Positions 1-64,000 of a stretch of 64,000 bases of DNA are shown here, piece by piece. A program made the translations under genes and the position numbers. Source of the stretch: Promicromonospora sp. AC04 (GTDB taxonomy: Bacteria > Actinomycetota > Actinomycetes > Actinomycetales > Cellulomonadaceae); contig NZ_QBUG01000001.1 of assembly GCF_003058225.1 (NCBI RefSeq), positions 868,001 to 932,000 of the forward strand, in the 5' to 3' direction. Under the pieces are notes generated by a model. That model was not told where the DNA came from, ran no database searches, and saw nothing but the letters and a program-made list of their open reading frames with translations. The first letter of the stretch is position 1. The number at the start of each line of letters is the position of its first letter.

Positions 1-75
1 GTCCAGGCCGAGATGATGAACGGCCAGGGCATGCTGCTCAAGCAGGCAATGGCCCACGTGGGCCGGCTTCCGTGA
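1..75 (+). CDS. C-terminal end of an unknown protein (partial)
   Basis: The first 24 codons of frame 1 are open and end in TGA at 73-75. The visible residues include QAEMMNGQGMLLKQAM and finish GRLP. The start lies outside the window. The fragment is too short to assign a family, and no partner gene is visible upstream. It ends about 160 bases before the next gene, with a palindrome between them, so the two are probably not one simple operon. Confidence 0.45.
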   Translation, partial: VQAEMMNGQGMLLKQAMAHVGRLP

Positions 76-184
76 GGTAGCGCTTTCGCCACCGGGTGCA
101 TCACGCCGCGATCGTCCGAGTGGACGAGCACTCCTCCACGAGTGCACCTAGCCTGATCCTTGATACCTGAAGATGTCGGTTCCC

Positions 185-200
185 GTTGCGTATACGCAAC
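185..200. promoter_or_regulatory. Perfect 16-bp palindrome, candidate operator
   Basis: GTTGCGTATACGCAAC is its own reverse complement over all 16 bases. It lies between a possible -10 region (TTGATACCT near 160-168) and the ribosome binding site and TTG start of the next gene at 236. A dimeric repressor bound here would block early transcription. The regulator is not identifiable in the window. Confidence 0.6.
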
Positions 201-235
201 AGCCCGCCACCCAGACCGATCAAGGAGAAGTTCGA

Positions 236-775
236 TTGAGCGGGCATGTGTTCGTGGACGAGACCAAAGCGCGCGACTACCTTCTGGTCGCTGTGGCGAT
301 CGATAGCGCGGATCTCAAGGCAGCACGATCCACGATCAGATCGTTGACGATGCCGGGCCAAGCACGACTGCACATGCATCGCGAGAGCGACTCACGACGG
401 CGCAAGATCCTCGCGGCGATCTCGAAGCTCCCGGTCGAGGCGACGATCTTTCGGGCTGGCGGAGTGGATCGGCCGCGGCGAAAGGAGGCCGACCGTCGCA
501 AGGCGTGCCTCGAAGAACTCGTCACGGGTGCGATTCGGGACGCGCGAACGAGCATCTGCATCGAACACGACGACAGCATGATCCAGGTGGACCGGAGCGT
601 TCTCGTCGCCGCGACCAAAGCCCACCACGCGGAGAACACCCTGCGCTATCGCCACGACCGCGCCGCAAGCGAACCCCTGCTCGCGCTGCCTGATGCAGTT
701 GCCTGGGCGTGGGCACGCGGCGGCGAGTGGCGGCCACGCTGCGATGACTTGGTGACGAAGGTGATCGACACCTGA
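236..775 (+). CDS. DUF3800-like hypothetical protein
   Basis: A 179-residue soluble protein opening with GHVFVDETKARDYLLVAV, which resembles the acidic first strand of DUF3800-type (RNase H-like fold) proteins common in actinobacteria; the catalytic role of that family is not established. The start is taken as TTG at 236 because AAGGAG lies at 222-227 with ideal spacing. The longer in-frame ATG at 173 would place a perfect palindrome (185-200) inside the coding sequence and has no binding site. The C-terminal part has HHAENTLRYRHDR and a Trp/Ala-rich segment. A hairpin follows the stop. Product identity is tentative; the reading frame is solid. Confidence 0.7.
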   Translation: MSGHVFVDETKARDYLLVAVAIDSADLKAARSTIRSLTMPGQARLHMHRESDSRRRKILAAISKLPVEATIFRAGGVDRPRRKEADRRKACLEELVTGAIRDARTSICIEHDDSMIQVDRSVLVAATKAHHAENTLRYRHDRAASEPLLALPDAVAWAWARGGEWRPRCDDLVTKVIDT

Positions 776-785
776 AAATGCGCGA

Positions 786-822
786 AGCCCGAGCGCACAG
801 CCGTCCGGCTGGCTCTCGGGCT
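786..822. terminator. Bidirectional hairpin terminator
   Basis: AGCCCGAG (786-793) pairs with CTCGGGCT (815-822), and inside it AGCC/GGCT forms a second stem around a GTCC loop. It sits between the convergent DUF3800-like gene and the ABC-F gene, so it can serve both. No U-run follows, as is usual in high-GC actinobacteria. Confidence 0.6.
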
Positions 823-906
823 CACTTCCCACTGCTTAGCGCGGCGGGCTGCTCCCAGAATAGGCCGCCGCCTCCCAGTGCCGCAATGTGAATCAACCCG
901 CCGCCG

Positions 907-2538
907 TCAGGACAGGTCCAGGACCGGCCAGTCCTCCAGGTCCGAGCGCATGCGCCGGTCGTGGGTGGCGACGACGACGGCGCACGGCGTGACCTGCAGG
1001 GCACGCGTCAGCTCGTCGACGAGGTCGATCGACAGGTGGTTCGTCGGCTCGTCGAGCAGCAGCAGGTGCGGCGCGTGCAGCAGCGCCCGAGCGATCTCGA
1101 ACCGGCGCCGCTGCCCCGCGGACAGCTCGGCGAGCGGCCGGTCCAGGTCCTCCTCGCTGAGCAGGCCGAGCCCTGCGACGGGCACCACGTGGTCCGGGTC
1201 CAGCTCACCCGAGGCGAGCAGCCGCAGCGCCTCGTCGGCGTAGGTCTCGAAGCCGGTCAGCCGGCGCGCCTTGCCGGTGATGGGCTCGCTCTCCTGGCCG
1301 ACGACGCCGATGCGCGCCCCCGGGGCGACCGACCGGCTCCCCCGGTCCAGCTCCAGGGTGCCGGCGAGCGCTGCGAGCAGCGTCGACTTGCCGGTCCCGT
1401 TCGGCCCCACGATGAGCAGCCGGCCCGACGGCGGGATCGCGACCCGTGTGCCGGGCAGGTCCACGCGAGCGCCGCCGTCGTCCCCGACGCGCGGCGAACG
1501 CACCTCCACCACCGGGTTGCTGGGGTCCCAGCCCGGCGACATCGCCGGGAGGTCCGGGAACCCCAGCTCCACCGGCGGGACGGGCACCTCGATGGCCTCG
1601 GCCTCGAGCTTCTGGACGAGCCGGTCGGCGGCCTTCACGTGGATGCGGGCGCGGGTGGCGCGGCGGTGCTTCTGCGAGCCCTTGGGCGGCCGCCACTCGT
1701 CGGAGAGCCCCTCGTAGGACTCGTCCAGGCGCTCGGCGAGCGCCGCGGCCCGTTTGCGCTCGGCCCGGTAGCGCTGCCGCCAGCGGTGCAGCGCCTGGTT
1801 CTTCGCGAACCGGTAGGCGAGGTAGCCCGGCTGCCCGTACAGCACGGGCTTGCCGTCCCAGGAGGGATCGAGGTCGAGGATGGCGGTGGCGACGTCGTCC
1901 AGCAGCTCGCGGTCGTGGGTCACGAGCACGACGGCGCCGCGCCACGCGACGAGCTCGCCCGTGAGGAACTCGATGGCGGAGTCGTCAAGGTGGTTGGTGG
2001 GCTCGTCGAGCAGAAGCAGGTCGGAGCGTTCGGCCAGGCGGCAGGCAAGGCGTACCCGGAACCGCTCCCCCACGCTGAGCCGGTCGAGCCGGCGCCTGGG
2101 GTCGCGCGGGGCGCCCAGCCGCGTGAGGGCCACCTCGACGCGCCGGTCGGCGTCCCAGGCGGCGAGGTGCTCCGCGAGCGAGAGGGTGCGCTCCAGCACC
2201 GCCAGGTCGCCCGAGCTGTGGTCGAACGCGGCAGCCGCGGCCTCCAGCTCGGCGGCCGCGGTCCGCAGGCCGTCGAGCGTCCCGGCGACCAGGTCGCCGA
2301 TGGTCTGACCCGGCGTGGGGTGCAGCTCCTGCTCGACGAGCGCCACGGTGCCGTGCCGGCGTACCTCGCCCGACTTCGGCAGCAGGTCGCCGGCCAGCAG
2401 GTGCAGCAGGGTGGACTTGCCGGACCCGTTCTCGCCGACCACGCCGAGCCGTCCGCCGTCGGACACCGAGAAGGACACCCCGTCCATGACGGGCCGCCCG
2501 GGGTAGGCGAAACCGAGATCCTGGGCGACAAGGTGCAT
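907..2538 (-). CDS. ABC-F family ATPase (ribosome-protection type)
   Basis: 543 residues with two ABC ATPase domains and no membrane segment, as in ABC-F proteins that act on the ribosome rather than as transporters. Domain 1 has Walker A GENGSGKST and Walker B LLLLDEPTNHL with an unusual signature, LSVGERFRVRLA. Domain 2 has GPNGTGKST, LSAGQRRRFEIA and LLLLDEPTNHL. Between them is a basic, helix-rich linker (around residues 240-300) containing GLSDEWRPPKGSQKHRRATR. Layout and length resemble the TlrC/CarA-type macrolide-resistance proteins of antibiotic producers, but a specific drug cannot be named. A TAGGCT box 6 bases before the ATG suggests a leaderless mRNA, so leader-peptide attenuation, common for resistance ABC-Fs, is unlikely. 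Transcribed divergently from the sulfotransferase gene. Confidence 0.88.
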   Translation of the reverse strand: MHLVAQDLGFAYPGRPVMDGVSFSVSDGGRLGVVGENGSGKSTLLHLLAGDLLPKSGEVRRHGTVALVEQELHPTPGQTIGDLVAGTLDGLRTAAAELEAAAAAFDHSSGDLAVLERTLSLAEHLAAWDADRRVEVALTRLGAPRDPRRRLDRLSVGERFRVRLACRLAERSDLLLLDEPTNHLDDSAIEFLTGELVAWRGAVVLVTHDRELLDDVATAILDLDPSWDGKPVLYGQPGYLAYRFAKNQALHRWRQRYRAERKRAAALAERLDESYEGLSDEWRPPKGSQKHRRATRARIHVKAADRLVQKLEAEAIEVPVPPVELGFPDLPAMSPGWDPSNPVVEVRSPRVGDDGGARVDLPGTRVAIPPSGRLLIVGPNGTGKSTLLAALAGTLELDRGSRSVAPGARIGVVGQESEPITGKARRLTGFETYADEALRLLASGELDPDHVVPVAGLGLLSEEDLDRPLAELSAGQRRRFEIARALLHAPHLLLLDEPTNHLSIDLVDELTRALQVTPCAVVVATHDRRMRSDLEDWPVLDLS

Positions 2539-2544
2539 CTGCCA

Positions 2545-2550
2545 AGCCTA
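2545..2550 (-). promoter_or_regulatory. -10 box of the ABC-F gene (leaderless)
   Basis: On the minus strand TAGGCT lies 6 bases before the ATG at 2538. With this spacing transcription would begin at or next to the start codon. Confidence 0.55.
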
Positions 2551-2694
2551 CGGGGGACCGGACGGTGGCCCGAAGCCGGCCTGCACGGTGACCGGAGGCT
2601 CCCTGGCCTGCCCGCTTTCCTTTACGCGTGCGGCTCCCCACGCGAGGATGTGCCCGATCCCCTTGCCGGCCCCGCGCCAAGACCCTGGAGTGAC

Positions 2695-3912
2695 GTGTCT
2701 CAGACCACGCCCGCCGTTCTGCCGGCTCTACGCCTGACCAACCTGCTCCTGGCTCCCGCGACGCGCACCCGCAGGGACGCCGACGCGGTGTTCGACCGGA
2801 TGATCGCGCGCGCCGCCCGCGGACGGGCGCCGCTGAGCGCGGAGGCCGCGGCCGACCTCGATCACCTCCGCCTGGTGCTGCGCGCGTTCGCCGCCTTCCC
2901 CGGCCTGAGCCCGCTCGGCTGGACGGCGGGCCAGGCGATGCTGGCGGGCCGGATCCGGAACCGCGTGGTGGTCGGTGACCTGCGCGCCCGGCACCCCGAG
3001 ATCGCCGACCAGCCGGTGGCGGCCCCGGTGTTCGTGGTCGGGATGCCCCGCACGGGAACCACGCTGACCTACAACGTCCTGTCCCGTTCGCCCGGTCACC
3101 GCGGACCGAAGCTCTGGGAGATGATGCACCCCGGCCTCGCCGTGGACGGCCGCGCCGAAGCCGCGCTGATCCGGCGCACCCGGCGCAAGTTCGCGGTGAC
3201 CTCCGCGCTGAGCTCCACGTGGGACACCATCCACCCGATGTATGCGGCGGCCGAGGAGGAGGACACGTTCATCCGTGCCCACTCGGAGCTGCACTCGTCC
3301 GCCGTGCCCATGCCGGACTACCTCGAACGCCTCCGGACCTTCGACCATCGGCCGGACTACCGGTTCCTGCGCGACACGCTCCAGCTGCTGTCCTACGGCC
3401 GTCCCGCTCGGCGCTGGGTGCTCAAGCACCCGGCGAACCTCTTCCACCTGTCCGAGATCCGCGACGTGTTCCCCGACGCCCGGTTCGTGTGGACCCACCG
3501 GAGCCCCGAGGTGGCGCTGGCCTCGCTCTGCTCCCTGGCCGAGTCCTCGCAACGGATCCACCGGCGCCCCGGCGCCGTGGACCTCACCCAGATCGGCCGT
3601 GACTGGCTGGCGATCATGTCCCAGGGCGTGTCCCGCGCGCTCGTCCAGCGGGCCGAGCTGGGGCCCGACGCCGTGCTCGACCTGCCGTACGGCCGCCTCA
3701 CCGGCGAACCGGGCGCGGCCCTGCCGGAGCTGTTCGAGCAGCTCGGCGCGCAGTGGGGCGCCGACGACGACGCGAACCTGACCGCGGCCCTCGAGGCCCC
3801 GAAGAGCCGGCCGCCGCACCAGTACAGCCTGGAGCGGTTCGGCCTGGAACGCTCCGAGGTGCGCGCGGCGTTCGCCGACTATGTGACCTTGCTGGCGACC
3901 CTCCCGAGGTAG
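2695..3912 (+). CDS. Sulfotransferase family protein
   Basis: 405 residues. The 5'-PAPS phosphosulfate-binding loop is visible as VFVVGMPRTGTTLT (around residues 112-125), followed by an acidic/Trp segment and a second conserved block, RRWVLKHPANLFHLSEI, then FVWTHRSPEVALAS, which fits the 3'-phosphate-binding region of the family. These enzymes move a sulfuryl group from PAPS to a hydroxyl or amine; the acceptor cannot be predicted. GTG at 2695 is chosen because GGAG lies just before it (2687-2690). The frame stays open far upstream, but that part is the antisense of the ABC-F gene. No PAPS-synthesis genes are nearby. Confidence 0.85.
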   Translation: MSQTTPAVLPALRLTNLLLAPATRTRRDADAVFDRMIARAARGRAPLSAEAAADLDHLRLVLRAFAAFPGLSPLGWTAGQAMLAGRIRNRVVVGDLRARHPEIADQPVAAPVFVVGMPRTGTTLTYNVLSRSPGHRGPKLWEMMHPGLAVDGRAEAALIRRTRRKFAVTSALSSTWDTIHPMYAAAEEEDTFIRAHSELHSSAVPMPDYLERLRTFDHRPDYRFLRDTLQLLSYGRPARRWVLKHPANLFHLSEIRDVFPDARFVWTHRSPEVALASLCSLAESSQRIHRRPGAVDLTQIGRDWLAIMSQGVSRALVQRAELGPDAVLDLPYGRLTGEPGAALPELFEQLGAQWGADDDANLTAALEAPKSRPPHQYSLERFGLERSEVRAAFADYVTLLATLPR

Positions 3913-3936
3913 CAGCGAGGGCCGGTGCGGCAGACG

Positions 3937-3977
3937 TCGGGCCCGCAGCCCTCCTCGCGGAGCGGCTGCGGGCCCGA
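3937..3977. terminator. Strong bidirectional terminator
   Basis: A perfect 14-bp stem, TCGGGCCCGCAGCC (3937-3950) with GGCTGCGGGCCCGA (3964-3977). The 13-base loop holds a smaller CTCC/GGAG stem. It fills the gap between the convergent sulfotransferase and protease genes. Confidence 0.8.
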
Positions 3978-3991
3978 GCGGGTTCAGCGCG

Positions 3992-4993
3992 TCAGAGCGA
4001 CGCGGCCGAGGTGTAGAGCGTCTGGGCAACGCTACCCAGGTACGGGCCGAACATGTAGCTCCGCAGGGGGCCGCCCCGGTACTTGAAGGAGTTCACCGAG
4101 TTGAGCGTGCCGACGCCGGTGGACTCGGAGTAGCCCACGAACCAGGGGCCGCCGGACGAGCCGCCGGTCAGGTTGCAGTTCAGCCCCTGGTCGGTGCTCC
4201 CGCCGTAGGTGTCCTGCACGACGGTGCCGTGGCACCACGCGATGTCCGTGCCGTCGTACGGGTTGGCCGCCGGGTAGCCGAACGAGTACATGTACTGGCC
4301 GCGAGCCTGGTTGAAGCCGATGGACTGGCCGCCCACGACGTCGGTCAGGTGCGCCCCGTTCACCGTGTTCAGCACCGCGAAGGCGACGTCGTAGTCGAAG
4401 TCGCCGCTGTTCTGCCACTGCGTGGTGGTGGTGAGCTGACGAGCCGTGAACGTGCCGTACGGCCGGGCGCCGTCGTCGTAGGCCGGGACGAACGCCCAGT
4501 TCGTGGCGTAGGCACCTGGACCCTCGTTGACGCAGTGGCCCGCCGTGAGCACCACGTCCTTGTTCCCGGACGTCACCGCGCTGCCCGAGCAGACGTAGTT
4601 GACGCCGCCGAGCGTGAAGAAGACCTTGCCGGTGGTGTCGACGACCTTGCCGCCACCCGTGTAGTAGTCGCCCACGAAGTCGGCGGACGGCGCGGCCTTG
4701 GCCTGCGGGACGACGGTCGGCGCACCCGCCGCCACCTTGTCTCCGGCCGAGGCCTTGCTCTTGGCGGCCACCAGGACGTCCGCGGGCACGGCGTCACGCA
4801 TCCGCTGCGGGGTCCAGTAGTCGGTCACCCGGTCCTGGGCCGCCCGGGTGGTCGCCGCGCTGTGCACTGCGACGTCGCCGGTGACGTCACTCGGCCGGGC
4901 CTGCGACGGCGCGCCGAACGCGACGGCTGCGGTGCCGCTCAGGGCCAGAGCCGCCAAGCCCCCGAGAAGGGCGCGGGAGAGGTTGCTTCGCAT
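3992..4993 (-). CDS. Secreted trypsin-like serine protease (S1)
   Basis: 333 residues, exported: a signal peptide (basic SNLSR, hydrophobic core to about residue 26, then AFGAPSQA) is followed by a roughly 100-residue pro-region. The chymotrypsin-fold triad is visible as His153 (TAGHC), Asp202 (DYDVAF) and Ser280 (GGSSGGPW). Paired cysteines (C135/C154 and C254/C273) suggest disulfides. The ATG at 4993 is preceded by AAGGAGG; the frame continues upstream but that is not coding. The specificity is unknown; the family includes glutamyl endopeptidases and other extracellular proteases. A hairpin in the 5' untranslated region and a long inverted repeat further upstream may regulate it. Confidence 0.9.
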   Translation of the reverse strand: MRSNLSRALLGGLAALALSGTAAVAFGAPSQARPSDVTGDVAVHSAATTRAAQDRVTDYWTPQRMRDAVPADVLVAAKSKASAGDKVAAGAPTVVPQAKAAPSADFVGDYYTGGGKVVDTTGKVFFTLGGVNYVCSGSAVTSGNKDVVLTAGHCVNEGPGAYATNWAFVPAYDDGARPYGTFTARQLTTTTQWQNSGDFDYDVAFAVLNTVNGAHLTDVVGGQSIGFNQARGQYMYSFGYPAANPYDGTDIAWCHGTVVQDTYGGSTDQGLNCNLTGGSSGGPWFVGYSESTGVGTLNSVNSFKYRGGPLRSYMFGPYLGSVAQTLYTSAASL

Positions 4994-5012
4994 GCTGCCT
5001 CCTTGATCACAA

Positions 5013-5034
5013 CGGCCCGCCGAACAGCGGGCCG
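5013..5034 (-). promoter_or_regulatory. 5'-UTR hairpin of the protease gene
   Basis: CGGCCCGC (5013-5020) and GCGGGCCG (5027-5034) form an 8-bp stem with a 6-base loop, 8 bases upstream of the Shine-Dalgarno sequence (plus-strand 4998-5004). It could stabilise the mRNA or control access to the binding site. Confidence 0.5.
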
Positions 5035-5079
5035 GGAGGATCGTGGATCCTGGATGATTCAAGAAGAAGATTGGGATAT

Positions 5080-5128
5080 GTCCGAACCGTAAATTTTCTC
5101 CACGATGCGTGGCTTTGCCGGTTCGGAC
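5080..5128. repeat. 10-bp inverted repeat in a divergent promoter region
   Basis: GTCCGAACCG (5080-5089) and CGGTTCGGAC (5119-5128) are perfect reverse complements separated by an AT-rich 29-base spacer. They lie between the protease gene (minus) and the DUF3054 gene (plus), so they could be paired operator half-sites for either. Confidence 0.5.
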
Positions 5129-5155
5129 CTGCCGGCGAGGGCTGGCGACCCCGGC

Positions 5156-5161
5156 TACCCT
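5156..5161 (+). promoter_or_regulatory. -10 box of the DUF3054 gene (leaderless)
   Basis: TACCCT lies 6 bases before the GTG at 5168, the same spacing as at other leaderless genes in this window. Confidence 0.5.
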
Positions 5162-5167
5162 CGACGC

Positions 5168-5566
5168 GTGAGCACCACCGCCCCCGCCTCCCGTACCGCG
5201 CCCGTCTGGCCCGCCCTCGTGGCCGACGTCGTCGCCGTCGTCGCCTTCACCCTCATCGGCATCGCGTCCCACGACGGGTCGCTGATCGCCGCCTTCGGCC
5301 GCGTCGTGTGGCCGTTCGCGCTGGCCGCCGCGATCGGCTGGGCCTGGACCCGCGCGTGGCACGACCCGGCCCGCGTCTGGCCGACGGGCGTCATGATCTG
5401 GTTCACCACGGTGATCGGCGGCCTGGTGCTGCGCGGGGTCTCCGGCCAGGGCCTGGCGTGGTCGTTCGCGCTGGTCACGACGATCTTCCTGGCGATAACG
5501 ATGCTCGGCTGGCGCGGCCTGGTCGCGGCCCTCCGGCGCGCCCAGGCCAGCGCGGCCCAAGACTGA
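5168..5566 (+). CDS. DUF3054 family membrane protein
   Basis: 132 residues with four predicted membrane spans: VWPALVADVVAVVAFTLIGI, then a segment near FGRVVWPFALAAAIGWAW, then VMIWFTTVIGGLVLRG and FALVTTIFLAITMLGWRG. This matches the size and layout of DUF3054 proteins, small actinobacterial integral membrane proteins of unknown role. GTG at 5168 is preferred over the in-frame ATG at 5105 because TACCCT lies 6 bases upstream and the ATG lacks a binding site. It is not clearly in an operon with either neighbour. Confidence 0.8.
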   Translation: MSTTAPASRTAPVWPALVADVVAVVAFTLIGIASHDGSLIAAFGRVVWPFALAAAIGWAWTRAWHDPARVWPTGVMIWFTTVIGGLVLRGVSGQGLAWSFALVTTIFLAITMLGWRGLVAALRRAQASAAQD

Positions 5567-5585
5567 GCCGTAGTGGACCGGGGGG

Positions 5586-5648
5586 ACTGACTCGCCGAAT
5601 CAAGACCAGCGAGTCAGTGACCTGGTCGGACCACGCGACTGACTCGCT
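5586..5648. terminator. Triple-repeat hairpin region between convergent genes
   Basis: ACTGACTCGC occurs at 5586-5595 and 5638-5647, with its reverse complement at 5609-5618. The middle copy can pair with either flank (10 bp with the left, 11 bp with the right), giving two exclusive hairpins. It lies between the ends of the DUF3054 gene (plus) and rdgB (minus) and probably ends transcription from both sides. Confidence 0.55.
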
Positions 5649-5688
5649 GCCGCCGTCTGGTCGACGCGACAGCGACGGCGGCGGGACG

Positions 5689-6390
5689 CTACCCGCCCAG
5701 CGTCTCCAGGATCGCCGGGGCCAGGGCGCGGAACGCCTTGCCCCGATGCGAGATCGCGTTCTTCTCCTCCGGGTCCAGCTCTGCGGCGGTCCGACGGCGA
5801 CCGCCGTCGGCAGCTCCCGCCCGGTCGTCGGCCCCGCCAACACCCGCGCCCGAACCCAGCGCCGCCTCGTCCGGGACCAGGATCGGGTCGTAGCCGAACC
5901 CGTTGCTCCCCCGCGGCGCGGTCTCCAGCACGCCCCGCATCTCGCCGAGGCGCACCTCCTCGCGCCCGTCGGGCGTGACCAGCGCCGCGGCGCACACGAA
6001 CCCGGCCTGACGGTGCTCGGGACGTACGTCCCCGAGCTGGCCGAGCAGCAGCTCGAGGTTCGCGAGGTCGTCCCCGTGCTTGCCGGCCCAGCGGGCCGAG
6101 AAGATCCCGGGGGCGCCGCCGAGCACGTCCACGGCCAGCCCGGAGTCGTCGGCGACGGCGGGCAGCCCGGTCGCGGCGCACACCGCCCGCGCCTTGATGA
6201 GCGCGTTCTCGGCGAACGTCACGCCGTCCTCGACGGGCTCGGGCGCGCCGACCTCGCCCGAGGTGACCAGGCCGCCGTCGGGCAGCACCAGGCCGGAAGC
6301 GGCGAGGATAGCCAGGAGCTCCCCCACCTTCTTGCGGTTGTGCGTCGCGAGGACGAGCCGGGCGGCGGGCGGCACGATCAGGGAAGCCAT
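5689..6390 (-). CDS. rdgB: XTP/dITP diphosphatase (RdgB/HAM1)
   Basis: 233 residues. It hydrolyses non-canonical purine triphosphates (XTP, dITP) to monophosphates and so keeps them out of DNA. Family motifs: LVLATHNRKKVGEL at the N terminus, TFAENALIKAR, VADDSGLAVDVLGGAPGIFSAR, GSNGFGYDPI and EEKNAISHRGKA. An extra segment rich in Gly, Ala, Asp and Arg (about residues 174-200) sits between FGYDPILVP and TAAELDPEEKN, where most homologues have only a few residues. In Mycobacterium the gene lies next to rph; here an exporter/regulator pair separates them. Confidence 0.92.
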   Translation of the reverse strand: MASLIVPPAARLVLATHNRKKVGELLAILAASGLVLPDGGLVTSGEVGAPEPVEDGVTFAENALIKARAVCAATGLPAVADDSGLAVDVLGGAPGIFSARWAGKHGDDLANLELLLGQLGDVRPEHRQAGFVCAAALVTPDGREEVRLGEMRGVLETAPRGSNGFGYDPILVPDEAALGSGAGVGGADDRAGAADGGRRRTAAELDPEEKNAISHRGKAFRALAPAILETLGG

Positions 6391-6458
6391 GCCCCGATCA
6401 TGCCAGCCGCCGCCCGCCTCGATGTACCTCGGGCCGGTACGCCTCAGCCCCGCACGCC

Positions 6459-7922
6459 TCAGGCCGGTGCACCGGCAAGGGCGGGCTCCCGCTGCCCGAC
6501 GACGGCGCCGGCGACCGGCACCTCGTCGACCACCGGCGCCGCGCCGGAGTCGGGCGCCGCCGCACCGTCCAGGTATCGCCGGCTCATCGCCCGGTACTGC
6601 CGGCTGGCCAGCGCCGCCGCCGTCAGCCCCAGGCCGAGCACCGCGAGCAGCATGAGCACCAGAGCGATCCCCCGCGCGGGCCCGGTGCCGAACCAGCCGC
6701 CAATCAGGTCCGCGCCGGCGCCGTCGGTCATGAACGGCTGGAACACGAACTCGGTCAGCGGGCTGATGAGGAACGCCGTCAGCGGCGCAGCCACCATCTC
6801 GACGCTGTGCGCGAACCCGAGCACGCGCCCCTGCCGCTCGTACGGCACCACCTTCTGCAGCACCGTCTGCTCGGACGCCTCCGCGAACGGCATGACGAAC
6901 AGGTACACCGCGAACCCGGCCACGAGCAGCACCACCGAGTGCTGCACGGGAAGCAGGAAGGTCGCGCCCCACATGACGAGGTTGACCACCAGCAGGGTCC
7001 GGACGGGGTTGCGCCCGACACCCCGCTTCGCCACGACCAGCCCGCCCAGGATCATGAAGACGCTGATCAGGCCCCAGGCCAGGCCCCACGCCTGGACCGA
7101 CATGAGCGACAGCCCGTACGGGTCGGCGAGCGCCATGAGGCCGCCCGCCAGGAAGTTGTTCAGGAGCGTGAACCCGATCAGGGCCCACATCCCGGGGATG
7201 CTGCCCACGAGGCGGATGGTCCCGCGCAGGTCCACCTTCTTCGGCTCGTCCGCTGCCGCGGCCTCGGCGAGGGACTCCGGCACGCGCAGCCGGTGCAGGT
7301 GCCCGACGGCGGCGGCGAGCACGACGACCGCGAGGACCAGCACGCCGAGCATCCCGCTCGACGCCACGAGCAGGCCGCTGATCACCGAGGTCACCAGGTG
7401 CGAGATGCCAGACGTCGTGCCGGCCAGCCCGTTCGCCTTGTCCCGGCGCCCGTCGTCGAACAGGGCGGTGACAACCGTGGTCATCGCGATACTCCGCGGG
7501 TTGCCCGCCATCACACCGGCCATCACCAGGAGGACCAGCGCCCAAAGCTGGACGCTCGTCGGGTCGGTGAAGACCGCTGCGGGCGTCGCGACGTAGAGGC
7601 CGAGCGCCGCGAGGTAGAACCCCAGCGACACGACCGCCGACACCTGCATCACCGTCTTCTTGCGGTGGTGGTCCACGAGGGACCCGAACCACACGCCCGT
7701 GCCGACCATCGACACCAGGAAGATCCCGGAGATCACGCCGGCCGCGAAGACCGAACCCGTCTCCAGGTACACCCAGAACGTGACGGCGAACCAGGCGGTG
7801 AAGTTCGTGACCGACACCAGCGAGGTGTTCACCAGGAGGTGCGCGAAGGTGCGCACCTCGGGGTCCTGCAGGCGCAGCCGACCCGCGCCGTCCGACGCGG
7901 TGTGCGTCTCGTTCGTGCTCAT
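6459..7922 (-). CDS. MFS transporter (drug-exporter type)
   Basis: 487 residues with about twelve hydrophobic segments and the MFS loop 2-3 motif in the form GSLVDHHRKKTVMQV. The N-terminal about 20 and C-terminal about 50 residues are hydrophilic, the latter Ala/Pro-rich. It resembles proton-coupled MFS exporters; the substrate is unknown. It is transcribed divergently from an HxlR-type regulator, with a 21-bp palindrome between them, an arrangement typical of an exporter controlled by its own ligand-sensing repressor. Confidence 0.85.
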   Translation of the reverse strand: MSTNETHTASDGAGRLRLQDPEVRTFAHLLVNTSLVSVTNFTAWFAVTFWVYLETGSVFAAGVISGIFLVSMVGTGVWFGSLVDHHRKKTVMQVSAVVSLGFYLAALGLYVATPAAVFTDPTSVQLWALVLLVMAGVMAGNPRSIAMTTVVTALFDDGRRDKANGLAGTTSGISHLVTSVISGLLVASSGMLGVLVLAVVVLAAAVGHLHRLRVPESLAEAAAADEPKKVDLRGTIRLVGSIPGMWALIGFTLLNNFLAGGLMALADPYGLSLMSVQAWGLAWGLISVFMILGGLVVAKRGVGRNPVRTLLVVNLVMWGATFLLPVQHSVVLLVAGFAVYLFVMPFAEASEQTVLQKVVPYERQGRVLGFAHSVEMVAAPLTAFLISPLTEFVFQPFMTDGAGADLIGGWFGTGPARGIALVLMLLAVLGLGLTAAALASRQYRAMSRRYLDGAAAPDSGAAPVVDEVPVAGAVVGQREPALAGAPA

Positions 7923-7966
7923 CTCGGCTCCTCGAGCTCGCGGGTCCTTGTGAACCCTCCGTCAAG

Positions 7967-7987
7967 TCACTACGATGATCGTAGTGA
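7967..7987. promoter_or_regulatory. 21-bp palindrome, probable HxlR operator
   Basis: TCACTACGAT (7967-7976) and ATCGTAGTGA (7978-7987) are perfect reverse complements around a single G. It lies in the 200-bp divergent region between the MFS exporter and HxlR genes, the expected place for a dimeric winged-helix repressor controlling both. Confidence 0.75.
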
Positions 7988-8122
7988 TCATGCAGGTATG
8001 ACGAGGCGGGTCACCGGGACTCATCGGTCCGGCGCTGACGAGTTTTCCGGGCCGGGAAGGTCAGCCAGGAATCGGGCCCCACGAGGCGGCCCGGCGCACG
8101 GTCAGACGGACGGGAGGACACC

Positions 8123-8590
8123 ATGAAGCGAGCGAGCGGCAAGTCCACCTGCCCGGTGAACTTCGGGCTGGAGGCGTTCGGTGACCCGTGGTCCCTGCTC
8201 GTGGTGCGCGACGTCGTGTACTTCGGCAAGCACACGTTCAACGAGTTCCTGGCGGGCGACGAGGCCATCTCGCCGAGCGTGCTGTCCGCCCGCCTCGACT
8301 CGCTGACCGACGCCGGGATCCTGCGCCGGTCCCCCGACCCGGTCGACCGGCGCCGCGTGCGCTACGACCTCACCGAGCGCGGCCTCGGCCTGATCCCGAT
8401 CATGGTCGAGATCGCCGAGTGGAGCGCCGCGCACGACCCGGACACGGGCGCGCCTGCGGACTGGATCGCCCTCGTGCGGGAGAACAAGCCGGAGATGGTC
8501 CGCCGCTACGCCGAGACGGTGCGTCGGGGCGGGAGCGTCTTCGTGGGCGACGACAGCGTGCTGGCCCAGGTGCAGGCTCTGGGAGCCTGA
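8123..8590 (+). CDS. HxlR-family transcriptional regulator
   Basis: 155 residues with the HxlR winged helix: CPVNFGLEAFGDPWSLLVVR, then the FNEFLA and ISPSVLSARLDSLTDAGILRR recognition-helix region and the wing PVDRRRVRYDLTERG. Cys10 matches the N-terminal cysteine that redox-sensing members (YodB/HypR type) use, so it may respond to electrophiles or oxidants; that is inference. GGGAGG precedes the ATG. Divergent from the MFS exporter, with a palindromic operator between. Confidence 0.88.
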   Translation: MKRASGKSTCPVNFGLEAFGDPWSLLVVRDVVYFGKHTFNEFLAGDEAISPSVLSARLDSLTDAGILRRSPDPVDRRRVRYDLTERGLGLIPIMVEIAEWSAAHDPDTGAPADWIALVRENKPEMVRRYAETVRRGGSVFVGDDSVLAQVQALGA

Positions 8591-8616
8591 CCCGGGCCCA
8601 GCCGGCGCGCGTTGGT

Positions 8617-9369
8617 TCAGAGCTCCTGCGCGAGCGCGTCCTGCTGGATCTTGGCGAGCTCGGCGGTGCCGCCCACCGCGAGGTCGAGCAGCGCGTCGAG
8701 CTCGGCGCGGTCGAACGGCGCGTGCTCGGCGGTGCCCTGCACCTCGATGAACTTGCCGGCGCCCGTGACCACCACGTTCATGTCGGTCTCGGCGCGCACG
8801 TCCTCCACGTAGGGCAGGTCGAGCATCGGGGTGCCGTCGATGATGCCGACGGAGACGGCGGCGACCGAGTCCGAGAGCACCTGCTTGCCGCCCTTGATGT
8901 GCCCGTGCCTGCGGCCCCACGCGATCGCGTCGACGAGGGCCACGTAGGCGCCGGTGATCGCGGCGGTGCGGGTCCCGCCGTCGGCCTGCAGCACGTCGCA
9001 GTCGAGCACGATGGAGTTCTCGCCGAGCGCGCTCATGTCGACGACGGCGCGCAGCGACCGGCCGATGAGGCGCGAGATCTCGTGCGTGCGGCCGCCGATC
9101 TTGCCCTTCACGGACTCGCGCTGGCTGCGCTCGTTGGTGGCGCGCGGCAGCATCGCGTACTCGGCGGTGACCCAGCCCTCGCCGGATCCCTTGCGCCAGC
9201 GCGGCACGCCCTCCGTGAACGAGGCCACGCACAGCACGCGCGTGCGCCCGAACTCCACGAGCACCGATCCCTCGGCCTCGTCGAGCCAGCCCCGGGTGAT
9301 CTTCACGGGGCGGAGCTGGTCGGTGGCGCGCCCGTCGGCGCGGACGACTGTGTTGGTGCTGGAGGTCAT
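8617..9369 (-). CDS. rph: Ribonuclease PH
   Basis: 250 residues. A phosphorolytic 3'-5' exoribonuclease that trims tRNA 3' ends. Family blocks visible: [59 protein letters not shown], and [20 protein letters not shown]. The length is typical. A TAGGGT box 6 bases before the ATG indicates a leaderless transcript, so although it follows the Rv1339-like gene it can be expressed on its own. Confidence 0.95.
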
Positions 9370-9375
9370 GCGCCC

Positions 9376-9381
9376 ACCCTA
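9376..9381 (-). promoter_or_regulatory. -10 box of rph (leaderless)
   Basis: TAGGGT on the minus strand, 6 bases before the rph ATG at 9369. Confidence 0.55.
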
Positions 9382-9448
9382 ACGAGCCGCACGGCCCGCC
9401 GCGTCAGCCGGACCGGTCACCCGGGTGACCCGTCCGGCCGGCACGTCG

Positions 9449-10276
9449 TCAGAGGTCGTAGACCGTGCCCGGCTGCGCGACGTCGACCGGGCCCGCGTAG
9501 GACCCGCGCGCCTCGGCCAGGGAGTCCGCGGGATCGTTCCACACCGGCAGGTGCGTGAGCAGCAGGCGGCGGGCGCCGGCGTCGGTCGCCACCTGGCCGG
9601 CGCGGCGGCCGGTGAGGTGGATACCGCGCTCGACGACGTCGTCGCGCCCCTCGAGGAACGCGGCCTCGCTGAGCAGCAGGTCGGCGTCACGCGCCAGCTC
9701 GACCACTGACGAGCACGCGTCGGTGTCCCCCGTGTACGCCAGCGTCGCCGTCCCGCCCGACGACGACGGGCCGGTCACCCGCACGCCGTACGTCTCGACC
9801 GGGTGGAACACCCGGTGCGGCTCGATGGTCAGCGGTCCCACCTCGACCAGCTTGTGCTCGGCCCAGGACTGGAAGTCGAAGTCGTTCTCCATGGTCTCGC
9901 CCGCACTGAGCCCGGACGAGTGCGCGAGGTGCCGCGCGGCGTCCGCGGGTCCGTAGACGGGCAGGCGCTTGGGCCGGCGGCCGGTGCGCAGCGAACCGTG
10001 CCGGGGGTGGTACCGCAGGTACACGTACAGGCCCGAGAGGTCCGCGCAGTGGTCGGGGTGCAGGTGCGAGATCGACACCGCGTCGAGCGCCATGGGATCC
10101 ATGTGCCGCTGCAGGGCGCCGAACGCGCCGTTGCCGAGGTCGAGCAGGAGGTTCCAGTCACGCGGCTGGTAGCCGGCCGCGGCCGCCTCCGCGGCCGTGA
10201 CCCGCACCAGGTACGACGACGCGGGCGTGGCCGGGCCCGGGAACGAACCGGAGACCCCGAGCGGGACGAGGCGCAT
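9449..10276 (-). CDS. Metallo-beta-lactamase-fold hydrolase, Rv1339-like
   Basis: 275 residues. The dinuclear metal motif is SHLHPDHCAD, with further ligands in PHRVFHPVET, YTGDTDAC and LLLTHLPVW. Its position between murI and rph matches mycobacterial Rv1339, which has been reported as an atypical class II cyclic-nucleotide phosphodiesterase; that activity is inferred here from family and synteny. Its ATG overlaps the murI stop by one base (TGATG), indicating translational coupling to murI. No signal peptide is evident, so it is probably cytosolic. Confidence 0.85.
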   Translation of the reverse strand: MRLVPLGVSGSFPGPATPASSYLVRVTAAEAAAAGYQPRDWNLLLDLGNGAFGALQRHMDPMALDAVSISHLHPDHCADLSGLYVYLRYHPRHGSLRTGRRPKRLPVYGPADAARHLAHSSGLSAGETMENDFDFQSWAEHKLVEVGPLTIEPHRVFHPVETYGVRVTGPSSSGGTATLAYTGDTDACSSVVELARDADLLLSEAAFLEGRDDVVERGIHLTGRRAGQVATDAGARRLLLTHLPVWNDPADSLAEARGSYAGPVDVAQPGTVYDL

Positions 10277-11079
10277 CAGACGGCCTCCACGAGGGACACC
10301 TCGGGGCCGAGGAACCGGCCGGCCAGCTGCCCGAACGGGGCCGGGTCACCGGTGGTGAGGAACCGGTGCACGGGCGCACCGGCGTCTGGCGCGCGCTCGA
10401 GGTCGTGGGCCACGAGCGTGCGGTACACGTCCTTCGCGGTCTCGTCCGCGCTGGAGACCAGCGTGACCTCCTCACCCATGACGTAGGAGATGGCGCCCGC
10501 GAGCAGCGGGTAGTGCGTGCAGCCCAGCACGAGCGTGTCGACGCCGGCCGCCCTGACCGGGTCGAGGTACTCGTGCGCGAACTTCTGTACCTCCGGACCC
10601 GACGTCCTGCCCTCTTCGACGAAGCGTACGAACTCCGGGCAGGCCTGGCTCGTGATGGTCAGGCCGGGGGTGACGTGGAAAGCGTCGTCGTACGCCCGCG
10701 ACTGCACCGTCGTGCGCGTGCCGATGACGCCGATCCGCCCCGACCGGGTGGCGGTCACCGCGGCCCGGGCCGCGGGCAGGATCACCTCGACCACGGGGAT
10801 GCCGTGGCGCTGTTCGTACCGCTCGCGCGCGTCGCGCATCATCGCCGACGACGCCGTGTTGCACGCGATGACCAGCATCTTCACGCCGTCCGCCACGAGC
10901 CGGTCCATGGCGTCCAGCGCCATGGCGCGCACGGCGGCGATCGGCTTGGGGCCGTACGGGCTGTTCACGGTGTCGCCGAGATACCGGACCTGCTCGTTGG
11001 GCAGCTGGTCCAGGATGGCGCGCGCAACCGTGAGGCCGCCGAGGCCGGAGTCGAAGATGCCGATGGGCGCGTCGTTCAC
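10276..11079 (-). CDS. murI: Glutamate racemase
   Basis: 267 residues. It makes D-glutamate for peptidoglycan. The two catalytic cysteines are in [10 protein letters not shown] and [11 protein letters not shown], and the N terminus has [16 protein letters not shown]. The GTG at 11079 is preceded at 7 bases by TAGGCT and has no Shine-Dalgarno, so it is probably leaderless. The downstream Rv1339-like gene is coupled to it by a one-base overlap. Confidence 0.95.
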
Positions 11080-11086
11080 GGGGTGA

Positions 11087-11092
11087 AGCCTA
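11087..11092 (-). promoter_or_regulatory. -10 box of murI (leaderless)
   Basis: TAGGCT on the minus strand, 7 bases before the GTG at 11079. Confidence 0.55.
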
Positions 11093-11180
11093 ACGAGGAC
11101 ATTGTTCCGGAACCGTTACCCGTGAGCCGCGCCACGCGTGACGCGTGACACGTTTCGGCAGGTCAGGGCATCAGGCTGGC

Positions 11181-11951
11181 TCACAGGGATGACGTGGCCG
11201 GGCCGGAGGGGCGCCGCCCCCGCAGCTCCGCGAGCATCACGTCCATCAGGGTCTCCTGGGCGTAGCCCGCCGCGACGAACACCCCCGACCAGAAGCGCCG
11301 CGCCGCGCGGCCGTCGGTGGCCACGGGGATCTCGCGACCGGCCTGCCGGTCCCACATGATCTCGTCGGTGAGCTGCATGACCTGGTCGTCGGTCTTCAGG
11401 CCGAGCCGCTCGGCGATCACGAGCCGTACGTCGGTGAGCGCCCCGGCGAACTGTTCGGCCTCCTCGCGCGGCACCCGCACCGGCGGCGGCGCCCCGTGCC
11501 GGCCCAGCGGCGAGGGAGCGTCCTCGCCCGAGGGCAGGTCGAGCAGCGCGGCGAACGCCTCGAGCCGCTCCACCTTGGCCTGGGCGACATCGTTCTGCGT
11601 GAGCCGGCGGAACTCGTCGGCGATGTCCGTGTCGTCCTTGCTCGCGTCCGGCAGGAGCCGCCGCGCCGCGGGGTCCGTCGGGATGCGTCCCACACCGGTC
11701 ACGCCCGTGAGGCGCGCCAGGTCGGCGTCGGTCAGCTCGTCCGGGGCGAGAAGGCCGTTGGCCCACGCCTGGCCCTTGCCCGGGCCGGGGTGCGTCGAAG
11801 GGCCCGGGTCGTCACCGTCGGCGAACAGGTCCAGGCCCGCCTCGTCGCGGAGCATCTCGGCGACGTCGCGCGCCACCCTGGCCAGGACGACCCGCTCCAC
11901 CGGTTCGAACCTTGCCTCGTAACCCCGCCGCATGGCGCGGAACGGAGTCAT
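11181..11951 (-). CDS. DUF2017 family protein
   Basis: 256 residues, mostly helical and charged, with no membrane segment. It begins [19 protein letters not shown] and contains [10 protein letters not shown] and [19 protein letters not shown], the pattern of DUF2017, which in actinobacteria lies directly after clpS. The role is unknown; the constant pairing hints at a link with the ClpS/ClpP proteolytic pathway. The ATG overlaps the clpS stop by four bases (ATGA), so the two are translationally coupled. Confidence 0.85.
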
Positions 11952-12289
11952 GCGGCTCCCCGCGCGCCCGACTCCTGCAGCGTGGCCCACAACCCGAACC
12001 CATGCATCGCCTGCACGTCCACCTCCATGCGTTCGCGCCCGCCGCTGGACACGACCGCGCGACCGTCCTTGTGCACCTGGGTCATGAGCCGTTCCGCCTT
12101 GACGCGCGGGTACCCGAAATAGCTCTCGAACACGTACGTCACGTACGACATCAGGTTCACCGGGTCGTTCCAGACGATCGTCACCCATGGGTCGGCAACC
12201 CCCGAGGCGATGTCCGCCTCAGTGTCCTCCTCGACGGCCGTCCCGGCTGACCCCATGGGCGTGAGCAGCGGCGGTGGGGAAGAAGTCAC
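11948..12289 (-). CDS. clpS: ATP-dependent Clp protease adaptor ClpS
   Basis: 113 residues. ClpS delivers N-degron substrates to the Clp unfoldase. Key motifs: [19 protein letters not shown] (the N-degron pocket, with the conserved NDP), then a Lys/Arg helix and [20 protein letters not shown]. The start is taken as GTG at 12289 because TAGAGT lies 7 bases upstream, the leaderless pattern of this genome; an internal ATG at 12256 (MGSAG) is possible. Coupled to DUF2017. Confidence 0.93.
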
Positions 12290-12296
12290 AGGTCTC

Positions 12297-12302
12297 ACTC
12301 TA
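12297..12302 (-). promoter_or_regulatory. -10 box of clpS (leaderless)
   Basis: TAGAGT on the minus strand, 7 bases before the GTG at 12289. Confidence 0.5.
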
Positions 12303-12364
12303 GGCGGTTTCGTCCCTCCGCTGGACACCCTTGTCCGAGATTTTCGCGAAGTTGTCGCCGGGCT

Positions 12365-12390
12365 GTGACCTCGGACCACCGGTCGGTCAC
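12365..12390 (-). terminator. Possible pncB terminator hairpin
   Basis: GTGACC (12365-12370) and GGTCAC (12385-12390) can pair, with a further short GACC/GGTC pairing inside. It lies downstream of the pncB stop on the minus strand and upstream of clpS. The stem is short, so this is tentative. Confidence 0.35.
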
Positions 12391-12428
12391 GGGCGGTTCA
12401 CCGAGCGGGTCCAGGTGCCGGTCCGAAC

Positions 12429-13877
12429 TCAGTCGAGGAGGCCGTCCAGCCGGAGGTCCACGGTCGGGATGGCGGGGTCGCCCTTGGACAGACGACGCGC
12501 TCCGCGCGGCAGCTCGGCGCGCACCATACCGTGGTTGATCGCCGCGTTCGCGACCCCGTACGGGCCCACCCAGCGCGAGTCGACGGCGCCGTCGACGACC
12601 AGCGGGGCGAGCAGCGGACGCAGGTCGTCGCTCTGCGGGCTCCACTCCGCCACCGCCGTGTCCGGGCCGGTCACCATGATCTCCTCGACCGCGTACCCAT
12701 CGCGGCCGTAGCGCCGCGCTGCCGCCTTGCGGCCGCCCACCGACGCCTTGTTGGCCGACGCCTTCGCCACCGGCTGCAGCACCCCCGACGCGTCGGCGCG
12801 CGCCACCAGCTTGTAGACCATGCCGCAGGTCGGCGCGCCTGAACCGGTAACGAGCGACGTCCCGACGCCGTACACATCCACGGGCGCGGCGGCCAGGGCC
12901 GCGATCGCGAACTCGTCGAGGTCGGAGGTGACCACGATCTTCGTGTCCCGGGCGCCGAGCGAGTCGAGCTGCTTGCGGACCTCCTGCGCCAGCCCGCCGA
13001 GGTCGCCCGAGTCGAGGCGCACCGCGCCCAGCCCGGTCCCCGCGACCTCGACGGCGGTCGCCACGCCCTGCTTCACGTCGTACGTGTCGACCAGGAGCGT
13101 CGTACCCGGCCCCAGCGAGGCGACCTGCGAGGCGAAGGCCTCCCGCTCGGTGTCGTGCAGCAGCGTGAAGGCGTGCGCGGCCGTGCCGATGGTGTCCAGC
13201 CCGTACCGCATCCCGGCCTCGAGGTTCGACGTGCCGGCGAAGCCACCGATCACGGCGGCCCGGGCCGCCGCGACGGCCGCCTGCTCGCTCGCCCGGCGCG
13301 AGCCCATCTCCAGCACGGGGCGGCCTCCGGCCGCGCTCGTCATGCGCGACGCCGCCGACGCCACCGCCGAGTCGTAGTTCAGGATCGACAGGATCAGGGT
13401 CTCCAGGAGCACTGCCTCGGCGAAGGTCCCCTCGACCTGCAGCACGGGCGAGCCGGGGAAGAACACCTCGCCCTCGACGTATCCCTGGATGGTCCCGGTG
13501 AACCGGTAGTTCGCGAGGTAGTCGAGGGTCCGGCGGTCCACCACGCCGTTGCCCTCGAGAAATGCCAGCTCGGCGTCCTCGAACACGAAGTGTGGCAGCG
13601 CTTCCAAGACGCGGCCGGTACCTGCCAGGACGCCGTAGCGTCGGCCCGCGGGCAGGCGCCGGGTGAACACCTCGAACACGCAGTGCCGGTGCGCGGTGCC
13701 GTCGGCGAGCGCCGCCTGGAGCATGGTCAGCTCGTACCGGTCGGTCAGCAGCGCGACCGACGGGCGCACCGCCGGAAGGGGTGCTGCGGGAAGCGGCCGC
13801 GGCTCTTTGACACCGTTGTCAAAGGCAGGCCACGAGTCTGTGAGCGAGGCGCCGATGCCCCGAAGCTCGTCGGTCAT
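12429..13877 (-). CDS. pncB: Nicotinate phosphoribosyltransferase
   Basis: 482 residues. It makes nicotinate mononucleotide from nicotinate and PRPP in NAD salvage. Visible: LLTDRYELTMLQAALADGT at the N terminus, FEVFTRRLPAGRRYGV, GSRRASEQAAVAAARAA, the phosphoribosyl region LVDTYDVKQGV and AVRLDSGDL, and VYGVGTSLVTGSGAPTCGMV. ATG at 13877 is supported by a leaderless TACCGT box 6 bases before it; the frame stays open upstream but runs antisense to nothing known. Adjacent to clpS as in Mycobacterium. Confidence 0.93.
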   Translation of the reverse strand: MTDELRGIGASLTDSWPAFDNGVKEPRPLPAAPLPAVRPSVALLTDRYELTMLQAALADGTAHRHCVFEVFTRRLPAGRRYGVLAGTGRVLEALPHFVFEDAELAFLEGNGVVDRRTLDYLANYRFTGTIQGYVEGEVFFPGSPVLQVEGTFAEAVLLETLILSILNYDSAVASAASRMTSAAGGRPVLEMGSRRASEQAAVAAARAAVIGGFAGTSNLEAGMRYGLDTIGTAAHAFTLLHDTEREAFASQVASLGPGTTLLVDTYDVKQGVATAVEVAGTGLGAVRLDSGDLGGLAQEVRKQLDSLGARDTKIVVTSDLDEFAIAALAAAPVDVYGVGTSLVTGSGAPTCGMVYKLVARADASGVLQPVAKASANKASVGGRKAAARRYGRDGYAVEEIMVTGPDTAVAEWSPQSDDLRPLLAPLVVDGAVDSRWVGPYGVANAAINHGMVRAELPRGARRLSKGDPAIPTVDLRLDGLLD

Positions 13878-13883
13878 GGACTC

Positions 13884-13889
13884 ACGGTA
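13884..13889 (-). promoter_or_regulatory. -10 box of pncB (leaderless)
   Basis: TACCGT on the minus strand, 6 bases before the ATG at 13877. Confidence 0.5.
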
Positions 13890-13969
13890 GGCCAGAGAAC
13901 TGGCCAGGGCCGAGCGAATGCGGCCGTGACGGCCTCTTGTCTCACCATGCGGATCGTCTCGCTCCCGTA

Positions 13970-15775
13970 CTACTTCTGTCCGACGAACCAGCGCCGGACC
14001 TGGGCCACGCGCGCGGTCAGCTGGTCGGCCGTCGCGAGCGGCACCTCGGGGCCGCCGCACTTGCGGCGCAGCTCGGCGTGGACCATGCCGTGCGGCTGCC
14101 CGCTGCGCTTGGCCCATGCGGAGACGAGCTTGGACAGCTCCTTGCGCAGCTCCGCCGCGCGACGGTGCTCCTGCTCGGACCGCTCGTTCTCCACCTCGCG
14201 GGCGGTCGGGGCTCCCCCGCGCGCCTTGAGGTGGTCCGCCTGGCGCTGCCGCAGCAGCGTCGCTACCTGGTCCGGCTCCAGCAGCCCGGGCAGCCCGAGG
14301 AAGTCCTGCTCCTCCGCCGAGCCCAGGTCCGCGCTCGTGCCGAACTCGCCCCCGTCGAACAGGACCCGGTCGAACGAGGCCTGGGCGTCGAGCGCCTGGA
14401 ACGAGCCCAGCAGCTCGCTCGACGCCTTCTCCTCCTTGTTGGCCTCCGCGATCAGCGCGGCCTCCGGGTCGTACTCGATGCCCTGCTCCTCGGCCGTGCG
14501 CGGCCGGTCGAGCGCGTGGTCGCGCTCCTGCTCCATCGAGCCCGCCAGGTTCAGCAGCGGCGCGACGCTCGGCAGGAAGATCGACGCCGTCTCGCCGCGC
14601 TTGCGCGCACGGACGAACCGGCCGATCGCCTGCGCGAAGTACAGCGGCGTCGAGGCGCTCGTGGCATACACGCCGACGGCGAGGCGCGGCACGTCCACGC
14701 CCTCCGACACCATGCGCACGGCCACCATCCAGCGGTCCTCGCTCTGCGCGAACTCCTCGATGCGCCCGGACGCGCCTTCGTCGTCGGACAGGACGACGGT
14801 GGGGCGCTTGCCCGTGATCTCGTGCAGGTGCTTGGCGTAGGCGCGCGCGTTGTCCTGGTCCGTTGCGATGACCAGGCCACCGGCGTCGGGCACCGTGCGG
14901 CGCACCTCGGCGAGGCGCTTGTCCGCGGCCGCGAGCACCGACGGGATCCACTGCCCCTCCGGATCCAGCGCGGTACGCCAGGCCTGCCCGGTCATGTCCT
15001 TGGTCATGGCCTCGCCGAGGCGGGCGCTGACCTCGTCGCCCATCTTGGTGCGCCAGCGCATGTCGCCCGCGTAGGACATGAACAGGACGGGGCGGACCAC
15101 GTGGTCGCGCAGGGCCTCGCCGTAGCCGTAGGTGTAGTCCGCCTTCGACCGGCGGATGCCCTCGGCGTCTGCCTCGTACTCGACGAACGGGATCGCCGAC
15201 GTGTCGCTCCGGAACGGGGTGCCGGTGAGCGCCAGGCGGCGCTCCGCCGGCTCGAAGGCCTCGCGGACGGCGTCACCCCAGCTCAGGGCGTCACCGCCGT
15301 GGTGCACCTCGTCCAGGATCACGAGGGTGCGCGACGCCTCCGTGCGGGCACGGTGCAGCGCCGGCTTGGCCGCGACCTGCGCGTAGGTGAGCGCGACGCC
15401 GTCGTAGTGGGAGCCGTGCCTGCCCTGGGAGTTCTTGAAGTGGGGGTCGATGCGGATGCCGACGCGCGCCGCGGCGTCGGCCCACTGGGTCTTCAGGTGC
15501 TCGGTGGGCGCCACGACCGTGACGCGCCGGACGATGCCCTGCTCGAGGAGCTCGGTGGCGATGCGCAGCGCGAACGTCGTCTTGCCCGCGCCCGGGGTGG
15601 CGACGGCCAGAAAGTCCCGCGGGTTCTGCTCGCGGTACTGCTCCAGGGCCTCCGCCTGCCAGGCGCGCAGACTCGACGCCGTGCCCCAGGGGGCGCGGCG
15701 TGGAAAGGCAGGGCTGAGCGACGAAGCGGCCGCAGACGACGGTGTGTGGGGCAGCTGCTGCGGCTGGCTCGTCAC
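13970..15775 (-). CDS. DEAD/DEAH-box (SF2) helicase
   Basis: 601 residues. Motif I ATPGAGKTTFAL, motif II DEVHHGGD (a DEVH box), motif III ALTGTPFRSD and motif VI QAIGRFVRARKRG are all present, so it should be an active ATP-dependent SF2 translocase. The C-terminal 200 residues are charged and helical, with two long Glu/Arg-rich segments. The substrate is unknown; in actinobacteria it usually accompanies a DUF3039 gene. GTG at 15775 overlaps the DUF3039 stop by four bases (GTGA), so the two are translationally coupled. An in-frame start at 15847 would overlap DUF3039 much further and is not preferred. Confidence 0.88.
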   Translation of the reverse strand: MTSQPQQLPHTPSSAAASSLSPAFPRRAPWGTASSLRAWQAEALEQYREQNPRDFLAVATPGAGKTTFALRIATELLEQGIVRRVTVVAPTEHLKTQWADAAARVGIRIDPHFKNSQGRHGSHYDGVALTYAQVAAKPALHRARTEASRTLVILDEVHHGGDALSWGDAVREAFEPAERRLALTGTPFRSDTSAIPFVEYEADAEGIRRSKADYTYGYGEALRDHVVRPVLFMSYAGDMRWRTKMGDEVSARLGEAMTKDMTGQAWRTALDPEGQWIPSVLAAADKRLAEVRRTVPDAGGLVIATDQDNARAYAKHLHEITGKRPTVVLSDDEGASGRIEEFAQSEDRWMVAVRMVSEGVDVPRLAVGVYATSASTPLYFAQAIGRFVRARKRGETASIFLPSVAPLLNLAGSMEQERDHALDRPRTAEEQGIEYDPEAALIAEANKEEKASSELLGSFQALDAQASFDRVLFDGGEFGTSADLGSAEEQDFLGLPGLLEPDQVATLLRQRQADHLKARGGAPTAREVENERSEQEHRRAAELRKELSKLVSAWAKRSGQPHGMVHAELRRKCGGPEVPLATADQLTARVAQVRRWFVGQK

Positions 15776-16074
15776 TTGGTGGAGTCGCCCTCGCCGCCGT
15801 CCTGCGGATCGCGGAGACCGTCGTAGATCTCCTTGCACCTGGGACACACCGGGAACTTGCCCGGATCCCGGCCCGGGACCCAGACCTTGCCGCAGAGCGC
15901 GATCACTGGCTTGCCGCTCATGGCGGACTGCATGATCTTCTCCTTGCGCACATAGTGCGCAAAACGCTCGTGGTCTCCCGGCTCTGTCTCCTCCCGGGTC
16001 TCCTCGCGCTCGAGGACGCTCGTGCCGCCCTGCGTACTGGGCTCGTCCTGCGGGTTGGAGAGTGGTTCGGTCAT
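15772..16074 (-). CDS. DUF3039 family zinc-ribbon-like protein
   Basis: 100 residues. The C-terminal half has IALCGKVWVPGRDPGKFPVC followed at once by PRCKEIYDGL, a likely zinc ribbon (one Cys, then CPRC). The N-terminal 45 residues are acidic. The role is unknown. It is the first gene of a coupled pair with the SF2 helicase, which suggests they act together. A TAGACT box 7 bases before the ATG indicates a leaderless mRNA. Confidence 0.85.
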   Translation of the reverse strand: MTEPLSNPQDEPSTQGGTSVLEREETREETEPGDHERFAHYVRKEKIMQSAMSGKPVIALCGKVWVPGRDPGKFPVCPRCKEIYDGLRDPQDGGEGDSTK

Positions 16075-16081
16075 GCCGAGA

Positions 16082-16087
16082 AGTCTA
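16082..16087 (-). promoter_or_regulatory. -10 box of the DUF3039-helicase operon (leaderless)
   Basis: TAGACT on the minus strand, 7 bases before the ATG at 16074. Confidence 0.55.
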
Positions 16088-16197
16088 CGCGGGACCACCG
16101 ACAGCCTCACCGGCGGCACGCGCTCCCGAGCAGGTCCGGAGCCTCCGCCGGACAACGCGAGCGCAGAATCCCTTGCGGTGGTGTCGGTGACCACGGC

Positions 16198-16203
16198 TAT
16201 AAC
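16198..16203 (+). promoter_or_regulatory. -10 box of the AAA ATPase gene (leaderless)
   Basis: TATAAC lies 7 bases before the ATG at 16211, and no Shine-Dalgarno sequence is seen. Confidence 0.55.
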
Positions 16204-16210
16204 TGTCTCC

Positions 16211-17695
16211 ATGTCACATCCCAGCCCCGAGAGGAGCCTCACTCTGCCCGACGACGGCGCCGCCCCCGCGACCGACTTCGCCGAGACCCTGTCCAGCGCT
16301 CTGTCCGACAACCTGGCCGACAGCATGGCCGACGACCTGACCGACGCGCTCCCGGACGACCTGACCGGCGAGCTGCCGGTGACCGCTCCGTTCCCCCACG
16401 GCCTGCCCGAACCCGTCTGGCCCGACTTCGGCGACCACGACGAGGGCGCCCGCCGCGCCGTCGCCGCCGTCGCCGCCATGCTGGGCCGCCCCATCCCGGA
16501 ACGCCCGAGAGAGCCCCGCTCCACGAGCGAGTGGCTCACGCGCCAGTGGGACGTCGAGGAGAGCACGCTCGTCAACGTCTCGCGCGACATGTCGCGCACC
16601 CTGCAGCGGCTGCACGCCTACGCGCTGCAGCGCTGGGTGGACCGGCACCCGGACGACGTCTCCGTGTTCGGCCCGGGCGGGGCACCGCAGCGCGCCGCGC
16701 TCGACCTCGGCAACGGCACCTCGGTCAGCGTGCCGGCCGTCGCCGCCGTGCTGTTCCCCGCCGGGTCCGCCTACGACACGCCGGTCGCCGTCGAGGTGGC
16801 CTACCGGTACGGCACCCCCACGGTGACCGCCTTCACCCCGCCGGGCGGGCTGGCGCTCGCCGAGCAGGTCCTCGCGGACCTGACCCGCACGCTCGAGGCG
16901 GACCACCCGTACCGCGGCGGCGTCCTGTCGGCGCGGCCCGGGAACGGCACCGTGGAGCTGACCCCGGTCAAGCACACGGTGCAGGTGCGCGGCGACGTCG
17001 TGCTGCCCGCCGACCTGTGGCGCGAGGTGGACCTGTTCTGCTCCAGCGTGACCACGCGCCGCGACGCGCTGCGCGCCCTGGGCCACACCACGTCGCGCGG
17101 GCTGCTGCTCGCCGGCAAACCGGGCGTCGGCAAGACGAAGCTCACGCGGGTGATCGCCACCGAGCTCGCGGGGCCGCTCACGGTGGTGCTCGTCACCGCC
17201 GAGGTGCTGCGCACCTGGATGACCGAGCTGTACGAGGAGATCCGCGGCCTGGGCCCGTGCCTCGTGGTGCTGGAGGAGATCGACTCCGTGGCGTCCAAGG
17301 GCTCGCGCGGGGACACCTCGTTCGCCGAGTTCCTCGACGCCCTGGACGGCACCCGCAGCTCGGACGACGTGCTCACCGTCGGCACCACGAACGACCCCGA
17401 CGCCCTCGACCCCGCCGTGAAGCGCCCCGGGCGCTTCGACACCATCATCGAGGTGCCGCCGCCGGACCAGGCGGGACGCATGGCGATCCTGCGCCTCTTC
17501 CTGCCGCCCGACTCCCCGGTGGACGTGGACCTGGTCGCCTCCTACCTGGACGGCGCCACGGGCGCGGACCTGCGCGAGGTCGCCCGCCGCTCCATCCTGG
17601 AGCACGGTCCCGACGGCCTCACCACCAGCCGGGTCGCCGACGTGGCGACGTCCGGCCGGTGGAAGCCCGCCCCGGTGGCGGGGAACTACCTCTGA
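16211..17695 (+). CDS. Classical AAA+ ATPase
   Basis: 494 residues. The C-terminal AAA module has Walker A LAGKPGVGKTKL, Walker B CLVVLEEIDSV and the second region of homology ending VKRPGRFDTIIEVPPPD, as in Cdc48/FtsH-type AAA proteins. The N-terminal about 270 residues are unlike known adaptor domains; residues 15-60 form an acidic Asp/Leu repeat. There is no membrane segment or protease motif, so it probably works as an unfoldase or remodelling factor with an unknown partner. Divergent from the DUF3039-helicase operon and convergent with nagB, whose stop is 8 bases beyond its own. Confidence 0.8.
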   Translation: MSHPSPERSLTLPDDGAAPATDFAETLSSALSDNLADSMADDLTDALPDDLTGELPVTAPFPHGLPEPVWPDFGDHDEGARRAVAAVAAMLGRPIPERPREPRSTSEWLTRQWDVEESTLVNVSRDMSRTLQRLHAYALQRWVDRHPDDVSVFGPGGAPQRAALDLGNGTSVSVPAVAAVLFPAGSAYDTPVAVEVAYRYGTPTVTAFTPPGGLALAEQVLADLTRTLEADHPYRGGVLSARPGNGTVELTPVKHTVQVRGDVVLPADLWREVDLFCSSVTTRRDALRALGHTTSRGLLLAGKPGVGKTKLTRVIATELAGPLTVVLVTAEVLRTWMTELYEEIRGLGPCLVVLEEIDSVASKGSRGDTSFAEFLDALDGTRSSDDVLTVGTTNDPDALDPAVKRPGRFDTIIEVPPPDQAGRMAILRLFLPPDSPVDVDLVASYLDGATGADLREVARRSILEHGPDGLTTSRVADVATSGRWKPAPVAGNYL

Positions 17696-17702
17696 CGTGC
17701 GC

Positions 17703-18482
17703 CTACAGGCCCTGCCAGCCGGGCTTGTCGGCGTACGTCTGCCGGTAGTAGTCGGCGAGCTGCAGGCGGGACGCCGCCGCGTCGTCGACCAGCACCGTGG
17801 CGTGCGGGTGCAGCTGCATGACGGTGGCGGGCCACATCGCCGAGACCGGGCCCTCCACGAGCTGGTGCACCGCCTCCGCCTTGGCCCGCCCGGAGGCGAG
17901 CAGCACGAGGTGCCGCGCGGCCATGATCGTGGCCAGGCCCTGGGTGAGGCAGTGCCGTGGCACGTCGTCGACGGACCCGCCGAAGAACCGCGCGTTGTCC
18001 TCGCGGGTCTGCTTCGTCAGGGTCTTGATCCGGGTGCGGGACGCGAGCGACGAGCCGGGCTCGTTGAACGCGATGTGCCCGTCGGTGCCGATGCCGAGGA
18101 TCTGCAGGTCGACGCCGCCGGCGTCGGCGATGCTCGCCTCGTACGCGGCGCAGGCGGCCGGAAGGTCGTCGGCGAGCCCGTCCGGGCCCTTGACCGCTCC
18201 GGGCGCGAGGTCGACGCGGGAGGCGAACTCCTTCTCGATGACGTTGCGGTACCGCTCCGGGTGGTCCGCGGGCAGGCCCACGTACTCGTCGAGCATGAAG
18301 GCGCGGACGCCCGCGAACGAGAGCCCCTCCTTGTGCCGGGCGACCAGCTCGTCGTACACCGCGAGCGGCGACGACCCCGTGGCCAGCCCCAGCACCGCCT
18401 CGGGATTGCCCCGCAGCAGGCCTTCGACGGCGTCCGCCGCCAGCCGGGCGAGCTCGCCCGCGGGCGCGATCACGACCTCCAT
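17703..18482 (-). CDS. nagB: Glucosamine-6-phosphate deaminase
   Basis: 259 residues. It converts glucosamine-6-phosphate to fructose-6-phosphate and ammonia. Visible: LGLATGSSPLAVYDELV, FMLDEYVGLPADHPERYRN, the active-site region GIGTDGHIAFNEPGSS with SRTRIKTL, and GRAKAEAVHQLVEGPVSAMW. It is the last gene of the sugar-uptake operon, and its ATG overlaps the ROK kinase stop by one base (TGATG). AAGGAG precedes it. No nagA (GlcNAc-6-phosphate deacetylase) lies in the window, so either it is elsewhere or the imported sugar is not acetylated. Confidence 0.94.
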   Translation of the reverse strand: MEVVIAPAGELARLAADAVEGLLRGNPEAVLGLATGSSPLAVYDELVARHKEGLSFAGVRAFMLDEYVGLPADHPERYRNVIEKEFASRVDLAPGAVKGPDGLADDLPAACAAYEASIADAGGVDLQILGIGTDGHIAFNEPGSSLASRTRIKTLTKQTREDNARFFGGSVDDVPRHCLTQGLATIMAARHLVLLASGRAKAEAVHQLVEGPVSAMWPATVMQLHPHATVLVDDAAASRLQLADYYRQTYADKPGWQGL

Positions 18483-19558
18483 CAGCTTCTCCTTCCCAGC
18501 ACCGCGGCACCCACCGCCGCGACCGGAACGTGCGTGGGTGCGAGCCGCACCCGGTCCGCCAGCTTGAGCGACCCGAGGAACGGCGACACCTTGGCCTGCT
18601 CGCGCAGCGCGTCCTGCACCGCGTCCAGCAGCTCGGTGCCGAGCTGCGCGACGCCGCCGCCGAGCACCACGTGGCGCACGTCGGTGGTCAGCACCAGCAG
18701 CCGAACCGCCGAGGCCGTGGCGGAGGCGAACCTGTCCTTGACCACTATCGCCTCCTCGTCGCCCGCGCGCGCCGCCTCGAACAGCTCCACCGGCGCCGGC
18801 TTGCCGTGCCGCGACGGCCACGCCGCCTCCAGCGCCTTGCCCGAGGCGAACCGCTCCAGGCAGCCACGCTGCCCGCACGGGCACTCCGGCCCGAGCGGGT
18901 CCACCGGGATGTGCCCGATCTCCCCCGCCGCACCGCTCACGCCGCGGCGCAGCTGCCCGTCGAGCACCAGCCCGGACGCGAGGCCCGTGCCGAGCGCGAG
19001 GAACGCGAGGTCCTCGTGGTCGCGTGCCTCGCCGTCCCGGTCGACCGATCGTTCCAGCACGTGCGCCGCTCCGACGGCGGCCACGTTGAGGTCGTTCTCG
19101 ACCACCACGGGCACGCCGCCCAGCTCGCCGGACAGCAGGGCGGCGAGCGGCAGCTCGTCGTCGTGCACCCCGAGGTTGACCGCGTGCTTCACCGTGCCGG
19201 ACGTGTGGTCGACGATGCCGGGGATGCCCAGCCCGACGCCCGCCAGGGCGGCGAGCTCCACCTCGCCGGACGCGACGACGTCCCGCACCGCCTGCGCCGC
19301 ACCCGCGACCAGGCCCTCCGCACCGTGGACCGTGGACCGGCGCACCGTGGCGACCACGTCGCCCGCCGGGTCCAGGAGCGCGCCGAGGATCTTGGTGCCG
19401 CCGATGTCGAGGCCGACCGTGTACTCGCGCGTACGCCCGGTCTCGGACCGGGCGTCCCCCTGCAGCTTGCCGACCTTTCCCATCCTGACCTTTCGCTTGC
19501 TGGACTTGCCTGTGGACCTACCTCTGCCGGACTTGCCGGGCTTCTGCCTGCCGCCCAT
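18482..19558 (-). CDS. ROK-family sugar kinase
   Basis: 358 residues. ATP motif GLDIGGTKILGALLD, catalytic block VVVENDLNVAAVG and the ROK zinc site (GEIGHIPVD followed by ECPCGQRGCLE) are intact, so it should phosphorylate a hexose, here probably GlcNAc or glucosamine given its place between the ABC permeases and nagB. The first about 37 residues are an unusual Lys/Arg/Gly-rich tail (begins GGRQKPGKSGRGRSTGKSSK). ATG at 19558 overlaps the permease stop by one base and so is favoured; a second ATG at 19483 (MGKVGKLQG) with an AGGTCAGG stretch before it would remove most of the tail. Confidence 0.88.
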   Translation of the reverse strand: MGGRQKPGKSGRGRSTGKSSKRKVRMGKVGKLQGDARSETGRTREYTVGLDIGGTKILGALLDPAGDVVATVRRSTVHGAEGLVAGAAQAVRDVVASGEVELAALAGVGLGIPGIVDHTSGTVKHAVNLGVHDDELPLAALLSGELGGVPVVVENDLNVAAVGAAHVLERSVDRDGEARDHEDLAFLALGTGLASGLVLDGQLRRGVSGAAGEIGHIPVDPLGPECPCGQRGCLERFASGKALEAAWPSRHGKPAPVELFEAARAGDEEAIVVKDRFASATASAVRLLVLTTDVRHVVLGGGVAQLGTELLDAVQDALREQAKVSPFLGSLKLADRVRLAPTHVPVAAVGAAVLGRRS

Positions 19559-20412
19559 CAGCCCTTCACCGCGCCGGAGACCAGACCACCGGTCATCCGA
19601 CCCTGGACGATCAGGAAGAAGATCACCACGGGAATCGCGATGAGCACCGCCGCCGCCATGACCGCACCCCAGTTCGTAGCCTGTGTGGCCTGCACGAACG
19701 TACGCAGCCAGAGCGGCAGCGTCATCGCGTCGGGTCGTTGCATGATCACCAGCGCCATGACGAACTCGTTCCACGCCTGGATGAAGGCGAACACGCCGGT
19801 GGCCACCAGGCCCGGAGCGAGCAGCGGGAACGTGATCCGCCAGAACGCAGTGGCCCGGGAACACCCGTCGATCATCGCCGCCTCCTCCAGCTCCTTGGGT
19901 ACACCGTTCACGAATCCGCGCAGCGTCCAGACGGTGAACGGGAGCACACCGACGATGTTCACAAGCGTCAGGCCGATGATCGTGTTGAGCAGGAGCCAGC
20001 CGTCGATGATCCGGAACAGCGAGATGATCATCGCCTCTCCGGGGATCATCTGGACGACCAGGATCATCAGGATGAAGGTGCGCCGGCCCTTGAAGTCGAA
20101 CCGGGTGAGGGCGAGCGCCGCGGCGAAGCCCACGACCAGGGCGATGACCACGGTCAGGAACGTGACCCCCATCGAGTTCAGCACGGCCGGCGGGAACGGC
20201 GCCCGCTCCTCGCCGAACATCGCCGCGCGGTAGTTGTTCAGGGTGAAGACGTCCGGCGTCGGGAAGAACGCCAGGTTCTCGCCGCGGATCCGGTTGTTCG
20301 GCAGGAACGACGTGTTGATCATCCAGTACACGGGGAACGCCGAGAACACGAAGACGATCAGGGCCAGTACGCCGAACCCGGTGTCGGCAAGGCGCTTGCG
20401 GATCTTGATCAC
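19558..20412 (-). CDS. Carbohydrate ABC transporter permease (MalG type)
   Basis: 284 residues with six membrane spans and the EAA loop ELEEAAMIDGCSRATAFWRI that docks the ATPase. The family partners a second permease and a lipoprotein binding protein in sugar import. GTG at 20412 overlaps the upstream permease stop by four bases (GTGA). No ATP-binding subunit is encoded nearby, so a shared MsiK-type ATPase elsewhere is likely, as for many actinobacterial sugar importers. Confidence 0.92.
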   Translation of the reverse strand: MIKIRKRLADTGFGVLALIVFVFSAFPVYWMINTSFLPNNRIRGENLAFFPTPDVFTLNNYRAAMFGEERAPFPPAVLNSMGVTFLTVVIALVVGFAAALALTRFDFKGRRTFILMILVVQMIPGEAMIISLFRIIDGWLLLNTIIGLTLVNIVGVLPFTVWTLRGFVNGVPKELEEAAMIDGCSRATAFWRITFPLLAPGLVATGVFAFIQAWNEFVMALVIMQRPDAMTLPLWLRTFVQATQATNWGAVMAAAVLIAIPVVIFFLIVQGRMTGGLVSGAVKG

Positions 20413-21356
20413 TGCACTTCCTCCCGCAGCGTGCGCCGCACATAGGGGAACGAGATGGCCAGCATGACGATCAGGAAGATGACGCCGATCGCGCTCGCCA
20501 GGCCGTAGTGCCCCTGGGCCATGCCCACCTGGTAGATGTAGACGCCGATGGTGTTGGTCAGCTCGCGATCGCCGCCGATGTCCTGCAGCACGAAGACCTG
20601 GGTGAACAGCTTCAGGTCCCAGATCATCGACAGCACCACGAGCACCGTGATGATGCCGCGCACGTAGGGCACCTGGATGAGCCGGAACCGCTGGAACGCG
20701 CTCGCGCCGTCGAGCTGCGCGGCCTCGATGACCTCCTCCGGGATCTGCGTGAGGCCCGCGTACAGCGTGAACGCGACGAACGGCACGGCGCCCCACACGA
20801 CGATGCAGGTCAGGATCAGGAAGAACCCCCACGGGTTGATCAGCCAGGAGTGGCCGAACCAACGGTCCCCGGTGATCGCGGTGAGCAGGTTGTTCACCAC
20901 GCCGTACTGCGTGTCGAAGACCCAGCCCCACACGGTGGTCGCGGCCAGCGACGGCATGGCCCACGCCAGCAGCAGGCCGACGGACACCAGGAGCCGCATG
21001 GCCTTGCCGACGCGGATCATGAGCAGTGCCACGAGCATGCCGAGCACCATCGTGACGACCACGAGGACGACCATGAGCACGAAGCTGCGCAGCAGGACGG
21101 TCCAGAAGCCGTCGACGTCGGTCAGGATCGTCGCGTAGTTGTCGAACCCGACCCACTCGGCAGGCTGGCCCATGAGCTGGGCGCGCTCGTACTCCTGGAA
21201 CGACATGACCACCAGGCGGAGCAGGGGGTAGCCGGTCAGGACGCCGAGTATGACCATCGTGGCCGAGAGCAGGAGCCACGGCACGTAGGACGGTCGGCGC
21301 CGCTGCCGGGTCTCTTGGCGCGGTGGCGCCGGGGAATCGAGAAGTGTGGAGCTCAT
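20409..21356 (-). CDS. Carbohydrate ABC transporter permease (MalF type)
   Basis: 315 residues with six spans and the EAA loop QIPEEVIEAAQLDGASAFQR. The N-terminal 25 residues are polar and Arg-rich. It precedes the MalG-type permease with a 4-base overlap. A long stem-loop (21432-21477) separates it from the upstream binding-protein gene, so permease expression is probably lower than that of the binding protein. Confidence 0.92.
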   Translation of the reverse strand: MSSTLLDSPAPPRQETRQRRRPSYVPWLLLSATMVILGVLTGYPLLRLVVMSFQEYERAQLMGQPAEWVGFDNYATILTDVDGFWTVLLRSFVLMVVLVVVTMVLGMLVALLMIRVGKAMRLLVSVGLLLAWAMPSLAATTVWGWVFDTQYGVVNNLLTAITGDRWFGHSWLINPWGFFLILTCIVVWGAVPFVAFTLYAGLTQIPEEVIEAAQLDGASAFQRFRLIQVPYVRGIITVLVVLSMIWDLKLFTQVFVLQDIGGDRELTNTIGVYIYQVGMAQGHYGLASAIGVIFLIVMLAISFPYVRRTLREEVQ

Positions 21357-21431
21357 GTCCTGTCTTCCTCAGGGGCGGCCGGCGGCCCCTCCCCTGGAAG
21401 AGCAGCCGCGGGCATCATGCGGGCAGTGGTG

Positions 21432-21477
21432 TCCCGTCCCGCCCGGGTTTTCTGGGGTCGCACCGGGCGGGACGGGA
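21432..21477 (-). promoter_or_regulatory. 15-bp stem-loop between binding-protein and permease genes
   Basis: TCCCGTCCCGCCCGG (21432-21446) pairs perfectly with CCGGGCGGGACGGGA (21463-21477), with a 16-base loop. It begins 20 bases after the binding-protein stop. In other ABC operons such elements protect the upstream mRNA 3' end or partly terminate, making binding protein in excess of permease. That function is inferred. Confidence 0.7.
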
Positions 21478-21496
21478 TGTCTTGTGCCGACCGGGG

Positions 21497-22789
21497 TCAG
21501 CTGTTGAGGATCTCCTCGATGTCGGCGTCGAGCTGCTCGGCGACGGTCTTCACGTCGTCGCCGGAGGCGATCTTCGTGAAGGCGGTCGGCAGGAGCATCT
21601 GCGACTCGACGTCGGCCCACTTCGGGGAGGCGGGGGTGAGCTTCGCGTTGGCGGCGGCCTCGGCGGAGGCCGCGCCGATCGAGGTCGACTGGTCGACCTT
21701 CTCGAAGAGCGAGGTCTTGGCCGGGAAGAGGCCGATGCCGGCAAGGATCGACTGGTACTCGTCGCTGAGCATGATCTCGTAGGCGCTCATCGCGAGGTCC
21801 GGACGCGCCGACTTCTGCGCGATGGCGATGTTCGAGCCGCCGGCGAACACCTGGGCGGCGCCGCCGTCCTTGCCCGGCAGGGCCATGCCCTCGAGGTCGG
21901 ACCCGTACGTGGAGGCGCAGCCCGGCACGCCCTCGGGGTCCTCGGGCTCCTCGGGAGCGTTGATGGACCACTGGATCCAGCTCGGCGCGGAGAGGAACGC
22001 GACCTTGCCCTCGCAGAACGGCACCTGGAGGTCCGTCTCGTTGGCGTCGGCCGGAGCGTTGTTGCCCTCGGTCATGATGGTCTGGATCTGCTCCAGGCCC
22101 GCGAGCCCACCCTCGGACGAGAAGCCCGCGTCCCAGGTGCCGTCCTCGGCCTGCTCGGCGACGTAGCCGCCGTTCTCCCAGATGAAGGGCAGGGCGTTGT
22201 ACCAGTCCTGGCCGGGCCAGTAGACGCCGGACAGGTCGTCGGTCTTCAGGTCGACGGCGGTCTGGACGTACTCGTCCAGCGTGGTCGGCACCGGGGTGTC
22301 GCCCAGGACCTGCTTGGAGTAGAAGACGACGCGCGAGCCCGAGTAGTACGGCAGGGCATAGTGCTTGCCCTCCCAGTCGCCGGCCTCGACGAAGCCCGGG
22401 AGCAGGTCGGAGCCGCCCAGGGTCTCGAACTCGTCCGCCGTGATCTCGCGGAAGTAGCCGGCCGACGTGAACGCAGCGGCCTGGGTGTTGCCGATCTCGA
22501 CCACGTCGGGCGCGTCCGAGCCAGAAAGCGCCGTCGTGTACTTGTCGACCAGGCCGTCCCAGGCCTGCTCCTCGATGACGAGGGTGCTGCCCTCGTTCTG
22601 CTCCTCGAAGGTCTGCTTCAGGTAGTCGCGGGCCTCCTTGGGCGTGTCGGAGCCGACGAGCCAGACCCGGACCTCGCCGGGGCCGGTCTCCTCGGGGGCC
22701 GCGGCGCCGCCGGCGTTACCGCAGGCGCTGAGCGCGAGCGTCAGGGTGATCGCCGACGCCGCAGCGCCGACGAGACGGTTCTTCTTCAC
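21497..22789 (-). CDS. Sugar ABC transporter substrate-binding lipoprotein
   Basis: 430 residues. The signal peptide ends in a lipobox (LALSAC) and is followed by an Ala/Gly/Glu linker and a type-1 solute-binding fold: EVRVWLVGSDTPKEARDYLK, VVEIGNTQAAAFTSAGYFRE, LPYYSGSRVVFYSKQV. It is anchored outside the membrane to feed the two permeases. The start is GTG at 22789, preceded by GGAGGAA. The kinase and NagB downstream suggest amino sugars or chitooligosaccharides as ligand, by context only. Confidence 0.92.
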   Translation of the reverse strand: MKKNRLVGAAASAITLTLALSACGNAGGAAAPEETGPGEVRVWLVGSDTPKEARDYLKQTFEEQNEGSTLVIEEQAWDGLVDKYTTALSGSDAPDVVEIGNTQAAAFTSAGYFREITADEFETLGGSDLLPGFVEAGDWEGKHYALPYYSGSRVVFYSKQVLGDTPVPTTLDEYVQTAVDLKTDDLSGVYWPGQDWYNALPFIWENGGYVAEQAEDGTWDAGFSSEGGLAGLEQIQTIMTEGNNAPADANETDLQVPFCEGKVAFLSAPSWIQWSINAPEEPEDPEGVPGCASTYGSDLEGMALPGKDGGAAQVFAGGSNIAIAQKSARPDLAMSAYEIMLSDEYQSILAGIGLFPAKTSLFEKVDQSTSIGAASAEAAANAKLTPASPKWADVESQMLLPTAFTKIASGDDVKTVAEQLDADIEEILNS

Positions 22790-22906
22790 GTGTGTTCCTC
22801 CCGGGATACGACTGTGCGTCGCAGTGCCTGATGAAAAGCGGTGCATGGTGAGAGCTCGAGTGGTAGCTCGATGAGATGCCTGCCGCCAACACGTGCGCAC
22901 TGATGC

Positions 22907-24061
22907 TCACGAGACCCCCAGCTGGGCGGAAAGCACGAGGACGGCGGCACCCGCCAGCACCACGTCCTCGTCGAGTGCGGCCATCCGCAGCTGCAGGCCG
23001 GAGTTGATTGCCTGCATGGTGCGCTGCCGGATGGTGTCCAGCGCGGCCTCGCGCAGAGGGCCGTCGAGCAGGTCGCGCGGACCGCTCAGCAGCACCTCCG
23101 TGAGGTTGAGAGCGCTGACGACCGGGGCAAGGGTGACACCGAGCACCCGGCCTGCCGACGCCAGGGCGGCGTCGGAATCTTCTGCGTTCTTGTCCGCGAC
23201 CGCACGCCGCAGCGCCGGCACCGACAGGACGGTCTCGAGGCAGCCCACCTTGCCGCAGGCGCACTGGTCACCGTCGTCGACCACTGTGACGTGGCCGATC
23301 TCGCCCGCGGCGTCGCCCTGGCCGTGCACCCGCACGCCGTCGACCACCACGCCGGCGCCCACCCCCGCGCCCACGGTGACCACCAGCATGCTGCCGGTCG
23401 CCCCGCCGTACGTGAACTCGCCGAGCGCCGCAGTGTTGGCGTCGTTCGCGACGTGCACGGGCAGACCCAGGCGCTCGCCCAGGATCTCGGCGAGCGGGAC
23501 GTCGTACCACCCGCGGTTGGGCGCCTCCACGACGCGCCCGTCCAGCGTGATGATGCCGGGCGAGCCGACGCCGACCCCGATCACCGGGTGGATCGCCGCG
23601 GCCACGAGCCGACGGACGAAGCGGGTGAGCAGGTCGACCAGCTCGTCGCCGGTGCGCCCGTCGATGTCGAGCTGCCGGCGGACCATGATCTCGCCGGTGA
23701 GGCTGAGCACGGCGCCGCGCATGTGGCCGTGCTCCGTGAGGTCCACCGCCACGATCTGGTAGGCGTCCGTGCGCAGGCCCACCAGGATCGCGGGCTTGCC
23801 CACGCGCTGGCCGGGCCGCGTGCCGAGCTCCTCGACCAGCCCCTCGGTGATGAGCACCGAGACCAGGTCGGAGATCGTGACGCGGGTGAGCGAGGTGGCT
23901 CGTGCGAGGTCGGCCCGGGAGGTGGGCCCCTCGTGAAAGAGGTGCTGCAGCACCAGGGACCGGTTGTGCGCCCTGGCGTGCTCGGGGAGCACCTTGGACG
24001 TCGCGCGCAGCCGTGCCCCGAGCCCTCGCCCGGTGCCGTTGCGTTCTGTCGCCGTCGCCAT
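22907..24061 (-). CDS. ROK-family transcriptional regulator
   Basis: 384 residues. N-terminal winged helix (LVLQHLFHEGPTSRADLARA then TSLTRVTISDLVSVLITEGL), then a ROK sugar-binding domain (VGVGSPGIITLDGRV, VANDANTAALGEF, GEIGHVTVVDDGDQCACG, KVGCLE). Such NagC/XylR/Rok7B7-like proteins repress sugar-uptake genes until a ligand binds. It lies just upstream of the binding-protein gene on the same strand, its obvious target. AAGGAGGT lies 12 bases before the ATG, a rather long spacing. An inverted repeat 53 bases upstream may be its autoregulatory site. Confidence 0.9.
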   Translation of the reverse strand: MATATERNGTGRGLGARLRATSKVLPEHARAHNRSLVLQHLFHEGPTSRADLARATSLTRVTISDLVSVLITEGLVEELGTRPGQRVGKPAILVGLRTDAYQIVAVDLTEHGHMRGAVLSLTGEIMVRRQLDIDGRTGDELVDLLTRFVRRLVAAAIHPVIGVGVGSPGIITLDGRVVEAPNRGWYDVPLAEILGERLGLPVHVANDANTAALGEFTYGGATGSMLVVTVGAGVGAGVVVDGVRVHGQGDAAGEIGHVTVVDDGDQCACGKVGCLETVLSVPALRRAVADKNAEDSDAALASAGRVLGVTLAPVVSALNLTEVLLSGPRDLLDGPLREAALDTIRQRTMQAINSGLQLRMAALDEDVVLAGAAVLVLSAQLGVS

Positions 24062-24113
24062 GTTTGTTAGTAGACCTCCTTAACAGAGTCCTGTCCATTG
24101 CCCGGTGCGACCC

Positions 24114-24129
24114 GTAACAAGACTGTTAC
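24114..24129. promoter_or_regulatory. Inverted repeat upstream of the ROK regulator
   Basis: GTAACA (24114-24119) and TGTTAC (24124-24129) are reverse complements separated by 4 bases. The size suits a dimeric winged-helix protein, possibly the ROK regulator itself. Confidence 0.4.
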
Positions 24130-24356
24130 GTGGCTCACGCTGCCCTCGGCATTGGACGCCCTCTGCTCGACGTATCCGGATTACTTCACGTGCCTGACGA
24201 ATCCGAGCCTGCCGTACCTTGCCCGGACAAGCACGGCGTGACCGGAACGTGATCAAAAACGGCGCAAAACTGAAGAAAAAACCGGTCACCAGGCCCACAA
24301 GTTCACAAAGGGATCACAGTTCTCAGGTGGGGCGCGTTCCTGCCCTGCCTGGCTCC

Positions 24357-24362
24357 TACGCT
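24357..24362 (+). promoter_or_regulatory. -10 box of the DUF4349 gene (leaderless)
   Basis: TACGCT lies 6 bases before the ATG at 24369; there is no Shine-Dalgarno sequence. Confidence 0.5.
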
Positions 24363-24368
24363 CGTCCC

Positions 24369-25340
24369 ATGAAGCGCAACCGGTCAGCCTGGGGGGACGC
24401 GGGCCGGCCCGCGCGCCGACTCGTCCAAGCCCTCCTGGCGGCAGTCGTCGGGGGGACGCTCGTGGTCTCCCTTGCGGCCTGCTCAGGTGGTGGCGCAGGA
24501 GATTCCGGCGCGGACGTCGCGACCGACGGCGGGGCGGCGCGCAGCGAGGGCATCGCACCCGACGCCGCGACCGACGAGGCGGCTGCGGGCGCCGTCGGCC
24601 TCACCGAGGTTCGCGAGGAGGCGGTCGACCGCGAGCTCATCACCACCGGCAGCGCGACGCTCGCGGTGGAGGACCCGTTCAACGCCGCCGAGCAGATCGC
24701 CAACCTCGTGGAGGAGGCCGGCGGCCGCGTCGAGGCGCGCGACGAGCAGGCCGAGACGGACGACCAGCCGGGCAGCGCGTCGATGACGCTCCGCATCCCC
24801 GCCGACCGCGTGTCGGCCACGCTGGACGCCCTGGACGAGCTCGGCGAGGTGCGCGACCGGCACGTCGAGACGGTGGACGTCACCGGCACCGCGCAGGACC
24901 TCGACGCCCGCATCGAGGCGCTCCGCACCTCGACCGATCGCCTGCGCGAGCTCATGGCCGAGGCCGACCGTACCTCCGACCTCATCGAGATCGAGGCCGA
25001 GCTCTCCACCCGTCAGGCCGAGCTGGACTCCCGGGTCTCCGAGCGGAACCGGCTCTCGGACGAGGTGGCGATGTCCACCCTGCACGTCAGGATCGTCGCG
25101 GAGGGCACCCCGGCGGCCCAGGCGCGGCCCGACGGCTTCCTCGGCGGCCTGTCCGCAGGGTGGAGCGCCCTGGTCAGCACGTTCAACGTGGTGGTCCTGG
25201 TGCTCGGCGCGATCACCCCGTGGCTCGCGCTGGCCGGCCTCGCGCTGCTGGTGGTGGTCGGCATCCGCAGGCAGCTGGCCAAGAACCGCGCCGCCGGGCC
25301 GACGCCGCCCACCGCCGAGCCGGAGCCCGTCGAGCCCTGA
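24369..25340 (+). CDS. DUF4349 membrane-anchored lipoprotein
   Basis: 323 residues. A signal peptide with lipobox (VSLAAC) is followed by a low-complexity Gly/Ala/Asp linker, then the DUF4349 domain: DRELITTGSATLAVEDPFNA, LRIPADRVSATLDALDELGE, DLDARIEALRTSTDRLRELM, a coiled coil of about 60 residues (IEIEAELSTRQAELDSRVSE), and a C-terminal transmembrane helix (near residues 275-300) with a short basic/Pro tail. This is the usual layout of the family, whose function is unknown; a sensor or envelope-stability role is possible. Confidence 0.85.
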   Translation: MKRNRSAWGDAGRPARRLVQALLAAVVGGTLVVSLAACSGGGAGDSGADVATDGGAARSEGIAPDAATDEAAAGAVGLTEVREEAVDRELITTGSATLAVEDPFNAAEQIANLVEEAGGRVEARDEQAETDDQPGSASMTLRIPADRVSATLDALDELGEVRDRHVETVDVTGTAQDLDARIEALRTSTDRLRELMAEADRTSDLIEIEAELSTRQAELDSRVSERNRLSDEVAMSTLHVRIVAEGTPAAQARPDGFLGGLSAGWSALVSTFNVVVLVLGAITPWLALAGLALLVVVGIRRQLAKNRAAGPTPPTAEPEPVEP

Positions 25341-25350
25341 CCAGGGCCGG

Positions 25351-25755
25351 TCAGTCGGTGATCGCCAGCGCGTCGATCTCCACGAGCATCTCCTCGCGGG
25401 GCAGGCCCACCATCACCGTGGTCCGGCTGGGCAGCACACCGCTCGGGCAGTACTTCGTGACGAACTCGCCGTAGGCCTCGTTCATCGCGGCGAAGTCGTC
25501 GCGCGTGGTGAGGTAGACCCGCAGCATCACCACGTCGTCGAACGTCGCGCCGGCGGCCTCGACGATCGCCCGGACGTTCTCGAGCGTGCGGGTGGTCTGG
25601 CCGGCTACGTCGCCGAGGTGTACGTACTCCCCCGTCGCCGGGTCCGTGGGGCCCTGCCCCGAGACCTGCACGAACGGTCCTTTGCGCACGCCCTGGTGGA
25701 ACGTGAACGCGGGCGCGGGGGCGTCCGGGGTGGAGATGGCGGTCTTCGCGGTCAT
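25351..25755 (-). CDS. RidA-family enamine/imine deaminase
   Basis: 134 residues with the YjgF/RidA fold: GPFVQVSGQGPTDPATGEYV, QTTRTLENVRAIVEAAGATF, MLRVYLTTRDDFAAMNEAYG and SRTTVMVGLPREEMLVEIDA (the conserved Arg and terminal Glu). RidA hydrolyses reactive enamines such as 2-aminoacrylate released by PLP enzymes. It follows the D-serine/D-threonine-type PLP enzyme gene by 43 bases, which is the expected partner. AAGGAG precedes the ATG. Confidence 0.88.
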   Translation of the reverse strand: MTAKTAISTPDAPAPAFTFHQGVRKGPFVQVSGQGPTDPATGEYVHLGDVAGQTTRTLENVRAIVEAAGATFDDVVMLRVYLTTRDDFAAMNEAYGEFVTKYCPSGVLPSRTTVMVGLPREEMLVEIDALAITD

Positions 25756-25798
25756 CGGGTTCTCCTTGCGCGGGTCGTGCGGTGGGTCGAAAGCGGGG

Positions 25799-27013
25799 TC
25801 AGAAGCTCAGGGTGATCTGCTCGGCGACCTCGTCGCCGCGGGTCACGAGGGCGGCGCGGTACTTGTCGAGCGTGGTGCAGGGGTGCGAGATGCCGAACCC
25901 GACCACGTCGCCGGGCTCGAGCGCCAAGCCCGCACCCAGGTCGGGAGACAGGTAGGCGTGCTGGTCGTTGAGCGCGGTCACGCGCACGCCGGTCAGCTCG
26001 CGGGCCTCGCCCAGCCGGCCGGCCCCGTCGGCCGAGCGCACGACGAGCGGTGTCGGCAGGTCGATGTCGAACGACACGTCCCGGCGCCCCATGCCGCAGA
26101 TGGCCAGCCCGGGCTCAGGCGTGGACAGTACCGAGGCCCAGACGGTGATCGCGGGCCGCAGCGGCTCGACGCCCATCCGTGTCCAGGGGTCGGCGTGCAG
26201 GTAGTGGCCGTGGTCGTGCGTCACGTACGCGCCGGACCGGAGCACTACCCGCGTCGGCACGCCGTCGCCCGCCGCGTCCTGGACCGGTACGGCGAGGTGC
26301 CGGGCGACGACGTCGGCGAACGCGCTGCCGCCCGCGCTCAGCACCACGGGCCCGTCGACGAGGCCGGCGATCCCGGCCCCCGCCTCACGCAGCCCGTCAC
26401 ACCACACCCCGACGGCGGCCAGCTCCTCGGCGCTGGTGCCGCTCGCCACGGGCCCCTCGTAGCCCGCGACGCCGACCAGCCGCAGCCCGGCGTCGTGCAC
26501 CCGGCCGGCGAGCGTCACGGCGTCGGGCACGGTGCGGACGCCCGTGCGGCCGCCGGGGACGCCGAGCTCGACGAGCACGCCGAGCCGCGCGGCGGCCTCC
26601 GGCGCGGCGCCCGCGAAGCCGGCGGCGAGCAGGTCCACGCCCCGTGCGGAGTCGACGTACACCCAGACCTCGTCCGCGGTGCCGTCGGAGAGTGCGGTGC
26701 GGAGCCACGCGATCTCGCGCGGGTCCACCAGCTCGTTCGCGACGAACACGCGGCGGCCGGCTCCCGGGACGCCCCAGCCGAGCGCCGCCTTGAGCTGCGC
26801 GGGCGTCGCCACTGTGGCGCCCCATGCCCCGGCGGCTGCCTGCCGCTCCCAGATGGCGCGCGACATGTGCGCCTTCACGTGCGGCGCGTGCTCCACCCCC
26901 GCGCTCGCGAACGCGCCCGCCACGGTCGCGATGTTGTGGTCCAGCGACGCCTCGTCGAGCGTCAGCAGCGGCCAGGAGAACTTGGGGTCATCGATGCGCA
27001 ACACAACCCCCAT
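25799..27013 (-). CDS. D-serine dehydratase/D-threonine aldolase-like PLP enzyme
   Basis: 404 residues. An alanine-racemase-type N-terminal barrel carries the PLP lysine in HAPHVKAHMS, and the C-terminal D-serine-dehydratase-like domain ends with GISHPCTTLDKYRAA, whose His and Cys bind the metal. The family splits D-threonine to glycine and acetaldehyde or dehydrates D-serine to pyruvate and ammonia; which applies is not decidable here. The ATG at 27013 lacks a usable binding site; GTG at 27004 with AGG and a G-run before it is an alternative. It follows the D-aminoacylase by 9 bases, so its substrate could be the freed D-amino acid. Confidence 0.82.
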   Translation of the reverse strand: MGVVLRIDDPKFSWPLLTLDEASLDHNIATVAGAFASAGVEHAPHVKAHMSRAIWERQAAAGAWGATVATPAQLKAALGWGVPGAGRRVFVANELVDPREIAWLRTALSDGTADEVWVYVDSARGVDLLAAGFAGAAPEAAARLGVLVELGVPGGRTGVRTVPDAVTLAGRVHDAGLRLVGVAGYEGPVASGTSAEELAAVGVWCDGLREAGAGIAGLVDGPVVLSAGGSAFADVVARHLAVPVQDAAGDGVPTRVVLRSGAYVTHDHGHYLHADPWTRMGVEPLRPAITVWASVLSTPEPGLAICGMGRRDVSFDIDLPTPLVVRSADGAGRLGEARELTGVRVTALNDQHAYLSPDLGAGLALEPGDVVGFGISHPCTTLDKYRAALVTRGDEVAEQITLSF

Positions 27014-27022
27014 CCTGCCGTG

Positions 27023-28585
27023 TCACGCGGCAGGCGCAGGACGAAGCCCGTGCCCGGGCGTCGCCCCGGTGAGCTCGCCGCCCGAGAGCACCGGCACCCC
27101 GCCGACCAGCACGTCCTCGATGCCGGACGCCGGAGTGCGCGGCGCCTCGTACGTCGCATCGTCGCGGACCAGCTCGGGGTCCACGAGCGCGATGTCCGCG
27201 ACGGCGCCGGGTACGAGCTGCCCGCGGTCGGCCAGGGCGAAGCGCCGCGCGGCGCGCGCCGACAGGTGCTGGGCAGCGTCCCACCAGGTCCACGAGCCGC
27301 GCCGCACGTGCTCGTCGAGGAACCGGGCGAACGCTCCCCAGCCGCGCGGGTGTGGCCGGCCGCCCCAGTAGATGGCGTCCGACCCGGCGAGGTGGCCGTC
27401 GTGCTCCGCCAGCGTGCGGACGGACTCGGGCGAGTTGGTCGGCGGCTGCGCGAACACGCAGCTCGCGCGCAGCGCGGTGGTCGTGAGGATCTCGACCACC
27501 GTGTCGGGGGCCGACCGCCCGAGCCGGGCGGCGACGTCGGGCAGGGTCAGGCCCTCGGCCCACTCCATGCCGGGCACGGACGCGAAGGTGATGCGCGGCC
27601 ACAGGTCCGTCAGGCCGGCGAAGTGGTCGCCCAGGCGCCCGGCCATGGCGGGGTTGCGCAGGGCGTCGATCGTCGCGGCGGGGTCGGCGACGGGCAGCCA
27701 CGTCGGGAGCGCGACCATCGACAGGATGGAGCATCCGCGCAGGTAGGGGTAGGAGTCGTAGCTGACGTCGTGACCCGCGGCGCGTGCGGCCCCTACCTGC
27801 TCCAGCAGGTCGTGGGCGGGGCCGTGCAGGTGCGACACGTGCGTCGCGACGTCGGAGGCGCGCGCGATCCGCATGAGCTCCTCGAAGGCCGTGACGCCCT
27901 TGTCCTCGTACCCGCGCATGTGGCTCACGTGGGGCAGCCCGCGCGCGGCAGCGACCTTCGCGAGCGCGATCAGCTCGCGCTCGTCGGCGTAGGCGGCCGG
28001 CACGTACTCGAGGCCGGTCGAGAGGCCGCAGGCGCCGTCGTCCAGGGCCTGCTCCAGCAGGCCCACCATCGCCGCGAGCTCCTCGTCCGACGCCGGGCGC
28101 TGCGCCGCCCCCATCACCCGGTACCGCAGGGTGCCGTGCGGCGCGAGGTACGCGACGTTCACGGGGACCGCGCGGTGGTATGTGGTCAGGAGGTCGCCAA
28201 CGGAGCCGCCCGCGAACGTGGGGTGGGTCCCGTCGATCGCGGCGAAGTACGCGCTCGCCCAGTCGTAGGTCGCGCGGTCGGTCGGGGCGAAGGACACGCC
28301 GTCCTGCCCCGTCACGACCGTCGTGATCCCCTGGCGCAGCATCGCGAGCTGCACGTCCGGCTCGAAGACGGCGGCCTCGGCGTGCGTGTGCGCGTCCACG
28401 AACCCGGGCAGGACGACGCGGCCCTGCGCGTCGAGGATCCCGGTGTCCTGCGCGACGGCGCCCCGCGCTCCCGCGCGGGTGATCGCCGCGATCCGGCCGC
28501 GCGCGACGTGCACGTCGACCGGCTCGGACAGGGACCCGTCGGGCTGCGGCACGCGGGCGCCGCGGATCAGGATCGTGCCGTTCAC
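27023..28585 (-). CDS. N-acyl-D-amino-acid deacylase (D-aminoacylase)
   Basis: 520 residues of the amidohydrolase superfamily. The metal motif is DAHTHAEAA after GRVVLPGFV; family blocks include GACGLSTGLEYVPAAYAD, LPHVSHMRGYEDKG, and the C-terminal RFALADRGQLVPGAVADIAL. It removes the acyl group from N-acyl-D-amino acids. GTG at 28585 overlaps the GH20 stop by four bases (GTGA), so it is translationally coupled to a GlcNAc-releasing enzyme. Cytosolic by the absence of a signal. Confidence 0.87.
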   Translation of the reverse strand: MNGTILIRGARVPQPDGSLSEPVDVHVARGRIAAITRAGARGAVAQDTGILDAQGRVVLPGFVDAHTHAEAAVFEPDVQLAMLRQGITTVVTGQDGVSFAPTDRATYDWASAYFAAIDGTHPTFAGGSVGDLLTTYHRAVPVNVAYLAPHGTLRYRVMGAAQRPASDEELAAMVGLLEQALDDGACGLSTGLEYVPAAYADERELIALAKVAAARGLPHVSHMRGYEDKGVTAFEELMRIARASDVATHVSHLHGPAHDLLEQVGAARAAGHDVSYDSYPYLRGCSILSMVALPTWLPVADPAATIDALRNPAMAGRLGDHFAGLTDLWPRITFASVPGMEWAEGLTLPDVAARLGRSAPDTVVEILTTTALRASCVFAQPPTNSPESVRTLAEHDGHLAGSDAIYWGGRPHPRGWGAFARFLDEHVRRGSWTWWDAAQHLSARAARRFALADRGQLVPGAVADIALVDPELVRDDATYEAPRTPASGIEDVLVGGVPVLSGGELTGATPGHGLRPAPAA

Positions 28586-30504
28586 GCGTCATCCTCCGGG
28601 GTCTGCTCGGATGCCCGCTCAGGGCCGGGTGCGTCGGTCGGGAGGTTCTCCACGCCGCCGTCCTCTCGCCAGCCACCGAGCCCGGCCCAGCCGCCGACGG
28701 CGGTCTCCGCTGCCAGGTCGCGGGGGTAGCCCTCGACGCCCGGCCGGGTCTGCCACGGGTGTGGGCCGCCGAGCGGCCGGTACTCGACGCCGTACGCGTC
28801 GAGGCGCGGCAGGTGGTGCCGCTCCAGCCGGTCCAGGAACTCCTTCGACGCCGGCGAGCCCGGCTCCCGGTCGGCCCGCGGCGACCAGGCGACCTCGGCG
28901 AAGGCCGCCAGCCGTGGGAAGGTCGCGTAGTCGATGCGCCGCGCGTTGTCGAGGTGCTCGGTCCAGACCTGCGCCTGCGCGCCGAGCAGCCGGCCGGGCT
29001 CTTGTCGATTGCCGGCCACCTGTGGGGTCGAGGCGTGCTGACCCAGGTAGTCAGCACTCAACGAGGCGGGGAGGGGTTCGAAGGAGTAGACGTCCTCGAC
29101 CGTTCTCAGGAAGCCGACCGGGATCGGCTCCGCCGGGTGCTCCCCCGCGCGGTGGTCCAGGTAGACGGCCTGTTCGGGCGCCATGACGACGTCGTACCCC
29201 GCCGCGAGCGCGGCGGCGCCCTGGGCGTACCCGCGCCAGGACGTCACGATCACGTCGCGCGGCAGGATCGGCGACACCGCCTCGTCCCAGACGACGGCGC
29301 GGCGGCCGGCGTCGGACACGTGCTGCGCCAGACGGGCGACGAACCAGCCGTGCAGCTGCGCGACGTCGGGGGCGCCGTCGGGCCCGGACAGGCCAAGGGC
29401 CCTGGCGCGCTCGACGATGTGGGGCGACTCGCGCCAGAGGGTGGTCGGCACCTCGTCGCCGCCGAGGCCGATCCAGGGCGCGTCGAAGACGTCGAGCACC
29501 TCGTCCAGCACGTGCCGGAAGAACGCGAGCGACCCCTCGGACGGGTCGAGCACGTCCTGGCTGATGCCCCACGTGGTGCGGACCCCGCTGCGATCCTTGC
29601 GCGTGCCGAGCTCCGGGTAGGCGGCGACGGCGGCCTCGACGTGGCCGGGCACGTCGATCTCGGGGACCACCGTGATGCCCCGGTCGCGGGCGTAGGCGAC
29701 GATCTCGCGCAGGTCGTCCTGCGCGTAGAAGCCGCCGTGCGGCCGGCCGTCCCTCGATCCGGTGCGCCACGTGCCGACGGTGGACTCGCGGCGCCATGCG
29801 CCGGTGCGTGTCAGCTCGGGGTAGCGGTGGACCTGCACGCGCCAGCCCTGGTCGTCCGTGAGGTGGAGCTGGAGCACGTTCAGCCGGTGGGCGGCGGCCA
29901 GGTCGATGAACCGCAGCACGTCGTGCTTGGGCAGGAAGTGGCGGGCGACGTCGAGCAGCACGCCGCGCCACTCGAACCGCGGGTGGTCCTCGATGCGCAC
30001 TGCCGGGAGCTCGACCATCCCGGCGTCGCCCGCGCCGCGGTAGGCAGCGGACGCGCGGCGGAAGGCCGCCGGGCCGGCGAGCTGCCGCAGGGTCTGGGCG
30101 GCGGCGTGGGCGCCGGCGAGGTCCGCGGCCTCGACGCGCACGGTGCCCGGCGCTCCTCCGACCCCGGTCCCGCTGCCCGACGCCGCCGCGCGCGCTTCGA
30201 TCCGGTAGCCCCCGGTGAGCAGGCCGGTCGCGAGCACGAAGGTGACGTCGGCGGTCCCTTCGGGGGCCGGGCCGGCCGGGTCGGTCAGGCCGTGCGGGGC
30301 CGGGCCGGCCGCATCGACGGGCAGTGCCGTGGGCACCAGGTCGATGCCGAAGGCTTCTTCCGTGACCCGGCGCCACCAGCGCGCCGCGGGGCGCAGGGCC
30401 GGATCGGTCGCGACCCGCGCGCCGTTCGGGAGCAGCACCGAACCACCCGGCACCTGCGTCGACGCAGGCTCGGGAACAAGGCCAGGATCTCCGGGGTCGT
30501 GCAC
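28582..30504 (-). CDS. GH20 beta-N-acetylhexosaminidase
   Basis: 640 residues. It removes terminal beta-GlcNAc/GalNAc from chitooligomers or muropeptides. The GH20b-like N-terminal domain precedes the catalytic barrel: RGVLLDVARHFLPKHDVLRF, LHLTDDQGWRV, VVPEIDVPGHVEAAV, the catalytic Asp-Glu pair in IGLGGDEVPTTLW, and QAQVWTEHLD. No signal peptide is seen. The start is GTG at 30504 because TAGGGT lies 7 bases upstream; an ATG at 30552 would place that box inside the gene. First gene of a four-gene operon. Confidence 0.9.
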   Translation of the reverse strand: MHDPGDPGLVPEPASTQVPGGSVLLPNGARVATDPALRPAARWWRRVTEEAFGIDLVPTALPVDAAGPAPHGLTDPAGPAPEGTADVTFVLATGLLTGGYRIEARAAASGSGTGVGGAPGTVRVEAADLAGAHAAAQTLRQLAGPAAFRRASAAYRGAGDAGMVELPAVRIEDHPRFEWRGVLLDVARHFLPKHDVLRFIDLAAAHRLNVLQLHLTDDQGWRVQVHRYPELTRTGAWRRESTVGTWRTGSRDGRPHGGFYAQDDLREIVAYARDRGITVVPEIDVPGHVEAAVAAYPELGTRKDRSGVRTTWGISQDVLDPSEGSLAFFRHVLDEVLDVFDAPWIGLGGDEVPTTLWRESPHIVERARALGLSGPDGAPDVAQLHGWFVARLAQHVSDAGRRAVVWDEAVSPILPRDVIVTSWRGYAQGAAALAAGYDVVMAPEQAVYLDHRAGEHPAEPIPVGFLRTVEDVYSFEPLPASLSADYLGQHASTPQVAGNRQEPGRLLGAQAQVWTEHLDNARRIDYATFPRLAAFAEVAWSPRADREPGSPASKEFLDRLERHHLPRLDAYGVEYRPLGGPHPWQTRPGVEGYPRDLAAETAVGGWAGLGGWREDGGVENLPTDAPGPERASEQTPEDDA

Positions 30505-30511
30505 GGGCGCC

Positions 30512-30517
30512 ACCCTA
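30512..30517 (-). promoter_or_regulatory. -10 box of the GH20 operon (leaderless)
   Basis: TAGGGT on the minus strand, 7 bases before the GTG at 30504. Confidence 0.55.
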
Positions 30518-30615
30518 GCGCGGCGCCCTGTTCGCATGCGGCAGGCAGCCATAGAACGTAGGCCCGGTCGCCCTATCAGTGCTCATAGTGCGACCTGCGG
30601 CAAGTGTGCGGTGCA

Positions 30616-30645
30616 GGACGTTCGACCCGGGACTTGGGACGTTCG
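30616..30645. promoter_or_regulatory. Tandem 9-bp direct repeat
   Basis: GGACGTTCG occurs at 30616-30624 and 30637-30645, 21 bases apart start to start, or two helical turns. It lies in the divergent region between the GH20 operon and the EF-hand membrane protein gene and could bind an activator or repressor. Confidence 0.45.
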
Positions 30646-30793
30646 GCACTGGGGCCGGAACCGAGGTCGTGCTGTCGTCAAGGGCCGGACAGCCGCGGTC
30701 GGCGCACCAGCCGGATCTACGACACCGGCCTCACCAGCGCAGCATCCCCCCGTTGCGTACAGCGTTGCGCACAACAGAGAGAAGCACCCGCAC

Positions 30794-31318
30794 ATGTCTA
30801 CAGCCGCCGTAGTTCCCGCCAGGAACGGTCTGGCCGTTGCCGGCTTCGTTCTCGCCCTCGTGGGCATCCTCTTCGCGTTCATCCCGATCGTGAACGTCGT
30901 CGCCATCCCGCTTGGCGCCCTAGGTCTTGTCTTCGGCGTGATCGGCATCGTCAAGGCCCGCTCGCGAGGGGTCGGTATGGGCCTCGCCGTGACCGCCGTC
31001 GTCCTCTCGGTCTTGTCGGTAGTCGTCTTCGTCGTAGCCAACGCGACCCTTTTCGCGGCGGTCACCGCGGTCGACTCAGCCGTGACGGACGTGGCGAGCG
31101 AGCCTGCATTCCTCGAGTACGACCTCGATGCCGATCCCGGCGAGCTCTACCCGAACGACGTGTTCGGCGACGTCGACCAGAACGGCAAGGTTTCCGCGGA
31201 GGAGACCTACGCCAAGAAGGGCAGCGAAAGCTTCGTGAAGGACGAGGACCTCGACGGGAACGGCGTCGTCACCTACTACGAGACCGGCAAGTACTGGTAC
31301 GACTTCACCAACAGCTGA
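30794..31318 (+). CDS. Membrane protein with paired EF-hand loops
   Basis: 174 residues. Residues 12-54 form a helical hairpin of the DUF4190 type (FVLALVGILFAFIPIVNVVA and GALGLVFGVIGIVKARSRG), and a third span covers about 62-92. The C-terminal domain holds two canonical 12-residue calcium loops: DVDQNGKVSAEE (126-137) and DLDGNGVVTYYE (152-163), each with Asp at 1 and 3, Asn-Gly at 5-6 and Glu at 12. A calcium-responsive envelope role is inferred; the whole protein is not a recognised family. The ATG at 30794 has only a weak AGAGAG upstream. Confidence 0.75.
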   Translation: MSTAAVVPARNGLAVAGFVLALVGILFAFIPIVNVVAIPLGALGLVFGVIGIVKARSRGVGMGLAVTAVVLSVLSVVVFVVANATLFAAVTAVDSAVTDVASEPAFLEYDLDADPGELYPNDVFGDVDQNGKVSAEETYAKKGSESFVKDEDLDGNGVVTYYETGKYWYDFTNS

Positions 31319-31339
31319 CCGCGCCCGCACCGGGCATCC

Positions 31340-33220
31340 TCACGCCCGCCGTAGGACCGGCTCGAGCGCAGCCAGCACCGCCGGGTCCTCGATGGTCGAC
31401 GGCACTGCCGGGTGCTCGCCGTCGGCCAGCTGGCGCATGGTGCGCCGCAGGATCTTGCCCGAGCGGGTCTTCGGCAGCCCGGCGACGATCTCGACGTCCT
31501 TGAACGCGGCGACCGGGCCGATCTGGTCGCGCACTGCGGCGACGAGCTCCGCCGCCACCCCCTCGGGGTCGGCGCCCGCCTTGAGCACCACGAGCCCGCG
31601 CGGCACCTGCCCCTTGAGCGGGTCGGCGGCCCCGATCACCGCGCACTCCGCCACGGCGGGATGGTTCGCGAGGACACCCTCGATCGCGCCGGTGGACAGC
31701 CGGTGCCCCGCGACGTTGATGACGTCGTCGGTGCGGCCCATGACGTAGACGTACCCGTCGTCGTCGATGTAGCCGCCGTCGCCGGAGAGGTAGTACCCGT
31801 CGAAGGCCGCGAGGTAGGAGGACACGTACCGCGCGTCGTCGCGCCACAGCGTCTGCAGGGTCCCTGGCGGCAGCGGCAGGCGGATCGCGAGGCTTCCTTC
31901 CTGCCCGGGACCCGCGACCGTGCCGTCCGGCAGCAGCACCTGCACGTCGAAGCCCGGCACGGGGACCGACGGCGAACCGGGCCGGGTGGGCATCGGGTCC
32001 AGCCCGCGCAGGTTCGCGACGATTGCCCAGCCGGTCTCGGTCTGCCACCAGTGGTCGACGACGGGTACGCCGAGGATGCGCCCGGCCCACTCGTACGTGC
32101 CGGGGTCGAGCCGCTCCCCCGCGAGGAACAGGTGCCGCAGGGAGGAGATGTCGTGGCTGGCCACGAGGATGCCCTCCGGGTCCTCCTTCTTGATCGCTCG
32201 GATCGCGGTGGGGGCGGTGAACAGCGCCTCTACGCCGTGCTCCGCGACGACCCGCCAGAACGCCCCCGCGTCGGGCGTGCCGACGGGCTTGCCCTCGTAG
32301 AGCACGGTGGTCGCGCCGGCGATCAGCGGCCCGTAGACGATGTAGGAGTGGCCGACCACCCAGCCGACGTCGGACGCCGTCCACCACACCTGACCGGCCT
32401 CGATGTCGTAGACGTTCCGCATGGACCAGGCCAGCGCGACGGCGTGGCCGCCGTTGTCACGCAGGATCCCCTTGGGCTTACCCGTCGTGCCCGACGTGTA
32501 CAGGATGTAGAGCGGATCCGTGGCCGCGACCTCCGTGCACGGCGCGGGGTTGGTCCGCCCGGCGTGCATGGCGGTGGCCCAGTCCAGGTCCCGCCCCTCG
32601 ACGAGGGTCGCGACGGCCTGCGGCCGCTGCAGCACCACGCACGACGCCGGCGCGTGGTCGGCCAGCTCCAGCGCCCGGTCCAGCAGCGGCTTGTACTCGA
32701 CCACCCGCGTGGGCTCGATGCCGCACGACGCCGACACCACGACCTTGGGCTGCGCATCGTCGATCCGCACGGCCAGCTCGTTCGCGGCGAACCCGCCGAA
32801 CACCACCGAGTGCACCGCCCCCAGCCGCGCGCAGGCCAGCATCGCGACGACGGCCTCGGGCACCATCGGCATGTAGATCACCACCCGGTCGCCCTGCCCG
32901 ACGCCGAGGTCGCGCAGCGCGCCGGCGAACGCCGCGACGTCCTGCAGGAGCGTGGCGTAGGTGATCGTCGCCGACGTGCCCGTGACCGGGCTCTCGTAGA
33001 TCAGCGCCGCCTGGTCCCCGCGTCCGGCGATCACGTGCCGGTCGAGCGCGTTGTAGCAGGTGTTCAGCCTGCCGTCGGGGAACCAGTGGTAGAACGGCGG
33101 GCTGTCGGCGTCGAGCACCCGGGTGGGCTTGCGGAACCAGGTGACGAGAGCGGCCTGCTCGCCCCAGAACCCCTCGGGGTCGGTGAGGCTGCGGCGGTAG
33201 ACGTCCGCGTAGTCGGCCAT
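31340..33220 (-). CDS. Acyl-CoA synthetase, propionyl-CoA synthetase (PrpE) type
   Basis: 626 residues of the AMP-forming ligase family. Motif A3 LYILYTSGTTGKPKGILRDN, WWTASDVGWVVGHSYIVYGP, DHWWQTETGW, YYLSGDGGYIDDDGYVYVMG and the A10 lysine in LPKTRSGKILRR are present. VFGGFAANELAVRIDDAQPK and GIEPTRVVEYKPLLD point to the propionyl-CoA synthetase branch rather than Acs, though acetate use is possible. GGAAGG precedes the ATG. It stands alone, convergent with the EF-hand gene. Confidence 0.87.
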   Translation of the reverse strand: MADYADVYRRSLTDPEGFWGEQAALVTWFRKPTRVLDADSPPFYHWFPDGRLNTCYNALDRHVIAGRGDQAALIYESPVTGTSATITYATLLQDVAAFAGALRDLGVGQGDRVVIYMPMVPEAVVAMLACARLGAVHSVVFGGFAANELAVRIDDAQPKVVVSASCGIEPTRVVEYKPLLDRALELADHAPASCVVLQRPQAVATLVEGRDLDWATAMHAGRTNPAPCTEVAATDPLYILYTSGTTGKPKGILRDNGGHAVALAWSMRNVYDIEAGQVWWTASDVGWVVGHSYIVYGPLIAGATTVLYEGKPVGTPDAGAFWRVVAEHGVEALFTAPTAIRAIKKEDPEGILVASHDISSLRHLFLAGERLDPGTYEWAGRILGVPVVDHWWQTETGWAIVANLRGLDPMPTRPGSPSVPVPGFDVQVLLPDGTVAGPGQEGSLAIRLPLPPGTLQTLWRDDARYVSSYLAAFDGYYLSGDGGYIDDDGYVYVMGRTDDVINVAGHRLSTGAIEGVLANHPAVAECAVIGAADPLKGQVPRGLVVLKAGADPEGVAAELVAAVRDQIGPVAAFKDVEIVAGLPKTRSGKILRRTMRQLADGEHPAVPSTIEDPAVLAALEPVLRRA

Positions 33221-33440
33221 TTGGTGCCCTTCCGCTCCGGCACACGGACCCCGGTGTCCGCGCCGCTGCCAGTGTGCCTCGGACGTGCGACGCCGTCGAG
33301 CGGCCGGGCCGGGCGGCGTGCCGATGGCCGCTGCGAGGGTTCTCTCGTGGCGGTGGTCGGTTCAGCGGGTATGTGCCCAGGCGAGACGCCGGCCACCGGG
33401 TATCCAGCACGACGCGCAAGCGCCGTCGCCATGACGACAT

Positions 33441-34088
33441 ATGCAGGGTGTGAACCCGCTCCGAGCACCTCACCGACTCCTCGGTACCGGGCTGGCCGGT
33501 GTCCTGCTCCTCAGCGCATGCGCCGGCCCGGCCGGCCCCGCGTCGAACAGCAACCAGCCCAACGACGCACCGACGGCGACCGCGCCGCCCACTCCGTCGG
33601 CGTCGGGCCCGGTGACCGCCGTCGCGACCGTCCTCCAGGAAGGGGACGGCCCGCCCGAGCTCTGCCTGGGCGGGGTGGCCGAATCGCTCCCGCCCCAGTG
33701 CGGCGGTCCGGAGATCGCGGGGTGGGACTGGGAAGCCGTCGAGGCCGACTCCGCGCAGGACACCACCTGGGGTGAGTACACGGTGGAGGGCACCTGGGAC
33801 GGCGAGACGTTCCGGCTCACCGACGCTGCCCCGGCCGAGCAGCCCGTTTCCCCCGACGACCCCCGGCTCGATCCGGACAACGCCGGAGCGGCCGGACCGG
33901 ACACGCCGGAGGCCCTGGAGCTTCAGAACGAGGTGTTAGATCACCTCGACGGTCTCAGCGGCTGGACCGAGAACGGCTACGTCTGGGTGACGGTCGTCTA
34001 CGACGACGGCAGCATCCAGCGCTACGCCGACGACAAGTACGGCGCCGATACGGTCGCCGTCCTGTCGGCGCTGCGCGACGTCGAGTAG
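33441..34088 (+). CDS. Putative lipoprotein of unknown function
   Basis: 215 residues. A signal peptide with lipobox (LLLSAC) is followed by a Pro/Thr/Ser linker (NQPNDAPTATAPPTPSASG), then a domain with CLGGVAESLPPQCGGP (two cysteines, probably a disulfide) and DTTWGEYTVEGTWDGETFRL. The C terminus has WVTVVYDDGSIQRYADDKYG. No family recognised. ATG at 33441 or GTG at 33450 could start it; neither has a clear binding site. A GC-rich hairpin lies downstream. Confidence 0.65.
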   Translation: MQGVNPLRAPHRLLGTGLAGVLLLSACAGPAGPASNSNQPNDAPTATAPPTPSASGPVTAVATVLQEGDGPPELCLGGVAESLPPQCGGPEIAGWDWEAVEADSAQDTTWGEYTVEGTWDGETFRLTDAAPAEQPVSPDDPRLDPDNAGAAGPDTPEALELQNEVLDHLDGLSGWTENGYVWVTVVYDDGSIQRYADDKYGADTVAVLSALRDVE

Positions 34089-34163
34089 GCCTGCCCGACG
34101 CAACCAGTCGTGGACACGACGATGGCCCCGGCATCGATAGCACGACCCAGCCACGACGGGGGT

Positions 34164-34181
34164 CCGGGGGCGTGCCCCCGG
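34164..34181. terminator. GC-rich hairpin after the lipoprotein gene
   Basis: CCGGGGGC (34164-34171) pairs with GCCCCCGG (34174-34181) around two bases. A second GGGGCGG/CCGCCCC pair follows to 34207. It lies 76 bases past the lipoprotein stop and may be its terminator; such G-rich palindromes are common between genes of high-GC actinobacteria. Confidence 0.5.
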
Positions 34182-34218
34182 GGCGGGGTGTGGAGGGCTC
34201 CGCCCCCACAAGACATGA

Positions 34219-34255
34219 CGAAGCGAGGTGGCCCGTCAGGGCACACCTCGCTTCG
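34219..34255 (-). terminator. ssrA terminator
   Basis: CGAAGCGAGGTG (34219-34230) pairs perfectly with CACCTCGCTTCG (34244-34255), and a GCCC/GGGC stem continues inside. It begins 8 bases beyond the 3' end of the tmRNA on the minus strand. Confidence 0.8.
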
Positions 34256-34262
34256 AGGGGAG

Positions 34263-34628
34263 TGGAGCTGCCGGGAATCGAACCCGGGTCCGGTGGCGCT
34301 TTTCCAGTACTTCTCCGGGCGCAGTCTGCTATGGATTTTCTCGGCCCCCGCACTCGCACAGACACGTTCGCGGACAGGCCCAGTCATCTAAATGTCCCCG
34401 TAGCCCCGATGACGAGAGCTACGAGCAGTGGCTTCCTAGATGACGCCGGCTACTGGGACGGAAGCAATTCCCAGGCCGACGGACTTCGGGCTCGCTCAGG
34501 CGGCGAGGGCGAAGTCGTTGCGCGAGTTATCGGCAACTATGTGTTTGCAGGCATCGTTTACGAGATAAGCCTGCATCCTCGGCCCGCTTCTCCTCGAAGC
34601 ACGACCACCGTCGAAACCGATCAGCCCC
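34263..34628 (-). ncRNA. ssrA: Transfer-messenger RNA (tmRNA)
   Basis: 366 nt. The 5' end GGGGCTGATCGGTTTCGACGG and the tRNA-like 3' end (GGGTTCGATTCCCGGCAGCTCCA) are diagnostic; the acceptor arms GGGGCTG and CAGCTCC pair with one G-U. The tag frame (34496-34534) follows ATAGTT and reads GCC GAT AAC TCG..., giving ADNSRNDFALAA and then TGA, a typical Clp-targeting tag. The encoded 3' end is CTCCACT, so the terminal CCA is added after transcription. smpB lies just upstream on the same strand. tmRNA rescues ribosomes stalled on broken mRNAs. Confidence 0.97.
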
Positions 34629-34738
34629 TATGTTGTTTTCAACTGCCCCGCCCGGGCTGCACCCGTGCGGAACACGCCCAGTCTAGGGGACAACACCCCA
34701 GACAGGAACGTTATTTCGCTAACAGCCGCCAAGCGGCG

Positions 34739-35215
34739 TCAGCTGAGCATCTCCTTCTGGCGCATCGCCCGCTGCGCCTCCCGCATGTCCTGCTGCTCGC
34801 GCAGGGTCTGGCGCTTGTCGTACTCCTTCTTGCCGCGCGCGAGCGCGATCTCGACCTTGGCGCGGCCGTCCAGGAAGTACAGCGACAGCGGGATGAGGGT
34901 GTGCCCCTTCTCCCGGGACTTCGACTCCAGCCGCGCGATCTCCTCGCGGTGCAGCAGCAGCTTGCGCCGGCGCCGCGGCGCGTGGTTGTTCCACGTGCCC
35001 TGGAAGTACGCGGGGATGTGCACGTTCTCGAGCCACGCCTCGCCGCGGTCGATGTTGGCGTAGCCGTCCGTGAGGGACGCCCGCCCCATCCGCAGCGCCT
35101 TGACCTCGGTGCCCGACAGCACGAGCCCGGCCTCGAAGACGTCCTCGATCACGTAGTCATGACGGGCCTTCTTGTTGTTCGCCACGATCTTGCGCGGATC
35201 GTCCTTCTTGGCCAT
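34739..35215 (-). CDS. smpB: tmRNA-binding protein SmpB
   Basis: 158 residues. It binds the tRNA-like part of tmRNA and directs it to stalled ribosomes. Visible: [60 protein letters not shown] and the basic tail ending with [19 protein letters not shown] precedes the ATG. The next gene downstream is ssrA, so both partners of trans-translation sit together. A short GCCGC/GCGGC hairpin covers the smpB stop. Confidence 0.96.
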
Positions 35216-35305
35216 GGTCTCCCTCCGGGATCTGCTGGTGCGGCATACCCCGTGCGGGCAGCGCGACGCCCTAGTTTACGCGCCCCACCTGCGTGGACCA
35301 GGCTT

Positions 35306-36676
35306 TTACAGCCAGGTCATCGGGTCGACGGTCGAACCGTTGACATACACCTCGAAGTGCAGGTGGCAGGCCGTGGACGTACCGGTGGTGCCCGAGTAGC
35401 CGATCACCTGCCCCCGCGAGACCCGCTGCCCCGCCGAGACGGCGAACGAGGTGAGGTGGTTCGAGCTGGTCATCACGCTGCTCCCGCCCGACGAGTAGCC
35501 GTGGTTGATCAGCACCTGGTTGCCCAGGCCCTCGAGATAGCGCGCGTACAGCACGGTGCCGTCCGCGGCGGCCAGGATCGGCGTGCCGCAGTACGCCCGG
35601 AAGTCGGTGCCCGCGTGCAGGCGGTAGTACTGCAGCACCGGGTGGAACCGCATGCCGTACGAGGAGGTGATGACGGGGCTCGCCGTCGGATAGCTGAGGA
35701 ACGACAGGCTCCCGGCACTGCTGCCCCCACCACCGCCGGAGGAGCCGCCGTCCGAGGACCCGCCGCCCGAGGAGCTCTCCTCCGCCTCCCGCTCGGCCTG
35801 CAGCTGGGCCAGGCGCTCGTCCCGCGCCTCCTGCTTGCGGATGATCTCCTTCAGGTCGGCCTCGATGGAGCTCAGCTCCTGCTCGTTGTCCCGCATGCTC
35901 TGCAGCGCGGCGTCCTTGCGGCGCTCGATGCGCGCCTTGAGCCGCTCCTGCTCGGCGATCAGGCGCTCGATCTCCGCCTTGCGCTCCACCGCCGCCTGCT
36001 TGGCCTGCTCCTTGGACCGCACGTTCTCGTCCGCGAGGCGCTTGAGCTCCGTGACGACCTCACGGATCGCGGTCAGCCGCGCCTGCAGGTTGCGGGCGGT
36101 CGCCTCGGCGTCCTGCAGCTCGGCGAGCGTGCGCGCCTGGATCCGCGCGGCCGACGACGACACCGAGTACCCGTCGATGAACTCCTCGGTGCTCTGGGCG
36201 CCGGTCACGAGGCCGATGGTCGTGGCGTTGCCGGTACCACGGAGCTCCTCGCGGGCCATCCGCGCGATGTCGCGGCGGGCGGCATCGACCTTGCCGGAGC
36301 CGGCCTGGAGCAGCTGGGTGACCTGCGCCTCTTCCAGCTGCGCGTCGGCCAGCCGCTGGGCGAGGATCGCCGCTTCTCGCTCGGCCCGCTCCAGCTCGGC
36401 CTCGGCGACGGCCAGCTCGGCCTCCGCCACGGGCAGGCGGCCCTCGACCTGGTTCAGCTCGAGCACCGCGTCGGCGAGCTGGGTGTCCGTGTGCTCCAGC
36501 TCGGCCTCGAGGCTCTCGCGCTCGTCCTCCTTGGCCTCCTGCTGGCGTTCCGCGGCGGCACGACGGTCGTCGAGGTCGTCCGCGAAGCCGGCGGTCGAGC
36601 CGCCCAGCAGGAGCACGATCGCGAGCGCGGCGGCGAGCGGGCCGCGAACCCTGGGGACGCTTCGGGGAGTGGACAT
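35306..36676 (-). CDS. M23 peptidoglycan hydrolase with coiled coil (FtsEX partner)
   Basis: 456 residues. Signal peptide (cleavage near GFADD, about residue 33), a long coiled coil of roughly 230 residues, a Ser/Gly linker (begins SSSGGGSSDGGSSGGGGGSS) and a C-terminal LytM/M23 domain. The zinc and catalytic residues are intact: HAGTDF (HxxxD) and CHLHFEV (HxH). Its ATG overlaps the ftsX stop by one base (TGATG). By analogy with EnvC, PcsB and RipC, FtsEX should switch it on at division through the coiled coil; unlike EnvC it keeps a complete LytM site, so it is probably itself the hydrolase. Confidence 0.9.
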   Translation of the reverse strand: MSTPRSVPRVRGPLAAALAIVLLLGGSTAGFADDLDDRRAAAERQQEAKEDERESLEAELEHTDTQLADAVLELNQVEGRLPVAEAELAVAEAELERAEREAAILAQRLADAQLEEAQVTQLLQAGSGKVDAARRDIARMAREELRGTGNATTIGLVTGAQSTEEFIDGYSVSSSAARIQARTLAELQDAEATARNLQARLTAIREVVTELKRLADENVRSKEQAKQAAVERKAEIERLIAEQERLKARIERRKDAALQSMRDNEQELSSIEADLKEIIRKQEARDERLAQLQAEREAEESSSGGGSSDGGSSGGGGGSSAGSLSFLSYPTASPVITSSYGMRFHPVLQYYRLHAGTDFRAYCGTPILAAADGTVLYARYLEGLGNQVLINHGYSSGGSSVMTSSNHLTSFAVSAGQRVSRGQVIGYSGTTGTSTACHLHFEVYVNGSTVDPMTWL

Positions 36677-37587
36677 CAGATCCTCGTGTACCGGTTCAGG
36701 GTGAAGAAGGACGAGAGGGCGGCCAGGGCGACGGCCATGATCACGAGCAGCGGCGCGACGCGGAGCACGTCGACCTCCGACACGTAGGCGACCCAGTCGA
36801 CCGACCGTTCGAGCCAGTCGCTGACCATGAACCGCACCGCGAGCCACAGCCCGCCCCCGGCGAGCAGCGAGCCCAGCACTGCCGCCAGCGCGCCCTCCAG
36901 CAGGAAGGGCAGCTGGATGAACAGGTTGGACGCGCCGACCAGGCGCATGATCTCCGTCTCCTTGCGCCGGGAGACGGCGCTCAGCCGGATGGTGGTGGTG
37001 ATCAGCAGCACCGCGGCCAGGAGCATGACGCCGGCCAGCCCGGCCGCGAGCAGGGTGGCGACGTTGAGCGTGCGGAACAGCGGCTCGAAGACGGCCCGCT
37101 GGTCCTCGACGATCTCCACGCCGTCGCGCCCGGACAGGACGTCGCTCACGACGGCGAACTGCTCGGCGTCGGTCAGCTTGAGGCGCAGCGAAGCCTGCAT
37201 GTCCTCCTCGGTGAGCTGCGTGCCCTGGTAGCCGTCCGGGTAGCGCTCGCTGAAGGCGTCGAACGCCTGCTGCTTCGACTCGAAGTAGACCTTGCTGACC
37301 TCGCTGGACAGCTCGGTGTCGATGACCTGCCGCACCGTGTCGATCTGCTTTTCGGTAGCTTCGCCCGCGGCGCACGTCGGCTCCATCGAGCCCTGCGGGC
37401 AGAGGAAGACGGACACCTCCACGAGGTCGTACCAGTCGTCCTTGAGCTTGCCGATCTGCGCCTGCAGCAGGGCGGCCGCGCCGACGAACGTCAGCGACAC
37501 GAACGTCACGAGCACCACCGCCACGACCATGGTGGTGTTCCGGCGCAGGCCGGAGAGGACCTCGCCCAGCACGAACTGGAGGCGCAC
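36676..37587 (-). CDS. ftsX: Cell-division protein FtsX
   Basis: 303 residues. One N-terminal span (VVAVVLVTFVSLTFVGAAAL), a large extracellular domain with a cysteine pair (VFLCPQGSMEPTCAAG), and three C-terminal spans, the FtsX layout. With FtsE it couples cytokinesis to wall hydrolysis. It ends overlapping the M23 gene and begins 2 bases after the ftsE stop. Confidence 0.94.
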   Translation of the reverse strand: MRLQFVLGEVLSGLRRNTTMVVAVVLVTFVSLTFVGAAALLQAQIGKLKDDWYDLVEVSVFLCPQGSMEPTCAAGEATEKQIDTVRQVIDTELSSEVSKVYFESKQQAFDAFSERYPDGYQGTQLTEEDMQASLRLKLTDAEQFAVVSDVLSGRDGVEIVEDQRAVFEPLFRTLNVATLLAAGLAGVMLLAAVLLITTTIRLSAVSRRKETEIMRLVGASNLFIQLPFLLEGALAAVLGSLLAGGGLWLAVRFMVSDWLERSVDWVAYVSEVDVLRVAPLLVIMAVALAALSSFFTLNRYTRI

Positions 37588-37589
37588 GG

Positions 37590-38366
37590 TCAGGCCCCCC
37601 GCACCGTCTGGACCGGCGCGCGGGTACCGCTGCCCGGGGCGTCGAGCACGGGCGACGCGCCGACCTCGGGCAGGATCGCCTCGCGCTCGCCGTAGCCGCC
37701 GCGGGCCTCGTCACGGACGACGACGCCGTCGGACAGCTCGACGACGCGGCGGCGCATCTCGTTGACTATCTCGTCGTCGTGCGTGGCCATGACGACCGTG
37801 GTGCCGGTGCGGTTGATGCGGTCCAGCAGGCGCATGATGCCCAGCGAGGTGGTGGGGTCGAGGTTGCCCGTGGGCTCGTCGGCCAGGAGGATCTGCGGCC
37901 GGTTGACGATGGCGCGCGCGATAGCGGCGCGCTGCTGCTCACCGCCGGAGAGCTCGGTGGGCATGCGCTTGCCCTTGCCCGCCAGGCCGACCATGTCGAG
38001 GACCTCGGGCACGGTGTCCCGGATGACGTGCCGCGGCTTGCCGATCACCTGCAGGGCGAACGCCACGTTCTCGTGGACGGTCTTGTTCTGCAGCAGCCGG
38101 AAGTCCTGGAACACGACGCCGAGCTGGCGGCGCAGCGTGGGCACGCGCCAGCCGGAGAGGTTCGCGACGTCCCGGCCCGCGACGTAGACGCGGCCGCGCG
38201 TGGGCCGCTGCTCGCGCAGCACCAGCGAAAGGAAGGTCGACTTGCCCGAGCCCGAGGCCCCCACGAGGAAGACGAACTCGCCACGCTCGACGTCCACGGA
38301 GACCTGGTCGAGGGCAGGCCGTGCGCCGCGCGCATAGACCTTCGACACGTTCTCGAACCTGATCAC
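37590..38366 (-). CDS. ftsE: Cell-division ATPase FtsE
   Basis: 258 residues. Walker [13 protein letters not shown]-loop [19 protein letters not shown], signature [19 protein letters not shown], Walker [14 protein letters not shown] and H-loop [11 protein letters not shown] are complete. The last about 40 residues are an extra tail beyond the usual 225-residue enzyme. GTG at 38366 has TAGGGT 7 bases upstream, so the ftsE-ftsX-M23 operon is probably transcribed leaderless. Confidence 0.95.
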
Positions 38367-38373
38367 GAGCCCG

Positions 38374-38379
38374 ACCCTA
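38374..38379 (-). promoter_or_regulatory. -10 box of the ftsEX operon (leaderless)
   Basis: TAGGGT on the minus strand, 7 bases before the GTG at 38366. Confidence 0.55.
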
Positions 38380-38394
38380 GGTGGGAGATCGGGT

Positions 38395-38415
38395 GGCGTG
38401 TCGGGGAGACACGCC
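38395..38415 (-). terminator. prfB terminator
   Basis: GGCGTGTC (38395-38402) and GACACGCC (38408-38415) form a perfect 8-bp stem with loop GGGGA, 90 bases past the prfB stop and before the ftsE promoter. Confidence 0.65.
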
Positions 38416-38504
38416 GACGGCGGTCACCCTGTCGCGGGCTAACCGCGCGCCATACCGGTCATATCATCCCGCAAACCGCAATTCGCTCGGTGCCGTGGGC
38501 GGCG

Positions 38505-39614
38505 TCAGCTCGACGAGCCGCCGCGACGCCAGCGGATGCCGGCCTCGATGAAGTCGTCGATGGCGCCGTCGAACACAGCCTGCGGGTTGCCCGACTCGTG
38601 CTCCGTGCGCAGGTCCTTGACCATCTGGTACGGCTGCAGCACGTAGGAGCGCATCTGGTCGCCCCAGCTGGCCTTGATGTCGCCGGCCATCTCCTTCTTC
38701 TTCGCGGCCTCCTCCGCCTTGCGCAGCAGGAGCAGGCGCGACTGGAGCACGCGGTAGGCGGCGGCGCGGTTCTGGATCTGGGACTTCTCGTTCTGCATCG
38801 CGACGACGACGCCGGTGGGGATGTGCGTCATGCGCACCGCGGAGTCCGTGGTGTTGACGGACTGGCCACCCGGGCCCGAGGAGCGGTAGACGTCGATCTT
38901 GAGCTCCGACTCCGGGATGTCGATGTGGTCCGTCTGCTCGATCAGCGGGATCACCTCGACCGCCGCGAACGACGTCTGCCGGCGGCCCTGGTTGTCGAAC
39001 GGCGAGATGCGCACCAGCCGGTGCGTGCCCGCCTCGACGGACAGGTTCCCGAACGCGTACGGGACGTTGACCTCGAACGTCGCCGACTTGAGGCCCGCCT
39101 CCTCCGCGTAGGAGGTGTCGCCCACCTTGGTGGGGTAACCGTGGCGCTCGGCCCAGCGCAGGTACATGCGCATCAGCATCTCGGCGAAGTCGGCGGCGTC
39201 CACGCCGCCCGCGCCCGCACGGATCGTCACGACGGCCTCGCGGGCGTCGTACTGACCGTTCAGCAGGGTACGCACCTCGAGCGCCGCGAGGTCCTTGCGG
39301 ATCTTGGCGATCTCTTCTTCGGCCTCGGTGAGCGAGTCGGCGTCGTCCATCTCGACGCCGAGCTCGACGAGCGTCTCGGTGTCGTCGATGCGGGCGGCCA
39401 GCTTCTCCACCCGGTCGAGCTCCGACTGCGCCGCCGACAGCGCGGAGGACACCCGCTGGCCTTCCTCGGGGTCGTCCCACAGGTTGGGGGCCGACGCCTG
39501 CTCGGAGAGCTCCGCGATCTTCGCCTGCAGGGCGGTGGGGTCGCTCACGGCCTCGATGGACTCGAGGGTGGCGCGGAGCGCCTTGATCTCTGCGGGGAAG
39601 TCGTTGGTTGCCAC
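38505..39614 (-). CDS. prfB: Peptide chain release factor 2
   Basis: 369 residues. Class I release factor for UGA/UAA. The stop-recognition region ([19 protein letters not shown]) and the catalytic GGQ ([20 protein letters not shown]) are present. The gene is one continuous frame, with no internal UGA frameshift site of the kind found in many bacteria. The start is placed at GTG 39614 ([17 protein letters not shown]); a TTG at 39623 is in frame. TAACCT 8 bases before the GTG could be a leaderless -10 box. Upstream of ftsEX, as in other actinobacteria. Confidence 0.93.
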
Positions 39615-39671
39615 GATGTTCAAGGTTACCCGCGCCTGTCGGTGCCTGACGCCGGAAATTCCGACGCCGGC

Positions 39672-40085
39672 TCAGTTGGCCTCGGGCTCCGGCAGCTCGC
39701 GGCCGAACATCTGCGCCGTCGCGCGAGCGCTCGGGGTGCCTGCGTCGACGTCGGCCCCGTGCTCGATCAGCACCCGGATCACGTCGGCCTCGTCCTTGAA
39801 GACGGCCCCCGCGAGCGGCGCCTGGTTCTTGCTGTTCAGCCGGTTCACGTCCGCGCCGCGCTCGGCGAGACCCGCCACCAGCTCGGCGTGCCCGTGGTAG
39901 GCGGCGAGCATCAGCAGCGTGTTGTCCGACTCGTCGGCCAGGTCGACCGGCAGGTTCGCGTCCACCAGGTCCAGCAGCACGTCCGCACCCTGCCGGGCGA
40001 GGTCGAAGATCTGCTGGGGCTCGAGGCGCACGCCTTCCCGCTCCTGGTCGTTCAGGTGCTGCTGGTTCATGTCCGGCTCGCTCAT
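39672..40085 (-). CDS. Ankyrin-repeat protein
   Basis: 137 residues with about three ankyrin repeats: DNTLLMLAAYHGHAELVAGL followed by ERGADVNRLNSKNQAPLAGA, then VFKDEADVIRVLIEHGADVD. No signal or membrane segment, so a cytosolic protein-binding role is likely. TAGGTT lies 6 bases before the ATG at 40085, favouring that start over the GTG at 40091. No partner gene is evident. Confidence 0.83.
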   Translation of the reverse strand: MSEPDMNQQHLNDQEREGVRLEPQQIFDLARQGADVLLDLVDANLPVDLADESDNTLLMLAAYHGHAELVAGLAERGADVNRLNSKNQAPLAGAVFKDEADVIRVLIEHGADVDAGTPSARATAQMFGRELPEPEAN

Positions 40086-40091
40086 GTCCAC

Positions 40092-40097
40092 AACCTA
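40092..40097 (-). promoter_or_regulatory. -10 box of the ankyrin gene (leaderless)
   Basis: TAGGTT on the minus strand, 6 bases before the ATG at 40085. Confidence 0.5.
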
Positions 40098-40104
40098 ACC
40101 CGGC

Positions 40105-40596
40105 TCACCATGCCCGCGCCGTGGACGACGCCGACACCGCGATCCCGCCGCCGAACGCGTCGGTGAACCAGCGCAGCAGCGGCGGCCGGGACACGCCCGA
40201 CAGCGTCACCCGCGCCGACCGCCCGTCCGGCGACGACGCCTCGGTCACCCCCACGGGCAGCCCCGGCGGGTGCTCAGCGAGGTACTGCTCGACGGCGGCG
40301 CGCACCCCGGCGTCGGACAGGGTTAGCGCGGCGCCGTCGGCGGGCGCGCCGACACCCGTGTAGAAGGCGTCCGGGGACATCGCGTCCGCGGCGTCGGCCG
40401 CGGCGAGATCCGCGACGTCGTAGAGCGCCTTGCGGTCCAGGTGGACCGCGCTCGCGGAGGCGACCACCGCGACGAGCATCAGAGTGAACGCGACGAAGGC
40501 CGAGGTCAGCAGCATGATCCGGCCGCCCTCCCGGTCTCCGGCGGGCTTCCGCCCGCGCCACGTCCGATCGTCGCGGGTAATGCGGGTGCCCTCCAT
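40105..40596 (-). CDS. Tad-locus secreted/pilus-assembly protein (Rv3654c/TadG-like)
   Basis: 163 residues. A polar N terminus (EGTRITRDDRTWRGRKPAGD), then GGRIMLLTSAFVAFTLMLVA, one membrane helix as in TadG-like N-terminal domains, then VHLDRKALYDVADLAAADAA and a C-terminal domain ending near GGGIAVSASS. This is the pattern of the last gene of actinobacterial Tad loci. Here it is cut off from the other Tad genes by the plus-strand xylanase gene. ATG 40605 (MRGMEG) is an alternative start. Confidence 0.7.
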   Translation of the reverse strand: MEGTRITRDDRTWRGRKPAGDREGGRIMLLTSAFVAFTLMLVAVVASASAVHLDRKALYDVADLAAADAADAMSPDAFYTGVGAPADGAALTLSDAGVRAAVEQYLAEHPPGLPVGVTEASSPDGRSARVTLSGVSRPPLLRWFTDAFGGGIAVSASSTARAW

Positions 40597-40705
40597 GCCC
40601 CTCATTCTGCGGTGGGCCACCGCCTCGCGCACGAGGCGGTGGCGGCCTGTGGACGAAACCCCGCCCGCCGTCCCGGTCCGGCGCCCCGACGCGGCGGCCT
40701 GGGAG

Positions 40706-40720
40706 CCTAAACGGTTAAGG
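40706..40720. promoter_or_regulatory. LacI-type operator, site 1
   Basis: CCTAAACGGTTAAGG is a 15-bp palindrome about a central G with a single mismatched pair. Located upstream of the xylanase -35 box. Confidence 0.6.
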
Positions 40721-40733
40721 CCGATGACCTCGT

Positions 40734-40748
40734 AGAAAACGTTTAGCA
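40734..40748. promoter_or_regulatory. LacI-type operator, site 2
   Basis: The core AAACGTTT (40737-40744) is a perfect palindrome. Read on the minus strand the site is GCTAAACGTTTTC, sharing CTAAACG with site 1, 31 bases away. Confidence 0.5.
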
Positions 40749-40755
40749 GAATCTC

Positions 40756-42151
<1,396 letters not shown>

Positions 42152-42172
42152 CGGGCTGACCTGCCAGACGAA

Positions 42173-42212
42173 GGCGGCGGTCCGCACCTTCCGGAACGTG
42201 CGGACCGCCGCC
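42173..42212 (+). terminator. Xylanase terminator
   Basis: GGCGGCGGTCCGCAC (42173-42187) and GTGCGGACCGCCGCC (42198-42212) form a perfect 15-bp stem with a 10-base loop, 22 bases after the stop. It may also stop transcription from the Tad genes on the other strand. Confidence 0.85.
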
Positions 42213-42277
42213 GTCGTACCTCTGGCCAGGGCGTCAGCAGGATGCCCTGGTCGACCCCGACCGCTACCCGGTATCGC

Positions 42278-42856
42278 TCACGGCCGGGCCTCCGTGTACT
42301 CGTCCACCGTTCCGCCGCGAGCCGCCTCGACGGGAACGGACAGCGGCACCCAGCCCCGCACGGCATCGGGCACCAGCGGCAGGGGCACCTCGACCCGCAC
42401 GACGGCGCCCACGGCGCCGCCCGGCGTCAGACACGGGGAGGCCGAGCACTCCAGGGTGAGCGCGCCGGCGTCGCGCGCGAAGCCCTGGTCCGTCAGGGCG
42501 ATCCCCAACGCGGCCTCAGCGCGGGCAGTGCCCGCCGCCGCCGACTCGGCGGTGACCATCGCACGGACGGCCTCCCGCGCCGCGCCCTCGGCGGCGAACG
42601 CGCCGGCCTGCACGCGCCCGAGCGTCACCACGAGGTAGACGAGCGGGATGAGCAGGATCAGCGCGACGCCGAGGAACTCGACCATCGCGGAACCCTGCTC
42701 GCCGGCCGGGACCGGGGTGCGCCGAGCGCACCTCGCCGCTCCGTGAGGCAAGGCCAACGGACCGGAGGGAGTTACCCGGGGGGAGCACTGTTCGCTCTGC
42801 GTAACCCTCCCGGAAGGGGAACCACCGACTCCCGAGTCACGGCCCGCCGTGCTCAC
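42278..42856 (-). CDS. TadE-like pilus assembly protein
   Basis: 192 residues. After a 54-residue polar stretch comes GEQGSAMVEFLGVALILLIP, a type IV pseudopilin-like helix with cleavage expected after the Gly of QG/SAMVEF, then VQAGAFAAEGAAREAVRAMV as in TadE proteins, and a C-terminal domain with one CSASPC pair. GTG at 42856 overlaps the upstream tadE stop by four bases (GTGA). The N-terminal leader is unusually long for a prepilin-like protein. Confidence 0.75.
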   Translation of the reverse strand: MSTAGRDSGVGGSPSGRVTQSEQCSPRVTPSGPLALPHGAARCARRTPVPAGEQGSAMVEFLGVALILLIPLVYLVVTLGRVQAGAFAAEGAAREAVRAMVTAESAAAGTARAEAALGIALTDQGFARDAGALTLECSASPCLTPGGAVGAVVRVEVPLPLVPDAVRGWVPLSVPVEAARGGTVDEYTEARP

Positions 42857-43233
42857 TGTTCCTCCAGGGCGTGGCCCCGCACCGTCAGCGTGCCGCCCGG
42901 CCCGAGCAACCCGACGACGGGCAGCGGCGTGCGGACCGTCACCTCGGTGACCGCGGCGCCGTCGCGCGTTGCGTGGCCTGCAGTGACGAAGCGGGCGTAG
43001 TCGCCGGTAAGGGCCTGGGCGAGCAGCGCCCGGGTGCGGGCTACACCGTCGGCCGGGGTCCGGTCGGCGCGGGCCGCCACCCGGGCGCCCTCGGCCGCCG
43101 CGTCGATCGCGAGGGACCGCACGTGCACCGCGAGCGCCACCTGGACCACACCGAGCAGGAGCGCCAGGACCAGCACGGACACCAGGAGGAACTCGACCGC
43201 GGCGGAGCCGTGCTCCGGCCGGCCAGGACTCAC
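42853..43233 (-). CDS. tadE: TadE-family pilus assembly protein
   Basis: 126 residues. A short leader EHGSAAVEFLLVSVLVLALL (cleavage G/SAAVEF) and AIDAAAEGARVAARADRTPA are typical of TadE. These minor pseudopilins help assemble Flp pili at the membrane. GTG at 43233 overlaps the small upstream gene by four bases. Confidence 0.8.
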   Translation of the reverse strand: MSPGRPEHGSAAVEFLLVSVLVLALLLGVVQVALAVHVRSLAIDAAAEGARVAARADRTPADGVARTRALLAQALTGDYARFVTAGHATRDGAAVTEVTVRTPLPVVGLLGPGGTLTVRGHALEEQ

Positions 43234-43418
43234 CCGTGGCCCGTGACGCTGGCGATCGCCTGGCGGAACGCGTCCTCGAGCAGCGGGCCGGCCACCGCCC
43301 AGAGCGCGACCACCAGTCCGGCGGTCATCAGCGTCACCAGCACCCAGCCGGGCACGTCGCCCCGGTCGTCGTCCGGTTCGGAGCCGTACTCGCGGCCGGG
43401 CTCACAGTCGTCGCGCAT
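43230..43418 (-). CDS. Small Flp-locus membrane peptide
   Basis: 62 residues. A very acidic N-terminal half (EPGREYGSEPDDDRGD), one hydrophobic helix (VPGWVLVTLMTAGLVVALWA) and an amphipathic end (LEDAFRQAIASVTGHG). Position, size and the helix match the Flp pilin slot between tadC and tadE, but the expected Flp motif (a Glu five residues into the helix after a Gly) is not clear. ATG at 43418 is preceded by AAAGGAAG. Confidence 0.65.
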   Translation of the reverse strand: MRDDCEPGREYGSEPDDDRGDVPGWVLVTLMTAGLVVALWAVAGPLLEDAFRQAIASVTGHG

Positions 43419-43458
43419 GGCGCTTCCTTTCGTTGGCGGACCCGTTCGAGAAGTCACG

Positions 43459-44376
43459 TCAGAGCCCGATCCGCAGGGTGGCCAGGCTGGGGAAAACAGC
43501 GAAGACGACGGTCACCGGGAGCACCAGGAACACCACCGGGACCATCATCAGGATCTCCTTGCGGCCGCCCGCCTCCAGGAGCGACCGGCGGCCGGCCTCG
43601 CGCACGTCGTGGGCCTGGGCACGCAGCACGTCCGCCAGGGGTGTGCCGCGTTCCAGCGCGACGACCACGCCCTCGGCGAACCGCGCCAGCGGCGGCAGGC
43701 CGGACCGGTCCGCGAGCGCGGTGAGGGCGGCGGCCACGGTCGCGCCGGCGCGTACCTCGGCGACCATGCGCCGGATCTCGGCGGCGAGCTCGCCGCGCGC
43801 CGTCGAGGCCACGCGTTCGAGGGCCGCCGCCGGGCTCTCCCCTGCCGCCACGGCCAGGGCGAGCAGCTCCGCGATGGTGGGCAGCTCGGCGAGCAGCCGC
43901 TCCTCGCGCCGCCGGACGCGCACCGTGAGGGCCTGGTCGCACGCCACGTAGCCGCACCCGCCCGCTACGACGACGAGCGCCACCAGCGGGACGACCGCCG
44001 CCCCGCGGGTCGCCGCGAGCAGCAGCGCGAGGCCGAGGCCCACTGCCAGGCCGGCCACCGTCCACACGACCTGCCGGGCCCGGAAGTGGTCCACCGACTC
44101 GGTGGAGCCGGCGCGGTCGAGCCTTCGGCGCACCTCCTCGCGGGGCGAGCCGAACCGCTCGAGGCGCGCGCCGACGTCGTGCAGGCCGAGGAGGCGGACC
44201 ACCGCCGAGGTGCGGCTGACCTCGCGCAGGAGCGTCGAGGTCGCGTCGCGGGGGCGCAGGTAGGGCGCGAGCCGCTCGTCGAGGGTGACGGCGCGCGCCC
44301 GCAGGCGGGACAGCACGATCAGGACCCCCAGCGCGAAGCCGAGGCCCGCAAGCGCTCCCGCCGCCCAGCCCGTCAC
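43459..44376 (-). CDS. tadC: Tad secretion platform protein TadC
   Basis: 305 residues. GspF-like inner-membrane protein with spans at each end and in the middle; the cytoplasmic domain has LAELPTIAELLALAVAAGES and GTPLADVLRAQAHDVREAGR. It forms the pilus platform with TadB. GTG at 44376 overlaps the tadB stop by four bases. Confidence 0.88.
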   Translation of the reverse strand: MTGWAAGALAGLGFALGVLIVLSRLRARAVTLDERLAPYLRPRDATSTLLREVSRTSAVVRLLGLHDVGARLERFGSPREEVRRRLDRAGSTESVDHFRARQVVWTVAGLAVGLGLALLLAATRGAAVVPLVALVVVAGGCGYVACDQALTVRVRRREERLLAELPTIAELLALAVAAGESPAAALERVASTARGELAAEIRRMVAEVRAGATVAAALTALADRSGLPPLARFAEGVVVALERGTPLADVLRAQAHDVREAGRRSLLEAGGRKEILMMVPVVFLVLPVTVVFAVFPSLATLRIGL

Positions 44377-45230
44377 CGCAGCACCCTGCGCTCCGCGGGC
44401 AGCCGCCCGATCCGCAGCATCGCGCGATAGGCGACCAGGGCGCAGAGCCCGCCGGTGACGAGCACAGTGATCCCGGCGGGCGAGTCGTAGGCGCTGGCAG
44501 TCTCGGGCCGGGTGGAGAGCAGCGCGAGCACCACCCAGGGTCCGGCGACCGCCACGCGGGCGCCGTTGACGGTCCAGCTCTGCCGCGCCTCGAGCTCGCC
44601 ACGGGTCGCGGCGTCCTCCCGCAGGAACCCGCTGAGGGTCCGCAGGAGCCGGCCCAGGTCCTGGCCGCCGACCTCCTGGGTGAGGCGCAGGGCCTCGATG
44701 ATGCGGTCGGCCACCGGGTCGGCGAGGCGCTCCTTGAGCGCGTCGAGCGAGTCCCCGAACCGGCCGCCGGCCCGGTAGTCGTGGGCGAAGCGACCGAACG
44801 GCTCGCGCAGCTCGACCGGGCCGCGGTGCGCCAGCTGCGCCACCGCCTCGGGCAGCGACAGCCCGGCCCGCACCCCGGAGGCGAGGTGGTCCACCACCTC
44901 GGGCCACACCTCCCGCAGCGCACGACGGCGGCGGCGCGCCCGCGCGCGGACCAGCACCACCGGTCCGGGCGCGGCCAGCACCGCGAAGCATGCGGCGATG
45001 ACGGGCGAGCGGGTCAGGGCCAGCGCGACGAGCAGGGTCACGACGCCGAGGGCCACGCAGGCGCCCACGAGCATCGCGGGCGTGACGGAGGGCGCCCCGG
45101 CCTGCGTCAGCAGGTCCCTGGTCCGCAGCTGCCAGGTCACCCGGCCGGCGGGGCGCGGCGTCGGAGTCCAGAACGACCACCACACGCAGAACAGGCCCGC
45201 GCCCAGGAGCAGGCCGACCACCACCCCCAT
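44373..45230 (-). CDS. tadB: Tad secretion platform protein TadB
   Basis: 285 residues. N-terminal span, two spans about 50-95, a GspF domain (VWPEVVDHLASGVRAGLSLP and RLTQEVGGQDLGRLLRTLSG) and a C-terminal span pair. The ATG at 45230 overlaps the tadA stop by one base (TGATG), so tadA, tadB and tadC are coupled. Confidence 0.88.
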   Translation of the reverse strand: MGVVVGLLLGAGLFCVWWSFWTPTPRPAGRVTWQLRTRDLLTQAGAPSVTPAMLVGACVALGVVTLLVALALTRSPVIAACFAVLAAPGPVVLVRARARRRRRALREVWPEVVDHLASGVRAGLSLPEAVAQLAHRGPVELREPFGRFAHDYRAGGRFGDSLDALKERLADPVADRIIEALRLTQEVGGQDLGRLLRTLSGFLREDAATRGELEARQSWTVNGARVAVAGPWVVLALLSTRPETASAYDSPAGITVLVTGGLCALVAYRAMLRIGRLPAERRVLR

Positions 45231-46681
45231 CAGCGCACCGCCCAGGGGCCCGCGCCGGGCAGGCCCGACGCACCGGCCCGCGGTCCCGCGTCCGCCCAGG
45301 GGCCCGCGGTGGCACCCGGCCCGGGATACGCACCGACCGGCACGGCGCGGGAATCGGCGAGCAGCGCGAGCACGTCGAACCCGGCCCGCTCGAACCGGTC
45401 CTCGCCGGACGGCATCCCGTCGCCGCGGCGCAGGTCGCCGTCGGCGTCCCGGTCGAAGATGCCCGCCGTCTCGATGCGCCCCTCCTCGACCCGGCCGGTC
45501 ACCCCGACGATCTCGCGCACCTGCCTGCGCACGACGCCGTCCGCCGTCCGGCTCAGGCCGAGGTGCACCACGAGGTCCACGGCGGAGGCGACGGTGGGCA
45601 CCACGAACCGGTCGGACACGTTCTCCCCCGCGAGCAGCGGGAGCGTGGTCATCTTCGCTACCGCCTCGCGCGCCGTGTTGGCGTGCAGCGTGCACATCCC
45701 AGGAACGCCGCTGTTCAGGGCGATGAGCAGGTCGAACGCCTCGGCCTCGCGGACCTCGCCGATCACCAGCCGGTCGGGGCGCATCCGCAGGGCCTCCTTG
45801 ACCAGGCGCCGCAGCGGCACCTCGCCCGTGCCCTCGAGGTTCGCCGAGCGCGTCTGCAGCGCCACGTGGTCGCGTACCGGGAGGCGCAGCTCCCAGACCT
45901 CCTCGGCCGAGATGACCCGCTCGGTCCCTGGGATCGAACCCGCCAACGCATTGAGCATCGTAGTTTTTCCGGCCTGCGTCTGGCCGGACACCAGCACGTT
46001 CAGCCCGGACCGGACGGCGGCGTCGAGGAAGGTCGCGGCCTGAGCCGTGAGCGAGCCGAGCCGCACCATGTCCGCCAGCGAGCGGGCCCGCACCACGTGC
46101 TTGCGGATGTTCACGGCCATCCCACCCCCGGTCATCTCGGGGAGAACCACGTGCAGCCGCTCGCCGCCGGGCAGGCGGGCATCGACGAACGGGCTGGACA
46201 GATCCAGCCGGCGCCCGGAGGTCTTGAGCATCCGCTCCACGAGGTCGCGCACCTGCTCGGTGGTCAGGACCGTGCTGGTCAGCTCGGGCACGCCGCGCCG
46301 CGCGACGTACACGTGCGTCGGTGAATTGATCCAGATCTCCTCGATCTCCGGATCGTCCAGATAAGACTGGAGGGGTCCGAGCCCGCCGACGGCGTCGTGC
46401 ACCTCGCGGACGGCCGCCGCCGCATCGGGCAGCGGTGGGACGGCGCCCCGGGCAGCCCGCTCCTCGTAGTCCGACGCGGCCTCGCGGACCAGCTCGGCGA
46501 AGCGGTCGGCCTCAGCCACCGGATCGATACCGCGCCGCCGGACGAGCTCCCGCACCTCGCGCTCGAGCAAGACGGTCCCGCCCGCTCGTGCCGCATCCCG
46601 CTCCTGGACGGCCATACCCCCGTAGCCGGCATCACCCGGAGCCGCCTGGCCCATTCCCACCCGTTCCACCGCAGCAGACAT
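45230..46681 (-). CDS. tadA: Flp pilus ATPase TadA (CpaF family)
   Basis: 483 residues. Hexameric secretion ATPase of the Tad system. Walker A VSGQTQAGKTTMLN, the Asp box, Walker B LVIGEVREAEAFDLL and the His box GMCTLHANTAREAV are intact. The N-terminal domain has a coiled segment (VREAASDYEERAARG) and GGLGPLQSYLDDPEIEEIWI. The C-terminal 50 residues are a Gly/Ala/Pro-rich extension. GGGGGAGGG precedes the ATG. The regulator ssd/tadZ that often lies upstream is absent here. Confidence 0.92.
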   Translation of the reverse strand: MSAAVERVGMGQAAPGDAGYGGMAVQERDAARAGGTVLLEREVRELVRRRGIDPVAEADRFAELVREAASDYEERAARGAVPPLPDAAAAVREVHDAVGGLGPLQSYLDDPEIEEIWINSPTHVYVARRGVPELTSTVLTTEQVRDLVERMLKTSGRRLDLSSPFVDARLPGGERLHVVLPEMTGGGMAVNIRKHVVRARSLADMVRLGSLTAQAATFLDAAVRSGLNVLVSGQTQAGKTTMLNALAGSIPGTERVISAEEVWELRLPVRDHVALQTRSANLEGTGEVPLRRLVKEALRMRPDRLVIGEVREAEAFDLLIALNSGVPGMCTLHANTAREAVAKMTTLPLLAGENVSDRFVVPTVASAVDLVVHLGLSRTADGVVRRQVREIVGVTGRVEEGRIETAGIFDRDADGDLRRGDGMPSGEDRFERAGFDVLALLADSRAVPVGAYPGPGATAGPWADAGPRAGASGLPGAGPWAVR

Positions 46682-46921
46682 AGCCCTCCCCCTGAGCTCT
46701 TGCAGGTGGTTCCTGCCGACGCTCCCCTGCAGATCGCCACCGACCCCGACTGTAGGAGGATCTTTCCGGATCCGCGCGCCACGGCAGGGAAGGTTGTGGA
46801 TAACTCTTGCCCGCTCGAACCGCCGGTGCGAGGTGCCCAATACGCACATCGGTAGTCCAGGAAAGCGAAGATCAGTCTCGTAGGTCCGCGAACATCGGTA
46901 GCGTAGGATGCCGCAAATCTG

Positions 46922-46927
46922 TAGCCT
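46922..46927 (+). promoter_or_regulatory. -10 box of the DUF4143 ATPase gene (leaderless)
   Basis: TAGCCT lies 6 bases before the GTG at 46934. Confidence 0.5.
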
Positions 46928-46933
46928 AGGACC

Positions 46934-48208
46934 GTGGACTACATCCCGCGGATCCTCGACCGTCAGTTGAATGACCTTCTCGAAGGGCTTCCCGCCGTGG
47001 CGATCGTCGGCCCCAAGGCAGTAGGGAAGACCGAGACAGCCTCGCGGCGGGCACGGTCGATCCTGGACCTGGGCGACGAGTTCGAGCTGAGCCTGATTCA
47101 GAACGATCCGAGCCGATTGACGAAGGCGGAGCGTCCGGTCCTCGTCGACGAATGGCAGGTACATCCGCCTGTCTGGGATGCGGTTCGACGAGCTGTCGAC
47201 CGCGGCGCGGATGCCGGCGACTTCCTGTTGACCGGCTCGGCAGCCCCGACAAAGAAGCCCATGCACTCCGGCGCGGGCCGCATCGTCCAGCTGCGCATGC
47301 GTCCGATGTCTCTCGCGGAGCGAGCGATCGGCGAGCCCTCGGTGTCGCTGGGTGCACTACTCGCAGGAGAGCACCCGCCGGTGTCGGGCGACTCCTCGGC
47401 AGGCCTCGAAGACTACGCTCAGGAAATCACCTCCTCAGGCTTTCCGGGGATACGACGACTCCCGGAGCGTTTCCGCAAGGACGCTCTCGACGGCTACCTG
47501 GCGGCTGTCGTGGATCGCGACTTCCCGGAGCTCGGTCACGTCGTACGCCGTCCGGGAACGCTCCGTGCCTGGCTGCGGGCATACGCGGCAGCGACGTCGA
47601 CGACCGCCTCGTACAACTCGATACTCGAGGCCGCGACACCCGGAGACGCCGACAAGCCGGCGCGTACCACTACGGTCGCCTACCGCGAGATCCTGGAACG
47701 CATGTGGCTTGTCGAAGAGGTCCCGGCATGGACAGGCATCGGCAGCATCATGACGGCTCTGGGCGCCTCGCCGAAGCACCAGATGTGCGATCCCGCACTG
47801 GCGGCACGACTCCTGAACGTCAGCAGCGACGCACTCCTGGAACGCGCGAATCCGGGCACCGTTCCACTCCCACGCAACGACTCGCTGATCGGCGCGCTCT
47901 TCGAAGGATTGGTCACGCTTTCCGTCCAGGTATACGCGGAAGCCCACGGAGCACGTGTCAGCCACCTGCGCACCAAGCGCGGCGAACATGAGGTCGACCT
48001 CATCGTCGAACGTGGCGACGGCAAGGTCGTGGCTATCGAGGTGAAGCTCACGGCAATCCCCGGCGGGGACGACGTCAAACACTTGAGATGGCTCCAGGAC
48101 AAGTTGGGGGACGACCTGCTCGATGCCGTTCTCATCACCACCGGGCCTGCCGCGTACCGGCGCGACGACGGGATCGCCGTCGTACCCGCAGAACTGCTCG
48201 GCCCCTGA
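46934..48208 (+). CDS. AAA_14/DUF4143 ATPase
   Basis: 424 residues. N-terminal P-loop AIVGPKAVGKTETA, Walker B-like RPVLVDEWQVHPPVWDAVRR, sensor LLTGSAAP, and a C-terminal DUF4143 domain with a PD-(D/E)xK-like block (LRTKRGEHEVDLIVERGDGK, then VVAIEVKLT). These are widespread stand-alone ATPases of unknown function that often vary between strains. The start is GTG 46934 with TAGCCT 6 bases before it. Flanked by the Tad locus and a gene remnant, it may be a horizontally acquired insert. Confidence 0.85.
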   Translation: MDYIPRILDRQLNDLLEGLPAVAIVGPKAVGKTETASRRARSILDLGDEFELSLIQNDPSRLTKAERPVLVDEWQVHPPVWDAVRRAVDRGADAGDFLLTGSAAPTKKPMHSGAGRIVQLRMRPMSLAERAIGEPSVSLGALLAGEHPPVSGDSSAGLEDYAQEITSSGFPGIRRLPERFRKDALDGYLAAVVDRDFPELGHVVRRPGTLRAWLRAYAAATSTTASYNSILEAATPGDADKPARTTTVAYREILERMWLVEEVPAWTGIGSIMTALGASPKHQMCDPALAARLLNVSSDALLERANPGTVPLPRNDSLIGALFEGLVTLSVQVYAEAHGARVSHLRTKRGEHEVDLIVERGDGKVVAIEVKLTAIPGGDDVKHLRWLQDKLGDDLLDAVLITTGPAAYRRDDGIAVVPAELLGP

Positions 48209-48262
48209 AGCCAGCCAGGCGTGCCTCCGTCGCGCCCGAGGGCCCGAGTGCTCGGCCCACAT

Positions 48263-48391
48263 TCATGGGTTGAGCACCTGGGCCGGATCACCGTCCGGAG
48301 CGTGCTCCCGCACCTCGCGTTCGAGCAACCGGATCGGGTTCGTCATGGTGCGGATCGCGTCGGAATCGTCGATCAGCAGGTGGTCGGGCAC
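48263..48391 (-). pseudogene. Small ORF, possibly the remnant of a longer gene
   Basis: 42 codons (GTG at 48391 after GGAGG) reading PDHLLIDDSDAIRTMTNPIR then LLEREVREHAPDG, with some likeness to a helix-turn-helix regulator segment. Another frame just upstream reads CEWWREGLALGLLEDGR, also protein-like and ending where this one starts, so a single frameshift may have split one gene. A genuine small protein cannot be excluded. No match recognised. Confidence 0.35.
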
Positions 48392-48470
48392 GTCCGTCCT
48401 CCAACAGGCCCAGCGCCAGGCCCTCGCGCCACCACTCGCACGCTGACGTCAGGAACACACGCGCCCGCGC

Positions 48471-50252
48471 TCATGAAGACTGACGCCTGGCGACGTGGCG
48501 AGGCCACACGTGCTGCCGTGCTTCGCCCGTCCCGCGCGCGTGCGCCGTAACGGCGTGCATGCCGTCACGCCAGGTGCGGTAGCCACCGTCGAGGTTGCGG
48601 ACGTCGTAGCCGAGCTGGGCCAGCAGCCGGGCCGCGGTATGGCCGCGCTGACCGACCTGGCAGTGCACGACGACGGGGGTCCCGGGCGGGATCTCCTCGT
48701 GCGCTCGGGCGCGGAGCTCGTCGAGCGGGACGTTCAGCGCCCTGGACGGTGAGCTGCCGGCTGTGATCTCGACGGTGCCGCGCGCGTGCTCCGCGGGGGT
48801 GCGGACGTCGACGAGGGTCGCGCCCTCGCGGACGAGGTCGTCGAGCTCGTGCCACTGGACGCTGCGGGTGTGGCCGGTGCGCAGGTTGTCGGCGACGTAG
48901 CCGAGCATGTTGACCGGGTCCTTGGCCGACCCGTACGCGGGCGCGTAGGCGAGCTCGAGGTCCGCCAGGTCGGAGGCGGTCAGCCCACCGGCCATCGCCG
49001 TGGCGAGCACGTCGATCCGCTTGTCGACGCCGTCATGCCCCACCGCCTGAGCGCCGAGGATCAGGTCGGTGTCCGGGTCGACCAGGAGCTTGAGCGCCAG
49101 CGGGCTCGCGCCCGGGTAGTAGCCGGCGTGCTGGCTGGGGTGCGTGTGGATCGCCCGGTAGCGGCGGCCTTCGGCCCGCAGCCGCTTCTCGCTGCGCCCC
49201 ACGGACGCGGCCGTCACGCCGAACACGCCGACGACCGCGGTGCCGACGGCTGGGCGCATGCCGGCCCGGCCGAGGATGACGTCCGCGACGTGCCGCCCGT
49301 GCCGGTTGGCGAGGTTCGCGAGCGGGATGAGCGTGGGCGGTTCCGGCTCGCCGGGCGCGGCGAGGGCGTCGCGCTTGGTCGCGGCGTCGCCGACGGCGAA
49401 GACATCCGGGACCGAGGTGCGCAGGTCCTCGTCGACGAGGATGCCGCCGCGGGGGCCCAGGTCCGCGCCGGCCAGGACGGCGAGGTCCACGTCGGGGCGG
49501 ACGCCGATCGCGGCAACGACGAGGTCCGCGGACACCTCGTGCCGGCCGCCCGCGACGTCGGCCAGCAGAGCCGTCGTCGGCGTGATGGCAGCGACCTGCG
49601 TGGACGTCCGGACGTCGACGCCATTGGCCTCGAGCTCGTCGCGGACGCGGACGGCCAGCTCGGGATCCAGTGGTGCGAGGACCTGGTCGGCCAGCTCGAC
49701 GAGCGTGACGGCCAGCCCGCGGCGGACGAGGTTCTCCACGACCTCCAGGCCGACGAAGCCACCACCGATCACGACGGCCGTGCGGGCGGGCCCGCCGCCG
49801 CCGACGCCGTCGACCGTGCCGTCGATCGCGGCGACGAGCCGGTCGGCATCGGCCACGTCGCGCAGCACGAGCGCGCGCTCGATCCCGGGCACCGGAGGGA
49901 CGACCGGACGGGCGCCGGGGCTGAGCACGAGGCTGTCGTAGGGCTCGGCATACTCGCCGCCCGTCACGAGATCCTGCACCGTCAGCTTGTGCGCCACGGC
50001 ATCGACACCGGTCACCCGGTGCCGCACACGCACGTCGAGGCGGAACCGCGACGCGAGGGACTCCGGCGTCTGCAGCAGCAGCGCGTCGCGGTCCTCGATG
50101 ACTCCGCCCGCGTAGTACGGCAGCCCGCAGTTCGCGTACGAGACATGGTCGCCGGCCTCCAGGACGACGATCTCGGCGTCCTCCGCCAGGCGGCGCAGCC
50201 GGGTGGCCGCCGACATTCCCGCGGCCACTCCTCCGACGATGACGATCTTCAT
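48471..50252 (-). CDS. CoA-disulfide reductase with C-terminal rhodanese domain
   Basis: 593 residues. FAD/NAD(P)H pyridine-nucleotide-disulfide oxidoreductase: IVIVGGVAAGMSAATRLRRL, the redox Cys42 in SYANCGLPYYAGG, the NADH site VVIGGGFVGLEVVENLVRRG, and VPDVFAVGDAATKRD. The last about 110 residues are a rhodanese domain with active Cys in VVVHCQVGQRG. Fusions of this kind reduce CoA disulfide or CoA persulfide and polysulfide. The operator at 50282-50297 and the CstR-like repressor gene on the other side link it to reactive-sulfur control. GGGAGAA precedes the ATG. Confidence 0.88.
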   Translation of the reverse strand: MKIVIVGGVAAGMSAATRLRRLAEDAEIVVLEAGDHVSYANCGLPYYAGGVIEDRDALLLQTPESLASRFRLDVRVRHRVTGVDAVAHKLTVQDLVTGGEYAEPYDSLVLSPGARPVVPPVPGIERALVLRDVADADRLVAAIDGTVDGVGGGGPARTAVVIGGGFVGLEVVENLVRRGLAVTLVELADQVLAPLDPELAVRVRDELEANGVDVRTSTQVAAITPTTALLADVAGGRHEVSADLVVAAIGVRPDVDLAVLAGADLGPRGGILVDEDLRTSVPDVFAVGDAATKRDALAAPGEPEPPTLIPLANLANRHGRHVADVILGRAGMRPAVGTAVVGVFGVTAASVGRSEKRLRAEGRRYRAIHTHPSQHAGYYPGASPLALKLLVDPDTDLILGAQAVGHDGVDKRIDVLATAMAGGLTASDLADLELAYAPAYGSAKDPVNMLGYVADNLRTGHTRSVQWHELDDLVREGATLVDVRTPAEHARGTVEITAGSSPSRALNVPLDELRARAHEEIPPGTPVVVHCQVGQRGHTAARLLAQLGYDVRNLDGGYRTWRDGMHAVTAHARGTGEARQHVWPRHVARRQSS

Positions 50253-50281
50253 GTGGGTTCTCCCTCGGTTTGACCGCCACA

Positions 50282-50297
50282 ATACCCCGGGGGGTAT
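50282..50297. promoter_or_regulatory. CsoR/CstR-type operator
   Basis: ATACCCCGGGGGGTAT: the outer ATACCCC and GGGGTAT are perfect inverted arms around GG. Family members bind ATAC/GTAT sites with a central G/C run. It lies between the CoA-disulfide reductase gene and the plus-strand small protein-CstR pair, so one site could control both. Confidence 0.75.
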
Positions 50298-50328
50298 GAT
50301 CCAGGAAAACCGAGCAGAGGAGTTCACC

Positions 50329-50493
50329 GTGTGCAGAGCTGTGACATGCAGGACGTGCGGCAAGACGACGTGGGCCGGCTGCGGCCAGCACGTCGATGAC
50401 GTGATGGCGGGCGTGCCGCGCCGTGACCGGTGCGAGGGACATGCCCAGGAGCCCGCCAAGGGCTCGTTCCTGTCCCGCCTCTTCGGGCGCTGA
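50329..50493 (+). CDS. Small cysteine-rich protein
   Basis: 54 residues with five cysteines: CRAVTCRTCGKTTWAGCGQH has a CxxC and a following CGQH, a likely zinc-binding pattern, and one more Cys in RRDRCEGH. The C terminus is basic (FLSRLFGR). Similar short proteins are frequent in actinobacteria but have no known function. GTG at 50329 follows GAGGAG. It stands 14 bases before the CstR-like gene and directly behind its operator, so it is probably co-regulated. Confidence 0.7.
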   Translation: MCRAVTCRTCGKTTWAGCGQHVDDVMAGVPRRDRCEGHAQEPAKGSFLSRLFGR

Positions 50494-50507
50494 ACGGGGG
50501 ATCGATC

Positions 50508-50768
50508 ATGGACCTCGATCCGAACGAGATGAGGCAGGTCGCCAACCGGCTCAAGCGCGCCCAGGGCCAGCTTGCCGCCGTCGTGCGGATGGTGGACGAG
50601 GGGGCGGACTGCGCCGACGTCGTCACGCAGCTCTCCGCCGTCTCCAAGGCGCTCGACCGGGCGGGCTTCGCCGTCATCGCCTCGGGCCTGAAGCAGTGCC
50701 TGGACGACGAGGAGAACGGCCCGGCCGACATGCAGAAGCTCGAGAAGCTCTTCCTGTCGCTCGCCTAG
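50508..50768 (+). CDS. CstR-like repressor (CsoR/RcnR family)
   Basis: 86 residues, all-helical. Family core VANRLKRAQGQLAAVVRMVD, then Cys35 (GADCADVV) and Cys64 (LKQC), 29 residues apart as in CstR. CsoR copper sensors place a His four residues before the second Cys; here it is Gly60, so copper sensing is unlikely and persulfide sensing by Cys35/Cys64 is favoured. The neighbouring rhodanese-fused CoA-disulfide reductase supports this. The stop TAG overlaps the stop of the convergent LysR gene (shared CTAG). Confidence 0.85.
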   Translation: MDLDPNEMRQVANRLKRAQGQLAAVVRMVDEGADCADVVTQLSAVSKALDRAGFAVIASGLKQCLDDEENGPADMQKLEKLFLSLA

Positions 50769-51715
50769 GACACGCCTCCTCGGCCCCGAGGCGACTGCGA
50801 TGCGACGGTCGCTCCGTTCGACATCGAGCGCTGTCTGAACCAGCTGCTCACGAAGTCGAGCAAGACACTCACCTTCTCTGGCGCCCCCGGACTGTAGACG
50901 GCACACAACGACCGCTCCTGGACGCAGGCGCCGCAGAACAACACCTCCAGCTCCCCCGCGGCAATCGCGTCATGCGCTGCGAGCATCGGCAGCAGCGCGA
51001 CGCCGCGACCATGCACCGCCGCCTTCTGCAGAGCGATGTAGGAGTTCGCCGAGAATGAGTTGCGCACGATCTTGTGCACGTGCTCCTGGCCGTCGATCGT
51101 CAGCCGCCACGAGGACTCCTGGTCGTGCGTCAGGCAGTCGTGCCCGGCAAGGTCGCCCATGCTCTCGGGCCGGCCTCGGCTGTCCAGGTAGTCCGGCGCG
51201 GCGCACGGCACGAACGCGAGCGACGCGATCCGGCGCAGCTGCATCCGGGAGTCACGCAACGGACGCGTGTGGAAGGAGACATCGAAGCCGCTGTCCACGA
51301 ACGAATAGGCACGGTCCTGCACTCCCCCGAGCTCAAGATGAAGCTCGACGTCGGGGTACTCCACCGCGAACGCGGCAATGGCCTCGCCCAGGTCGAGGCT
51401 GCCCAGCCACTTGGGGCAGATCACCGAGAGCGGTCCGGCGACGCTGCTGTTCATCCAGGTGAGGTTGCGGTCCTCTTCCTCGATCTCGTCGAGGATACGG
51501 CGGGCGAAGGCGCTGTAACGGACGCCATATTCCGTCAGGGTCACCGAACGCGCTGTCCGAATGACCAGCCGTGCGCCGAGCTGCTTCTCAAGACTCGCGA
51601 CGTGTCGGGACACCGAGGACGACGACGTCCTCATCAGTTCAGCTGCACTGGCGAAGCTCTCGGAGCCGGCGACGGCAACCAGGCTCCGCATGGCTACGAG
51701 TCGGTCCTCCGTCAT
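50765..51715 (-). CDS. LysR-family transcriptional regulator
   Basis: 316 residues. N-terminal winged helix (MRSLVAVAGSESFASAAELM, SSSSVSRHVASLEKQLGARL) and a LysR substrate-binding domain (GPLSVICPKWLGSLDLGEAI, VSFHTRPLRDSRMQLRRIAS). The inducer is unknown. It is divergent from a LacI gene and its stop overlaps that of the cstR-like gene. Adjacent to the O-demethylase cluster but separated from it by lacI. Confidence 0.88.
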   Translation of the reverse strand: MTEDRLVAMRSLVAVAGSESFASAAELMRTSSSSVSRHVASLEKQLGARLVIRTARSVTLTEYGVRYSAFARRILDEIEEEDRNLTWMNSSVAGPLSVICPKWLGSLDLGEAIAAFAVEYPDVELHLELGGVQDRAYSFVDSGFDVSFHTRPLRDSRMQLRRIASLAFVPCAAPDYLDSRGRPESMGDLAGHDCLTHDQESSWRLTIDGQEHVHKIVRNSFSANSYIALQKAAVHGRGVALLPMLAAHDAIAAGELEVLFCGACVQERSLCAVYSPGAPEKVSVLLDFVSSWFRQRSMSNGATVASQSPRGRGGVS

Positions 51716-51765
51716 ACAAGTCTCCTGGCCCTTCTGCGTCCTCGTCGACGCCAGGTCATGATACT

Positions 51766-51775
51766 ACTAGATCGT
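51766..51775 (+). promoter_or_regulatory. ACTAGATCGT motif before lacI
   Basis: The same 10 bases occur at 57803-57812 upstream of the demethylase-metF operon. At both places a -10-like hexamer (here GATACT, 51760-51765) directly precedes ACTAG, so a common repressor, possibly the LacI protein, could block both promoters. Confidence 0.45.
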
Positions 51776-51882
51776 GCAAGTAAGCCGGGAAGTATCGGCT
51801 CCCGGAACCGCCTTGACCAGGCCGGCGACGAGAGACCTGGTCGATACGATCTGGGGAGAGGACCACACACGGCGGAGGACAG

Positions 51883-52806
51883 ATGACCCGGAGCACTCGC
51901 GTCACCATGAAGGACGTCGCCAGCGCGAGTGGTGTCTCCAAGGCAACGGTCGGGTTCGTCCTCTCCGACACCCCCACCCAGACCATCTCGCCCGCCACCC
52001 GTGAACGCGTGCAGCGTGCAGCCCGAGAGCTCGGCTACGTCCCGGACGGCATCGCGCGCGCGCTTCGTGAAGGTACTTCGCGCGTCGTCGTGCTCAACGT
52101 CGACGCCAGTCTCGAGGGCAACTACTCCAGGTCCTACATCGACGGTCTCGACGACGAGCTGGCGCGCCACGAACACATCCTGCTCGTGAAGCACGGTCAT
52201 CCCACCGACGCGTCGACGGACCAGCTCCGCCACATGATCTCTCCGCGGAGCGTGATCGACTTCGCCGCGAACTACTCGACCGGGCGCGAGCTGGCGGACG
52301 GCGGTTGGACCGACGGGCTGGCCGCCCACACAGCCGTCCAGATCCGCCACCTCGCCGAGCGAGGTCATGACCGGCTGGCGATGGCGCTCCCGGAAAGTCC
52401 CACGATGTTCGCGCTGGTACGCGAGGAGTTCGCACGCCAGGCCGCCGAGCAGCTCGGCCTGAGGCCGCTCGTCCCGATCACCGTCCCGGGCCCCGAGGCA
52501 GGCGGTGCCCAGAAGGTCGGGGCGTTCCTGAGCGACAACCCGGTGACGGCGATCGCGGGCTTCAACGACGAGGTTGCGCTCCGGGTGCTCAAGTACGCCG
52601 CCGCGCTCGGTCGTCGCCTCCCTGACGATCTCGCCGTGATCGGCTATGACGCAACCGACTACGCCGCGCTCTCGACCCCGGGTCTCACGACGGTCCACAT
52701 CGACGCCGAAGCTCATGGCCGGCGCGCGGCCCGGCAGATCCTGGGAACGGACACCAGCGACCTGGTCACCGAGCCGGCCCGCGTGATCGATCGTGAGTCC
52801 GTCTGA
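51883..52806 (+). CDS. LacI-family transcriptional regulator
   Basis: 307 residues, slightly short for the family. HTH: VTMKDVASASGVSKATVGFV; hinge ERVQRAARELGYVPDGIARA; ligand domain RVVVLNVDASLEG, VTAIAGFNDEVALRVLKYAA, DLAVIGYDATDYAALSTPGL. The central ligand pocket differs enough that no sugar can be named, and non-sugar effectors are possible. It runs toward the folP-folD-purU-metF-demethylase operon and away from the LysR gene, and may bind the shared ACTAGATCGT motif. Confidence 0.88.
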   Translation: MTRSTRVTMKDVASASGVSKATVGFVLSDTPTQTISPATRERVQRAARELGYVPDGIARALREGTSRVVVLNVDASLEGNYSRSYIDGLDDELARHEHILLVKHGHPTDASTDQLRHMISPRSVIDFAANYSTGRELADGGWTDGLAAHTAVQIRHLAERGHDRLAMALPESPTMFALVREEFARQAAEQLGLRPLVPITVPGPEAGGAQKVGAFLSDNPVTAIAGFNDEVALRVLKYAAALGRRLPDDLAVIGYDATDYAALSTPGLTTVHIDAEAHGRRAARQILGTDTSDLVTEPARVIDRESV

Positions 52807-52834
52807 GATACATCGGCAGGAACGGCCATGGCAC

Positions 52835-53707
52835 TCACGACGGGCTCTGCCATACGCCTGCCACCGTCACCGCGTCACGGCTGCTTCGAACGTCGTGGAC
52901 GCGAACACAGGCCGCTCCGGCAGCCGCAGCGAGTGTCGTGACGGCCGCGGTGAGGTGGTCCCGATCCGCGGCTGTCGGCACCGCGCCCGACGACTGCTCG
53001 GCCGCGCGTCCCAGGAAAGCCTTGCGCGAGGCGCCGACGAGCAGGGGATGGCCGAGGTCGAGGATCCGCTCCAGCCCACGGAGCAGTGCCCAGCAGTGAT
53101 CGGCGTTCTTCGCGAATCCGAGCCCCGGGTCGAGGACGATCCTGCCTGCGTCGATTCCCGCTGCGACGAGGGCGTCCACGCGCCTGAGCAGCTCTGACCG
53201 CACGTCCTCAACCACGTTGAGGTAGGACGCGCGCTCCATCATCTGGTCGCTGTGACCGCGCCAGTGCATGGCGACGTAGGTCACGTCCGACTCGGCCACG
53301 ACTCGGCCCATCTCGATGTCCGCCAATCCCCCGCTGACATCATTGACGACCGTCGCGCCCGCGCCGATCGCCGCCGCGGCGACCCTGGCACGCATCGTGT
53401 CGACACTGACCCGCACACCTGACGCCACCAGGGCCTGCACCACCGGGACGACCCGCCGTAGCTCCTCCGGCTCGGAGACACGGGACGCACCCGGGCGGGT
53501 CGACTCGCCGCCCACGTCAACGAGATCGGCACCGTTGCGCACCATGGCGAGCCCGTGCCCGACGGCGGCGTCCCGTGCCAGGTAGCGCGCGCCGTCGGAG
53601 AAGGAGTCCGGCGTGACGTTGAGGATCCCCATCACCAGGCATCGTCCGGTCGCGGTGCCCGGCACCGGGAACGGGCGAACGGCTGTCCGACCTACGCCCG
53701 GGACCAC
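52835..53707 (-). CDS. folP: Dihydropteroate synthase
   Basis: 290 residues. It joins pABA to the pterin pyrophosphate in folate synthesis. Active-site blocks are intact: MGILNVTPDSFSDGARYL, VDVGGESTRPGASRV, VVNDVSGGL, LDPGLGFAKNADHCW, LVGASRKAFLG and VRVHDVRSSRDAV. Its GTG at 53707 lies inside folD (16-base overlap), so it is translationally tied to that operon. A folP here, not in a general folate-synthesis operon, suggests dedicated THF supply for the adjacent demethylases. Confidence 0.9.
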   Translation of the reverse strand: MVPGVGRTAVRPFPVPGTATGRCLVMGILNVTPDSFSDGARYLARDAAVGHGLAMVRNGADLVDVGGESTRPGASRVSEPEELRRVVPVVQALVASGVRVSVDTMRARVAAAAIGAGATVVNDVSGGLADIEMGRVVAESDVTYVAMHWRGHSDQMMERASYLNVVEDVRSELLRRVDALVAAGIDAGRIVLDPGLGFAKNADHCWALLRGLERILDLGHPLLVGASRKAFLGRAAEQSSGAVPTAADRDHLTAAVTTLAAAAGAACVRVHDVRSSRDAVTVAGVWQSPS

Positions 53708-54540
53708 AGTGCTGCCCTCAACGTGTTCGACATCAGCATCGCGATAGTCATCGGGCCGACGCCGCCCGGGACCGGGGTGATCGCTTTGGCCAGGCCTTCA
53801 ACCTCGTGAGCCCGTACGTCACCGGTCAGACCGGTCGATGTCCGGTGGATCCCGACGTCGACGACCACCGCGCCGGGCTTGACGTGCTCAAGGCCTATGA
53901 GTCCCCTGGCGCCGGTCGCGACGACAAGGATGTCGGCCTCTCGGGTGGCGGAGATCAGGTCCCGGGTCTCCTTGTGCGCCACGGTCACCGTCGCGTCACG
54001 GTTCAGGAGCATCTGTCCCATCGGACGCCCCACGAGGTCGGACCGTCCCACGACGCAGGCCTTGGCACCCTCGATGGTGATGCCCTCGGAGTCGAGGATC
54101 TCGATCACACCTGACGGCGTGCACGGACGCAATCCCGGCCGGTCCCGTGCGAGCAGGCCGGCGCTCTCGGTCGTGAGGCCGTCGACGTCCTTCTCGGGCG
54201 GGATCCGGTTGATGAGGGGCCCGGCCTCGAGCCCTGGCGGGAGCGGCAGCTGCAGCAGGATCCCGGCTACCTGGGGATCTGCAGCCAGCCGGTCGATCAC
54301 CGTCTCCAGCTCGCGTTGGCTGACGGTGGCCGGGAGCTCGACGTGCAGGTCCCGCATCCCGGCCTGGACCACGGCGCGCCTCTTCGACGCGACATAGACG
54401 GCGCTGGCGGGATCGTCTCCGACGAGGATGGTCGCCAGTCCGGGGGCTCGCTCCGGGTCCGGCCAGCAACGGGCCGCCTCGACGGCCACCTCTGCCCGGA
54501 CCCGAGCGGCAATCGCTCGCCCGTCGATCTTGTGCGTCAT
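53692..54540 (-). CDS. folD: Methylene-THF dehydrogenase/cyclohydrolase
   Basis: 282 residues. Bifunctional: 5,10-methylene-THF to methenyl-THF (NADP) to 10-formyl-THF. Motifs: VGDDPASAVYVASKRRAVVQ (with the catalytic Tyr-x3-Lys), LLQLPLPPGLEAGPLINRIP, DVDGLTTESAGLL, VVGRSDLVGRPMGQMLLNRD, and PVPGGVGPMTIAMLMSNTL. In the operon it is the step between metF and purU. It starts 18 bases after the purU stop. Confidence 0.94.
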   Translation of the reverse strand: MTHKIDGRAIAARVRAEVAVEAARCWPDPERAPGLATILVGDDPASAVYVASKRRAVVQAGMRDLHVELPATVSQRELETVIDRLAADPQVAGILLQLPLPPGLEAGPLINRIPPEKDVDGLTTESAGLLARDRPGLRPCTPSGVIEILDSEGITIEGAKACVVGRSDLVGRPMGQMLLNRDATVTVAHKETRDLISATREADILVVATGARGLIGLEHVKPGAVVVDVGIHRTSTGLTGDVRAHEVEGLAKAITPVPGGVGPMTIAMLMSNTLRAALWSRA

Positions 54541-54558
54541 GCCTTCGCTCGCCTCCGG

Positions 54559-55464
54559 TCAGCCGAACACTATGGTGTGGTTCTCGTGGCGGATCACCCG
54601 GTCCTCGCTGTGCCAGGCGACGGCGCGGGAGAGCACCGCGCGCTCGACGTCCGCCCCTCGGCGCTGCAGGTCGGCGGCGGTGTCAGCGTGGGTGACCCGG
54701 ACCACGTCCTGCTCGATGATCGGCCCCTGGTCGAGGTCCTCGGTCACGTAGTGCGCCGTCGCCCCGATCAGCTTCACCCCGCGCTGCTTGGCCTTGGTAT
54801 ACGGTCCTGCGCCGATGAATGCGGGGAGGAAGGAGTGATGGATGTTGATGATCGGCACACCGACCTTCGAGATGAAGTCGCCCGTGAGGATCTGCATGTA
54901 ACGGGCGAGCACCACGAAGTCGACATTGCCCTCCAGGAGCCGCAGGTGCTCCGCTTCCGCCGCCGACTTGTCCGCGCCGGACGACGGCACGTGGAAGAAG
55001 GGAATCCCGAACGAGCGCACTTCCTCCGCGGTGTCGGTGTGGTTGGAGACCACCATCGCCACCGTCACAGGAAGCTCACCCCGTCGATGCCGCCACAACA
55101 GGTCGAGCAGGCAGTGGTCGGACTTCGAGGCGAAGATGGCGACCCGCTTGGGCACTGCCATGTCGCGCAGCGTGAAGTCGAGGTCGAAGCCCTTGCCGAG
55201 CACCTTGGTGAGGTCCGCGTCGACCCTGGGCAGGGCGATCGGCAGGTCGTCGAGCTGGAAGACGGTGCGCTGGAAGAACGCGCCACCCTGCGGGTCGTCG
55301 GAGTACTGGTCCAGGGAGACGATGTTCGCGCCGTGCTTTCCCAGCACTGATGTGACGGCAGCGACGATGCCGGTCCGGTCCTGACCCTTGATGATCAGCG
55401 ACGCCAGGTTCTGAGCCGCAGGGTTGCTACGAGCCTGTCGGGGTGCCTCCTGCACGAGCGTCAT
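54559..55464 (-). CDS. purU: Formyltetrahydrofolate deformylase
   Basis: 301 residues. It releases formate from 10-formyl-THF and regenerates THF. N-terminal ACT domain (ASLIIKGQDRTGIVAAVTSV); formyltransferase-fold domain with VLARYMQILTGDFI, NIHHSFLPAFIGAGPYTKAK and GATAHYVTEDLDQGPIIEQD, holding the Asn-His-Asp catalytic set. Its ATG overlaps the metF stop by four bases (ATGA). In a C1-removal route it is the exit step. Confidence 0.94.
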   Translation of the reverse strand: MTLVQEAPRQARSNPAAQNLASLIIKGQDRTGIVAAVTSVLGKHGANIVSLDQYSDDPQGGAFFQRTVFQLDDLPIALPRVDADLTKVLGKGFDLDFTLRDMAVPKRVAIFASKSDHCLLDLLWRHRRGELPVTVAMVVSNHTDTAEEVRSFGIPFFHVPSSGADKSAAEAEHLRLLEGNVDFVVLARYMQILTGDFISKVGVPIINIHHSFLPAFIGAGPYTKAKQRGVKLIGATAHYVTEDLDQGPIIEQDVVRVTHADTAADLQRRGADVERAVLSRAVAWHSEDRVIRHENHTIVFG

Positions 55465-56330
55465 CGCTGCGCCTCCTTCTGGCGGTCCGTGATCCAGCTC
55501 GAGGTCGCGCCGAGGCCGCCGAACGTGTAGAAGTGCAGCTTGACCCCGCCGTGAAGCCCCGGGTCGAGTCGTTCGGCCAGCTCGCCGATGAACTTGTCAG
55601 GGCCCGCAGTACCCACCAGGTTCGTGATCGAGAACCCATACTTCTTGGCGATCCCAGCACTGGTGCCGATCCCGAAGCGGGAGGCGTACCGCACCAGCCG
55701 CCGAATGCCGGCAGGGCCGGGGACGCCGACCCGGATGGGCAGGGTGATACCGCGCCGACGGACTTCCTCGACCCAGGCGATGACCGGATCGACGTCGAAT
55801 CCGAACTGGGTGATGATCCCACCGGCGAGTCCCTGCTCGTGCAGAGCCGCGGCCTTGTCCGTCAGTGCCGCCCAGAGCTCCGCCTCGGAGATGTCCGGGT
55901 GCCCGTCCGGGTAGCCGGCGATGGATGCGCTGCGAACGCCGTAACGTTGAAGAACCCCGGAGGCGATCACCGAGAGCGCATCACCGTAGGGGCCGTGCGG
56001 GGTGGCCGGATCGCCACCCACCGCGAAGACGTGGTCGACGGCGCCGTCCGCCTGGAGCGCGCCAAGGTACTCCTCGAGCATCGCCTCGGAGTCGAACCGA
56101 CGTGCCGAGATATGGGGAACGGGGACGAATCCCAGGTCACGCACAGTGCGGGCGGCCCGGATGCGGACGCGGAGGTCCTCGTTCTCCAGAAAGGTGACGT
56201 TGATCCTGGTGCCCTGCGGGATCGAAGTCCGTGCCTCGAGGAGGTGGGGCACGTCCTTGCCCGTCATCTCCAGGGAATGGTCGGTGAGCAGACCGCGCAC
56301 GTCGATCGACCTGGCCGTCGGGATGGACAT
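55461..56330 (-). CDS. metF: 5,10-Methylenetetrahydrofolate reductase family
   Basis: 289 residues, FAD-dependent barrel: PQGTRINVTFLENEDLRVRI, GFVPVPHISARRFDSEAMLE, DHVFAVGGDPATPHGPYGDA, GGIITQFGFDVDPVIAWVEE. MetF normally makes 5-methyl-THF; in O-demethylation clusters of Sphingobium the same family is used in the oxidative direction, from 5-methyl-THF to methylene-THF, which fits its place here just after a LigM-like gene. GGAGGT precedes the ATG at 56330. Confidence 0.9.
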   Translation of the reverse strand: MSIPTARSIDVRGLLTDHSLEMTGKDVPHLLEARTSIPQGTRINVTFLENEDLRVRIRAARTVRDLGFVPVPHISARRFDSEAMLEEYLGALQADGAVDHVFAVGGDPATPHGPYGDALSVIASGVLQRYGVRSASIAGYPDGHPDISEAELWAALTDKAAALHEQGLAGGIITQFGFDVDPVIAWVEEVRRRGITLPIRVGVPGPAGIRRLVRYASRFGIGTSAGIAKKYGFSITNLVGTAGPDKFIGELAERLDPGLHGGVKLHFYTFGGLGATSSWITDRQKEAQR

Positions 56331-56422
56331 GAGTACCTCCGGGTGTCTTGTGCCGCGAAATGGCCGCGAGTGCCCGCCACGGCGGCTCGGAGCCGCCGTG
56401 GTCGGACTCGCTCGAGGTGAGG

Positions 56423-57760
56423 TCAGGCGTCGTGTCGGTACTTGGTCCGGGCGACCTCGTCGAAGGGGCAGGGCTGCACGGAGGCGCGCAGGCGGGGGAA
56501 GCCGAGATCGGCGTCGGGCGCTGTACCCGCCCCGGGGTGCTGGCCCCACACGACTTCGACCTGGGTCCCCGGGCTCGCCACGGCTTTATCGACGAGGGTC
56601 AGGGCCAGCACGGTGCGCTCGGTGTCGAGCCAACCCGTCTGGAAGGTCATGCCAACCAGACCGGCGTCGGTCTCGACCCGGTTGCGCCAGTAGTTGTGGA
56701 CGAAGCCAGGGTCCTCGCCGAGCACACGGCGCACGTCGTCCCGGTCGAAGACGAGGGTGACCTTGGTCCGCGGAGCTTCCCGCTTCGCCACCTCGAGCGC
56801 CGGCTTCCCGATGAAGTCGTGGTTGAAGGAGATCGACCGCCCGTACCCGAGCTCGTACGGCGAGCAGTAGTAGTCCTCGATGTTCTTGGAGTAGAAGCTG
56901 CCCTGGAGCGGCTTCATCCCCTCGTAGGAGTACAGGGGGATGGAACGCCGGTAGTCCAGCAGGTCGGGGTCGGCGTAGATCGCAGGAGTGGGCGACGGGA
57001 TCCAGCCGCTGCCGAGGCTGGCGGTCGGGTAGGCCCAGGCGCCCTGGTGGAGGAGGCCGAGGGGCTCGCCCGCGTTCATCAGCGCTTCCTTGACAAGAGC
57101 GGCGTCGGCCCAGTCACCGACGAACTCGAAGCCGGGCTGACCGGCCATGCCGTGACGTAACGCGCGGAATCGACGTCCCCGCAGGCTCACCGGCGTCGAG
57201 TGGAAGAACTTCGTCTCCGGAAGCGGCCCGCCGAACGCACGCTCGATGAGGTCGGCCGCGAGCGGCCCTTGGATCTGGTAGCGGAACACCATGGGGTCGG
57301 CATCGGGCTTGCGGGCGGACGTCTCGCGGTTGCTCTCGAAGGCGACGTCGTAGCCGAGCTTCTTGGCGTGGTACATCACCCAGTTCTGGGCCGCCGGTAC
57401 GCCGCTCAGGACGTACCGCTCCTCGCTCTCCTTGAGCAGGATCCCGTCGGTGATGATGTTGCCGTCCTCGGCGACGGTCACGAACTGCTTGGCCTGGCCG
57501 ACGACGAACTTCTCATAGTTGTTCGCGCTGGTCGCCGCAAGCGCCTTGGTGGCGTCCGGCCCTTCGACCACCGTGTCCGACATGTGGTGTGACAGGTCGG
57601 CGATGGTCACCGAGTCGTACCAGGCATGCTGCTCGGTCTTCCAGCCGGCGTACTCCGGCTCTATCACCTCGGGCGTCCACGCCGGGGCATCCGGCTTCCA
57701 CAGGAGGGAGACCGCCGACCCTGCCCTCTGGATGCCGTCCTCAACACTGAGACCTGTCAT
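56423..57760 (-). CDS. THF-dependent O-demethylase, LigM-like (copy 1)
   Basis: 445 residues of the GcvT/DmdA fold. It resembles LigM, the vanillate/3-O-methylgallate demethylase that passes a methyl group to THF: EPEYAGWKTEQHAWYDSVTI, ADLSHHMSDTVVEGPDATKA, LSGVPAAQNWVMYHAKKLGY, FRALRHGMAGQPGFEFVGDW and GWIPSPTPAIY. It is too long for GcvT (about 370) and matches LigM-type length. metF, purU and folD directly downstream complete methyl oxidation. The true substrate (vanillate, syringate or another methoxy compound) is unknown. ATG at 57760 is preceded by GAGAGGA. The -10 box TACGTT and a palindromic operator lie upstream. Confidence 0.82.
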   Translation of the reverse strand: MTGLSVEDGIQRAGSAVSLLWKPDAPAWTPEVIEPEYAGWKTEQHAWYDSVTIADLSHHMSDTVVEGPDATKALAATSANNYEKFVVGQAKQFVTVAEDGNIITDGILLKESEERYVLSGVPAAQNWVMYHAKKLGYDVAFESNRETSARKPDADPMVFRYQIQGPLAADLIERAFGGPLPETKFFHSTPVSLRGRRFRALRHGMAGQPGFEFVGDWADAALVKEALMNAGEPLGLLHQGAWAYPTASLGSGWIPSPTPAIYADPDLLDYRRSIPLYSYEGMKPLQGSFYSKNIEDYYCSPYELGYGRSISFNHDFIGKPALEVAKREAPRTKVTLVFDRDDVRRVLGEDPGFVHNYWRNRVETDAGLVGMTFQTGWLDTERTVLALTLVDKAVASPGTQVEVVWGQHPGAGTAPDADLGFPRLRASVQPCPFDEVARTKYRHDA

Positions 57761-57802
57761 GGCAAAACGTCCTCTCGCTGGCGGCCACCTCTGCGTGGCC
57801 GC

Positions 57803-57818
57803 ACTAGATCGTCCTAGT
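57803..57818 (-). promoter_or_regulatory. Palindromic operator before demethylase copy 1
   Basis: ACTAG (57803-57807) and CTAGT (57814-57818) are inverted arms around 6 bases. On the minus strand a -10 box TACGTT (57819-57824) directly precedes it, so a bound repressor would cover the transcription start. Its first 10 bases recur before lacI at 51766. Confidence 0.55.
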
Positions 57819-57831
57819 AACGTAGCGGCGG

Positions 57832-57865
57832 GTGAGGGGAGGCGACAAGCGCCGCATCCCCTCAC
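57832..57865 (-). terminator. Hairpin after demethylase copy 2
   Basis: GTGAGGGG (57832-57839) pairs with CCCCTCAC (57858-57865), with GGCG/CGCC inside. It lies 44 bases past the copy-2 stop on the minus strand, separating the two demethylase transcripts. Confidence 0.6.
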
Positions 57866-57908
57866 GTCGTGCACTCATTGGTTGCGACGACGAGCGCGGC
57901 ACCTCAGG

Positions 57909-59237
57909 TCAGTCCTTGCGGTAGCCGGCGCGCGCGAACTCGTTGTACGGGCACGGCTGCACCGTCGCCCGGATCCGGGCGAACCCGAGGTCGGCGTCCG
58001 GCGCGGTGTCGCCACCCGGGTGGTTGCCCCAGACCACGGTCACCTCGGCGCCCGGCACGGCCACGTCCTGCGACACCAGAGCGAGGCTGAGCATCGTCCC
58101 GTACGGGTCGCTGAAGGCCGTGTACTCCGTGCTGCCCACCAGGTCGCCCGCAACCTCGACGCGCTGCTTCGCCAGGGTGTTCACGATTCCATGGTCCGCA
58201 CCCAGTGCCTTCTCGACATCGTTCTGGTCCATCACCAGCGTCACCTTGTGGCGGCGCTCGGCGTCCTTCAGTTCCAGCAGCGCCTCACGACCCAGGAACT
58301 CGTGGTTGAAGGAGATCGACCGGCCGTAGTCGATCTCGTACGGCGTGACGTAGTAGTCGGCGATATCGGTGGAGTAGTAGCTCCCGTTGAGCGGCTGCAT
58401 GCCGTCCGGGGTGTGCAGGGGAAGCCACGACCGGTACTCCCGCTCGGCCTCGTCGTAGATCGCCGGCGTCGGTGCCGGCACCCAGCCCCCTTCGGCCTGA
58501 GCCGTCGGGTACGCCTGCGAACCGACACGCTCGAGCCCGAACTCCTCGCCGGCCTTCAGCAGCGCTTCCCGGACGGCCAGGTGGTCGGCGTGGTCGCCGA
58601 TGAACTCGTAGCCGGGCTGGCCTGCCATGCCGTGGCGCAGCGCACGGAACGTCTTGCCCGCGAGCGTGACGTGCGAGGTATGGAAGAACTTGGTCTCCGG
58701 AAGCGGCCCCCCGAACGCCTTCTCGATCAGCTGCTGCGCGAGCGGCCCCTGGATCTGGTAGCGGAAGAACGGCGGGACATGGCTGGGGTCGCGCGAGCAG
58801 TCGGGGTCGCTGCTCAGCTCGACGTCGTACCCGCGCTGCTGGGCGTGGTAGGTGATCCAGTTCTGAGCGGTCGGGCGCCCCGTGAGGGTGTAGTCCAGCT
58901 CGCCGCGACGCAGCAGGATGCCGTCTCCCACAAGGAGGCCGCGCTCGTTGACCGCGACGAGCTGCTTGGCCTGGTCGATGGCGAAGTTCTGGTAGTTGTT
59001 CGCGCTCAGCTCGCCGAGCATGCGCGTCGCGTCGGGGCCGGTGATGAACGTGTCCCACATGTGGTACGACAGGTCCATGAGCGCGACGCCGTCCTGCCAC
59101 GCCGCCTGCTCCTTGCGCCAGCCCGAGTACTCGGGCTCCACGACCGGCGGGTTCCACGGCCGGGGGCTGTCGGTCCAGCGCAGGGCGACGGCAGAGCCCG
59201 CCCGGTCGATTCCGTCCTGGAGACTGGGTGATGCCAT
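57909..59237 (-). CDS. THF-dependent O-demethylase, LigM-like (copy 2)
   Basis: 442 residues, a paralogue of copy 1 along its whole length: EPEYSGWRKEQAAWQDGVAL, MDLSYHMWDTFITGPDATRM, LTGRPTAQNWITYHAQQRGY, FRALRHGMAGQPGYEFIGDH and GWVPAPTPAIYDEAER. Shared blocks AFGGPLPETKFFH, YQIQGPLA and YGRSISFNH show a duplication, while differences near the substrate side (for example SYHM for SHHM) suggest another substrate. It has its own promoter (TTGTTA-17-TAGCAT) overlapped by repeats next to a divergent marR, so it is controlled separately from copy 1. Confidence 0.82.
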   Translation of the reverse strand: MASPSLQDGIDRAGSAVALRWTDSPRPWNPPVVEPEYSGWRKEQAAWQDGVALMDLSYHMWDTFITGPDATRMLGELSANNYQNFAIDQAKQLVAVNERGLLVGDGILLRRGELDYTLTGRPTAQNWITYHAQQRGYDVELSSDPDCSRDPSHVPPFFRYQIQGPLAQQLIEKAFGGPLPETKFFHTSHVTLAGKTFRALRHGMAGQPGYEFIGDHADHLAVREALLKAGEEFGLERVGSQAYPTAQAEGGWVPAPTPAIYDEAEREYRSWLPLHTPDGMQPLNGSYYSTDIADYYVTPYEIDYGRSISFNHEFLGREALLELKDAERRHKVTLVMDQNDVEKALGADHGIVNTLAKQRVEVAGDLVGSTEYTAFSDPYGTMLSLALVSQDVAVPGAEVTVVWGNHPGGDTAPDADLGFARIRATVQPCPYNEFARAGYRKD

Positions 59238-59286
59238 GACGCTCGCTTCCTCTCGTTGCGCCCCCTGCCGGCGCGGATCGCCGTAG

Positions 59287-59314
59287 TTGACAGACGTATG
59301 CTAACTTGACAGAC
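59287..59314. promoter_or_regulatory. Direct repeats, candidate MarR operator
   Basis: TTGACAGAC occurs at 59287-59295 and 59306-59314, 19 bases apart. They overlap the demethylase copy 2 promoter in the 118-bp region divergent from marR; CAGACATCTG (59310-59319) also has CAGA/TCTG symmetry. Confidence 0.55.
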
Positions 59315-59326
59315 ATCTGATAACAA
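59298..59326 (-). promoter_or_regulatory. Promoter of demethylase copy 2
   Basis: On the minus strand -35 TTGTTA (59321-59326), a 17-base spacer and -10 TAGCAT (59298-59303). The start would fall near 59291, inside the first TTGACAGAC repeat, so a repressor there would block it. Confidence 0.5.
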
Positions 59327-59355
59327 CCCTTTGGCTCGACTCCTGGAGCACAACC

Positions 59356-59835
59356 TTGAACAGTGCCGCGACGGACTGGAACGACGAGTTCACCCACGTC
59401 CTCTGGCGGGCCCAGAACGCCGTGCACCGACGGGTGCAGGAGGCCCTGGACGAGCTCGGCGTCACCGCGACACAGCTCGGCCTGGCAGTTCACCTCGACC
59501 AGCTGGGACCGCTGTCCGCGGCCGATCTGTCGCGGGGCTTCCACATCGCCCCGCAGAGCGTGGGGACAGCGCTGAACAGGCTCGAGAAGCTGGGGTGGGT
59601 GCAGCGAGGCACCCACCCCGTCCACAAGCGCGTGCTGCTCTACGAGCTCACCGACACCGGCCTCAGGAGCACCGCGCGGGGTCGTCAGATCATGGCGACC
59701 GTCAACGGCGCGGTCACCTCGAGCCTCTCCGGCGCCGACGTCGAGACCCTCACCGGGCTGCTCAGCAGGGTCACCTCCGACATCGACGGCCCCGACGTCC
59801 CCGTCACACCGGCATGGCCTGTCCGTAGGGCTTGA
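59356..59835 (+). CDS. MarR-family regulator
   Basis: 159 residues. Winged helix: LGVTATQLGLAVHLDQLGPL, SAADLSRGFHIAPQSVGTAL, NRLEKLGWVQRGTHPVHKRV, then a dimerisation helix. MarR proteins commonly sense aromatic acids; the SYK-6 demethylase genes are controlled by a MarR protein (DesR), an instructive parallel. The start is TTG at 59356 with GGAG 8 bases before it. Divergent from demethylase copy 2. Confidence 0.87.
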   Translation: MNSAATDWNDEFTHVLWRAQNAVHRRVQEALDELGVTATQLGLAVHLDQLGPLSAADLSRGFHIAPQSVGTALNRLEKLGWVQRGTHPVHKRVLLYELTDTGLRSTARGRQIMATVNGAVTSSLSGADVETLTGLLSRVTSDIDGPDVPVTPAWPVRRA

Positions 59836-59837
59836 CC

Positions 59838-59860
59838 GGCCGGGCGTTACGAGCCCGGTC
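59838..59860. terminator. Short terminator between convergent genes
   Basis: GGCCGGGC (59838-59845) pairs with GCCCGGTC (59853-59860), one G-U pair, just after the marR stop and at the end of the metallo-hydrolase gene. Confidence 0.45.
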
Positions 59861-61019
59861 AGCGCACGCGGAACACCTCCAGGTCGTTGCCTACGCTCAC
59901 TCGTCCGTCGTACCCCTGCTGCGCCCATCGGTGCCACTTGCGCGGATCGAGCCGGCGCGGCTCGGCCATGTCTCCGACGTGGCTGAGGATCAGTCGCTCC
60001 ACCTCCGCACCCTGGGCGATCGATCCCACGCGCTGAACCTCCACATGGCCCTCCAGCAGGTGTTCGACGACGGCGGGCGGCCCGGACCAGCCCCTTACGT
60101 TGATCGCCTCGTGCACCAGCAGGTCGGAGCGCCTGGCCAGCCTGACCAGGTTGGAGCTGTACGTGGTGTCCCCGGAGAAGGTGACCGAACCGTGGTCGGT
60201 GTCGAAGCGGTAGGCGAAGGCGGGGAAGACCGGCCCGTGCGGTACCAGCACGGCGCTGACGCGCACGCGATCGTCCTCCATGACCACGAAGGGGTCCATC
60301 GTCGGCGCGGTGTGCTGATGGTCGGCCCCGACCTGCGGCATCTGGATCTCGTGGACGTCGGCCAGAGCCCGGGTCTCGCGGATCAGCGAGTCACGCATGA
60401 AGACGTTGGTGCTGTAGGCGAACGCTTCGCTGGACCGGTCGAAGAAGCCCACGAGCCCCGGGGTCGGGTCGTCAGGGTTGGTCGTCGGTGCCTGGCCGCC
60501 GCCGAACACCGGTGGGAGCCCGCCCGCGGGGCCCGGGCCGTACACCGGGACGGGTCCGGGTAGCGAGTCACCCTGAGCAGGTGCTTGGAAGCCGCCGAGC
60601 AGGAAGACCTGGAACAGGTCCGCGATGTGGTCCGTGTGGAGGTGAGTCACGAACGCGGCCCGCAGGTCGGCCCAGGCCAGGCCCGCCGACGTGTACTGGG
60701 TGACGGCGGCACGACCGGCGTCTACCAGGTAGGTCGCGCCGTCAACCACCACGGCCGACGAGATGCCCGCGCGGTCCGCGCTCACCGGCGGCCCGCCCTT
60801 GGTGCCCAGCAGCACCACGGAGAGACCTCGTTCGGAGGGCTGTGGACGGCGTGGCGGTGAGCTGCCGGCCGCGGCCCAGGCCGGCCGCGCGACTCCCGCG
60901 AGGCCCAAGCCGCCGGCCGCGGCCAGCAGGCTTCGTCGCGTCATGGCACGGGCCGGCCGGTTACCGGTCCCTGCGTCGTTCGACGCGGGCGACGAACAGC
61001 ACTGGTCGTCTGATTCCAT
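59859..61019 (-). CDS. Tat-exported metallo-beta-lactamase-fold hydrolase
   Basis: 386 residues. A twin-arginine signal (MTRRSLLAAAGGLGLAG, then Ala-rich with cleavage near AWAAAG) follows a 26-residue Cys/Ser-rich extension. The metal motif is VTHLHTDHIADLF, with FSGDTTYSS and LILSHVGDM. It resembles RNase Z/arylsulfatase-like hydrolases acting on esters; the substrate is unknown. ATG at 61019 is chosen because GGGAG stands 8 bases before it; ATG 61025 lies too close to that site. Last gene of the aldehyde dehydrogenase-pabA-pabB operon. Confidence 0.8.
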   Translation of the reverse strand: MESDDQCCSSPASNDAGTGNRPARAMTRRSLLAAAGGLGLAGVARPAWAAAGSSPPRRPQPSERGLSVVLLGTKGGPPVSADRAGISSAVVVDGATYLVDAGRAAVTQYTSAGLAWADLRAAFVTHLHTDHIADLFQVFLLGGFQAPAQGDSLPGPVPVYGPGPAGGLPPVFGGGQAPTTNPDDPTPGLVGFFDRSSEAFAYSTNVFMRDSLIRETRALADVHEIQMPQVGADHQHTAPTMDPFVVMEDDRVRVSAVLVPHGPVFPAFAYRFDTDHGSVTFSGDTTYSSNLVRLARRSDLLVHEAINVRGWSGPPAVVEHLLEGHVEVQRVGSIAQGAEVERLILSHVGDMAEPRRLDPRKWHRWAQQGYDGRVSVGNDLEVFRVR

Positions 61020-61033
61020 CTTCATATCTCCCG

Positions 61034-62359
61034 TCAGGAACTCGCGACATCCCAGGTGGGAAGTCGCCGGCCACGCAGCCGGTCGTCGATGGCCCGGCCA
61101 TCGCCGTCCGTCCGGTGGAGCACGTCGAGCAGCCGGGTCGCCTTCACCCGGGTCTCGGTCAGCTCGGACTCGACGTCGGAGTGCACAGTGATGCCGCCGC
61201 CCGTCCCGACGGACCAGCGGCCGGAGCCGTCGGTCACGAGGGACCGGATCACGACGCCCAGGTCGGCCTCACCGGACGCGGCGACCCGGCCGAACGCGCC
61301 CGAGTAGACCCCGCGCGGGGTGTCCTCCACCTCGTCGATCACCTGCATCGTGCGGAGCTTGGGCGCCCCCGTCATCGAGCCCGGAGGAAACAACGCACGG
61401 ATCGCGGCGACCGTCGACACGTCACCGCGCAGACGACCGCGCACCGTCGAGACCAGCTGGTGCACCGAGGCGTAGCTCTCGACCTCCATGAGGCGCGGCG
61501 TCGACACCGTCCCCGCCCGGCTGACCGTCCCGAGGTCGTTACGGATCAGGTCGACGATCATCAGGTTCTCGGCCCGGAAGCGAGGATCATCAGCCAGCTG
61601 GTCGCGCAGCCACAGGTCGTCCGAGGCGGTCGCCCCACGCGCTGTCGTGCCCTTGATCGGCCGGCTCTCGGCCCATCCGTGAGCATCGATGGTCACGAAC
61701 CGCTCCGGGCTCGAGCTCAGCACCCAGGCTCGCGCCCCGGCCACGTCGTGCTGGAGAAAACCGGCATACGGCGCTGGGTTGCGCCGACGCAGGGCGAGGT
61801 AGGTCTCGACTGCGGCGGAGTCGGCTTCGACTCCTACCCGATAGGTGAGGTTCACCTCGTAGGAGTTCCCCGCGTGCAGTTGCTCCCGCACCCTGGCGAA
61901 GGCCGTTCGGTACGCATCCTCTCGACCCGTCTCGAGCGGATGCGGAAGGACCGCTCCGGCTCCAGGAGGCTCAGCGGGCGGGTGCTCGAACCGCCTGACG
62001 TGACCCGCCCGCATCCAGACCGAGTCCGGAAGGTCGCCGCTCGGCCGCGCAGGCAGGTCAGACCGGGCGGCGTACCCGAGATAGCCGACCCACTCCACAT
62101 CGTCCGGACCGCACGCCAGCTCCTGGTCCAGCACCGTGAAGATGTCGGTGCCGACCGCTTCGACGGCGTCGCCGACATGCCGGCGCACCAGTCCGTCGGA
62201 TGCCGTGTACGACAGGGAGACGTCCTTGTCGGCCAGCCACCCGATATGGGAGGTGCGCCCCGACCAGTCCCGGCCGCCGGCTCCGTCGAGCCAGAAGCAA
62301 CGAGCGTGCGTGGCGGCAACCTCGCGAAAGTACGCGATCGCGGCCTCGTCGTCGCACAC
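61034..62359 (-). CDS. pabB: Aminodeoxychorismate synthase component I
   Basis: 441 residues. It makes 4-amino-4-deoxychorismate for pABA. Chorismate-binding motifs: AGNSYEVNLTYRVGVE, SSSPERFVTID, ESRPIKGTTARGATASD, ENLMIVDLIRNDLGTVSRAG and GSMTGAPKLRTMQVIDEVED. PIKGT favours PabB over anthranilate synthase. The start is GTG at 62359, 2 bases after the pabA stop. With folP it indicates local folate supply. Confidence 0.88.
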   Translation of the reverse strand: MCDDEAAIAYFREVAATHARCFWLDGAGGRDWSGRTSHIGWLADKDVSLSYTASDGLVRRHVGDAVEAVGTDIFTVLDQELACGPDDVEWVGYLGYAARSDLPARPSGDLPDSVWMRAGHVRRFEHPPAEPPGAGAVLPHPLETGREDAYRTAFARVREQLHAGNSYEVNLTYRVGVEADSAAVETYLALRRRNPAPYAGFLQHDVAGARAWVLSSSPERFVTIDAHGWAESRPIKGTTARGATASDDLWLRDQLADDPRFRAENLMIVDLIRNDLGTVSRAGTVSTPRLMEVESYASVHQLVSTVRGRLRGDVSTVAAIRALFPPGSMTGAPKLRTMQVIDEVEDTPRGVYSGAFGRVAASGEADLGVVIRSLVTDGSGRWSVGTGGGITVHSDVESELTETRVKATRLLDVLHRTDGDGRAIDDRLRGRRLPTWDVASS

Positions 62360-62361
62360 GG

Positions 62362-62922
62362 CTATCTCAGCCCCAGGAAGTTGGCCATCAGCCGTGCACC
62401 CTGCTCGGACAGCACCGACTCGGGATGAAACTGCACGCCCTCCAGCGCCAGGCGACGGTGCCGCACCCCCATGACGGTCCCGTCCTCGCTGCGCGCGGTG
62501 ACCGACAGGCACGACGGGACCGCGACAGCAGCCAGCGAGTGGTAGCGGACCGCCCGGAACTCGGGCGGCAGACCGCGAAACACACCGGTGCCGTCGTGCC
62601 GGATCGTGGCGACCTCCCCATGGGCCGGCCGCACCCTGCGCACCGTTCCGCCGTACGCCCTCACCAGGCCTTGCAGGCCGAGGCAGACGCCCAGCACCGG
62701 CACCTGCGCGGAGCGGAGCAGGTCGCGGCCGATGCTGAAGTCGGCCGGGTCGTCCGGGGTGCCCGGGCCGGGCGAGAGCACGACGTGAGTTCGAGCCCGC
62801 AGGTCGCTGGTCGTGGCCTCGTCGTGCTGGACGACGTCAGGAAGGGCACCCGTCACCTCGGCGACGAGGTGCGCCAGGTTCCACGTGTAGGAGTCGTGGT
62901 GGTCGATCACGAGGACGTTCAC
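62362..62922 (-). CDS. pabA: Aminodeoxychorismate synthase component II (glutamine amidotransferase)
   Basis: 186 residues. Class I amidotransferase: nucleophile Cys in GVCLGLQGLV and His-Glu in GVQFHPESVL, N terminus VLVIDHHDSYTWNLAHLV. It feeds ammonia to PabB. The GTG at 62922 lies 10 bases after the aldehyde dehydrogenase stop; pabA, pabB and the metallo-hydrolase follow as one operon. Confidence 0.9.
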   Translation of the reverse strand: MNVLVIDHHDSYTWNLAHLVAEVTGALPDVVQHDEATTSDLRARTHVVLSPGPGTPDDPADFSIGRDLLRSAQVPVLGVCLGLQGLVRAYGGTVRRVRPAHGEVATIRHDGTGVFRGLPPEFRAVRYHSLAAVAVPSCLSVTARSEDGTVMGVRHRRLALEGVQFHPESVLSEQGARLMANFLGLR

Positions 62923-62932
62923 CGGTGCTCAC

Positions 62933-64000
62933 TCATCGTGCACCCGCAAACGGGTCGGGCGTGAGCGTGTACTTCGTCTGGAGATACTCGTGGATGCCCT
63001 CCGGGCCGCCCTCGCGGCCCAGGCCGGACAGCTTCCAGCCGCCGAACGGGGCCGCGGCGTCGGAGACGACGCCAACGTTGAGGCCCATCATCCCGGTCTC
63101 GAGCCGCTCGATCATGCGCTGGCCGCGAGCCAGGTTCTCGGTGTAGACGTAGGAGACCAGCCCGTACTCCGTGTCGTTGGCAATGCGGACGGCCTCGTCC
63201 TCGTCGTCGAAGGGAAGGATCGCGAGGACCGGCCCGAAGATCTCCTCGCGCAGGATCGCGCTGCCGGGGCGCACACCGGACAGCACGGTCGCCGCGTAGA
63301 ACGAGCCCGGCCGGTCGATCGCGGCGCCCCCGACCAGCAGGGTCGCACCGTGGGCGACGGCATCGTCCACGAGCTCCGCGGTCTTGGCCACGGCGCGGTC
63401 GTCGATGAGCGGGCCGATCGTCACGCCGTCCTCGGTGCCACGGCCCGTGCGGAACGCCCGGACCCGCTCGGTGACGCGGCGGGCGAACTCCTCGGCGACG
63501 GAGCGGTGGACGATGAACCGGTTCGCGGCCGTGCAGGCCTGCCCGATGTTGCGGAACTTCGCGGCGACCGCCCCGTCGACGGCCTTGTCCAGGTCGGCGT
63601 CCTCGAACACGACGAACGGGGCGTTGCCGCCCAGCTCCATGGAGGTGCGCAGGACGCCGTCGGCGGACTGCTCCAGGAGCTTCTGGCCCACCGGCGTGGA
63701 GCCGGTGAACGACAGCTTGCGCAGGCGGGGGTCGCGCAGGATCGCCTCGGAGACCGGACCGGTGCGCGTGGTGGTGATGACGTTGACCACGCCGTCGGGC
63801 ACGCCCGCCTCCTGCAGGATCTGAGCCATCACGAGTGTCGTCAGCGGGGTGAGCGCCGCGGGCTTGAGCACGACGGTGCATCCGGCCGCAAGCGCCGGGG
63901 CGACCTTGCGGGTCGTCATGGCAAGGGGGAAGTTCCACGGGGTGATGAGGTAGCAGGGTCCGACGGGGTGGTGGGTGACGGTCATGCGGCCGGTACCCGC
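62933..64000 (-). CDS. Aldehyde dehydrogenase, succinate-semialdehyde type (partial)
   Basis: At least 355 residues; the N terminus is beyond the window end. PVGPCYLITPWNFPLAMTTR (cofactor/substrate tunnel), the general base Glu in MELGGNAP, and the nucleophile Cys in GQACTAANRF are visible. The sequence resembles NAD(P)-dependent succinate-semialdehyde dehydrogenases; in this context it could instead oxidise an aromatic aldehyde such as vanillin. First visible gene of the pabA-pabB operon. Confidence 0.82.
   Translation of the reverse strand, partial: AGTGRMTVTHHPVGPCYLITPWNFPLAMTTRKVAPALAAGCTVVLKPAALTPLTTLVMAQILQEAGVPDGVVNVITTTRTGPVSEAILRDPRLRKLSFTGSTPVGQKLLEQSADGVLRTSMELGGNAPFVVFEDADLDKAVDGAVAAKFRNIGQACTAANRFIVHRSVAEEFARRVTERVRAFRTGRGTEDGVTIGPLIDDRAVAKTAELVDDAVAHGATLLVGGAAIDRPGSFYAATVLSGVRPGSAILREEIFGPVLAILPFDDEDEAVRIANDTEYGLVSYVYTENLARGQRMIERLETGMMGLNVGVVSDAAAPFGGWKLSGLGREGGPEGIHEYLQTKYTLTPDPFAGAR

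What the first reader, a model, noticed from the sequence alone, without database searches (positions are those of the whole stretch)
52835..64000. Self-contained THF-dependent O-demethylation module in an actinobacterium
Two LigM-like demethylases, metF, purU, folD and folP share one block, with marR beside it and an opposing aldehyde dehydrogenase-pabA-pabB operon. Every step from a methoxy group to formate (methyl-THF, methylene-THF, methenyl/formyl-THF, formate) is present. Actinobacteria are usually credited with Rieske (VanAB) or P450 demethylation of vanillate, so a THF route with its own folate-making genes is unusual.
Basis: partly seen in the sequence, partly recalled or inferred. 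Interest (0 to 1): 0.85.

Follow-up and report, generated by a model that had tools for sequence, protein, structure and literature searches.

The report
Folate-dependent methoxy-removing gene block, actinobacterium
An actinobacterium carries a patchily distributed gene block that appears to move methyl groups from methoxylated compounds onto a folate carrier, turn them into formate and help make the folate itself, using a separate branch of a known enzyme family whose exact substrate is still unknown.

Summary
The block is real. Two LigM/DesA-family THF-dependent demethylases (56% identical to each other) sit on the minus strand with a module-type metF, purU, folD and folP, each an extra copy in the genome. 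A divergent marR lies upstream, then an ALDH-pabA-pabB-MBL operon on the same strand, not opposing. Curated scores, tree and predicted fold speak against GcvT, DmdA and sarcosine-type enzymes. But neither enzyme is LigM or DesA: both fall in a separate clade (11 rows, all actinobacterial in this sample, 100/100 support) that keeps the catalytic Tyr and His and changes pocket positions, so vanillate or syringate cannot be assumed. Added here: a neighbouring LacI whose predicted operator (CTAGNNCGNNYTAG) occurs once in the 6.85-Mb genome, before demethylase 2; matching sites precede demethylase genes in four other loci, and one precedes pabA in Nocardia vaccinii. Folate-making genes accompany only some related modules (2 of 5 named loci, 0 of 13 unnamed stretches, 2 of 9 plasmid records, one a Rhodococcus opacus plasmid). 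THF-dependent enzymes in Actinobacteria are already in print (BrdA, SesA; DesA-like predictions), so this is a new variant of a known kind.

The parts
50765..51715 (-). LysR-family regulator; homologs in the N. vaccinii (67%) and Actinomadura (54%) loci
   Evidence: Pfam LysR; tblastn
51767..51780 (.). operator-like site (1 mismatch) between lysR and lacI; similar sites before lysR and before lacI in N. vaccinii
   Evidence: not significant by count in the window (21 of 100 shuffles reach 4 matches)
51883..52806 (+). LacI-family regulator; relatives in 5 of 19 compared loci, this one included
   Evidence: Pfam LacI + Peripla_BP_3
52835..53707 (-). folP, dihydropteroate synthase; one of three in the genome
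   Evidence: TIGR01496 292.8 bits, cut-off 162.6; PDB 1eye
53692..54540 (-). folD, methylene-THF dehydrogenase/cyclohydrolase; one of two in the genome
54559..55464 (-). purU, formyl-THF deformylase; one of two over the cut-off in the genome
   Evidence: TIGR00655 361.6 bits, cut-off 285.95
55461..56333 (-). metF, module-type MTHFR (ORF opens at 56549; likely ATG 56333); one of two MTHFR matches in the genome
56423..57760 (-). demethylase 2 (P0003; ORF opens at 57874, likely ATG 57760), LigM/DesA superfamily, separate clade
57804..57817 (.). predicted LacI operator CTAGGACGATCTAG (minus-strand reading), 43 bp before the likely demethylase 2 ATG; only exact match in the whole genome
57909..59237 (-). 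demethylase 1 (P0002), LigM/DesA superfamily, separate clade
59287..59324 (+). two adjacent 19-bp direct repeats TTGACAGACNTNTGNTAAC in the marR/demethylase 1 intergenic region; candidate MarR operator; a 2-mismatch copy at the same place in N. vaccinii
59356..59835 (+). MarR-family regulator, divergent from demethylase 1
   Evidence: Pfam MarR_2
59859..61025 (-). MBL-fold hydrolase with a Tat-like N-terminus; last gene of the ALDH-pabAB operon, role unknown
61034..62512 (-). pabB-like chorismate-binding protein (likely start about 62359)
   Evidence: TIGR00553 307.7 bits, just under cut-off 328.4
62362..62922 (-). pabA/trpG-type glutamine amidotransferase
   Evidence: TIGR00566 162.2 bits, cut-off 121.05
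62933..64000 (-). aldehyde dehydrogenase, continues beyond the window to about 64414
   Evidence: Pfam Aldedh 544 bits; start

Best explanation
A patchily distributed catabolic module for THF-dependent demethylation of methoxylated (probably plant-derived aromatic) compounds. Demethylases 1 and 2 move the methyl group to THF, giving methyl-THF and a phenol. The module's own MetF runs in the oxidative direction to methylene-THF, FolD gives formyl-THF, and PurU hydrolyses it to formate and free THF, pulling the cycle forward. Extra folP and pabAB raise folate supply. The neighbouring LacI represses the demethylase 2-metF-purU-folD-folP operon, MarR the demethylase 1 promoter. Shown by computation: gene content, family and clade membership, conserved catalytic residues, extra gene copies, recurrence, operator conservation. 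Inferred: methyl ether as substrate, MetF direction, pathway flux, operon structure, regulator-operator pairing, folate supply as the role of folP/pabAB. Not known: the substrate.
For: Best solved relative of both demethylases is LigM (E 9.5e-93 and 3.7e-91); the demethylase 2 model (pLDDT 79.8) matches LigM at query-normalised TM 0.81-0.87 against 0.65 or less for GcvT, DMGDH, sarcosine oxidase and DmdA structures. The Tyr aligned with LigM 247 and the His aligned with 60 are kept in 11 of 11 clade rows and 32 of 32 other LigM/DesA-group rows. metF beside the demethylase means the C1 unit can enter at the methyl level, as expected for an ether and not for a methylenedioxy or oxidised N-methyl group (inference). 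Genome has 2 metF, 2 folD, 2 purU over the cut-off, 3 folP. Module-type MetF over 300 bits was found in 3 of 396 phylum genomes, all among the 13 demethylase-positive ones (Fisher p 2.8e-5, or 8.5e-4 without the own genome, uncorrected for kinship). Overlapping modules occur in four named genomes and on a R. opacus plasmid, the last with folE, folP, pabB, an FdhF-type gene, fdhD and an LigAB-like dioxygenase. Operator: one exact site in 6.85 Mb (the backwards control pattern gives 12 and 10); exact sites in 4 of 5 lacI-bearing loci and 0 of 14 others (Fisher p 0.0013, loci not independent); N. vaccinii has a 1-mismatch palindrome about 70 bp before pabA and 0 of 100 shuffles reach its total of matches. 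No VanA_C match in the genome.
Against: No substrate evidence. Both enzymes are far below the curated LigM and DesA cut-offs and their clade sits on a long stem (0.81); the residue aligned with Gln57 is Leu in 11 of 11 and that with Arg122 is Val/Ile in 8 of 11, so benzoate-type substrates are doubtful, most of all for demethylase 2; but Arg122 is not invariant outside the clade either (24 of 32). No ring-cleavage or formate dehydrogenase gene was identified inside the block; the nearest extradiol dioxygenase found (HpaD-like) is about 23 kb from demethylase 1. Ten of the 13 demethylase-positive phylum genomes lack the module-type MetF at 300 bits. folP or pabA/pabB matches appear in 2 of 5 named loci and 0 of 13 unnamed stretches, so the folate link is not general. 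pabB is just below its equivalog cut-off and the ALDH is unassigned. In the window the 1-mismatch operator count is not significant (21 of 100 shuffles) and no operator-like site precedes its own ALDH-pabAB operon.
Confidence: 0.76

Rival explanations
1. Demethylation proper, but of a non-benzoate substrate: demethylase 2 (Arg122 lost) works on a methoxyphenol, homovanillate-like acid or lignan and demethylase 1 (Arg122 kept) on a carboxylated one, so two enzymes serve two methoxy positions or two substrates in sequence. This refines the best explanation rather than excluding it.
For: Arg at the 122 position in 3 of 3 rows of the demethylase 1 branch and Val/Ile in the 8 of 8 other clade rows; an HpaD-like homoprotocatechuate dioxygenase (338.5 bits, cut-off 321.4) and FAH-type genes in the same region; FAD monooxygenase, RidA and FAH homologs beside a demethylase 1-type gene in genome G109.
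Against: The role of Arg122 in carboxylate binding is recalled, not read in a call, and Arg122 is kept in only 24 of 32 rows outside the clade. The HpaD-like gene is about 23 kb away and may belong to another pathway.
Confidence: 0.42
2. A demethylenase of the BrdA/SesA kind that opens methylenedioxy rings (berberine, sesamin) and gives methylene-THF.
For: Such enzymes are GcvT-like and occur in Actinobacteria (PMC5547118, parts 1-2 of 4 read). The third homolog at G000:C1:953442-954908 is 27-28% identical to the two and has Gln where LigM has its Tyr, so that one could be of this kind.
Against: metF would be idle if methylene-THF were the product; the two window enzymes are 39% identical to LigM, whereas BrdA is 26.7% identical to LigM and DesA by that paper.
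Confidence: 0.08
3. A biosynthetic or salvage C1/folate cluster in which the two GcvT-fold proteins supply C1 units from amino-acid or methylamine metabolism.
For: GCV_T is the only Pfam match of both proteins; folate-making genes are present.
Against: A strong gcvT match lies elsewhere (301.6 bits, C3); the genes here are extra copies; demethylase 1 has no match at E 1e-60 in the 12 other genus genomes listed or in any of the 149 other family genomes searched, which fits an accessory catabolic block; PurU discards the C1 unit.
Confidence: 0.06

Closest known systems
ligM-metF-ligH operon with MarR-type DesR, Sphingobium sp. SYK-6 (PMC6888825, passages)
   Same: THF-dependent aryl O-demethylase in one operon with metF and a formyl-THF enzyme, and a MarR-type repressor of the demethylase
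   Different: Here purU stands in place of ligH, folD and folP follow, pabAB is nearby, a LacI with its own operator is present, and the demethylases form a different clade
LigM/DesA plasmid clusters of alphaproteobacteria (e.g. Novosphingobium US6-1 pLA3, Agrobacterium pAt)
   Same: demethylase + metF + purU (US6-1 also folD, LigAB and a dihydroneopterin aldolase gene)
   Different: Their demethylases pass the LigM or DesA cut-off; the window's do not
R. opacus DSM 44186 plasmid pRop44186_a module
   Same: demethylase-metF-purU-folD with pabB, folP, folE and a Mur-ligase gene (folC-like, my reading); an actinobacterial precedent in sequence data
   Different: Both its demethylase-family genes lie outside the window clade; LigAB-like dioxygenase and FdhF/fdhD genes beside it; no lacI or marR annotated in the 44-kb stretch (that gene table is incomplete by the tool's own note)
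DesA-like aminomethyltransferases of Solirubrobacterales and Rubrobacter MAGs (PMC9296663, passages)
   Same: Actinobacterial, THF-dependent by inference, catalytic Tyr kept
   Different: Not compared directly. In the tree here the window clade lies in a weakly supported group (81/95) with rows of unnamed family f19, one of which scores 617 bits to DesA; whether f19 is Rubrobacter is not known
BrdA/SesA demethylenases of Rhodococcus, Arthrobacter, Sinomonas (PMC5547118, parts 1-2 of 4)
   Same: GcvT-like, THF-dependent, actinobacterial, act on plant compounds
   Different: Open methylenedioxy rings; about 27% identical to LigM by that paper

Membership tests
LigM/DesA superfamily of THF-dependent aryl O-demethylases | sequence closer to LigM/DesA than to GcvT, DmdA, SoxA or TMAO demethylase | tested here: met
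   397/381 and 385/369 bits against 72 or less for the others; tree with GcvT but without DmdA or SoxA rows
LigM/DesA superfamily of THF-dependent aryl O-demethylases | LigM fold | tested here: met
   demethylase 2 model, TM up to 0.87 to LigM; demethylase 1 not modelled
LigM/DesA superfamily of THF-dependent aryl O-demethylases | catalytic Tyr (LigM 247) and His 60 | tested here: met
   11 of 11 clade rows; residue numbers recalled
LigM/DesA superfamily of THF-dependent aryl O-demethylases | methyl transfer from a methoxyaromatic to THF | not testable with these tools
   needs enzyme assay
LigM equivalog (vanillate/3-O-methylgallate) | NF047885 cut-off 580 bits; LigM clade | tested here: not met
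   385 and 369 bits; outside the LigM clade
DesA equivalog (syringate) | NF047633 cut-off 800 bits; DesA clade | tested here: not met
   397 and 381 bits; outside the DesA clade
GcvT / DmdA / sarcosine-type enzymes | curated cut-off of the respective NCBIfam model | tested here: not met
   72 bits or less against cut-offs of 235 or more
demethylation-module type of MetF | closer to demethylase-linked MetF than to housekeeping MTHFR | tested here: met
   291 bits to 7xg9 against 47 or less to other solved MTHFRs. That 7xg9 comes from SYK-6 is recalled
BrdA/SesA demethylenases | grouping with BrdA/SesA | not tested
   reference sequences not at hand

The most novel reading that the evidence does not exclude
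A previously undescribed actinobacterial subfamily of THF-dependent O-demethylases, specialised on methoxylated substrates without a benzoate carboxylate, whose expression and cofactor supply (folP, and in N. vaccinii pabAB) are wired together through one dedicated LacI-type repressor, so that the cell makes more folate only when it meets the methoxy substrate.
Probability: 0.33. Interest if true: 0.72.

Novelty: new variant of a known kind. Interest (0 to 1): 0.53.

Why it matters
Aryl O-demethylation is often a bottleneck in lignin conversion (PMC6021390, abstract start in a listing). A LigM transplant into Pseudomonas KT2440 needed MetF and LigH for THF cycling plus a host mutation, and an optimised VanAB strain still outperformed it (PMC12997858, passages). 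A natural module that brings its own C1 enzymes and folate-making genes, with a repressor site that occurs once in the genome, is a candidate answer to that limit, and it would extend the enzyme family to an untested clade with different pocket residues.

Tried and rejected
Rejected: GcvT, DmdA, sarcosine/TMAO-type identity; straight LigM or DesA identity; the 'opposing' orientation. Left open: a BrdA/SesA-like role for the third homolog. Led nowhere: single-sequence fold of demethylase 2 (pLDDT 32.5); paper searches pairing O-demethylation with folate genes (no relevant title in the listings); demethylase 2 at E 1e-100 in plasmids (none); the dicamba-demethylase paper PMC9404685 (none of six terms in the text; abstract start seen in a listing). 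PMC9867520, PMC11446756 and PMC8091115 were seen as passages and add background only. The statement that this clade and its LacI operator were not found in print rests on ten searches of an open-licence library. The LigM structure paper and the 2005 LigM paper are not held, so LigM residue numbers and the roles of Gln57 and Arg122 are recalled. Organism: named by no call; family Dermatophilaceae is a guess from the kinship table.

Rows dropped: the tree left out window duplicates and the truncated Streptomyces row L015. Residue counts use 11 clade rows and 32 others, leaving out GcvT-like rows, a diverged Pseudofrankia homolog and the three third-homolog rows. Operator counts use 19 loci (398,919 bases); several come from the same genome (G316 three, G109 two, G011 two), and L056 is a 7.8-kb contig, so its lack of lacI says little. 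The genome-contig scan used exact peptide patterns and returned 5 loci, so the clade is sampled thinly.
Full report
What is there. The window is G000:C1:868001-932000 of a 6.85-Mb, 26-contig genome. On the minus strand, 5' to 3', lie demethylase 1 (59237-57909), demethylase 2 (57760-56423), metF (56333-55461), purU (55464-54559), folD (54540-53692) and folP (53707-52835). metF/purU and folD/folP overlap by a few bases, which suggests co-translation. marR (59356-59835, plus) is divergent from demethylase 1, and lacI (51883-52806, plus) stands just beyond folP. Further upstream, also on minus, are ALDH (about 64414-62933), pabA (62922-62362), pabB (ending at 61034) and an MBL-fold gene (61025-59859); an MFS transporter, a RidA-like and a FAH-like gene precede them outside the window. 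So the ALDH-pabA-pabB operon does not oppose the demethylases; the two regulators do.

Identity of the demethylases. For demethylases 1 and 2 NCBIfam gives 397 and 381 bits to DesA and 385 and 369 to LigM, against 68 and 72 for the best GcvT model and less for DmdA, TMAO demethylase and sarcosine oxidase. The best solved relatives are LigM chains; identity to LigM is 39% for both and 56% between them. A 12-row AlphaFold model of demethylase 2 (pLDDT 79.8) matches LigM chains at query-normalised TM 0.81-0.87, and GcvT, DMGDH, sarcosine oxidase and DmdA at 0.65 or less. In a 56-row tree both sit in a clade of 11, all from the same phylum (support 100/100, stem 0.81 changes per site). SYK-6 LigM and Agrobacterium proteins over the LigM cut-off form a separate clade, as do two sphingomonad proteins over the DesA cut-off. 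The clade's own neighbours are weakly resolved (81/95, with f19 rows and an R. opacus row). Within it, demethylase 1 groups with N. vaccinii and G109, and demethylase 2 with N. vaccinii, Pseudofrankia, Actinomadura and G334, so the two look like distinct orthologous types. Residues aligned with LigM Tyr247, His60, Met61, Glu215 and Trp256 are kept in 11 of 11; Gln57 is Leu in 11 of 11 (Gln in 31 of 32 others); Arg122 is Arg in the 3 rows of the demethylase 1 branch and Val or Ile in the other 8 (Arg in 24 of 32 others). Numbering and roles are recalled from the LigM structure work, which is not held; PMC9296663 (passages) supports a methyl-transferring tyrosine.

A dedicated C1 route. The genome has a second metF, folD and purU and two more folP, and five chorismate-binding genes including this pabB. 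The module MetF is a variant: 38.7 bits to the standard model but 291 bits to solved MTHFR 7xg9, with 47 or less to the other solved MTHFRs. In searches of 396 phylum genomes, MetF hits above 300 bits occur in 3, all of them among the 13 with a demethylase match at E 1e-60 or better; the next best hit is 165 bits, and 10 of the 13 lack it. Fisher p is 2.8e-5, or 8.5e-4 without the own genome, neither corrected for kinship. On plasmids this variant (47-50% identity in the 15 rows shown) appears in 64 records; in the Agrobacterium tumefaciens rows listed in both searches it lies directly beside the demethylase. metF matters for the chemistry: it is needed if the C1 unit arrives as methyl-THF, not if it arrives as methylene-THF. 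PurU, unlike the LigH of SYK-6 (PMC6888825, passages), would end the route irreversibly at formate (established enzymology, not tested).

Recurrence and folate genes. The one genome-contig scan gave 5 loci. By tblastn, N. vaccinii has three demethylases, metF-purU-folD-folP, lysR, pabA-pabB, marR and lacI within 21 kb; Pseudofrankia has metF-purU-folD, a pabB-like hit, the order demethylase-purU-folD-folP, and lacI; Demequina has three demethylase-family genes with metF, folD, purU and marR hits; Actinomadura has demethylase-metF-purU with a partial folD match, and lacI; the Streptomyces locus shows the demethylase and a FAH hit only. An R. opacus plasmid carries folE, an FdhF-type gene, folP, an LigAB-like dioxygenase, folD, purU, metF, demethylase, pabB, a Mur-ligase (folC-like, my reading) and fdhD. 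Of nine annotated plasmid records looked at, folate-making genes are annotated near the demethylase in two: this one and pLA3 of Novosphingobium US6-1 (a dihydroneopterin aldolase gene beside folD, LigAB, purU, metF and a DesA). So folate-making genes are a repeated but not a general companion, and dioxygenases beside some modules support methoxyaromatics as the substrate class.

Regulation, a new element. All five loci with a lacI relative (window, L011, L012, L014, L057) have a palindromic site before a demethylase 2-type gene: exact CTAGNNCGNNYTAG in four, one mismatch in N. vaccinii. Exact sites occur in 0 of the 14 loci without lacI (Fisher p 0.0013; some loci share a genome). In the window the exact site (57804-57817, 43 bp before the likely demethylase 2 ATG) has an expected count of 0.01 matches, and it is the only exact match in the whole genome; the control, the pattern read backwards, has 12 and 10 matches, so the motif is rare in this genome as a whole. 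With one mismatch the window gains a site between lysR and lacI, and the region gains one about 34 bp before the likely start of the third homolog. These extra sites are not significant by count (21 of 100 shuffles in the window, 69 of 200 in L007). N. vaccinii has four one-mismatch sites: before lysR, before lacI, before the demethylase 2 ortholog and, as a palindrome, about 70 bp before pabA; 0 of 100 shuffles reach its total. Two of the 14 lacI-less loci have a one-mismatch hit each. The marR/demethylase 1 gap holds two 19-bp direct repeats with a 2-mismatch copy in N. vaccinii. That LacI and MarR bind these sites is inference from position.

Distribution. Demethylase 1 at E 1e-60 matches only the own genome among 150 family genomes (12 others of the genus are listed, none with a match) and 13 of 396 in the phylum, own genome included. 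The operon stretch has 67-70% G+C against 69-73.5% in the 4-kb bins up to 52 kb, a slight difference. Both fit horizontal gain; neither proves it.

Physiology. The genome has no VanA_C match, while 4 of 14 control genomes ring; other Rieske types and P450s were not searched. It has intradiol dioxygenase matches, two of them adjacent on C8. An HpaD-type dioxygenase over its cut-off lies at window-equivalent 82005-83108 near the third homolog. Vanillate, homovanillate or other methoxy compounds are therefore all possible; the pocket changes make non-benzoates worth testing first. The third homolog (G000:C1:953442-954908) has Gln at the Tyr position and has 61% relatives in the Pseudofrankia and Actinomadura loci; its role is open.

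What is known. THF-dependent O-demethylation with metF, MarR control and C1 genes is established in SYK-6 (PMC6888825, passages). In Actinobacteria, BrdA was assayed from Rhodococcus and Arthrobacter, with SesA of Sinomonas cited (PMC5547118, parts 1-2 of 4), and DesA-like genes were predicted in Solirubrobacterales and Rubrobacter MAGs (PMC9296663, passages). What I did not find in ten searches of an open-licence library (listed in Tried and rejected) is this clade, its coupling to folate-making genes, or the LacI operator. Verdict: real, ordinary in chemistry, new as a variant.

Noticed in passing
G000:C1:953442-954908 (window-equivalent 85442-86908): Third GCV_T-family gene, 27-28% identical to the two demethylases, with Gln where LigM has its catalytic Tyr; 61% relatives sit in the Pseudofrankia and Actinomadura loci, and an operator-like site (1 mismatch) precedes it.
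   Followed up: partly
L007:6994-8301 and L056:2218-3507: DUF3500 gene recurs near demethylase loci in the own genome, G109 and (by clustering only) Demequina L013; function unknown.
   Followed up: no
window 59859-61025: MBL-fold hydrolase with a Tat-like leader ends the ALDH-pabAB operon; best solved match is 8gyg, named an arylsulfatase; residues 28-188 also match the cut edge of the N. vaccinii locus.
   Followed up: partly
L007:9746-14022 and L008:3125-5524: Two carboxylesterase-family genes, an HpaD-type dioxygenase and, some 11 kb on, a GH35 gene: looks like a plant-ester or glycoside catabolic region.
   Followed up: no
L076:12167-16514: CBASS defence genes a few kb from a LigM-metF cluster on Agrobacterium fabrum plasmid pAt2.
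   Followed up: no
   Followed up: no
L101:4407-7350: Two LigM/DesA-group genes in tandem on a haloarchaeal plasmid (Halosolutus).
   Followed up: no
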